From a virus, in IMG/VR virus record IMGVR_UViG_3300025325_000117, positions 1-27,820 of that record: 27,820 bases of DNA. The stretch is one strand, 5' to 3'. The translations under genes and the position numbers were made by a program. Shown here one piece after another: positions 1 through 27,820 of the stretch. The notes below the pieces were generated by a model. That model was given only the letters and a program-made list of their open reading frames with translations, was not told the DNA's origin and ran no database searches. The first letter of the stretch is position 1, and every line of letters starts with the position of its first letter.

Positions 1-684
1 CGCGGCACCATTGCCGACGGCAAGGAACAGTACGCGCTGGCTACCTACGGCAAGGTGTTCGCCATCACGCGGAAGGCACTCGTCAACGACGACACCGACG
101 CGTTCTCCCGCCTCACGGCGCTGTTCGGCCGGGCCGCCCGCCAAAAGGAATCCGATCTCGTCTGGGCGCAGATCACCAGCAACCCGACGATGGGCGACAC
201 CAACGCGCTCTTCAGCGCGGCCCACGGCAACCTGCAGACCGACGGCGATGTGATTTCGATCGCCTCGCTCGGAAGGGCGCGCGCGGCCATGCGGATCCAG
301 AAGGGCCTGGACGGCGTGACGCTGCTCAACATCACCCCGCGGCTCATTCTGGTGCCGACGACCCTGGAGACGGTCGCGGATCAGTACATGGCGCTCATCA
401 CGCCGGGCACAGCCGCCGCGGCCAATCCGTTCTCCGGCAAGCTCAAGGTCATCGTCGAGCCGAGGCTCGACGCGGACAGTGTGACCGCGTGGTACGTCGC
501 GGCCTCGCCGGACCAGCTCGACATGATCGAAGTCGCGCACCTGGAGGGCGAAGAGGGGCCACAGGTCGAGAGCCGGGTCGGCTTCGACGTGGACGGGCTG
601 GAAGTGAAGGCGCGGCTCGACGCGGCGGCGAAGGTCATCGACTGGCGCGGCTTCCACAAGGATCCGGGCGAGCTGGTCAGCTAA
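1..684 (+). CDS. Major capsid protein, Mu gpT-like (5' partial)
   Basis: The window opens in frame inside this gene; 227 codons plus stop are present and the N-terminus lies upstream. The reading begins RGTIADGKEQYALATYGKVF and continues with AITRKALVNDDTDAFSRL, a block typical of Mu gpT-type major head subunits and of prohead protease/major capsid fusion proteins. The end has DWRGFHKDPG, matching the conserved C-terminal DWRGL...PG box of that family. The product should form the icosahedral capsid shell. Because the N-terminus is missing, it cannot be seen whether a ClpP-like prohead protease is fused upstream, as is common. A decoration-type gene follows after 80 bp, the expected order. The family call is confident from motifs; the fusion is inference. 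Confidence 0.85.
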   Translation, partial: RGTIADGKEQYALATYGKVFAITRKALVNDDTDAFSRLTALFGRAARQKESDLVWAQITSNPTMGDTNALFSAAHGNLQTDGDVISIASLGRARAAMRIQKGLDGVTLLNITPRLILVPTTLETVADQYMALITPGTAAAANPFSGKLKVIVEPRLDADSVTAWYVAASPDQLDMIEVAHLEGEEGPQVESRVGFDVDGLEVKARLDAAAKVIDWRGFHKDPGELVS

Positions 685-764
685 GCCAGCATCACGGGAA
701 GGGCTGGCAAACCGCCACACCGCGTGGCACAAGCGCGCCGAGCGCGCGAGGGTGAGGGGTAGAC

Positions 765-1118
765 ATGATCAATTACGTGCAACCGGGTGGCGTCCAGACC
801 TTCATCGCGCCCAGTGGCGGCGTGGTGGCCGGCAACTTCTACGTGTTCGGGCTCTTGGTGGTGTGCGCCACGGTCACAGTCGCGCAGACGCTGCCGTTCG
901 CCGGCAAGATCTGCGGCGTGTTCTCGGTCACGAAGGCCGGCTCGCAGGCTTGGACGCATGGCGCGGCGGTCTATTTGACGGCCGGGTCTGCGACCACCTT
1001 CACGACGACGGTCGGCAGCAACACCCTAGCGGGCAAGGCCGCGGGCGTGGTCGGGTCTGGCGCCGGCGAGACGACCGGCCTGGTGCTCCTGAACGGATTG
1101 CCGGACGCCTCGATCTAA
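765..1118 (+). CDS. DUF2190-like capsid decoration protein
   Basis: This 117-aa protein is small, Gly/Ala/Val-rich and predicted all-beta, with the pattern YVQPGGVQTFIAPSGGVVAG, then FAGKICGVFSVTKA, then a GKAAGVV..GAGETTGLVLLNG end. That matches the DUF2190 family, which lies directly after the major capsid gene in many phages and is thought to decorate the capsid. The ATG at 765 follows a GAGGGTGAGGGG ribosome-binding stretch. Length (about 110-120 aa) and position fit the family. The 80 bp upstream show no clear promoter, so it is probably transcribed with the capsid gene. The biochemical role is inferred from family and position only. Confidence 0.75.
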   Translation: MINYVQPGGVQTFIAPSGGVVAGNFYVFGLLVVCATVTVAQTLPFAGKICGVFSVTKAGSQAWTHGAAVYLTAGSATTFTTTVGSNTLAGKAAGVVGSGAGETTGLVLLNGLPDASI

Positions 1119-1130
1119 GGACCGGCGTCC

Positions 1131-1478
1131 ATGAGCGTCGCGGCGCTCCGGGCGCTCGTCCGGGATGTGAACTTCGCGACCCATGGAGTGGCCGCGACCG
1201 TCACGCGACCGGCACCGGATGACGCGCCGATCACGACGACGGTGATCTGGCTGGTCCCGGTGGCCGACCAGGCGCCAGGCGGCGCGGAGATGGGCCGCAT
1301 GGACCACCGGCGGGTGCTCGCGGTGCGACGTGATGAGGTGCCGACGGTGCCACGCGGCACGCGCATCTCGGCGGCTGAGTTGCCGGACGGTACGGTCCTG
1401 GACTGGATCGTGGACGGCACGGATCGGGTCGAGCCGGGCCACGTGATTGTGCTGGTGGTGGAGGCGCCGGTCCCGTGA
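1131..1478 (+). CDS. Head-tail joining protein (neck/stopper-like)
   Basis: This 115-aa protein lies between the decoration gene and a tail-terminator-like gene, the usual place of head-tail joining or stopper proteins. The sequence is mostly beta: an N-terminal helix (VAALRALVRDVNF), ATVTRP.PDDAPITTTVIW in the first strands, an acidic/basic middle (HRRVLAVRRDEVPTVPRGTRI) and DGTVLDWIVDGTDRVEPGHVIVLV at the end. The VPRGTRI...DG..W.VDG pattern is common in small lambda gpFII-like joining proteins. ATG 1131 has AAGGA upstream. The stop overlaps the next GTG start (GTGA), so translation is probably coupled. The function call rests on synteny and fold pattern, not on a unique motif. Confidence 0.6.
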   Translation: MSVAALRALVRDVNFATHGVAATVTRPAPDDAPITTTVIWLVPVADQAPGGAEMGRMDHRRVLAVRRDEVPTVPRGTRISAAELPDGTVLDWIVDGTDRVEPGHVIVLVVEAPVP

Positions 1479-1936
1479 GTCCGACGCCTTCGACTCGGCG
1501 GCTGATTCTCGAAGCGTTTCGCGACCGGGTCCTCGTGATTGCCCAGGTCAGCGGGTATCACACCGACGCCGGGCGCCAAGTGTTCGTCGGGGAAATCCCC
1601 GGGCTCGGGCCAGACGATCCGCCGGACGCGATTGCGATCGTCGGGCAGCCGGACGAGTGGAAGCTCCAAGGCAAGGCCTACTTCGTCAACTGGCCGATCA
1701 CGATCATGGCGGTGACGAGGGCGGATCGAGACGCGGCGTATCTGGCGCTGGAGGACATTCTCGCGGACATCACCCGCGCGGTCGAACTCGACGACATCGA
1801 TTTGGGCGGGTTGGTGATTCAGCAGTTCGTGCGCATGGCCCCCCGGCAGACGCTGGAGCGCGAGGAGGGGTCGCTGGTCGTGGGGGTCGGGATCACCTAC
1901 CTGTGCACGTTCAAAGAAGGCTGGGGCCTTCCGTAA
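1475..1936 (+). CDS. Tail terminator/completion-like protein
   Basis: This 153-aa protein starts at GTG 1475, overlapping the preceding stop by 4 bp. The mixed alpha/beta sequence has an N-terminal helix (RRLILEAFRDRVLVIAQ), a central KAYFVNWPITIMAVT strand and a C-terminal VVGVGITYLCTFKEGWGLP strand. Paired strands around 'W.I.I.....' and 'V...ITY......' are typical of gpU-like tail terminator or tail completion proteins, which cap the tail tube and dock it to the neck. It sits immediately before the tail tube gene, which fits. There is no diagnostic catalytic motif, so the call combines synteny with a secondary-structure impression. Confidence 0.6.
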   Translation: MSPTPSTRRLILEAFRDRVLVIAQVSGYHTDAGRQVFVGEIPGLGPDDPPDAIAIVGQPDEWKLQGKAYFVNWPITIMAVTRADRDAAYLALEDILADITRAVELDDIDLGGLVIQQFVRMAPRQTLEREEGSLVVGVGITYLCTFKEGWGLP

Positions 1937-1948
1937 GGAGTTCGATTT

Positions 1949-2563
1949 ATGGGTGTCGGCTACGCCAACTCTTCCCCGTACGAGATTATCGGGGCGCCGT
2001 TCACGGCCTGGATCGCGGCCGCCGGGTCGACGAAGCCCGTCATTGACAATGCCGTCGGGTCGCCCTGGATCCTGATCGGATCCTCAGGCAACCTGAATCA
2101 GACCGAGGAAGGGATCACGGTCGAACATCGGCAGACGATTGTCGACTTTCGGGCCGCGGGCGACGCCGGCACCCGGAAGCGTTTCCGCACCGAAGAGCAA
2201 CTGCTCGTCCGGTTCACCATTGCCGATCTGAAACTCGAACAGTACATGCTCGCGCTCGAACACAACACGGTCACGACGGTGGCGCCGTCGGGTGGGGTCG
2301 TCGGCTACAAGTGGGTCGGGCTGAGTCGTAATCTCGTCCTCACGGCGCGCGCGCTCTTGCTCCGGGGGCCGTCACCCTACGGCGATCTAATGGTGATGCA
2401 GTATTTCCTGCCACTCGTCCAGCAGTCTGGCAATCCCACCCCAGTCTTCAGGAAGGGCGAGGCCGCCGGGTTGGCCTTCGAGTACAGCGCCCTCGTGGAC
2501 GTGACCGCCGCGACGGACGCGGAACGGTTCGGGCGACTCGAAGCGCAGCATCTGGCCAGCTAA
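1949..2563 (+). CDS. Major tail tube protein
   Basis: This 204-aa protein is preceded by a strong AAGGAG 9 nt before ATG 1949. It is a beta-rich, soluble protein with blocks ITVEHRQTIVDFRAAGDAGT, ARALLLRGPSPYGDLMVMQY and GLAFEYSALVDVTAATDAER near the end. The order (after connector/terminator genes, before the chaperone pair and tape measure) is that of major tail proteins of long-tailed phages, and the C-terminal 'F.Y.AL.D......ERFGR' region resembles tube subunits, whose last strands are conserved. The product should polymerise into the tail tube around the tape measure. Confidence is mainly positional; the strong RBS suits a highly expressed structural gene. Confidence 0.7.
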   Translation: MGVGYANSSPYEIIGAPFTAWIAAAGSTKPVIDNAVGSPWILIGSSGNLNQTEEGITVEHRQTIVDFRAAGDAGTRKRFRTEEQLLVRFTIADLKLEQYMLALEHNTVTTVAPSGGVVGYKWVGLSRNLVLTARALLLRGPSPYGDLMVMQYFLPLVQQSGNPTPVFRKGEAAGLAFEYSALVDVTAATDAERFGRLEAQHLAS

Positions 2564-2575
2564 CCGGGTCTCCCG

Positions 2576-2770
2576 ATGGGCGACGCGATGCTCGATCGGG
2601 TCGAAGGCTTACGCGCGCAGGTGGCCACCCACAAGCGGGCCATCAATCACCATCGGCGCGGGCTGCACGAGGCCAAAACCCAGCTCGTCATCCTCGAAGA
2701 AGAGTGCCGTAAGCGCGGCATCCAGCTTGTGATCGTGCCCTCTGGCGTAGGAGTAATCCATGGCCACTAA
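2576..2770 (+). CDS. Small coiled-coil protein in tail operon
   Basis: This 64-aa, strongly helical and charged protein (RVEGLRAQVATHKRAINHHR, EAKTQLVILEEECRKRG) is probably a short coiled coil. It begins 12 bp after the tail tube stop and overlaps the next gene by 11 bp, so it appears to be part of the operon. No good Shine-Dalgarno precedes ATG 2576 (CCGGGTCTCCCG); an internal ATG at 2588 is an alternative. I do not recognise a family. Small helical proteins here could assist tail assembly, but no function is claimed. Confidence 0.5.
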   Translation: MGDAMLDRVEGLRAQVATHKRAINHHRRGLHEAKTQLVILEEECRKRGIQLVIVPSGVGVIHGH

Positions 2771-3227
2771 TCAGAGTCCTCCGAATAACGTCTCCCCGCT
2801 GCTGCAAGCCGAACCGATGCTATCGCTCTCACATGAAATGGAGATCCCGAAGATCGTCATTGGCGATCGGAACTACGGGTTGAAGCGGCGCGAAGCCTTG
2901 ACGCTACGCGAAGACGCGAAGGCGCACGTGATCGCGCGCCGGCTGTTGATCCTGGATTCCACACCGCTCGATGAGGCCGTGGCGACAGACATTGCCGGCC
3001 TTCGGGATCAGCTCTGCCGCCTGGTCGTCGTCGGCATGACCGATGAGGAGCACGTGGCGCTCTCCGACTATCACCGCGGAGAGATCGTGCGGAGTTTTTT
3101 TCTGCTTCGGTGGGCGCCGCAGGAGATCGAGATCATGGCGACGCTAGCCGGCGCCGACCCGAGTTCGACCTCGGCGAACTCCTCCCACGACTCGACGGGT
3201 TCTATCCCGGAGCCCGCGATTGGCTGA
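2760..3227 (+). CDS. Tail assembly chaperone, short form (gpG-like)
   Basis: This 155-aa, mainly helical and charged protein lies between tail tube and tape measure, the place of lambda gpG-type tail assembly chaperones. AGGAG with 6-nt spacing precedes ATG 2760. Residues 25-75 (MEIPKIVIGDRNYGLKRREA...) resemble the beta-strand-then-helix start seen in chaperones. The codons for RSFF (3090-3101) sit on a T7 slippery run, so some ribosomes should shift and make the longer 2760-3526 product. The normal-frame tail after the slip site is low-complexity (SSTSANSSHDSTGS), as expected when only the shared part is strongly conserved. Confidence 0.75.
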   Translation: MATNQSPPNNVSPLLQAEPMLSLSHEMEIPKIVIGDRNYGLKRREALTLREDAKAHVIARRLLILDSTPLDEAVATDIAGLRDQLCRLVVVGMTDEEHVALSDYHRGEIVRSFFLLRWAPQEIEIMATLAGADPSSTSANSSHDSTGSIPEPAIG

Positions 3228-3526
3228 ACACGCCGATCGTGCTCGTGCGGGCCTACGTCGCCATGCTGCCGAGGCTGAAAGCCGAGGCTTCGCAGCGAGC
3301 CGCGACCGAGATCGCCGTCGGCAGTGGCACATTGAAGCCACACGACCGGCTGGCGCTCCTGCGCGAGTGGGCCGACCAGGCGGATCCCGCGGGCCCAGAG
3401 GGTGGCCCCCATCGCGTCAAGACGCGGGCGACGCCTGGCAATCTTGCCGAGATGGGGATCGGGTACGAGCAACTCCCACGTCGGAAGCGGCGCCATGAAG
3501 CTGACCCTCAACACCCAGTCGGTTGA
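2760..3526 (+). CDS. Tail assembly chaperone, -1 frameshift fusion (gpGT-like)
   Basis: This is the predicted long form of the chaperone. Residues 1-114 are shared with the short form; the ribosome then slips -1 on T-TTT-TTT (3095-3101) and reads SASVGAAGDRDHGDASRRR into a second open frame ending at 3526, about 255 aa in total. The downstream frame (EFDLGELLPRLDGFYPGARD, then RAYVAMLPRLKAEASQRAAT) looks genuine and has helical gpT-like character. Without the slip it could only start at a poor GTG (3110) inside the upstream gene. Such G/GT pairs, made in a fixed ratio and binding the tape measure, are established in lambda and many siphophages. It ends inside the N-terminal coding of the gpZ-like gene (starts 3495). 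Confidence 0.8.
3095..3101 (+). promoter_or_regulatory. -1 ribosomal frameshift slippery site
   Basis: Seven consecutive T at 3095-3101 form an X-XXY-YYZ heptamer in the correct register: the zero frame reads AGT TTT TTT CTG, and slipping -1 re-pairs both tRNAs perfectly. The -1 frame is the one that is open to 3526. About 11 nt downstream, GGCGCCG (3113-3119) can pair with CGGCGCC (3149-3155), a possible stimulatory stem with a 29-nt loop. The heptamer and register are seen directly; the stimulatory role of the stem is inference. Confidence 0.85.
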
Positions 3527-4040
3527 GCGCGCCATCGCCACGCTCCGCGAGAAGGCGCCCGCGGCGCTCGTGCGGGCGCTCAACCGTGGCGTCGGGGGAG
3601 GACGGACGGTACTGGTGCGTGACGTCTCGAAGGATCTGCGCCTGAAGGTCGGGCAGGTGCGCGATCGGACCTCGGTCGCGAATGCCACGGCCGCGTCGAT
3701 GGTCGCCCGGATCGTCGCCTCGGCGCAGAAGGTCCCCGCGATTGAGTTCGGCGCGCGTGGGCCGGAACCCTCACGCGGGAAGGGCCGGGGCGTCTCGACG
3801 AAGTTGCCGGCGGGCCGATTCCCGCATGCGTTCATCGCCACGGTACGGAGTCCTCGTGGCGGCCTGCATCGTGGCGTGTTCGAGCGCAAGGCCACAAAGC
3901 GACTGCCGATTCGAGAGATCAAGGGTCCGAGCGTCTGGTTCGTGGCTGGGAAGCACCTCGAGCCGGCGGCTGCGCGGGCGATCGAGCTGGCGGCGAAGAC
4001 GCTCGAGCACGAGATGAGTCGCATCCTCCCAACGAAGTAA
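3495..4040 (+). CDS. Minor tail protein Z-like (gpZ family)
   Basis: This is a 181-aa protein from ATG 3495, preceded by GGAAG. The N-terminal block AIATLREKAPAALVRALNRG followed by RTVLVRDVSKDLRLKVGQVR is characteristic of prophage minor tail protein Z (GPZ) family members, including the 'ALNR....R..V.R.....G......VR' arrangement. The end is helical (AAARAIELAAKTLEHEMSRI). In lambda, gpZ acts at the top of the tail, where DNA must enter the tail before the head joins. The reading frame is open further upstream to 3402, but those codons overlap the chaperone fusion and look non-coding. It overlaps the end of the GT fusion by 32 bp. Confidence 0.75.
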   Translation: MKLTLNTQSVERAIATLREKAPAALVRALNRGVGGGRTVLVRDVSKDLRLKVGQVRDRTSVANATAASMVARIVASAQKVPAIEFGARGPEPSRGKGRGVSTKLPAGRFPHAFIATVRSPRGGLHRGVFERKATKRLPIREIKGPSVWFVAGKHLEPAAARAIELAAKTLEHEMSRILPTK

Positions 4041-4046
4041 CCAGCG

Positions 4047-6929
4047 ATGCCGATCTTCAAACTGGGCCGCGCCGTCCTCGAGTTCGCGGGAGACAAGACC
4101 CAACTTGAGGCGGCGCTCAAAGCCGCTGGCATCGACGTCAAATCCTTCAAAAAGGAGACCGAGGGCGCCACCGGGACCGTCGGCAAGTTCGCGAGCAGTC
4201 TCAAAGGCGTCGGCGCGCTGATCGGCGTGTCGTTCACCGTCGGCGCCGTCGTCAACTTCACCAAGAAAGTCTTCGACGCGGCCTCGGCGATCAACGACCA
4301 GTCGAAATCCCTCGGCTTCGGGGCTGAGAACTTCCAACGGTACGCGTTCGCGGCGAAGCAGTCCGGCGCCGACCAGGAGATTTTCACCAAGAGCGCGAGC
4401 GTCCTGAACGACAAGCTGGCTGGCGGCGACAAGTCGACCGTGGCGGCGCTGAAGAAGGCCGGCCTGGAGTATGAGTCCATCCGGGCGATGAAGCCGGACC
4501 AGGCCTTCCTCGCGGTCTCCAACGCGGTCGGCAAGATCGAAGATCCCATGCTGCGCGCCAACGTCGCGCAGGACCTGTTCGGTAAGGGCGCCCTGAAACT
4601 ACTGCCCGGGATGATCGAGGGCTACGAGAAGCTCGGCGCCGGTGCCAAGGTCATGTCGGACGAAACGATCCGGCGGCTCGAGGCCGCGCAGGACGAGTGG
4701 GAGGCTTTCGCCAACAGCGTCGTCATTCACACCGGCGAGATTCTCGGCGCGATTGCGGGCCTCGGCGAGGAAGCCTCGAAGTCCAAGGCGTTCCAGTTGG
4801 TATTCCTCCCACCGAACGCCTCTGCGGCCCTGCGGGCGCAAATATTGGCGGAGCTGCCGAAAGAGCCGTTCAAGGGCGCACTAGACCGTTTCGGTGTCGG
4901 GGCGCTCAACGAGGCCCAAGCGAAGGCCCTGGGGATCCTGAGTAGCGCGCCGGGTTTTGTCGCCAGGATTAAGGCGGCGCGCGAGCAACTATCGAGGTTG
5001 ACCGCGGAGCAACGAGAGCAACTCGACGCCGCCCAGCAGCTCGAAGGTCAATTTACGGCGCTGGCGAATAGTTACGATCTCAGCGCCGATGCGCAGAAGA
5101 TCTACACCTCCAACGCGAAGGACACGGAAAAAGCCCTCAAGGATCAGGCCGATGCCGCCAAGAAGTTGCTCGACCTGCAGAACAAGATCTACGGCCGAGA
5201 CTTGATCGCGCGAGCCAATGAAATGGCGGCCGCGCTCGGCGACACCGGAGACGTGACGCGGTTGTTGCCTGGGATGCAGAAAGACTTCCTCGGCACCGTC
5301 GACAGCGCGATTGCCGCGTATCAACGGCTTGGTGAGGTTGCGCCGTCGGCGCTGCTGTCGATTCGAGACGCGCTGGTGCCACTGGTGGCCGTGAATGAGT
5401 TGGCGGAGGGCGTCGAAACGAACGTCAACGCGATCCTGTTTCGACTGGGTCAGCTCGGCACGAAGGTCGGCCGGTTGTTGCCTTCGATTACGACGGTGCC
5501 GTTCGATCCGTCGGCGCTCCAGGGCACGCGCGTCAACCTTGGGCGGCCGAGCCTGGCGCGCCTGTTGGGCATCGACCTTGAGGCGGCCGGCCACGAGTTC
5601 AGTCAACAGCTCGGCCCGACGGTCCTGCAGGCGCTGACCGGCGGCGGCAGCGTGAGCCAATCGATCGGCGGCCTGGCCGGGATGCAGATCGGGAAGTCGC
5701 TCAGCACCACCTTCGGCGGCGTCATCAAGAAAGGGCTCGGCGAGAAAATAGGCGGCGCGCTCGGGTCGTTCATTCCTGGGATTGGCGCGCTGATCGGTCC
5801 GCTTCTCGGCAAGGGCCTCTCGGCGCTCGGCGGTCTGTTCGGGATCGGGCCGAGTGAAATGGAAAAGGTCCGCCAAGCTCGTGCCGAGTGGCTGAAGGCG
5901 GCGGGTGGCCTCGACAAGCTCAACAAGTCGGTCGGCGCGGTGGCCGGCGATCCGAAGGTCCGCGCGGCCTGGAATGATCTGTTCAACGCCAAGAAGCTGA
6001 AGGACTACGAAGCCGCGCTCGCCGCCTTCAACACGACGGTGGCCGAGGCGCAGGCGGCGCTACAGCTCCGGCTCGGCGAAGAGCAGGAGGCGCGGGACTT
6101 CCTGCAGGCCACGGTCGAGAAATACGGCTTCACGATCGATCAGCTCGGAGACAAGTGGAAACAGCAGGCGCTCACGGATGAGGCCATGCTCCTGGTCCGA
6201 GAGTACACGGCGCTGACCCGATCGGGCATCGACCACAACCTGGTGATCGAGAAGATGGGGGAGAACATGAACACGTTCTTCCTCAAAGCGATCAAGACCG
6301 GCGTTGAGGTCCCGAAACAGTTGCGGCCGTTGCTGCAACAGATGATCGATCAGGGCACGCTCATCGACGAGAACGGCCAGGCGTTTGACTCCCAGGCGCT
6401 CGATGCGGTCCATTGGAGCCAGACCCTGACCGAGCAGCTCCAGCTCGTGATCGACAAGCTGGGCGAACTGGTCGACGTCATCACGGGCAAACTCGGGAAG
6501 GCCATCGAGGAGATCCCGACGCTGGAGATCCCAGTCGCGCCGCTGAGCAATCGACAGCGGGCGTTCAATCGCGCCAGGGGGCTTGAGAGCTTTGCCACGG
6601 AAGCCTTTGTGCGTCGCCCGACGATGGCGCTCGTCGGGGACGTGCCGGGCGGCGAGTTCGTGCTGAAGCCGTCCACGATCGCGGGCTGGCTCGACCGTGC
6701 GGCTGGATCCGCCTCTGAAGGCCTAAATGGTGACCGTCTCGGCCGACAGATCGCGGCGGCCATCGCCCCGGCCCTGCAGCGGGACGGTGAGGACTTCGTA
6801 CTCGTCGTCGACGGAGAAGTGCTAGGTCGTGTCGTTGGACGCCACCGGGCAACCCAGGAGGAGCTGAGCCGAGGCATCGCGCTCAACACGTTCGGGCTGG
6901 GCACGGCCGTCAGACAGGCCAGCTCATGA
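4047..6929 (+). CDS. Tail tape measure protein
   Basis: At 960 aa this is the longest helical protein in the tail block. It begins PIFKLGRAVLEFAGDKTQLE, the usual small N-terminal domain of tape measures, followed by coiled-coil-rich sequence. There are hydrophobic stretches near residues 55-75 (VGALIGVSFTVGAVVNF) and at about 525-600 (repeated GG-rich segments such as IPGIGALIGPLLGKGLSALG), typical of the membrane-active part of tape measures. The C-terminus (PTMALVGDVPGGEFVLKPS) has the common 'GE.GPE.V.P' type box before a basic helix. It sets tail length; at about 0.15 nm per residue a tail near 140 nm is expected (rule of thumb). It overlaps the next gene by ATGA. Confidence 0.9.
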   Translation: MPIFKLGRAVLEFAGDKTQLEAALKAAGIDVKSFKKETEGATGTVGKFASSLKGVGALIGVSFTVGAVVNFTKKVFDAASAINDQSKSLGFGAENFQRYAFAAKQSGADQEIFTKSASVLNDKLAGGDKSTVAALKKAGLEYESIRAMKPDQAFLAVSNAVGKIEDPMLRANVAQDLFGKGALKLLPGMIEGYEKLGAGAKVMSDETIRRLEAAQDEWEAFANSVVIHTGEILGAIAGLGEEASKSKAFQLVFLPPNASAALRAQILAELPKEPFKGALDRFGVGALNEAQAKALGILSSAPGFVARIKAAREQLSRLTAEQREQLDAAQQLEGQFTALANSYDLSADAQKIYTSNAKDTEKALKDQADAAKKLLDLQNKIYGRDLIARANEMAAALGDTGDVTRLLPGMQKDFLGTVDSAIAAYQRLGEVAPSALLSIRDALVPLVAVNELAEGVETNVNAILFRLGQLGTKVGRLLPSITTVPFDPSALQGTRVNLGRPSLARLLGIDLEAAGHEFSQQLGPTVLQALTGGGSVSQSIGGLAGMQIGKSLSTTFGGVIKKGLGEKIGGALGSFIPGIGALIGPLLGKGLSALGGLFGIGPSEMEKVRQARAEWLKAAGGLDKLNKSVGAVAGDPKVRAAWNDLFNAKKLKDYEAALAAFNTTVAEAQAALQLRLGEEQEARDFLQATVEKYGFTIDQLGDKWKQQALTDEAMLLVREYTALTRSGIDHNLVIEKMGENMNTFFLKAIKTGVEVPKQLRPLLQQMIDQGTLIDENGQAFDSQALDAVHWSQTLTEQLQLVIDKLGELVDVITGKLGKAIEEIPTLEIPVAPLSNRQRAFNRARGLESFATEAFVRRPTMALVGDVPGGEFVLKPSTIAGWLDRAAGSASEGLNGDRLGRQIAAAIAPALQRDGEDFVLVVDGEVLGRVVGRHRATQEELSRGIALNTFGLGTAVRQASS

Positions 6930-7702
6930 TCAGCACCTGCTACTACTGCCGGCCGTCCGATAACTTGACGCCGAGTGCCACGCTCAGCCTCACGGCGGGC
7001 ACCGAGGCGGGCGCCTTCCCGCTGACGAATGCGCAAGATCGGATCGCGCGCACCGTCTTCAAGTCCACCGGCACGAGCTGCACGATTCGATCGCATTGGT
7101 CGGCTCCGGTCACGATCGAGGGCCTGTCGCTTCATTACCACAAACTGGCTGGAGCCACGGTCACGGTGACGAACCCGGCCGGGTTCAGCCGTGCGCTGAC
7201 AATCCCGGCGAACACGGCTGACGGCCATTGCCTCGATCCTTGGGACGACTACCGGACGCTCGCCAACGTCACCGATGACGATTGGGACATTGTGATCACG
7301 GGCGCCGCGACGGTCGTCGCCATTGGGGAAATCGTCTGGTGGCAGACGGTCCGCGAGGCGATCCTGGACCGCGGCGCTGTCGGCGATGAGAACCAGCCGG
7401 CGGTCGTGCATGCCGGCGACTACCACCCACGCATCAACGCCTACCGGATGGGGACGCGTGTGCGCGCGTTCCGGGGCCACATCGTGCCGGCCGACGTCGC
7501 GGCCGACATCCTCACGCTGTCGCGTGGCGCTCAGGGTGTGATGCTGCCGTTTGCGCTCGTCCCGGACTCTACGGTGAACGACGCGCTCTTCGGCCATCTG
7601 GCGACGACCCGGCACACGTTTCTGGAGTCCTACCCGCGCGGGTCCGGGGCGCGCGAGACGGATCTTGAGTTCGCTGAGGCGCTTCGCGGGCTGGCTTTAT
7701 GA
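6926..7702 (+). CDS. Distal tail protein candidate
   Basis: This 258-aa protein overlaps the tape measure stop by ATGA and the next gene by ATGA. Its N-terminal half is beta-rich and ligand-domain-like (TIRSHWSAPVTIEGLSLHYH, ATVTVTNPAGFSRALTIPAN, W..IVITGAATVVAIGEIVW). The second half (HPRINAYRMGTRVRAFRGHI, then a helical ADVAADILTLSRGAQGVMLP) could form the ring-type part seen in distal tail (Dit-like) proteins. The position directly after the tape measure is where distal tail proteins lie. No catalytic motif is visible. The name is positional; a tail-associated structural role is likely, the exact piece is not known. Confidence 0.55.
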   Translation: MISTCYYCRPSDNLTPSATLSLTAGTEAGAFPLTNAQDRIARTVFKSTGTSCTIRSHWSAPVTIEGLSLHYHKLAGATVTVTNPAGFSRALTIPANTADGHCLDPWDDYRTLANVTDDDWDIVITGAATVVAIGEIVWWQTVREAILDRGAVGDENQPAVVHAGDYHPRINAYRMGTRVRAFRGHIVPADVAADILTLSRGAQGVMLPFALVPDSTVNDALFGHLATTRHTFLESYPRGSGARETDLEFAEALRGLAL

Positions 7703-8772
7703 GCGCCATAGACGCTGATACCCCCTCCTGGTACACGCGGGCGCAATTGCCGCGCGGGTACACCGTCGTCGAGAACGGCGCGATCGAGATCGGGCCCTAC
7801 GGTCGCGCCGGCGCCTCGGCGATCCGATTCTCCGGGGATCCGGACGACTACATCGAACGGGTGTGTGACGGGCATCGGACCGAGGTGCCGTCTGGGGCGA
7901 CTGCGATCGGCGAGCGCGATCTCCGAGTGACGTCCTATCCTTCGGCCGGACAGCGAAAGATGATCCTCGCGGTCCTTGAAGGTGGGGACGTGCAGGATGG
8001 GCTGTATCTGGAGGACGACGGCACGCTCTCCGCCTGCCGCGGTGAAGGCGGCGCGCTGACGGTGCTCGGGACGTCGACGTTCGTGCTGCCGCTTGCCACG
8101 GACTACCGGCTCGGGTTCAAGGTGCTCATCCATGCCAGTGCCGGCACGGTGGATGTGCAAGCGCAAGGCCCAGGCGACAACACACCGCAGAACGTGCTGG
8201 CCCTGACCGGCAAAGACACGCTCGAAACAGCGAGTGCGACCTGGGATGGCTATCGACTCGGGTCCGCGTCACCGGCCGTAAGCACCTGTGAAAACTGGGT
8301 CTGGAAAGATGGCAGCGGCGGCGTGCACGACGATCTGTCCAGTTCGCCGCAGAACGTGGTCGGGGTGGTCAGGCCGATCGCCGATGGGGCACATAGCGAC
8401 TGGATCCGGTCAACGGGCCTGCAGCAGTTCGCGGGCATCGATGACATCGCGGCGGATGATGACATTTCCTACAACCAAGGGGACGTCGACGGCGATATCG
8501 ATGTCGTCCAGATGGCCCAGGCGCCTGATCCGAACCAGCCGATCGCGTTCGTGGTGATGAACTTCGTCGCCCGGAACGGCGGCGGCAGCGAGGAAGTCTC
8601 GCATGTCATGCGTCAAGGCGGGTTGGATACCGTTGGCGCCAGTCATGGCCTGGCGGCCAATTATCTGCCGTATGTGGAAGTGCATCAGGTGTCGCCCGAT
8701 GCGACGCCGTGGTCGACGGCAGTCTGGGCGGCGCTTGACGGCGCGGGCTATCAGCGGACGGACCCCACATGA
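7699..8772 (+). CDS. Tail structural protein, beta-sandwich type
   Basis: This 357-aa protein begins with ATGA overlap. It looks like a concanavalin/LamG-like beta-sandwich: QRKMILAVLEGGDVQDGLYL, then GTLSACRGEGGALTVLGTST, then LATDYRLGFKVLIHASAGTV, a run of strands typical of carbohydrate-binding tail proteins that treat a 'film' of measured values (L..DG.L...). The C-terminal part (from about 240) has PNQPIAFVVMNFVARNGGGS and WSTAVWAALDGAGYQRTDPT. No enzyme active site is evident. It is coupled to the next, hub-like protein, so it probably sits in the tail tip. I assign only a general structural role. Confidence 0.55.
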   Translation: MSAIDADTPSWYTRAQLPRGYTVVENGAIEIGPYGRAGASAIRFSGDPDDYIERVCDGHRTEVPSGATAIGERDLRVTSYPSAGQRKMILAVLEGGDVQDGLYLEDDGTLSACRGEGGALTVLGTSTFVLPLATDYRLGFKVLIHASAGTVDVQAQGPGDNTPQNVLALTGKDTLETASATWDGYRLGSASPAVSTCENWVWKDGSGGVHDDLSSSPQNVVGVVRPIADGAHSDWIRSTGLQQFAGIDDIAADDDISYNQGDVDGDIDVVQMAQAPDPNQPIAFVVMNFVARNGGGSEEVSHVMRQGGLDTVGASHGLAANYLPYVEVHQVSPDATPWSTAVWAALDGAGYQRTDPT

Positions 8773-11700
8773 AGCAGGTCTTCTTCGTCCGCACCGGCAC
8801 CCATACCATACTCACGAACTACACCAACCTGTTCAGCGAGTACGATTCCGGCGCCGGTTGGGTGTTCACCGAGGCGTCGATGCGCGCCCCGTGGCCGTGC
8901 GCCGGGGTGCTGCGCAACCTAGGCATCTGGCGCGACCCGGCGCCCGGGACTGGCGAGTCGGTCACGATCACGCTCCGGGTGAACGGCGCGGCCACGGCGC
9001 TCGTCTGCGTCCTATCAGGCACGAACCAATCGGCGGTAACGACGGGGACGGATATCTCGGTTGTGCTTGGCGATCTGATCACGGTCAGTTATGTCACGAG
9101 CGCCTCCCCGGCCGCGCTCAATCATCCCGAAATTATCTCGATTGAGTTCGAGGGGAGCGTCGCGCGCGAGTCTGGGTACGCCATCGCGACGACGGGCGCG
9201 ATCACGGGCACCAAATACGACGGGGTTTTCCGTGGGCCTTCTAACTGGAGTAACTCGGATGGTCTGAATCATCGGGACGTCGTGGCGGTGCCTGGTGCCC
9301 TGACGGGTTTCTGGGCGGACTTCGAGACGGCACCAGGCTCCGGCAAGTCGATCACGTTCACGATCCGCAAGAACGGCGTCGATCAAGATGGGTCCGGCGG
9401 CACGCCGGACACACGGCTCACCATCTCTGATTCCGCCACCACCGGATCGGCAACATTCGCGTTGACGCTGGCAGTGGGTGATGAAGTCAACGTTAAGGCG
9501 GTCGCCACGAACAGCCCCGCGTCGAATGCGATCGGGATTGGGGTGTCGTTTGTCGCCGACACCGACGGGTACTCCCAGTACTGCGGTCATGCCAACGACT
9601 CGCCAGACAGCGGCGTGCCCACCTATGCGCCGCCGTGCACACCCGACCAGGCCGGCACGGCCTGGGATACGACCGAGGCCGATGTCGAATGGTTTCATTG
9701 CGGCGCGACAGGCTTCCAGCTCATCGGCCTGGTCGTCAAACTCGGGACGGCCCCAGGGTCTGGCGGCGATGCCTACACCTTCGACGGACGCGTCAACGGC
9801 GCAACGCCAACTGGAGCCCCCTCAGTCACGATTACTGATGCTGCTGACGAGGGCGCCGACGCTGTCGGGGCTATGGCCGTCGCACCTGGCGACACGCTGG
9901 CGCTGCAGGCGTCACCGTCAGTCACGCCGGCCGCGACGAATGCGAACTGGGCCTGGGGCCAGTTCATCTCGACACTGAATGCCGTCCGAGTGACGCAGCT
10001 CGTCGCCTTACTGGTCCAGGACCGGCCACCGGACCCGGCCATCGTCTCGCCGCCAACTGGTGGCGGCACGGTCGGCGCAGGGACCAACCCCGCGGCCGGC
10101 CTCGACCTCTGCGGCGTGGATACGCCGGTGGTCTTCATGGACCTGACGCCACCCGGGGGCACGTTGAAGCGGTACACGAGTGTCCCCATCAACGTGACGG
10201 TGCCGGATGAGCCGTCCGTGAAGTCGTTCGGGAGCATCGTGCGCGCGCTGACGAGCCGGTCCGGCGGCGACCTGCGCGGCTCGCAGGTGACCATCGAGCT
10301 GTTCGACACGGACCGACTCCTGCGTGATCTGGAAGGCAATGGCGATGGCCTCACCGATGCGCTGGTCGAGATCTACATCTCCACCGAGACGGCCATCAAG
10401 GCGGGCTCCACGCCCCGTCGGGTGTTCAGCGGGAACGTGACCGACAGTGAGCCGCTGGGCGGGTTGGAGTTCCGCCTGACCGCCTCTGACTGGCTGCAGC
10501 GCATCCTGGACCTGGACCCGGAGCCGCGCTATCCCTCACGGCTCTTCACGCTGACCGACTTCCCGAACATGGGGAACGACCCAGCCGATCCAGTGAACCC
10601 GGGCAACCCGACCATGATCGGCAAGCCCGTGCCGGTGGGGTACGGCCTCCTCTCCGACGAGGCGAAGGGCCTGAGCGCCGTCGGCGTCGTGCCAGGCATC
10701 TTCACGGGCACCCGTTACATCCCGTACTTCGCCATGGACTGGGATGAGTACGTGCTCTTCGGGCATGCCCCGGCCGGCGACCCACTGGCCCTCTTCGTGC
10801 CGATCTCACCGTTTGGCCCCTCGCTGGCCGTCGCTCGACTCAAGGAAACGCTGGCGACGCTGCCCGTCGCCACGGACTGGCTCTTCCCTGGTCAGGCGGA
10901 CTGGACGTCCGCATTTGGATCGGCGGTGCCATATCGGGACTTCAACGGCCGTCGGTACTGCGTTATCTACGGCCGCGGTCCGCGGTCGATCCTCGCGCGC
11001 ACGGGCCAGGTGCCCGTGGTGGTGAATCTTGGCGGCGTCGAGGACGTTGGAGACGGGAGCGGTAATCTGATCGAGTCATTGCCGCTGCAGTTCCTGGATC
11101 TCCTGCATAACTTGATTCTCGGCGACTACCAGTCCGGGGCCCGGCTGGCGGCGCCGACCGTGAACGGCTACTCACGGACGAACCAGGCCACGTTCGCCGC
11201 GGCGAAGACCCGGAGTGAGGTCCGCACGGCCAGTGGATGGCTCGGGGCCTTCCTACTCGGGTGGGATGGCGAGGGTGTCAGCCTCCGTGAGCTCGCCCGG
11301 ATGGCGTACGAGCACGGCTTGTATCTGGGTCAGAACAAGGACGGCCAGATCATCGGCTCTGTGATCGACCCGGCGGCCGCGGCCGCGCGGACCATCTCTG
11401 ATATCACGGACACGCTGGCGCAGTCGTTCCGCGCGCGCCGGCAACGCACCGAGATCCGGAATTACGTGCTCTATCGGTATGGCCGCCTCTACACGCCGCC
11501 CTTGCCAGAACCTACGCCGGCGGTGGGCGATGCGTTGCCGGCCAGCCTGCGCCAGCCGCAGCGCGAGTGGGACGTCGACGACCAGGTGCAGACCGATAGC
11601 GCCTCGGACACCAAGTACGGCACGAGGAAGATGGGCGCCGACGGCGGCCTCTCGCTCGAACTGACACGCGACTCGGCGACCGCTGAGGACATCGTGGCGC

Positions 11701-11939
11701 AACACCTTGAGGTACTCGCGCCTGGCCCGGTGGTGGCCGCGGTCAAGGACAGTCTCTGCGGGACGAACGTGGAACTCGGCCAGAACCTCGATCTCGACCA
11801 CTTTGAAGGTCTTGATGCTGCTGGGTGGGATGATCGGTTACTGCGGTGTGAACGGCACACGTTGATCCTTGGCGGCCTAGAGAAGTTCGCCGTCGAGTTT
11901 GAATCACTCGATTTGGAGAATCTGCCCGTGCCGACCTAA
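8769..11939 (+). CDS. Tail-tip protein: three adhesin-like repeats plus hub-like half
   Basis: This is a 1056-aa protein, coupled by ATGA. The N-terminal ~410 residues hold three homologous beta domains marked by the same strand motif: DPAPGTGESVTITLRVNG (57-73), TAPGSGKSITFTIRKNG (187-203) and TAPGSGGDAYTFDGRVNG (327-344), spaced 130-140 residues. Each is followed by ...L..GD.....A...ATNAA/SNAI... strands. From ~425 on the protein changes to a hub-like half (VSPPTGGGTVGAGTN linker; SVKSFGSIVRALTSRSGGDL; RVFSGNVTDSEPLGGLEFRL; ASDWLQRILDLDPEPRYPSR), as in baseplate hub/tail tip proteins, ending in a long helical-beta tail. It is the last gene before a terminator. The repeats look like receptor-binding or decoration modules; binding target unknown. 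Confidence 0.7.
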   Translation: MKQVFFVRTGTHTILTNYTNLFSEYDSGAGWVFTEASMRAPWPCAGVLRNLGIWRDPAPGTGESVTITLRVNGAATALVCVLSGTNQSAVTTGTDISVVLGDLITVSYVTSASPAALNHPEIISIEFEGSVARESGYAIATTGAITGTKYDGVFRGPSNWSNSDGLNHRDVVAVPGALTGFWADFETAPGSGKSITFTIRKNGVDQDGSGGTPDTRLTISDSATTGSATFALTLAVGDEVNVKAVATNSPASNAIGIGVSFVADTDGYSQYCGHANDSPDSGVPTYAPPCTPDQAGTAWDTTEADVEWFHCGATGFQLIGLVVKLGTAPGSGGDAYTFDGRVNGATPTGAPSVTITDAADEGADAVGAMAVAPGDTLALQASPSVTPAATNANWAWGQFISTLNAVRVTQLVALLVQDRPPDPAIVSPPTGGGTVGAGTNPAAGLDLCGVDTPVVFMDLTPPGGTLKRYTSVPINVTVPDEPSVKSFGSIVRALTSRSGGDLRGSQVTIELFDTDRLLRDLEGNGDGLTDALVEIYISTETAIKAGSTPRRVFSGNVTDSEPLGGLEFRLTASDWLQRILDLDPEPRYPSRLFTLTDFPNMGNDPADPVNPGNPTMIGKPVPVGYGLLSDEAKGLSAVGVVPGIFTGTRYIPYFAMDWDEYVLFGHAPAGDPLALFVPISPFGPSLAVARLKETLATLPVATDWLFPGQADWTSAFGSAVPYRDFNGRRYCVIYGRGPRSILARTGQVPVVVNLGGVEDVGDGSGNLIESLPLQFLDLLHNLILGDYQSGARLAAPTVNGYSRTNQATFAAAKTRSEVRTASGWLGAFLLGWDGEGVSLRELARMAYEHGLYLGQNKDGQIIGSVIDPAAAAARTISDITDTLAQSFRARRQRTEIRNYVLYRYGRLYTPPLPEPTPAVGDALPASLRQPQREWDVDDQVQTDSASDTKYGTRKMGADGGLSLELTRDSATAEDIVAQHLEVLAPGPVVAAVKDSLCGTNVELGQNLDLDHFEGLDAAGWDDRLLRCERHTLILGGLEKFAVEFESLDLENLPVPT

Positions 11940-12123
11940 AACGATGCACTGACGGAGTAAACTCTACTCACTCGATAGGGATAGCTACCCGAACCCGCGC
12001 CGGCCCGGCGCGTGCGATGTGAGACAGGGGCCATCGAGAGGGAGCCGCTCGGACGTGCTGCAACGCACGGACGTAGCGGCTTTTCTCTTTGTGGCAGACG
12101 AATGACTGACTGGCTGGTGGTGG
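11940..12123 (+). other. Non-coding 3' end of the tail operon
   Basis: This 184-bp stretch has no convincing gene. It holds a GC-rich hairpin CGCGCCG-GCC-CGGCGCG (11996-12012), then the terminator-like hairpin at 12043-12090. A 15-codon frame from ATG 12102 (MTDWLVVVGLDPDRR) exists but is out of frame with the next gene and is not called. Confidence 0.6.
12043..12090 (+). terminator. Rho-independent terminator
   Basis: AGCCGCT (12043-12049) pairs with AGCGGCT (12075-12081); inside, CGTGC (12054-12058) pairs with GCACG (12065-12069) around a 6-nt loop. The stem is followed by TTTTCTCTTT (12081-12090), a classic U-rich tract. It ends the head/tail transcription block. Confidence 0.75.
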
Positions 12124-12339
12124 TTGGACTGGACCCAGATCGACGTTGAACGGCTCACGGTGATCGGGCTCATGGGTCTGATCATCACGTCCTTGCTCAA
12201 AGGCTGGCTCGTGGCCGGCTGGACGTACCGCGAGAAGTGCGCGCACGCGGACAAGGCCGTGACGATGGCGGCTGAGGCCATGAAGCTGTCGGAACGCTTA
12301 ACGCAGGGGTGGCTGCCCCCCGTGCGGGGGCGGCGGTGA
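12124..12339 (+). CDS. Small membrane protein, holin-like (lysis region)
   Basis: This is a 71-aa protein from TTG 12124. The N-terminal DWTQIDVERLTVIGLMGLII motif followed by one hydrophobic helix (LTVIGLMGLIITSLLKGWLV) and a basic/helical tail (YREKCAHADKAVTMAAEAMK) matches a family of short phage membrane proteins often next to endolysins and usually listed as holin-like. The TTG start is chosen because no other start lies upstream in frame (a stop is at 12103); GTG 12160 would lose the conserved N-terminus. No clear SD is seen. Its end encodes a strong hairpin (12312-12334) ahead of the next gene. Function is by family resemblance and position. Confidence 0.6.
   Translation: MDWTQIDVERLTVIGLMGLIITSLLKGWLVAGWTYREKCAHADKAVTMAAEAMKLSERLTQGWLPPVRGRR
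12312..12334 (+). promoter_or_regulatory. GC-rich hairpin upstream of a coupled start
   Basis: GCTGCCCCC (12312-12320) can pair with GGGGGCGGC (12326-12334), with one U-G wobble and a 5-nt loop CGTGC. It lies 1 bp ahead of GTG 12336 and contains the only G-rich ribosome-binding-like sequence for that start, so translation of the upstream gene may be needed to open it (inference). Confidence 0.4.
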
Positions 12340-12509
12340 GGCGATTCATGCGTGCCCTGCTCATGCGGTGGACTGAGCGGGTCGATCCGTCCCCGACGTC
12401 TGGCCGGGTGTCAGAGCTTGAGGCGCGGCTGGCGGCGGTGCGGAAGTTTGTCGAGGCGCGCGTGCCACCAGCTAATCGAAAGGACCGGGTGAAGGTGCGT
12501 GGAGCCTGA
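12336..12509 (+). CDS. Small helical/basic protein of lysis cassette
   Basis: This is a 57-aa reading frame from GTG 12336, which overlaps the preceding stop (GTGA); ATG 12348 is an alternative. The sequence is basic at both ends (MRRFMRALLMRWTER; NRKDRVKVRGA) with a central amphipathic helix SELEARLAAVRKFVEARV, likely a short coiled coil. The overlap with the following GTG (12499) continues the coupled chain. There is no membrane segment, and I recognise no family. It may be a lysis-associated accessory protein, but that is only context. Confidence 0.45.
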   Translation: MRRFMRALLMRWTERVDPSPTSGRVSELEARLAAVRKFVEARVPPANRKDRVKVRGA

Positions 12510-12846
12510 GCTGTTGTGGAGTCGACTCATCGTTGCCAGCATCGCGCTCGTGGCGAGTACGTGGATGTTCCTCATCTTGGTCCGCGATTCTCGCGCGATG
12601 CGCCTGAGCGGGATCAATGGGGAAGTGCTGCACGCCTATGAAGGTCTGCGGAGCGCGGCGCGGTCGCTGATGTTCATGGCGATGGCCGGGGGTCTGTCGG
12701 CGATTCACCCGTCATGGCGACGGGACCGAGCCTTGATCTGGGTGCTGCTGGTTGGGGTGATTTGGATGTCTGCACGGATGTATCTGGACCGGCGCAAGGC
12801 GGAACTGCTCGCTGGGCAACGTCTCGCGCGCAGGGGTGATGAATGA
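12499..12846 (+). CDS. Three-helix membrane protein (holin candidate)
   Basis: This 115-aa protein starts at GTG 12499 with GGTGAAGG upstream. It has three hydrophobic segments, near residues 6-27 (WSRLIVASIALVASTWMFLI), 57-71 (SLMFMAMAGGLSAI) and 79-97 (ALIWVLLVGVIWMSARMYL), with basic stretches between and a charged C-terminus (DRRKAELLAGQRLARRGDE). Two to three TM helices plus a charged tail is the class I/II holin design, and it is coupled by ATGA to the endolysin gene. Without a family match the holin role is inference; the second candidate is 13335-13787. Confidence 0.6.
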   Translation: MEPELLWSRLIVASIALVASTWMFLILVRDSRAMRLSGINGEVLHAYEGLRSAARSLMFMAMAGGLSAIHPSWRRDRALIWVLLVGVIWMSARMYLDRRKAELLAGQRLARRGDE

Positions 12847-13295
12847 CGATCACCGCGTTCGACCTCGCTATGAGATTCGTCGGCACGAAAGAGATTGCCG
12901 GGGTGTCGTCGAATCCGCTCATCGTGGCGATGCTGAAGCTCGACAACGACTGGGCCGGGTCGGATGACGTGCCGTGGTGCGCAGCGTTCATTTCGTTTAC
13001 TGCGTGGTTGCTCAGATTGCCGCGGTCGAAGTCGCTGGCGGCGCGCTCGTGGCTCACGGTGGGCACACCGATCCGGTTGCAGGACGCCAAGCCTGGCTTC
13101 GACGTGGTGATTCTGAAGCGTGGGGCAGCACCGCAGCCGGGGCCGGATGTGATCGCCGCGCCGGGGCATGTCGGCTGGTTCGCTGGCACAGACGGCAATA
13201 CGGTCACGCTGCTCGGTGGGAATCAGAACAATACCGTGAGTCTCGCGCGTTTCGTGAGTGCCGACGTGCTCGGCGTGCGGAGGCTGGCGAGCTAA
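12843..13295 (+). CDS. Endolysin, NlpC/P60-like (TIGR02594 type)
   Basis: This 150-aa protein starts at ATG 12843, overlapping the previous stop by 4 bp. Features: an N-terminal helix ending FVGTKEIAG, the catalytic-cysteine motif DDVPWCAAFISF (Cys46), APGHVGWFAG (His109) and LLGGNQNNTV (Asn127) as a third polar residue. This C-H-N layout with WCA(A)F at the start of a helix is that of the TIGR02594 family of phage NlpC/P60-related peptidases, which cleave peptidoglycan peptide stems. No signal peptide is seen, so it needs a holin for export; several candidates surround it. Length fits the family (about 150 aa). A strong call by motifs; the exact bond cut is not known. Confidence 0.85.
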   Translation: MTITAFDLAMRFVGTKEIAGVSSNPLIVAMLKLDNDWAGSDDVPWCAAFISFTAWLLRLPRSKSLAARSWLTVGTPIRLQDAKPGFDVVILKRGAAPQPGPDVIAAPGHVGWFAGTDGNTVTLLGGNQNNTVSLARFVSADVLGVRRLAS

Positions 13296-13334
13296 TGGAC
13301 GCCCTGCGAAGGACGAAGTAGCAAAGGAGTGAGC

Positions 13335-13787
13335 ATGGATCCGATCATCGCGCAAACGATCGACCCGATGTACGCCGAGATCATTAAAGTCGTCGGCGGC
13401 ATCATCGCGTCGGCGCTGGGCATGTTGCTGATTTGGATTGCGACCCAGGTGTCTCGCAAGATCGGCTACTCGCTCAGCGCAGAGGATGAGGCGCAGTTGA
13501 AGTACTTCGCGCAGCAGGGGGCCAAGAAAATGGAAGAGGTCTCAGCCGCGTACCTCAAGAAGACCGGGAAGCGGATGACGCCTGAGGAGCAGATGGCCGG
13601 AGCGGTGGCGACGGTTAAGGAAAACCTACCGAAGAAGGCGACCGAGTTAGTGGTGTCTGCCGTGACAGCCGCGTTGCCTGAATTGGGCATCGGTGCGGCT
13701 GGGCCGCTAGTCGTGAGCGCGGCAACGCCTGTGGTGATCGCGGCGCCGGTACCAGTGGGAAACGCACCGGGGACACCAGGGCAGTGA
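13335..13787 (+). CDS. Holin, LL-H family-like
   Basis: This 150-aa protein has a strong AAAGGAG (13323-13329) ahead of ATG 13335; GTG 13329 is inside that site and is rejected. One long hydrophobic helix (IIKVVGGIIASALGMLLIWI, residues ~14-38) is followed by SLSAEDEAQLKYFAQQGAKK and TGKRMTPEEQMAGAVATVKE, which resembles the 'A.E..E.......G..K...A' helix of the LL-H holin family, then an Ala/Val-rich tail. Single-TM plus helical domain fits such holins. The C-terminus (APVPVGNAPGTPGQ) is flexible and Pro/Gly rich. It overlaps the next GTG start. The family call is moderate. Confidence 0.6.
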   Translation: MDPIIAQTIDPMYAEIIKVVGGIIASALGMLLIWIATQVSRKIGYSLSAEDEAQLKYFAQQGAKKMEEVSAAYLKKTGKRMTPEEQMAGAVATVKENLPKKATELVVSAVTAALPELGIGAAGPLVVSAATPVVIAAPVPVGNAPGTPGQ

Positions 13788-14026
13788 GCCCGGCGCTGGT
13801 GTCACTTGCGCGCCCGATGTCTGCGGATCTGTCGGCGGCGATCTCGGACGCGGTGCGGGCGATTCCGTCAGGCAAGAAAGGCTATGCGAGCGCAGGGGTC
13901 ACGCTGCAAGGGATGCAATTCGAGGTGGGCGCGAAGCCGAAGTCCTGGTTGAACGTGGGCGGCTACGCGGCGAAGTTATGGGGCGGCGGCTGGCAGGCTG
14001 GCGCGAAAGCACAAGTGGTGTGGTGA
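13784..14026 (+). CDS. Short phage protein of unknown function
   Basis: This is an 80-aa reading frame from GTG 13784 overlapping the preceding stop. There is no membrane helix or known motif; the middle is Gly/aromatic rich (VTLQGMQFEVGAKPKSWLNV, YAAKLWGGGWQAGAKAQVVW). It has regular codon use like its neighbours and is packed between coupled genes, so it is probably real. Similar short Gly/Trp-rich proteins occur between holin-like genes in other phages, but no function is claimed. Confidence 0.5.
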   Translation: MSPALVSLARPMSADLSAAISDAVRAIPSGKKGYASAGVTLQGMQFEVGAKPKSWLNVGGYAAKLWGGGWQAGAKAQVVW

Positions 14027-14028
14027 GC

Positions 14029-14316
14029 ATGATGCCGAACTTCGACCCGACCATCACCCTCGGCAATGTCATCACCATGATCGGCATTGTCGTGGGGTTG
14101 TGGATTTCAGCCACGCGACTCTATGGGTCGGTGGACCGGCGTCTCGCCGTGTTCGAGGTCATGTTGAGTAGCCACGCCAAGACGCTCATCGAGCACAACA
14201 TCCGCATGGAGAAACAGGACGACATGCTGCTCCGGTTGATGGGCGAGATCCAGCGGCTCGTCGGGCGCCTCGAATCGACGACGCAAAGGCGGAATGAAGG
14301 GAGTGCAGGGTTATGA
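14029..14316 (+). CDS. Single-TM coiled-coil protein (lysis accessory)
   Basis: This is a 95-aa protein from ATG 14029 (GTG 14023 or ATG 14032 are alternatives in the same frame). One hydrophobic helix lies at the N-terminus (NVITMIGIVVGLWISATRLY) and a long coiled coil follows (SSHAKTLIEHNIRMEKQDDM, LLRLMGEIQRLVGRLE). This N-in TM plus periplasmic or cytoplasmic coil is found in XhlA-like or spanin-like accessories, though topology differs from XhlA. The stop overlaps the next ATG. The accessory role is inferred from structure and position between lysis genes. Confidence 0.5.
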   Translation: MMPNFDPTITLGNVITMIGIVVGLWISATRLYGSVDRRLAVFEVMLSSHAKTLIEHNIRMEKQDDMLLRLMGEIQRLVGRLESTTQRRNEGSAGL

Positions 14317-14453
14317 CGTTTCCACTGTTGTTTTGGGTTGTCGCGCTCGCGTTGTCCGGGTACGCGCTGGTTGAATCACGCGGCAAGGGCCTCGTGACGT
14401 GGGCGGCGTTCCTGCTGGCGCTCGGGCTGCTCTGGTCGTCGCTGCCGAGGTGA
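14313..14453 (+). CDS. 46-aa membrane protein
   Basis: ATG 14313 overlaps the preceding stop (ATGA). The peptide has two hydrophobic helices (PLLFWVVALALSGYALV and WAAFLLALGLLWSS) joined by a short charged turn (ESRGKGLVT), so it is probably a two-TM hairpin protein of 46 residues. It is 4 bp before ATG 14458. Such tiny phage hairpin proteins are often overlooked and may be antiholins, holins or regulators; no family is recognised. Confidence 0.5.
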   Translation: MTFPLLFWVVALALSGYALVESRGKGLVTWAAFLLALGLLWSSLPR

Positions 14454-14457
14454 ACTG

Positions 14458-15447
14458 ATGGCCCTGCGCACCCGCTCCGGCGTGTTCTCGCGCGTCCTCT
14501 GGACGCCTGAGGGCTGGCTGTGGCTGATCGTGTCGGTCGACCAACGGACGGTTGAGGCGGTGCGGCTGCTGACGGGCGAAGTGCTTTGGGCGCACTCGTG
14601 CCCTGGCATCGGGTTTACGCACCTGGACGCAGACTCGGCGCCAGACGGGTCAGTCCTCTGTGCGGCTCAGGCGTTCACGGCCTCGAACACCGACCCGCGC
14701 AACGACAAGCTCGTGACGATCAACTCGGCGGGCGTGTCGGAGACGGGCCTCGATTGTTCCGGCCAGGAAGGGGCGAAGGTGCGCTGGAACGGCGCGGCGT
14801 TCGTCCTCTATTCCAAACGCGGCGACGGCCAGTACTGGCGGCAGGAAGTGGGCCAGGTGGCGAAAGCTCTACCGGTACTCCGTGGGGTCAATGGCGAATT
14901 GCCGGCGACGTTCCTACTGGACGTGGCAGCCGGGCGCGCGCTCGACGGCTCACAGGATGTGCTGCGCTGGGCGGATCGGGATCGGTTCACCACGGTCGCG
15001 GGCTTACCGATGATTTCGGCGACCGAGCGCGGCGGCGTCTGGTTCGGACAGGAAGCGAGTCCGGCCGATCGCATGGTCGGCGTTGATGGTGTCACGCCCT
15101 TCCTGATTCATGAGGGGCTCGGCTTCTACCCGCGGCTTGAGGTCTCCGCTGACAGCGCCGAGTATGCCGCGACGTGGGCGAACGAGCACGGCACGGTGTC
15201 TGCGGCGCTCATGCCGCCGTTTCCGCCCTACGTGCCGCCGGTTGTCGTGGCGCCTCAGCCAGCACCACCGCCCGCGCCGGAGCTGCCGCCCGTCCCGCCC
15301 GTGGTTGAACCTCCGGCGCCTGTGCCCGTCCCTGTGCCTGAGCCTGAGCCTGCCCCCACGCCGCCGACGCCGAAGAAACGGCCGTGGTGGCAGAAGGCGA
15401 TCGAGATCATCTTGGCGATTGTGCAGTCACGGAGGGGGCGTCCATGA
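14458..15447 (+). CDS. Globular protein with long proline-rich stalk
   Basis: This is a 329-aa protein. Residues 1-255 form a beta-rich globular part (VFSRVLWTPEGWLWLIVSVD, EVLWAHSCPGIGFTHLDADS, KVRWNGAAFVLYSKRGDGQY) with repeated 'W.....V.V......L' strands reminiscent of a propeller or beta-sandwich. The rest is a 50-residue stalk of P/V/A/E (PPFPPYVPPVVVAPQPAPPP, then PVPVPVPEPEPAPTPPTPKK) ending in an amphipathic basic helix (KRPWWQKAIEIILAIVQSRR). At DNA level the stalk is a tandem of CCTGTGCCC/CCTGAGCCT units (about 15316-15356). No signal peptide. It may be a tail- or envelope-spanning fibre-like protein; I do not recognise a family. Confidence 0.5.
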   Translation: MALRTRSGVFSRVLWTPEGWLWLIVSVDQRTVEAVRLLTGEVLWAHSCPGIGFTHLDADSAPDGSVLCAAQAFTASNTDPRNDKLVTINSAGVSETGLDCSGQEGAKVRWNGAAFVLYSKRGDGQYWRQEVGQVAKALPVLRGVNGELPATFLLDVAAGRALDGSQDVLRWADRDRFTTVAGLPMISATERGGVWFGQEASPADRMVGVDGVTPFLIHEGLGFYPRLEVSADSAEYAATWANEHGTVSAALMPPFPPYVPPVVVAPQPAPPPAPELPPVPPVVEPPAPVPVPVPEPEPAPTPPTPKKRPWWQKAIEIILAIVQSRRGRP

Positions 15448-15629
15448 AGTGGATCTTGATTGTCGGCCTTGTGTGTCTGGGCGCCTATGAACTCTGGGCC
15501 ATTGTGCATGAGGCAACTGGCGACACGATTTCTGAATTGGTCTGGGCGGCCGGTGAGCGGTCAGACCTGCTGCCGTTTTCTCTCGGGCTGTTAGCTGGTC
15601 ACTTTGTGTGGCCGCGGAGGAAGTCGTGA
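15444..15629 (+). CDS. Small membrane protein
   Basis: This is a 61-aa protein from ATG 15444, overlapping the previous stop (ATGA). It has two hydrophobic segments (WILIVGLVCLGAYELWAIVH at the start and LLPFSLGLLAGHFVWP near the end) and a basic end (RRKS). The final 'SLGLLAGHF.WP' pattern recurs in short phage membrane proteins. It closes the plus-strand lysis cassette; the next gene is on the other strand, converging 28 bp away. The role is probably lysis- or membrane-related; no firm name. Confidence 0.5.
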   Translation: MKWILIVGLVCLGAYELWAIVHEATGDTISELVWAAGERSDLLPFSLGLLAGHFVWPRRKS

Positions 15630-15657
15630 TGGCGCGGGCTACTGCATCGCTGCTGTG

Positions 15658-15888
15658 TCAGGGCGCGCTCGCCGAAACCTTACGTAAAAACAAGTCCCAG
15701 AATGCGGGGTGCATGGATCGGTCGCCGGCCTCCCATTGGCGCCAGACGCGATCAATGGTGTGGACGAGTAAGGCGGCGCCAGCTTGCGTGAGCCCAGCGT
15801 TCTCCCGCGCCCGCCGAATCTCGTCAGGCGCGGGATTGCGCGACGGATGCGGCGTGCGGCGGGAGCGATTAGGGTGGGTCGGGCTCAT
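15658..15888 (-). CDS. XRE-family helix-turn-helix regulator
   Basis: This 76-aa protein is read on the minus strand from ATG 15888; an open frame extends further upstream but overlaps the neighbouring gene and is not supported. After a short basic N-terminus comes APDEIRRARENAGLTQAGAA, a Cro/CI-type helix-turn-helix start, then HTIDRVWRQWEAGDRSMHPA with the recognition-helix and turn features (LTQ, W.QWE.G). An AGAGGA lies about 12 nt upstream. It is the last gene of a three-gene minus-strand run. DNA binding is likely; a plausible target is the palindrome in that run's promoter (16399-16415), which would be autoregulation (inference). Confidence 0.7.
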   Translation of the reverse strand: MSPTHPNRSRRTPHPSRNPAPDEIRRARENAGLTQAGAALLVHTIDRVWRQWEAGDRSMHPAFWDLFLRKVSASAP

Positions 15889-15895
15889 CGCGTCG

Positions 15896-16081
15896 TCAGT
15901 CCTCTGTGACGATCTTGGGCGTCGTCCAGTGCAGCGAGCCCAGGCGATCCTCGGCGTTGGGATATTTGTGGTCGGCCTCTGCGAGACACGTCTCTGGCGT
16001 CGGCGCCACAATCACGTCCACGACGGGCCACGTGTCGGTGCCTGGAATGACGCGGTGGCTGTCGAGTCGATAAATGGTCAT
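15896..16081 (-). CDS. Small protein of the minus-strand control operon
   Basis: This 61-aa protein is read on the minus strand. A perfect AGGAGG with 5-nt spacing precedes ATG 16081, so the start is certain. The sequence (MTIYRLDSHRVIPGTDTWPV, VDVIVAPTPETCLAEADHKY) is a mixed alpha/beta small domain without known motif. It sits between a 79-aa protein and the XRE regulator and is cotranscribed; it could be a host-takeover or regulatory factor, but that is not shown. Confidence 0.6.
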   Translation of the reverse strand: MTIYRLDSHRVIPGTDTWPVVDVIVAPTPETCLAEADHKYPNAEDRLGSLHWTTPKIVTED

Positions 16082-16090
16082 GGGGTCCTC

Positions 16091-16330
16091 CTAGCGAGCG
16101 ACGGCGATCAGGCCCACGGCCACGAGCGCCTTGAGCGCGTTCTGCACGCGGCTCAGATCGTCAGCCGTGGTGCAGACGATGGCACGGCGGTTGGTGATGT
16201 CGGTTGTCGGCGTCAATCCAATGGCGTCAAGCTGTTGGCACAGCGAGTCGGCGCACGCGCCGCGGATGACCATCTCAAATGCCGGCTTGCCGTGGTCGGT
16301 GGTCCTGAGCAGTTGCAACGTGGGGGTCAT
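16091..16330 (-). CDS. First gene of minus-strand control operon, unknown
   Basis: This 79-aa protein starts at ATG 16330 with a GGGAG 7 nt upstream; an alternative start ATG 16387 adds 19 residues and would nearly coincide with the promoter start point (leaderless). Sequence: MTPTLQLLRTTDHGKPAFEM, then IRGACADSLCQQLDAIGLTP and ADDLSRVQNALKALVAVGLI, a small alpha/beta domain ending in a helix. It carries no recognisable motif. It is the first gene behind the promoter/palindrome at 16395-16423. Possibly regulatory by context only. Confidence 0.55.
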   Translation of the reverse strand: MTPTLQLLRTTDHGKPAFEMVIRGACADSLCQQLDAIGLTPTTDITNRRAIVCTTADDLSRVQNALKALVAVGLIAVAR

Positions 16331-16394
16331 GGTGTGTCTCCCGCCCCTGATGGCCGAGGCGCGCCGGACGGCATCAGTGCCATCCATGAGACTC

Positions 16395-16423
16395 AGTATA
16401 GGCGCAATGCGCCTAAGATGCAA
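16395..16423 (-). promoter_or_regulatory. Minus-strand promoter with embedded palindrome operator
   Basis: Read on the minus strand: TTGCAT (16423-16418), a 17-bp spacer, TATACT (16400-16395). The -10 matches 5/6 of consensus and the spacer length is ideal; the -35 is weak. A perfect 17-bp palindrome TAGGCGCAATGCGCCTA (16399-16415) covers the spacer and the inner edge of the -10, the expected spot for a repressor operator. The neighbouring XRE gene is the likely binder (inference). Confidence 0.65.
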
Positions 16424-16431
16424 GAGAAATC

Positions 16432-16465
16432 GCTAATGAGACTGGACGGCTGCTAATGAGACTGG
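16432..16465 (+). repeat. 14-bp direct repeat over a start codon
   Basis: GCTAATGAGACTGG occurs at 16432-16445 and 16452-16465, period 20. The second copy contains the start ATG of the 16456 gene; the first encodes a 6-codon frame (MRLDGC then stop) ending just before it. A leader peptide/coupling device or a recent small duplication is possible. Confidence 0.7.
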
Positions 16466-18399
16466 CAACACGCTATTTCCCGCACCTGCTCGCCACGGCG
16501 CTCCTGACGGTCGGCCTGTATCTGGCCTGCGGGCCAACAGTGGAAGCGCGGCAACTGCCGACGCGGCTCCTCACGGCGGCCGACCTCGTCCATCAATACA
16601 GTTTCACCCTACCGGCGATGCACGATGTCTCGTCCTCGGGCCAGTACTGCGAATACACCAACGGGGCCATCGCCTTCAACCCGGCGGGGAACGGCGGCCA
16701 GGGGTCGCTGTTCTTCACCTGCCACGACTGGACGCAGACGGTGGCGGAGATTTCCATTCCGACATCGACGGGGCAAGCCGTCCAGCTCCAGCAACCGCGG
16801 GACGCGCTCGAAGGGCGGCTCAACCAGATCAACCCGACCGACACGAACAGTAAGAAGATCGGGGGGCTGTTCGTCAGTGGTACGCAACTCCTGCTGACCG
16901 CCTACTCGTTTTACGACGGGGCGATGACGGCCTCGTCATCCCACTTTGTCAGGGCTACCAATCTCGCGACCGCCAGCATCGTCGGCCCGTTCGGCGTGGG
17001 GTCGCTCAATCCCGCCTTCTACGCAGGCTACATGGGGACGATCCCGCCCGTGTGGCAGGCCGCGCTCGGCGGGGACTTTCTCACCGGCCAGTGCTGCCTG
17101 TCGATTGTGAGCCGCACGTCGTATGGTCCATCAGTCAGCGCGGTCACGAAGGCGAACCTGCTATCTGCGGTCAATCCCACCCCGGCGACAACACTCGTCG
17201 CCTACCCGGACGCCCATCAGACGCTCGGTCCGTGGAACCAGACCTCCGGCACCTACAACGACACGGCCGATGTGACCGGTATCCTCCTCCCCGACAACAC
17301 GAACACGGTCCTGTTCGTCGGCAAGATCGGCATCGGGACGTTCTGCTACGGGGATGTGCAATGCGGTCAAACCAGCAAGGGCTCCTACGCGCCGCCCTAC
17401 GTCCCTCGGATCTGGTTTTATCGCGCGTCGGATCTCGCGCTCGTCAAGGCCGGGACCAAACAGTACTGGGAGATCACGCCCTACCTGGTGGAGACGATTC
17501 AGGGGATCGGGACGAACGTCGGCGGGCTCGCGTACAACACCGCCACGGGCCAGATTTACCTCACCGAGAACTTCGGCAACGGGGCACAGGCGCGCATCCA
17601 CGTCTACACCATCAGCGGGACGACGCAGCCGCCGCCACCGCCCACCGAAATCTGTGGTGACGGGATCGACAACGACAACGACGGTCTAATCGACGAAGGC
17701 TGTACGCCGCCACCGCCACCGACGAGCGACACCACGCCGCCGACCATCAATCTCACCCTGTCAAGCGCGGCGCTCGTGCTCGGCCAGACGGTCACGCTGA
17801 CGGTGGCGGTGGACGACAACGTTGCGCTGCGCGGGACGGTCATTCGGCTGAATGGCGTGGACCTGTTCGAGTTCCCGTTTGGCCCGACGCCGCTCCCGAC
17901 GACGTTCACGACGACCTGGACTCCGGCCGCGGTGGGTAGCTACCCCCTCGTGGCCTGGACCCGCGACACGTCCTACAACGACGCGACGGACGCGGAGACA
18001 CTCACGGTGACGACTGTCGCTCTGCCTCCTGCGCCAGTCGATTGCGTCGTCTCCGCGTGGTCCGCGTGGTCGGCGTGGGCGCCGATCAGTGCGACCGAGG
18101 AGTCACGCACGCGCACGCGCACGGTCACGACGCCACCCGCGAATGGTGGCCTGGCCTGTCCTGCCCTGATCGAGACCGAGACGCGCGCGATTGTGGTGCC
18201 GCCGCCGACTAATCCATGTGTGGCCACGCCGCTCGTCGTCACCGTGTCGCGCTGGCCTGGCGGCACCACGGGATCGAAGTCTGGAACGTGGAATAGCGGC
18301 ACATTCTCGCTCGCGTCTGCGACGTTTACCTGGCTGCCGTCGCTGCGCTTCGTGGCCGTGGACACTCGGGGCTGCACAGCGACGAAGGTGCAACCGTGA
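16456..18399 (+). CDS. Secreted multidomain protein: beta domain, MopE-type motif, Ig-like, TSP1-like
   Basis: This is a 647-aa protein with an N-terminal signal peptide (basic RLATRY, hydrophobic LLATALLTVGLYLACGP, likely cleavage near TVEA-RQ; the LYLAC Cys is a poor lipobox). Residues ~35-385 form a large beta-rich domain. Then a Pro linker and ICGDGIDNDNDGLIDEGC (about 398-415), a MopE-type putative metal-binding motif with regular Asp/Asn; a second Pro linker; an Ig-like domain (~425-525; TPPTINLTLSSAALVLGQTV); and from Cys530 CVVSAWSAWSAW...SRTRTRTVTTPP...GGLACPALIETETR, a thrombospondin-1-like repeat with WxxWxxW. A further small beta domain ends it. No SD is obvious. An exported adhesive role is inferred; unusual for a phage. 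Confidence 0.7.
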   Translation: MRLATRYFPHLLATALLTVGLYLACGPTVEARQLPTRLLTAADLVHQYSFTLPAMHDVSSSGQYCEYTNGAIAFNPAGNGGQGSLFFTCHDWTQTVAEISIPTSTGQAVQLQQPRDALEGRLNQINPTDTNSKKIGGLFVSGTQLLLTAYSFYDGAMTASSSHFVRATNLATASIVGPFGVGSLNPAFYAGYMGTIPPVWQAALGGDFLTGQCCLSIVSRTSYGPSVSAVTKANLLSAVNPTPATTLVAYPDAHQTLGPWNQTSGTYNDTADVTGILLPDNTNTVLFVGKIGIGTFCYGDVQCGQTSKGSYAPPYVPRIWFYRASDLALVKAGTKQYWEITPYLVETIQGIGTNVGGLAYNTATGQIYLTENFGNGAQARIHVYTISGTTQPPPPPTEICGDGIDNDNDGLIDEGCTPPPPPTSDTTPPTINLTLSSAALVLGQTVTLTVAVDDNVALRGTVIRLNGVDLFEFPFGPTPLPTTFTTTWTPAAVGSYPLVAWTRDTSYNDATDAETLTVTTVALPPAPVDCVVSAWSAWSAWAPISATEESRTRTRTVTTPPANGGLACPALIETETRAIVVPPPTNPCVATPLVVTVSRWPGGTTGSKSGTWNSGTFSLASATFTWLPSLRFVAVDTRGCTATKVQP

Positions 18400-18450
18400 C
18401 GCCGCTGACCCGTCCGGCCACGGCGTATCGCTGCGGGCTGTAGGTGAGAT

Positions 18451-19164
18451 ATGTCTGTTGCCTTTGACGCGGTTATCGCCCAGTTGCAAACCGGTGAAAA
18501 TGTGTCGTCGAAGTCATGGACGCACACACCAACTGGCACGCCGACAGCGGCGATGGTGGCCTTGAAGAAGGTCGGCGGTGACCAAGTCACTGGGGTGACG
18601 TACGGCGGCGCCGCTATGACGCTGGTCAACGAGCACCCGACGACCGGCACCGGACGGCTACAACAATGGGGCCTCGCCAACCCCGCGAGCGGCGCGCAGA
18701 CGGTCGAAATTACAGCTTCCGGATCGGACTTCTCTGTCTCAGCGCATTCGCTGACGTTCACCGGCACACACCTCACGACGGCCGCGTGTTTCACGTCGCC
18801 ACAGGCGGCCGACGGGGGCGTGGAGGCGCAAACGACCACGCTGACCGTGACGAGTCAGGCGGGCGATCTCGTAGTGGATTGGGTCTTCGTGCCGACCTTC
18901 CCAGAGACCGACAAGACATTGACTGAGGGGGCCGATCAGACAGAACGGGCCGAAACGTACAACGCGGCTCGCGGAGACAACTTCGCCACGAGCACGCAGC
19001 CCGGCGCGGCCTCGGTGAGCATGGATTACTCCTGGGCGAGCAGCACGGACGTCGACCTGTGGCGATACATCGCCATCAACATCGTGCAGGCGGCGGCGAG
19101 CATTCTCATTCTGGTGGCGAAAGACATGGCCGATTCTGTGGACATGAAGGACATGCGGGGCTAA
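18451..19164 (+). CDS. Beta-sandwich appendage protein
   Basis: This is a 237-aa protein with TAGGTGAG ahead of ATG 18451. The sequence is beta-rich with a repeated strand style (AAMVALKKVGGDQVTGVTYG; GGAAMTLVNEHPTTGTGRLQ; QTTTLTVTSQAGDLVVDWVF) and a C-terminal hydrophobic stretch IAINIVQAAASILILVAKDM followed by an acidic DSVDMKDM end. The pattern 'T.V...G.AMTLV......GR.....GLANPASGAQTV.I' is common in phage fibre or decoration proteins with a jelly-roll fold. It probably belongs to the appendage block with its downstream neighbours. No ligand or motif is identified. Confidence 0.5.
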   Translation: MSVAFDAVIAQLQTGENVSSKSWTHTPTGTPTAAMVALKKVGGDQVTGVTYGGAAMTLVNEHPTTGTGRLQQWGLANPASGAQTVEITASGSDFSVSAHSLTFTGTHLTTAACFTSPQAADGGVEAQTTTLTVTSQAGDLVVDWVFVPTFPETDKTLTEGADQTERAETYNAARGDNFATSTQPGAASVSMDYSWASSTDVDLWRYIAINIVQAAASILILVAKDMADSVDMKDMRG

Positions 19165-19167
19165 GCG

Positions 19168-19944
19168 ATGAAACAAGAAATACTAGTGGGCCAAACGGAC
19201 CACACGGTCCTCGTGTTGATCCGCGACGTCGCTGGCGCCCCGAAGACCGGGCTCACTGAGGCGAGCATCGACATCGCGCACACGCGTGTCGAAACCGACA
19301 ACGACGTCGTCTGTACCGATGTCACGCCCGCCGCGCTCTCCGCCCTGACCGACGCCCATACCGATTGGGGTTTCAAGGAAGTCTCAGCGACCGACGCGCC
19401 CGGCCTGTACCGGCTGGACGTTGGCGACGCAGCCCTGACGTTTGGCGCGTGGGCCGTCGTCGTCTCGATCGTCGGCACGGGCCTGGACCCGTGCTCGATT
19501 GAGTTCGTGCTGGTCTCCGTCGATATGCGTGACGGCGTCAGAGCGGGACTGACAGCTCTGCCGAACGCCGCGGCCGAAGCGGCGGGCGGCCTCTACACGC
19601 GGGGCACTGGCGCCGGGCAGATCAATCAACCGGCGAACGGCAGCGTCGACGCGAATGCCGTGGCGCTGAATGGTGGCACGGCGGCGGCGGAAAACCTCCG
19701 GCGATCGGCTGAGTCGATCTACTACGGCTCCGTCACCGGCGCGGTGACCACCACCACGCTCATCGATAGCGGACTGACGCAGGCGGATACCGATCATTGG
19801 AAGGGCCGGATCGTGATCTTTCTGACGGGCACCCTCGCCAAAGAGGCAACGGACATCACCGAGTTTGACCCAGCGACGGACAAGCTCACGTTTACCGCGC
19901 TGACGTCGGCGCCGTCGGGCGGCGACACCTACGTGATTGTGTAA
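19168..19944 (+). CDS. Tail appendage/baseplate-type protein
   Basis: This 258-aa protein begins 3 bp after the preceding stop. The first ~115 residues form an Ig- or fibronectin-like beta domain (EILVGQTDHTVLVLIRDVAG, GLYRLDVGDAALTFGAWAVV) of the kind that starts baseplate upper-protein-like fibres; then an Ala/Gly linker (GVRAGLTALPNAAAEAAGGL, GAGQINQPANGSVDANAVAL) and a C-terminal beta part (SIYYGSVTGAVTTTTLIDSG; EATDITEFDPATDKLTFTAL). This two-part design with 'GLTALPNA' linkers recurs in phage fibre proteins of alphaproteobacterial and metagenomic phages. Receptor binding or fibre attachment is inferred. Confidence 0.55.
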   Translation: MKQEILVGQTDHTVLVLIRDVAGAPKTGLTEASIDIAHTRVETDNDVVCTDVTPAALSALTDAHTDWGFKEVSATDAPGLYRLDVGDAALTFGAWAVVVSIVGTGLDPCSIEFVLVSVDMRDGVRAGLTALPNAAAEAAGGLYTRGTGAGQINQPANGSVDANAVALNGGTAAAENLRRSAESIYYGSVTGAVTTTTLIDSGLTQADTDHWKGRIVIFLTGTLAKEATDITEFDPATDKLTFTALTSAPSGGDTYVIV

Positions 19945-19956
19945 CCGGAGGGCCAG

Positions 19957-20163
19957 ATGGCAGTGATTCAGACGACGCGCGGCGAGATGGACGAGTGCGA
20001 TCTCGTGAAGCGGGAAGGTGTGCTCGACGACGACAACGAACACACGACATGGGTGGAGTACTACTTGGGCGAAGAACTGGTGCATCGTTCCGCGCATGTG
20101 ACCTTGAAGACATCGCCAGTGGCGACGGCTATTGCGGCAGCATTCGGATTGGGTTCTCAGTAA
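19957..20163 (+). CDS. Small protein in appendage block
   Basis: This is a 68-aa protein with GGAGG ahead of ATG 19957. It is acidic then basic (TTRGEMDECDLVKREGVLDD, EHTTWVEYYLGEELVHRSAH) and ends in a hydrophobic Ala-rich helix (TSPVATAIAAAFGLGSQ). There is no known motif; it is packed between fibre-type genes with a good RBS, so the gene is probably real. Confidence 0.6.
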   Translation: MAVIQTTRGEMDECDLVKREGVLDDDNEHTTWVEYYLGEELVHRSAHVTLKTSPVATAIAAAFGLGSQ

Positions 20164-20175
20164 AGGAGTGTAGAC

Positions 20176-20637
20176 GTGGCAAATACTCAAGCTCTGACTA
20201 GCGCCTGGAAACGTGACGTGATGCTCGGCCTCCATGCGCATGGCGCATCGGTGATCCGCGCCGCAACGACAAAGGACGACTTCAAGGGGGCGCTCTATCT
20301 CGTCACCGCCTCGCGTGGCGCGGGCGACACCGTGTACAACACGACGGGCGAACTGGCCGGCACTGGCAACTACACGCAGGGTGGGACGGCGGTGACGAAT
20401 GGCACCGATCCGGCGCTGGATGGCACGACGGCCATCTGGACGCCAACGGCCTCGCTGTCCTGGGCGGCGCTCACCTCCAGCGGCGCATTCGACGCGGTGT
20501 TGATCTACAACGACACGTCGGCGTCGAAGCTGGCGGTGTCGGTCCACACGTTCGGATCGCAGAGTATCGTGGCTGGAACTTTTACCCTTACAATGCCCGC
20601 GCACGCTGCTGCTACGGCCCTGGTGAGAATCGCGTAA
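20176..20637 (+). CDS. Beta-rich phage structural protein
   Basis: This is a 153-aa protein from GTG 20176, with a strong AAAGGAG at 20162-20168. Its sequence MANTQALTSAWKRDVMLGLH, then TASRGAGDTVYNTTGELAGT, GNYTQGGTAVTNGT and ASLSWAALTSSGAFDAVLIY, is typical of a widespread family of phage structural proteins with a 'Y.. TGELAGTGNYTQGG' block and a C-terminal 'G.FT..MPA..A..ALVRI' strand, often found among tail-fibre genes. The role in the particle is not established. Confidence 0.65.
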   Translation: MANTQALTSAWKRDVMLGLHAHGASVIRAATTKDDFKGALYLVTASRGAGDTVYNTTGELAGTGNYTQGGTAVTNGTDPALDGTTAIWTPTASLSWAALTSSGAFDAVLIYNDTSASKLAVSVHTFGSQSIVAGTFTLTMPAHAAATALVRIA

Positions 20638-20671
20638 AGCGTTGAGCAGTATGCGTATTGAGGCGGCATAG

Positions 20672-21319
20672 ATGGCTATTACCAGTGTCGTCACGCAAGT
20701 CCTGACCGGATCGGGCACCTATACCCCGACCACGGGGATGCTCCAGGTGCTCGCCGTGTGTATCGGTGGGGGCGGGGGCGGCGCGCCGGTCACGGCAGCC
20801 GATGACGCGGGCGGCGGTGGTGGGGGCGGCGGCTGTGCGGTCAAGCTCTTCTCGGCCGCGGACATCGGCGCGAACAAGGAATACGTGGCGGGGGGCGGGG
20901 GAAGCTCAGGCAACGGTGGCACGACGTCGCGACTCGGCGCGGCGGGATCGGAAATCCTGCAGGCCACTGGGGGCGGCACTGGCGCGGCCACCGGCAATAC
21001 CACAACGGTCGGCGTGTCGGCGGCGGGCGGGGTCGGCGGCGTCGGCACCTTGGGCGATCTTAACTTCGCTGGCGAGCCGGGGATGCGCGCCATCATCTAC
21101 TCCACCACGCACGGATCGGGTGGAGCTGGGGGCGCGGCGGCCTCGTTCTTTGGCATCGGCGGCGGCGGTGGCGCCCAGTCCGGCACGGAAGCCGTGGGCA
21201 ATGCCGGCGGAGCCTACGGCGGCGGTGGGGGCGGGGCGCACACGGCGGGCGATACTGATCGCACGGGCGGCGCCGGAGCGGCTGGCGCGCTCTACATGAT
21301 TGAGTTCGTCGGAACCTAG
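20672..21319 (+). CDS. Glycine-rich fibre-domain protein
   Basis: This is a 215-aa protein from ATG 20672 (GAGG upstream). It opens with a short strand segment (QVLTGSGTYTPTTGMLQVLA) and then is dominated by glycine with polyG stretches (GGGGGGAPV, AGGGGSSGNGGT, GIGGGGGAQSG, GGGGGGAHTAG). The pattern '..TYTPT.....V...GGGGGG..' is that of the phage Gly-rich tail-fibre/adhesin domain (Gly_rich_2 type), thought to form packed polyglycine helices at receptor-binding tips. It ends GALYMIEFVGT, like the N-terminal domain of the next protein, so the two are tandem paralogues. Confidence 0.65.
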   Translation: MAITSVVTQVLTGSGTYTPTTGMLQVLAVCIGGGGGGAPVTAADDAGGGGGGGGCAVKLFSAADIGANKEYVAGGGGSSGNGGTTSRLGAAGSEILQATGGGTGAATGNTTTVGVSAAGGVGGVGTLGDLNFAGEPGMRAIIYSTTHGSGGAGGAAASFFGIGGGGGAQSGTEAVGNAGGAYGGGGGGAHTAGDTDRTGGAGAAGALYMIEFVGT

Positions 21320-21325
21320 CGCCAG

Positions 21326-23458
21326 ATGGCCAATCTCACTGGCCTCATCGCACGTGTCTTCGGCGCCGGGAGTAGCACTTATACCCCGACGGCGAACACG
21401 GCGCACGTCCTCGCCATCCTGCAAGGCGGCGGGGCGGGCGGCGTCACGGCGGCGGCGACCGATGAATCCGGCGGGGGTGGCGGCGAAGGCGGCCGATCCG
21501 TCGAACTGCTCGACGCGGCCACGATTGGCGCGAGCAAGCCCTACGTGGTGGGCGCGGCAGCGGCGACCGATGTTGGCGGCAATCCGACGACTCTCGACAC
21601 GGCCGGGGCGATTGCCAATGCCCCCGGCGGCAGCCTCGGCGCCGCTACGGGTGGCTCGACGACCGTTGGGGTGTCGAGTGCGGGCGGCGCGGGCGGCCTC
21701 GGTACAAATGGCTCTCTGAACGTCCAGGGCGAGCCCGGCTGGCGCGCGATTCAATTCTCAGGCGCAGACGGTGCGGGTGGCGCTGGTGGCGGCGTCTCCG
21801 GTGGTGCGCCTGGCGGGAGTAACGCCGTCGGCGGCAATGCGGGTGCCTACGGCGGTGGCGGCGCAGGCGGCCATGCGTCTGGCGCACCGAACCGAGCAGG
21901 TGGCGGGGGCTCTGCCGGCGTCATGTTCCTGCTGGAGTTCATTGCCTCCAGCGATGTGACCGTCGGGCTCACAGGCGTTGCTGGCACCTCCGCGATCGGC
22001 ACGCTCGGCCTCGCCGTCACCATTGCGCTCTCGGGGGTTGCGGCCACCGCCTCGGCCGGCACCATCACGCCTAGCGCAGACGTGCCGCTGACCGGCGTCT
22101 CGGCGACCGGCAGTCCTGGCACGGTAGGTCCAGCCTTCTCGCTGGCGCTGTCTGGGGTCGGTGGGACTGGGGCGCTGGGGTCGTTGGGCGTCGGCCATCC
22201 CGTCAATATCCTGACCCAGCTCACGCCCGGCGGTGTACCTGGGCAACGCTACGGGGGCTTCTCTCGGGCGCCAGCTACGACGGTCGCCCTGACGGGGGTC
22301 GAAGGGACGGGGGCCATCGGGACGGTTGGCCCCGGCTTCAGTCTGGCGCTGACAGGGGCCGCAGGGACCGGAGCCCTTGGCACCGTCGGGCCGACGTTCT
22401 CGCGGGCGCTGTCTGGCGTGGAAGGGACTGGCACACCGGGCACGGTCGCGCCACAGTTCGACATCCCGATCACGGGCGTGGCCGGCACAGGCAGCCCCGG
22501 CAACGTCTCGCCAGAGTTCGACGTTCCGATCACGGGTGTCGAAGGCACGGGCCAAGTGGGGACGGTGGTCCCCACGTTCCCGGTCCCCCTGACCGGCGAG
22601 GAAGCGACCGGCGAGATTGGCACGGTTGCGCCCGCCTTCGACATCCCACTGGTAGGCGTTGAGGGCACGGGCGACACCGGCACAGTCAGTGCCGGAGCGG
22701 ACATCACGCGCGCCCTCACCGGCGTCGGAGGGACCGGCGACGTCGGGGCCGTTGCACCGGAGTTTGCTGTTGCGCTCACGGGCGAGGAGGGCACCGGGGA
22801 GACCGACGTCGTTGCGCCCGTCTTTGAGATCCCGCTATCGGGGGTCGAAGGCTCCGGCCAGGTCGGCACGGTCAGTGCGGGCGCCGACGTCACGGTCGCG
22901 CTCAGCGGCGTCGCCGGCACGGGTCAGACGGGCATCGTCGACCCGAGTCTCACGGTCGCGTTGACTGGCACGGAAGGGACCGGCGAGATCGGTGCCGTCG
23001 TCCCCACCTTCCCGGTTGAGTTGTCGGGCGTCGAGGGCACGGGCGAGACGGGTACGGTTGTCCCGGCCTTCGACGTCTCGCTGAGCGGCAACGTCGGCAC
23101 GGGGCAGGTCGGCAACGTCACGGCCGGCAACGATCAGACGGCCGCGCTCACGGGCGTCGAGGGGACTGGCTCAGTTGGGCAAGTCGCCGTCACGGTTTCG
23201 GTCGTCCTGACCGGCGTCTCGTCGACTGGTGCTGTCGGCACGGTGACGCCGAGTGTCACCGTCGCACTGACCGGCGTGCAAGGGACCGGACAGACGGGCA
23301 CGGTCGCCATTCCAGCCTCGTCAGCCGACGAAGTGACCACCGAAGAGGCGATCTTCCGGCGCACGGTGACCGGAGAAGATGCCGGGGTGCGCCGCGCGTG
23401 GACTGGCGAACAGGCGATCTATCGTCGGACCGTCACAGGTTCAGACACGGAGCGATAA
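21326..23458 (+). CDS. Glycine-rich domain plus ~21 tandem 20-residue repeats (fibre)
   Basis: This is a 710-aa protein, 6 bp after its paralogue. Residues 1-208 are homologous to the preceding gene (TYTPT...; GEPGWRAIQFSGADGAGGAG; MFLLEFIASSD). Then come about 21 units of the consensus V-ALTGVEGTG-xxGTV-xPxF (20 or 22 residues). Unit 4 is broken by a 26-residue insert (HPVNILTQ..., GGVPGQRYGGFSRAP). The C-terminus repeats RRTVTG (FRRTVTGEDAGVRRAWTGEQ, IYRRTVTGSDTER). The repeats resemble 'LTGVSATGSVGTV' arrays known in phage fibres; they probably form a long stalk. Expansion or contraction by recombination is possible. Confidence 0.7.
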   Translation: MANLTGLIARVFGAGSSTYTPTANTAHVLAILQGGGAGGVTAAATDESGGGGGEGGRSVELLDAATIGASKPYVVGAAAATDVGGNPTTLDTAGAIANAPGGSLGAATGGSTTVGVSSAGGAGGLGTNGSLNVQGEPGWRAIQFSGADGAGGAGGGVSGGAPGGSNAVGGNAGAYGGGGAGGHASGAPNRAGGGGSAGVMFLLEFIASSDVTVGLTGVAGTSAIGTLGLAVTIALSGVAATASAGTITPSADVPLTGVSATGSPGTVGPAFSLALSGVGGTGALGSLGVGHPVNILTQLTPGGVPGQRYGGFSRAPATTVALTGVEGTGAIGTVGPGFSLALTGAAGTGALGTVGPTFSRALSGVEGTGTPGTVAPQFDIPITGVAGTGSPGNVSPEFDVPITGVEGTGQVGTVVPTFPVPLTGEEATGEIGTVAPAFDIPLVGVEGTGDTGTVSAGADITRALTGVGGTGDVGAVAPEFAVALTGEEGTGETDVVAPVFEIPLSGVEGSGQVGTVSAGADVTVALSGVAGTGQTGIVDPSLTVALTGTEGTGEIGAVVPTFPVELSGVEGTGETGTVVPAFDVSLSGNVGTGQVGNVTAGNDQTAALTGVEGTGSVGQVAVTVSVVLTGVSSTGAVGTVTPSVTVALTGVQGTGQTGTVAIPASSADEVTTEEAIFRRTVTGEDAGVRRAWTGEQAIYRRTVTGSDTER
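21956..23315 (+). repeat. 60-bp-period tandem coding repeat array
   Basis: About 21 in-frame degenerate units of 60 bp (some 66 bp) encoding LTGVEGTG-type repeats. Unit 4 is interrupted by an insertion near 22195-22275. Units share GG(C/G)AC(G/C)GG cores but are not identical at DNA level. Confidence 0.8.
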
Positions 23459-23463
23459 CCCAT

Positions 23464-23865
23464 ATGGCGACAAGCGTCGACGTTCATGTTTCGGACGTGG
23501 GCACCGTTTACCGCGTGCCCACGTATGATTTCGATCTCGACCCCGCGAACTTTGATCCGTCCGCGGCCGTCGTCAAGCAACTGATCTTCAAGATGCCTGG
23601 CGCGGCCGGGTTGCTCACGCGCACCGCCATCGCAGCACAGGTGACGATTAACGGCGTGTCCGTCTGGTGTCTGACGTACACGGTGCTCGCGGCCGATGTC
23701 GTCGCCTACGTGAGCGGGACGGTCGGCGGCTTTCATCAGGCGGCTGGCAACATCCAGATCGAGGGCTATGTGGAGTTCAGCAGCGCGCAGAAGTGGAGCT
23801 CGGGGACGGTCACGAAGGACCAGAAGAATCGGTACCTGAAGGTGGTGGCGCGGCTCAGCGCGTGA
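23464..23865 (+). CDS. Baseplate upper-protein-like N-terminal domain (BppU-type)
   Basis: This is a 133-aa protein from ATG 23464. It is a single beta-rich domain: ATSVDVHVSDVGTVYRVPTY, then SAAVVKQLIFKMPGAAGLLT, VTINGVSVWCLTYTVLAADV, and QIEGYVEFSSAQKWSSGTVT. The 'V..VY..D......LIFKMP.G......A....GV..W..Y......V' pattern resembles BppU N-terminal domains, which attach fibres to baseplates. In this window the domain stands alone. It ends with a GTGA overlap onto a short frame. Moderate family confidence. Confidence 0.55.
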   Translation: MATSVDVHVSDVGTVYRVPTYDFDLDPANFDPSAAVVKQLIFKMPGAAGLLTRTAIAAQVTINGVSVWCLTYTVLAADVVAYVSGTVGGFHQAAGNIQIEGYVEFSSAQKWSSGTVTKDQKNRYLKVVARLSA

Positions 23866-23981
23866 ATACCACGAGCCAGACGAGATCCGGGTCCACCGGC
23901 CGTAGCCGGTCGCGCGATGGCACCCGCGACGAGACGGAGCCACGTCCCACGCCCGGCGGCCAGGAGTCCGAAGACCCATGA
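23862..23981 (+). CDS. Short Ser/Arg/Thr-rich frame, doubtful
   Basis: A 39-aa reading frame starts at GTG 23862, overlapping the previous stop (GTGA), and ends 9 bp before the converging gene. The sequence (TTSQTRSGSTGRSRSRDGTR, DETEPRPTPGGQESEDP) is hydrophilic and low-complexity, with no domain. The overlap suggests coupling, but the peptide could be chance. Confidence 0.3.
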   Translation: MNTTSQTRSGSTGRSRSRDGTRDETEPRPTPGGQESEDP

Positions 23982-23990
23982 TCAGGCGGG

Positions 23991-25130
23991 TCATGCCGCA
24001 TTCCGAGGGATGACGCCGGCGGTCCAGAGCGCGACCGCCACCCACAGGTAGAGCGACCCCGTTGTGAGCGTCAGCCACGGCGATGGCTGGCCCCACAATG
24101 GCGTCGTATCAGGTAGCCAGAGCGCCACGGCGCCGCAGGCAAGCGCCAGTCTGGCCCAGGTGGTTCCGGTGACCCACACTGCGACGGCCGGGCCAGCGAG
24201 CCACCAGCAGCCGAATACCCAGCCTATTGGCGCGACGAGGATGGCCGCAGCGATCAGGGTCAGGAGGGCGCGATCAGGATCCCGACGGACGATCACCGTC
24301 GCGGTGACGAGAAGTCCTGCGAGCACAGCCCAGATCGGCCTGACGAGCGCCGGCGCTGGCATGATGGGCGCATAGAGCGATGTTTCGGTGAACGCGCGTA
24401 GCGCGGCCTGCATGATCGCGGCGTCATGGAATTGGCCGGCCATCGGCGCCCGGGCGAGGATGACGAGCCAGCCGGCATAGACGTCGATACCGAGGGTGAG
24501 CAGGCCCACGACGAAGATCACGAGCCAGGTCGACGTCATCGCCAACGCGGCGCGATGCTCACGTTGAATGGCGAACCACACGAGCGGAAGCAGTAACAGT
24601 ACTTTGCACGCGGCCGCGGCGCCGAGCCACCGTGCAGTGACGGTCAGCCGGCCGCGGCGCCACGCGACCCACGCGAAAGTCAGCGGGATTGTAAGGAGCG
24701 GATAGTAGTTACCACTCGCGACCGACCCCATCGCAAGGCCTGAACTGGCGACCACGGCCGCGGCCAGCAGAGCGACCGACCAGGAATGTGTGAGATCCAA
24801 TTCGCGTGCGATGCGCAATGCGCAGAAGCCCAGCGCGGCGGCGTTGATGGCAAGCCAGATGTAATAGGCGGACTGAATCGACCACCCCTGCAGCGGGAGG
24901 AAGAGGAGGAGGACATGCGGCGGGGCGAGATTCGGTGAAGTCATCCCTTGCGGGATGGCGTATGGGTCGCAGCGCGAGACCAAGCAGGCGGCCGCGCGGT
25001 AGAAGACCCCGAAGTCGACGAGATCGAACCTAATGTTGCTGGCCAAGGCATCGGCCAGACGACGTGTGCCAACGACCGTGATGATGACCGCAGCCGAACA
25101 GCGAAGCACGACCGGATGTCCAACTGTCAT
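23991..25130 (-). CDS. GT87/DUF2029-type membrane glycosyltransferase
   Basis: This is a 379-aa polytopic membrane protein on the minus strand. Signature features: an N-terminal TM, VDFGVFYRAAACLVSRCDPY with the Asp and DPY of the GT87 (DUF2029) family, TSPNLAPPHVLLLFLPLQGW with the 'PP...L..PL' pattern, then about nine to ten hydrophobic helices. GT87 enzymes use polyprenyl-phosphate sugars and add hexoses (e.g. mannose) on the periplasmic face of lipid-linked or cell-envelope glycans. No SD precedes ATG 25130. It lies alone on the opposite strand between fibre and control regions, a typical moron place, and may modify the host surface to block superinfection. Function is inferred from family. 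Confidence 0.75.
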   Translation of the reverse strand: MTVGHPVVLRCSAAVIITVVGTRRLADALASNIRFDLVDFGVFYRAAACLVSRCDPYAIPQGMTSPNLAPPHVLLLFLPLQGWSIQSAYYIWLAINAAALGFCALRIARELDLTHSWSVALLAAAVVASSGLAMGSVASGNYYPLLTIPLTFAWVAWRRGRLTVTARWLGAAAACKVLLLLPLVWFAIQREHRAALAMTSTWLVIFVVGLLTLGIDVYAGWLVILARAPMAGQFHDAAIMQAALRAFTETSLYAPIMPAPALVRPIWAVLAGLLVTATVIVRRDPDRALLTLIAAAILVAPIGWVFGCWWLAGPAVAVWVTGTTWARLALACGAVALWLPDTTPLWGQPSPWLTLTTGSLYLWVAVALWTAGVIPRNAA

Positions 25131-25180
25131 CTATCGGAGGCTCGAACAATAGCCCGGAAATCGGCCTCTGCGCAAGGCAC

Positions 25181-25210
25181 TTGACAGCCAGTAGGAAGTA
25201 TTTATATAGT
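25181..25210 (+). promoter_or_regulatory. Strong sigma70-type promoter, nearly leaderless
   Basis: TTGACA (25181-25186) is a perfect -35; TATAGT (25205-25210) with 18-bp spacing, or TATATA (25203-25208) with 16-bp spacing, is the -10. Transcription would begin about 25216-25217, only about 4 nt before ATG 25221, so the mRNA is essentially leaderless, as in lambda cI from PRM. Confidence 0.75.
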
Positions 25211-25220
25211 CCCGTCTGCG

Positions 25221-25442
25221 ATGACACTTACGGAGATTCGAGAAGCCCTCGGCCTGACCCAACTCGAACTCAACGAACGGGCCGGCTTGACGACCAACAC
25301 TGTCCACCAGATCGAAGCCGGGGGGAACAAGAATCCAGGCATCAAGACCTGTCTAGCGATTGTCGAGGCGCTGCGGAAGGCGGGCGCCAAAGGCGCGGAT
25401 GTTGAGGCGATCTTCGGCGAGTTGAACGGAAGCAAGTCGTAG
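25221..25442 (+). CDS. XRE-family repressor-like protein
   Basis: This is a 73-aa Cro/CI-type helix-turn-helix protein: TLTEIREALGLTQLELNERA, then GLTTNTVHQIEAGGNKNPGI (HTH at about residues 12-34), then a helical end KTCLAIVEALRKAGAKGADV. LTQ.EL...AGL....V..IE.G is the classical HTH_3 signature. A short HTH-only size fits a phage repressor or antirepressor. It is expressed from a strong promoter just upstream, and an operator-like inverted repeat region follows. The role in lysogeny control is inferred. Confidence 0.8.
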   Translation: MTLTEIREALGLTQLELNERAGLTTNTVHQIEAGGNKNPGIKTCLAIVEALRKAGAKGADVEAIFGELNGSKS

Positions 25443-25588
25443 CGCGCGTGCCGGACTATTGGTTTCCTTGGCCCTTCGCGCAATGTCTGATAATGAGTGT
25501 TACGTTATGTTTACTAGAAACTGTAAGTAGTTGACTTAGTGTTACTTACAGGCGCTCTTTAGTCAACATAATTCTCTCGTGAGGAAAC
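25443..25588. other. AT-rich intergenic control region
   Basis: This 146-bp stretch without a gene is visibly AT-richer than its neighbours. It contains the repeated octamer AGTGTTAC (25496-25503 and 25538-25545), a long inverted repeat, and a CATAAT -10-like box (25567-25572) without a good -35. It precedes a probable early operon and is the likely place for its regulated promoter. Confidence 0.6.
25521..25567 (+). repeat. Interleaved perfect inverted repeats
   Basis: CTGTAAGTA (25521-25529) pairs with TACTTACAG (25543-25551): 9 bp, 13-nt spacer. GTTGACT (25530-25536) pairs with AGTCAAC (25561-25567): 7 bp. The arms interlock (A B A' B'), so as RNA they could form a pseudoknot or alternate hairpins, and as DNA two overlapping operators. 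The CATAAT -10-like box overlaps the last arm. Confidence 0.7.
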
Positions 25589-25744
25589 ATGGCTGACCCC
25601 CTGCAACTCATGGCGTGGCTGGCGTTGCTGGTGGTGCTGCTCCTGTTGTTCGGGGCGGCGGATTGGTGGCTGACAAGGAAGGACCGGCGTGGGATGCGCC
25701 GTGGGATTAGTGAACAACGACAGCGACACGGAGGACAGCGTTGA
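25589..25744 (+). CDS. 51-aa single-TM protein
   Basis: ATG 25589 follows GTGAGGAAAC, a fair ribosome-binding site. The 51-residue product is one hydrophobic helix (AWLALLVVLLLLFGAADWWL) and a basic tail (TRKDRRGMRRGISEQRQRHG). It is the first gene after the AT-rich control region. Its stop overlaps TTG 25741. Tiny single-TM proteins with basic tails are common in phage early regions (inhibitors of host processes, superinfection exclusion), but no function can be assigned. Confidence 0.55.
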   Translation: MADPLQLMAWLALLVVLLLLFGAADWWLTRKDRRGMRRGISEQRQRHGGQR

Positions 25745-25878
25745 GCAATAGAAGGACGCTGCGTCGTGAGCATAGGAAGTGGCGCAAGGCTAATCGTGCT
25801 CGTCGTGCGCGCCTCGGGTTCGCATTCGCGTGCGTGCAAGGTCGCCAGTTCTTCTCGATCGGGCAGATGCGCTCATGA
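25741..25878 (+). CDS. 45-aa very basic protein
   Basis: This frame starts at TTG 25741 overlapping the previous stop (TTGA) and ends overlapping the next ATG (ATGA at 25875). The product is highly arginine-rich at the N-terminus (LSNRRTLRREHRKWRKANRA) and hydrophobic/aromatic afterwards (FAFACVQGRQFFSIGQ). The chain of overlaps on both sides supports translation. Unknown family; nucleic-acid binding is possible. Confidence 0.4.
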   Translation: MSNRRTLRREHRKWRKANRARRARLGFAFACVQGRQFFSIGQMRS

Positions 25879-26234
25879 AGTTCGGATCAGTAGATTGGGA
25901 ATACGCCAGAGCCGAACGCCATCCGCTCACTCAGATGCTGAATGCGGAAATGAAGACCTGCGCTCGGAGGATGGCTGATTCTGGCTTTATTACTGGGGTT
26001 CGGGGCGAAGGCGATATCGCCTTTCAGATGACATGGCGAGTTGACGCATTTAGGGTTGGGAGATTTATGGAAGGAACGGTTGAGCTGCTAGCGGCGATCA
26101 ATGAACAGGTCGAGGAGTCCAAGCGCGTGCTGCAGGAACTCTCGAACGAGGTCGCAGCGATTCACGGTGTGGTTGCGCCTGCGCTCACTCGTCACGTGAC
26201 ACAGCTTCGATCGGCCAGGATGTCGGGCCGTTGA
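25875..26234 (+). CDS. Early-region protein of unknown function
   Basis: This is a 119-aa protein from ATG 25875, overlapping the previous stop by 4 bp; the frame is open 45 nt upstream but those codons overlap the preceding gene. It begins MKFGSVDWEYARAERHPLTQ, then has a helical C-terminal coil INEQVEESKRVLQELSNEVA. No motif is recognised. A second good frame ends at 26430 and begins 16 bp later in a different phase; the two may be one gene broken by a frameshift. GC is lower than in the tail genes. Confidence 0.55.
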   Translation: MKFGSVDWEYARAERHPLTQMLNAEMKTCARRMADSGFITGVRGEGDIAFQMTWRVDAFRVGRFMEGTVELLAAINEQVEESKRVLQELSNEVAAIHGVVAPALTRHVTQLRSARMSGR

Positions 26235-26250
26235 AGAGGTTCAGACATGC

Positions 26251-26430
26251 TTGTGTGAACTTAGAGACATCCGCAAGTTCTTCCTTGAGTCTGACTACAA
26301 GACCGAGGTGGAACGCCTTGAGCGATTCGTCTCTCTATGTCGAGAGATCAAGGCGCTGAAGGAGTCCGGCTTATTCGATGCCGTGTGCGATACAGCCATA
26401 CGCATGTCCGTGCAGGAGCCAGTCAAATGA
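26251..26430 (+). CDS. Helical frame after 25875 gene; separate gene or shifted part
   Basis: An open frame encodes RDIRKFFLESDYKTEVERLE, RFVSLCREIKALKESGLFD and DTAIRMSVQEPVK before TGA at 26428-26430. Codon usage and the amphipathic pattern look genuine. The only start is TTG 26251 (59 aa); GAAGAGG lies 11 nt upstream. Alternatively the upstream protein reads into it by a +1 shift between 26200 and 26234. Its TGA overlaps ATG 26427 of the next gene. Confidence 0.5.
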   Translation: MCELRDIRKFFLESDYKTEVERLERFVSLCREIKALKESGLFDAVCDTAIRMSVQEPVK

Positions 26431-27194
26431 AGGGTAAAGCTCTGAGACGCGCGCTTGCCGTAGACAGCCAGCGAGTCGGGTCTGATGTTCCACTGATTGT
26501 TGATACGACTGAGTTGATCAGCCCGCTCATGGCGCAGGAGATGCTGCAGCACAACAAGCGGAACAGGCCCATCAACTGGCGGAAGGTCGAGGAGTACGCC
26601 GATCTGATGGCGCAGGGGAAATGGCAACTCCACGCACAGGGCATCGTGCTGGACACAGATGGCAATGTCCTGACCGGCCAGAAGCGCCTATGGGCGGTCG
26701 TTTACAGCGGCGTCAATGTTTACTTCCGAATCAGCCGTGGCAATCCAGCCGACAGCGCCAAATTGCTAGACCGTGGCACGCCTCAAACCGCTCGCGATCT
26801 CGCGGCTCGTGGCACTGGGCATCGGCACTCGCCTGTTGAAGCCAGCATCGCGCGCGGTTATTGCGCGTTGATGGGGAACCTGAAGCCGTCAACTGACGTG
26901 ATGGCTGAAGTCATCGAAACCAACTCTGACATCGCTGCCGCCGTGTTGGCCGAAGTCATTGGAACAAAGAAAACACGTGCCGTCGTGATGGTCCTGGCGG
27001 CGATATGTGTGGCCGCGACGTCGCCAGAACACGCGCGTTGCATCGCCGCGCACGTTGAGTTCATGTCGGCTCAATTAGTTGCGCAGCTAGTTCCGGCTAC
27101 GCCACAAGCGTGCTGGGGTAGAGGCGCGGCATTCAGCCTTGCTATGGAAACTGCGAAGCGCATCGTCGAGGGCGCAGAGCGGAGGACAGCATGA
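26427..27194 (+). CDS. ParB-fold phage protein
   Basis: This is a 255-aa protein from ATG 26427 (ATGA overlap). After DVPLIVDTTELISPLMAQEM come LQHNKRNRPINWRKVEEYAD, LMAQGKWQLHAQGIVLDTDG and NVLTGQKRLWAVVYSGVNVY (GQKRL at residues ~84-88 in place of the DGxHR of ParB/Srx folds), then FRISRGNPADSAKLLDRGTP. This 'N..NR......Y...M..G.W.....GI..D..G....GQ.RL.A.' layout is a known ParB-like domain in phages. The second half is helical. ParB-fold members bind DNA or CTP, or act as regulators; the exact job is unknown. Confidence 0.65.
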   Translation: MKGKALRRALAVDSQRVGSDVPLIVDTTELISPLMAQEMLQHNKRNRPINWRKVEEYADLMAQGKWQLHAQGIVLDTDGNVLTGQKRLWAVVYSGVNVYFRISRGNPADSAKLLDRGTPQTARDLAARGTGHRHSPVEASIARGYCALMGNLKPSTDVMAEVIETNSDIAAAVLAEVIGTKKTRAVVMVLAAICVAATSPEHARCIAAHVEFMSAQLVAQLVPATPQACWGRGAAFSLAMETAKRIVEGAERRTA

Positions 27195-27337
27195 CGGCAC
27201 TGGCGTTAGGGATCGTGTGGGTGACGGTGGCTTTTGGCGTCTTGGCGGTGGGCTGGACGTGGGTGCTGAACGGCCCGGACGTGCAGGCGTTCAGTCGGCG
27301 TGAGGCGAACCGGACGCGGATTGTGGCCCCGCGATGA
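27191..27337 (+). CDS. 48-aa single-TM protein
   Basis: ATG 27191 overlaps the previous stop (ATGA) and follows GGAGGACAGC. One hydrophobic segment (LALGIVWVTVAFGVLAVGW) is followed by a polar, basic tail (NGPDVQAFSRREANRTRIVA). The stop overlaps ATG 27334. Unknown family; a likely inner-membrane peptide of the early operon. Confidence 0.5.
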   Translation: MTALALGIVWVTVAFGVLAVGWTWVLNGPDVQAFSRREANRTRIVAPR

Positions 27338-27438
27338 TCGACTGGGGCTACTACGTCCGACTGGCGGTGGCGTCCTATTGGTGGGTACCGCTAGGGGTGG
27401 TGCTAGTCATGTTGGTGCTGCTGTGGGCTATCCCATGA
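27334..27438 (+). CDS. 34-aa membrane peptide
   Basis: ATG 27334 overlaps the previous stop and the next ATG. The whole peptide is hydrophobic (YYVRLAVASYWWVPLGVVLV, MLVLLWAIP), one membrane helix. Very short; kept because of the unbroken ATGA chain on both sides. No function is assigned. Confidence 0.4.
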   Translation: MIDWGYYVRLAVASYWWVPLGVVLVMLVLLWAIP

Positions 27439-27617
27439 CGGTGGTCATGACGGACGCGGACATTGAGAAGGCAATCGCTGAGATTTCGCAGCAGATGAAG
27501 GCGCATTTACCCAACGTGGAACGCGCGTGGCTGCACGCAGATCGCCGCGACCTTCGGGCTGAGTTGGAACGCCGTAAGCTCAATGCCCTGCCGGGGCGCG
27601 AGGACCAGACCGTATGA
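27435..27617 (+). CDS. 60-aa helical protein
   Basis: ATG 27435 overlaps the previous stop (ATGA); ATG 27447 is an alternative. The sequence is helical and charged (DADIEKAIAEISQQMKAHLP, RRDLRAELERRKLNALPGRE). No motif. It is coupled to the next gene by a 4-bp overlap. Confidence 0.5.
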   Translation: MTVVMTDADIEKAIAEISQQMKAHLPNVERAWLHADRRDLRAELERRKLNALPGREDQTV

Positions 27618-27802
27618 GCCGCCGAGTGATCTCCGCCGGACATCCGACAGTGGCTCAGGCGCAGCAGTGGGCCGACACCATTCGGCGCGATGACAAGTGG
27701 AGTGACGTCCGGGTAGAGATGGGTCGCACGCGGCAGGAACACATCGTCACCGGCGTCTTTAGGGAGACGACACAGGCGGCGTCTCAGACCCCCAGGGCGT
27801 AG
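27614..27802 (+). CDS. 62-aa protein of unknown function
   Basis: ATG 27614 overlaps the previous stop by 4 bp. The sequence SRRVISAGHPTVAQAQQWAD, TIRRDDKWSDVRVEMGRTRQ, HIVTGVFRETTQ suggests a small alpha-beta-beta domain. No family is recognised. It ends 12 bp before the next start, which has AGAAGGGA in front. Confidence 0.5.
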   Translation: MSRRVISAGHPTVAQAQQWADTIRRDDKWSDVRVEMGRTRQEHIVTGVFRETTQAASQTPRA

Positions 27803-27814
27803 AGAAGGGAAGCC

Positions 27815-27820
27815 ATGAGC
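27815..27820 (+). CDS. Start of next gene (3' partial)
   Basis: ATG AGC at the window edge is preceded by AGAAGGGAAGCC, a ribosome-binding site with good spacing. Only two codons are present, so nothing more can be said. Confidence 0.4.

Follow-up and report, generated by a model that had tools for sequence, protein, structure and literature searches.

The window analysed here, an IMG/VR virus record representing a soil-type bacterial virus, is a stretch of 27,820 bases, and its plus strand carries in succession a capsid gene, tail genes, a lysis block, the gene at 14458-15447, a small membrane protein gene, the ORF at 16456-18399 and tail-fibre genes (Table 1). The extent of this ORF was confirmed as given by the initial annotation. 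Its product is composed of a signal peptide, a beta domain of ~355 aa, a MopE-like loop, an Ig-like domain, a TSP1-like repeat and a C-terminal module; in a Pfam scan of this protein, no match reached the curated cut-off. The lysis block also includes a holin-like ORF, recognised by inspection. Contamination of the contig with a host gene was considered and rejected, with phage genes on both flanks of the ORF and an identical gene order in phage G001 (IMGVR_UViG_3300012038_000025, locus L085).

Table 1. Features of the propeller-TSP1 gene and its surroundings in the window.
Feature	Position	Strand	Evidence and remarks
Capsid gene	55-684	+	phrog_4523
Minor_tail_Z	3402-4040	+	
Tape measure	4047-6929	+	
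Candidate lysozyme-like endolysin, in adjoining lysis block	12843..13295	+	phrog_1259 (tail lysozyme), E=1.2e-17
Neighbour protein, Pro-rich tail and C-terminal WW (Trp-rich, basic) helix	14458..15447	+	
Divergent block: three small ORFs, of which the most distant (15658-15894) is an HTH_31-like regulator	15658..16330	-	HTH_31 E=3.8e-5, just under cut-off
Perfect 17-nt palindrome TAGGCGCA-A-TGCGCCTA, operator-like	16399..16415	.	41 nt ahead of the start codon of ORF 16456-18399
Propeller-Ig-TSP1 protein, predicted to be exported	16456..18399	+	647 aa; coordinates include stop codon
Predicted Sec signal peptide, aa 1-31, cleavage VEA/RQ	16456..16548	+	Heuristic scan
Predicted beta-propeller domain, aa 34-392, six Cys	16555..17631	+	AF2, Foldseek
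MopE-like Cys-flanked DxDxDG loop (ICGDGIDNDNDGLIDEGC), aa ~397-416	17644..17703	+	PF11617, sub-threshold
Ig-like domain, aa 433-519	17752..18012	+	Big_3_5 E=0.001, below cut-off
TSP1-like repeat, Cys1/Cys4 kept, Cys2/Cys5 lost	18040..18183	+	PF19028; own profile; Cys co-retention
Three 9-bp units (TCCGCGTGG x2, TCGGCGTGG) encoding SAW SAW SAW	18052..18078	+	Sequence
C-terminal module (NPC...WP...DTRGCTAT), 60 aa	18217..18396	+	49% identical in G001; AF2 pLDDT <50
Minor tail protein-like neighbour	18451..19164	+	phrog_2106 E=7e-8
Gly-rich tail-fibre proteins	20672-23458	+	

Several neighbouring genes have counterparts elsewhere. The product of 14458-15447 found no match in a family search; a protein with the same combination of a Pro-rich linker and a C-terminal Trp-rich basic helix is encoded near the propeller-TSP1 gene of a presumed prophage in the Acidobacteriota genome SCN 69-37 (L179:1024-2538, minus strand). 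The same short C-terminal peptide, perhaps an assembly tag, terminates two otherwise dissimilar neighbours, at 18451-19164 in the window (..VAKDMADSVDMKDMRG) and at L085:2997-3812 in G001 (..VARDMASPVDMQDMRG). A GT87 membrane glycosyltransferase (E=1.1e-18) is encoded at 23991-25130 on the minus strand, opposite to the ORF at 16456-18399, and G001 likewise encodes a glycosyltransferase-like protein (L085:2008-3000); modification of host-surface glycans is a possible role for both.

The divergent block lies between the upstream membrane protein gene and the ORF at 16456-18399, and two of its small ORFs have good ribosome-binding sites. The palindrome ahead of the start codon was first spotted by eye and tested afterwards; the search yielded one match in the window, and 16 of 100 shuffles gave at least one match at up to 3 mismatches. 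A 14-nt direct repeat, GCTAATGAGACTGG, lies at 16432 and 16452, overlapping the start codon. Prediction found no sigma-70 promoter for the gene, and the matching gap in G001 leaves no room for such a divergent block. With its divergent HTH block and palindrome, the setting of the gene is moron-like.

The N-terminus of the protein (MRLATRYFPH-LLATALLTVGLYLAC-GPTVEARQ) contains n-, h- and c-regions with a VEA cleavage site, which bears out the proposed signal peptide as judged by a heuristic scan, not by SignalP. The same scan detected signal peptides in the phage homologues L085 (G001), L089, L095, L096, L106 and L110, and in none of 14 others; the SCN 69-37 prophage copy has one as well. The signal sequences of the window protein and its G001 homologue differ, while their domains are 62% identical. 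The 14 phage homologues lacking signal peptides start with other N-termini, which are partly conserved and lead into Pro-rich linkers. Two conserved peptides, MPS[RK]PAMLRG[VLM]LTW and INWRADEIK, stand ahead of the Pro-rich linkers and the propeller in such homologues (L098-L101, L104, L105, L107; L088, L090-L092) and are candidate virion-attachment elements. Where the propeller protein has a signal peptide, the products of neighbouring genes often have one too, as directly upstream in L096, L106, L110 and the SCN 69-37 prophage; with the propeller genes themselves left out, however, the surplus of signal peptides across the remaining genes of these phages was only a trend. A tail fibre combining a Peptidase_S74 chaperone with a Sec signal peptide is encoded at L095:2519-4102 (plus strand), and apparently another, cut at the contig end, at L179:4362-7196 (minus strand).

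Of the 12 cysteines in the mature protein, the propeller has six, and the three modules that follow have two each. The drop in total cysteine count expected in phage forms without signal peptides was not found (p=0.34). An exploratory test of cysteine parity, made after the failure of the former, revealed odd counts in 3 of 53 bacterial or signal-peptide-bearing phage domains versus 6 of 16 phage domains without signal peptides (p=0.0036), the sequences being related and some of them fragments. Even counts fit an oxidised compartment. Judging from the sequence, it is very probable that the protein is exported via Sec.

The large beta domain noticed initially was modelled by AlphaFold2, with 69 relatives, as a beta-propeller (pLDDT 96.1, pTM 0.94), and beta-propellers fill the top of the Foldseek list for this model with E-values of about 1e-5 to 1e-4. 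The best TM-scores were obtained for GH130 and GH43-type folds (3taw, 0.46; 5a7v, 0.45; 8hhv, 0.43), all below 0.5. The assignment of the N-terminal domain as a propeller is thus confident at the level of the model, and five blades are probable. The full-length AlphaFold2 model gave poor fold matches because domains were mixed, and the propeller matches were obtained when this domain was folded alone. By sequence, none of the 43 members examined matched a Pfam family in the propeller domain, and no chain of a solved structure matched it convincingly. Scans of viral contigs with the whole protein and its sub-segments, as well as tblastn against INPHARED phages and PLSDB plasmids, returned no relatives. 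A hand-chosen pattern, F.G..G.G.[FY]CYG, based partly on a bacterial family, did retrieve relatives, at about 40 loci in bacteria and two in viruses, as tblastn confirmed, and an alignment of these relatives revealed the propeller in 28 viral loci. Polar and aromatic positions in the YYD, KGxHAYPY, VWAYDA and DPATGR segments are strongly conserved over 69 sequences, and the conserved residues include E65, D83, Y120, D121, H278 and D328 of the domain.

The MopE assignment is weak. The match to Cu-binding_MopE (PF11617, aa 397-414) has an E-value of 0.031 and 15 bits against a cut-off of 27; the assignment depends mainly on the visible Cys-flanked DNDNDGLIDE loop, which by inspection fits a calcium-type DxDxDG site. 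The Ig-like domain has tentative support from its Big_3_5 match, though under the cut-off, and from a well-ordered all-beta AlphaFold2 model (pLDDT about 76-93); the G001 relative matches Big_7 above the cut-off (E=7.8e-10).

The TSP1-like assignment is well supported. The TSP1_spondin profile (PF19028) matched aa 530-575 with an E-value of 1.7e-7, at 31.9 bits below the cut-off of 41. A custom TSP1-like profile, 1 of whose 14 rows is the window repeat itself, gave E=5e-23. The alignment shows the layered W/R motif (WSAWSAW...SRTRTRT). The full TSP1 set of six cysteines in three disulfides is absent; only Cys1 and Cys4 are kept and the pairs are lost together in related repeats, so the repeat is TSP1-like rather than a full TSP1. 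The tandem 9-bp DNA units reported earlier are real, and they just code for the SAW-SAW-SAW stretch of this repeat. TSP1 and MopE matches and a cleavage site, the joint lack of which would have spoken against the initial annotation, were thus all found.

The repeats in phages share the consensus WSxWSxC...RTRTV.TPxxNGGxxCPxLxETRxC. Among 47 distinct phage repeats, cysteines 1, 2, 4 and 5 are all present in 41; exactly the 1 and 4 pair is lost in three, and exactly the 2 and 5 pair in the window and L120, while the remaining one (L115) is truncated where its contig ends. The search pattern for these repeats missed L089, a further case of 1/4 loss. Co-retention was significant for cysteines 1 and 4 (Fisher test, p=0.0002) and for 2 and 5 (p=0.003), with cross pairs unassociated; the independent losses perhaps number about three to four, since kin share events. 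The pairs 1/4 and 2/5 match the group-2 TSR pattern of F-spondin. Like group-2 (spondin-like) TSP1 domains, the window repeat has the WSxWSxW/RTRTR ladder and the NGGxxCP turn, and the cysteine pairs are lost as 1/4 or 2/5; it differs in having two cysteines instead of the usual six, in scoring below the cut-off and in belonging to a phage protein.

The modules proved not to be rare in phages, contrary to the initial annotation, since TSP1-like repeats occur in about 30 viral contigs, in addition to the 28 viral loci with the propeller. One protein, L184, exceeds the PF19028 cut-off with 129.6 bits and contains six repeats followed by a beta-helix-like tail. TSP1-like repeats are joined to propeller-like or beta-helix-like regions at L190:6050-8992 (minus), L184:3831-7472 (plus) and L120:8192-9769 (minus). 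No report of TSP1 repeats or of this propeller in phages was found in an open-access literature library. PF19028 had no matches in 199 Acidobacteriota genomes and none in the controls, so that this null result is uninformative. The custom profile was used instead, five viral records serving as its positive controls; it revealed one strong match in these genomes, in SCN 69-37, adjoining a propeller copy.

On the ML tree, the window propeller pairs with that of G001 (support 100), and both fall inside a six-member clade whose other members are Acidobacteriota (SCN 69-37, ZC4RG22; support 100). Viral members are scattered among bacteria, with seven changes, at least four of which are forced by the starred branches; the propeller has thus crossed between bacteria and phages on several occasions. 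The domain occurs in secreted bacterial proteins and was found in 18 of the 199 Acidobacteriota genomes. The proposed host derivation is supported by this nesting. In G001, five neighbouring ORFs match those of the window in order and orientation, and the upstream genes encode the tape measure, major tail and head-tail adaptor proteins. The G001 protein keeps the signal peptide, propeller, Ig-like domain and C-terminal module and lacks the TSP1-like repeat and the MopE loop, which are therefore optional inserts.

In SCN 69-37, the region with this match occupies about 59.6-72 kb of contig C14. Its gene products are, in order, a tail fibre with an S74 chaperone, a cell-wall hydrolase, a holin-like protein, a counterpart of the Pro-rich-tailed protein of 14458-15447, a lipoprotein, a protein with signal peptide, propeller, TSP1 and collagen parts, a repeat protein and a member of the Gp80 fibre family. 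The propeller-TSP1 gene contains a masked run of N across which the frame shifts, and its two pieces were read separately and left unrepaired. We read this region as a prophage, which points to Acidobacteriota hosts. Similar designs are found in viral contigs L089 (propeller, GH16 and TSP1) and L095 (propeller, TSP1 and collagen, with a GH5-like neighbour), while in L093 a propeller relative is fused to Beta_helix. Secreted bacterial proteins with this propeller (for example SCN 69-37, L046/L056) resemble the window protein in having a propeller 51-56% identical and, by inspection, a signal peptide; L046 has Ig-like repeats after the propeller, and L046/L056, unlike the window protein, lack TSP1.

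Anatomy, homology, synteny and recurrence of the architecture are thus evident at the sequence level, and export is strongly suggested. Among the options raised initially, an exported adhesin is the best reading: a glycan-directed surface protein with the host envelope or matrix as its probable site of action, to which we assign a probability of about 0.45. The infected cell would export the protein through Sec, and outside the cytoplasm it would fold into the six-Cys propeller, calcium-type loop, Ig-like domain, two-Cys TSP1-like repeat and C-terminal module. The propeller, presumably acquired from secreted proteins of Acidobacteriota hosts, would probably bind envelope or matrix glycans, with the Ig-like and TSP1-like parts serving as spacer or adhesive modules. 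A glycan target is fairly likely; action at the host surface or matrix is more tentative, and could consist in receptor masking against superinfection or re-adsorption, or in changed adhesion. This reading is favoured by the retained signal peptides, the 6+2+2+2 cysteine distribution, the cysteine parity, the pairwise loss of TSP1 cysteines, the modelled propeller with its GH130/GH43-type matches, the fusions to GH16 (L089) and beta-helix (L093), the GH5-like neighbour in L095, the nesting within Acidobacteriota, the synteny with G001, the shared architecture in the SCN 69-37 prophage-like region and the HTH block with its palindrome. Against it, the propeller fold matches are weak in TM-score and the place among tail-fibre genes suits a virion role too. 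Lysogenic conversion specifically, as proposed before, is unproven: no integrase was recognised in the 27.8 kb, and the gene is located in the lysis/tail-fibre region.

Many phage homologues have other N-termini in place of signal peptides; synthesis of these forms must be cytoplasmic, suggesting that the family functions in virions. The window protein could then be a tail adhesin: seated on the tail or baseplate, its propeller, Ig-like and TSP1-like modules would attach to glycans of host or matrix, and the hydrophobic segment at its N-terminus would be a relic or an assembly or membrane element. The neighbouring tail proteins, the conserved non-export N-termini, the tailspike-type Beta_helix fusion in L093, the L184 and L190 proteins, which lack a signal peptide and join TSP1 to beta-helix-like or propeller-like regions, and the collagen-like tails of L095 and the SCN 69-37 copy, which resemble trimeric fibres, are all consistent with this. 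However, the virion proteins of tailed phages normally undergo assembly in the cytoplasm, whereas both phages of the window's branch have a clear signal peptide despite divergent sequence, and even cysteine counts suit an oxidised compartment, so that we consider a virion adhesin, though the main rival reading, rather unlikely. The TM-scores to GH130 and GH43-type propellers, the conserved polar and aromatic positions and the relatives with a link to GH16 or a GH5-like protein nearby could also indicate a secreted carbohydrate-active enzyme, a divergent glycoside hydrolase or lyase clearing host matrix polysaccharide before or after lysis, but with these scores under 0.5 and no Pfam match for the propeller this is improbable. 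That a host secreted-protein gene was picked up as neutral cargo, without a role of its own, would agree with the occurrence of the domain in secreted proteins of Acidobacteriota; it is highly improbable given the same position in two divergent phages, the intact frame, the conserved C-terminal module and the recurrent exchange with phages.

Known phage proteins offer partial parallels to the favoured surface adhesin. The host-recognition device of Staphylococcus phage phi11 (PDB 5efv) uses a propeller for host recognition and appears in the Foldseek list with a TM-score of only 0.29; it is a virion component without a signal peptide. The Ig-like module recalls T4 Hoc, whose Ig-like modules are thought to give weak glycan adhesion, although Hoc is a capsid protein with neither signal peptide nor propeller. 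Ltp of Streptococcus thermophilus phage TP-J34 (PMC3952083) is an exported lipoprotein with a demonstrated role in superinfection exclusion; like Ltp, the window protein is phage-encoded and presumably bound for the host surface, but it is a large multi-module protein for which exclusion is a possible role. Beyond the single gene, it is conceivable, if doubtful, that some tailed phages, at least those of Acidobacteriota, carry among their tail genes a whole cassette for tail-fibre-like proteins exported through Sec, acting as free surface decoys or as virion fibres attached after export; its members in view would be propeller-TSP1/collagen adhesins, S74 fibres with signal peptides, and lipoproteins.

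Altogether, trimmed thrombospondin-type repeats emerge as a recurrent building block in environmental phage proteins, and the propeller as a family common to phages and hosts for which Pfam has no model. In phages of Acidobacteriota, a major phylum in soils with few studies on its phages, the tail region appears to encode exported multi-module proteins. Should the adhesin change adsorption or binding to the matrix, it would give phages a directly testable means of managing the surface of the host.
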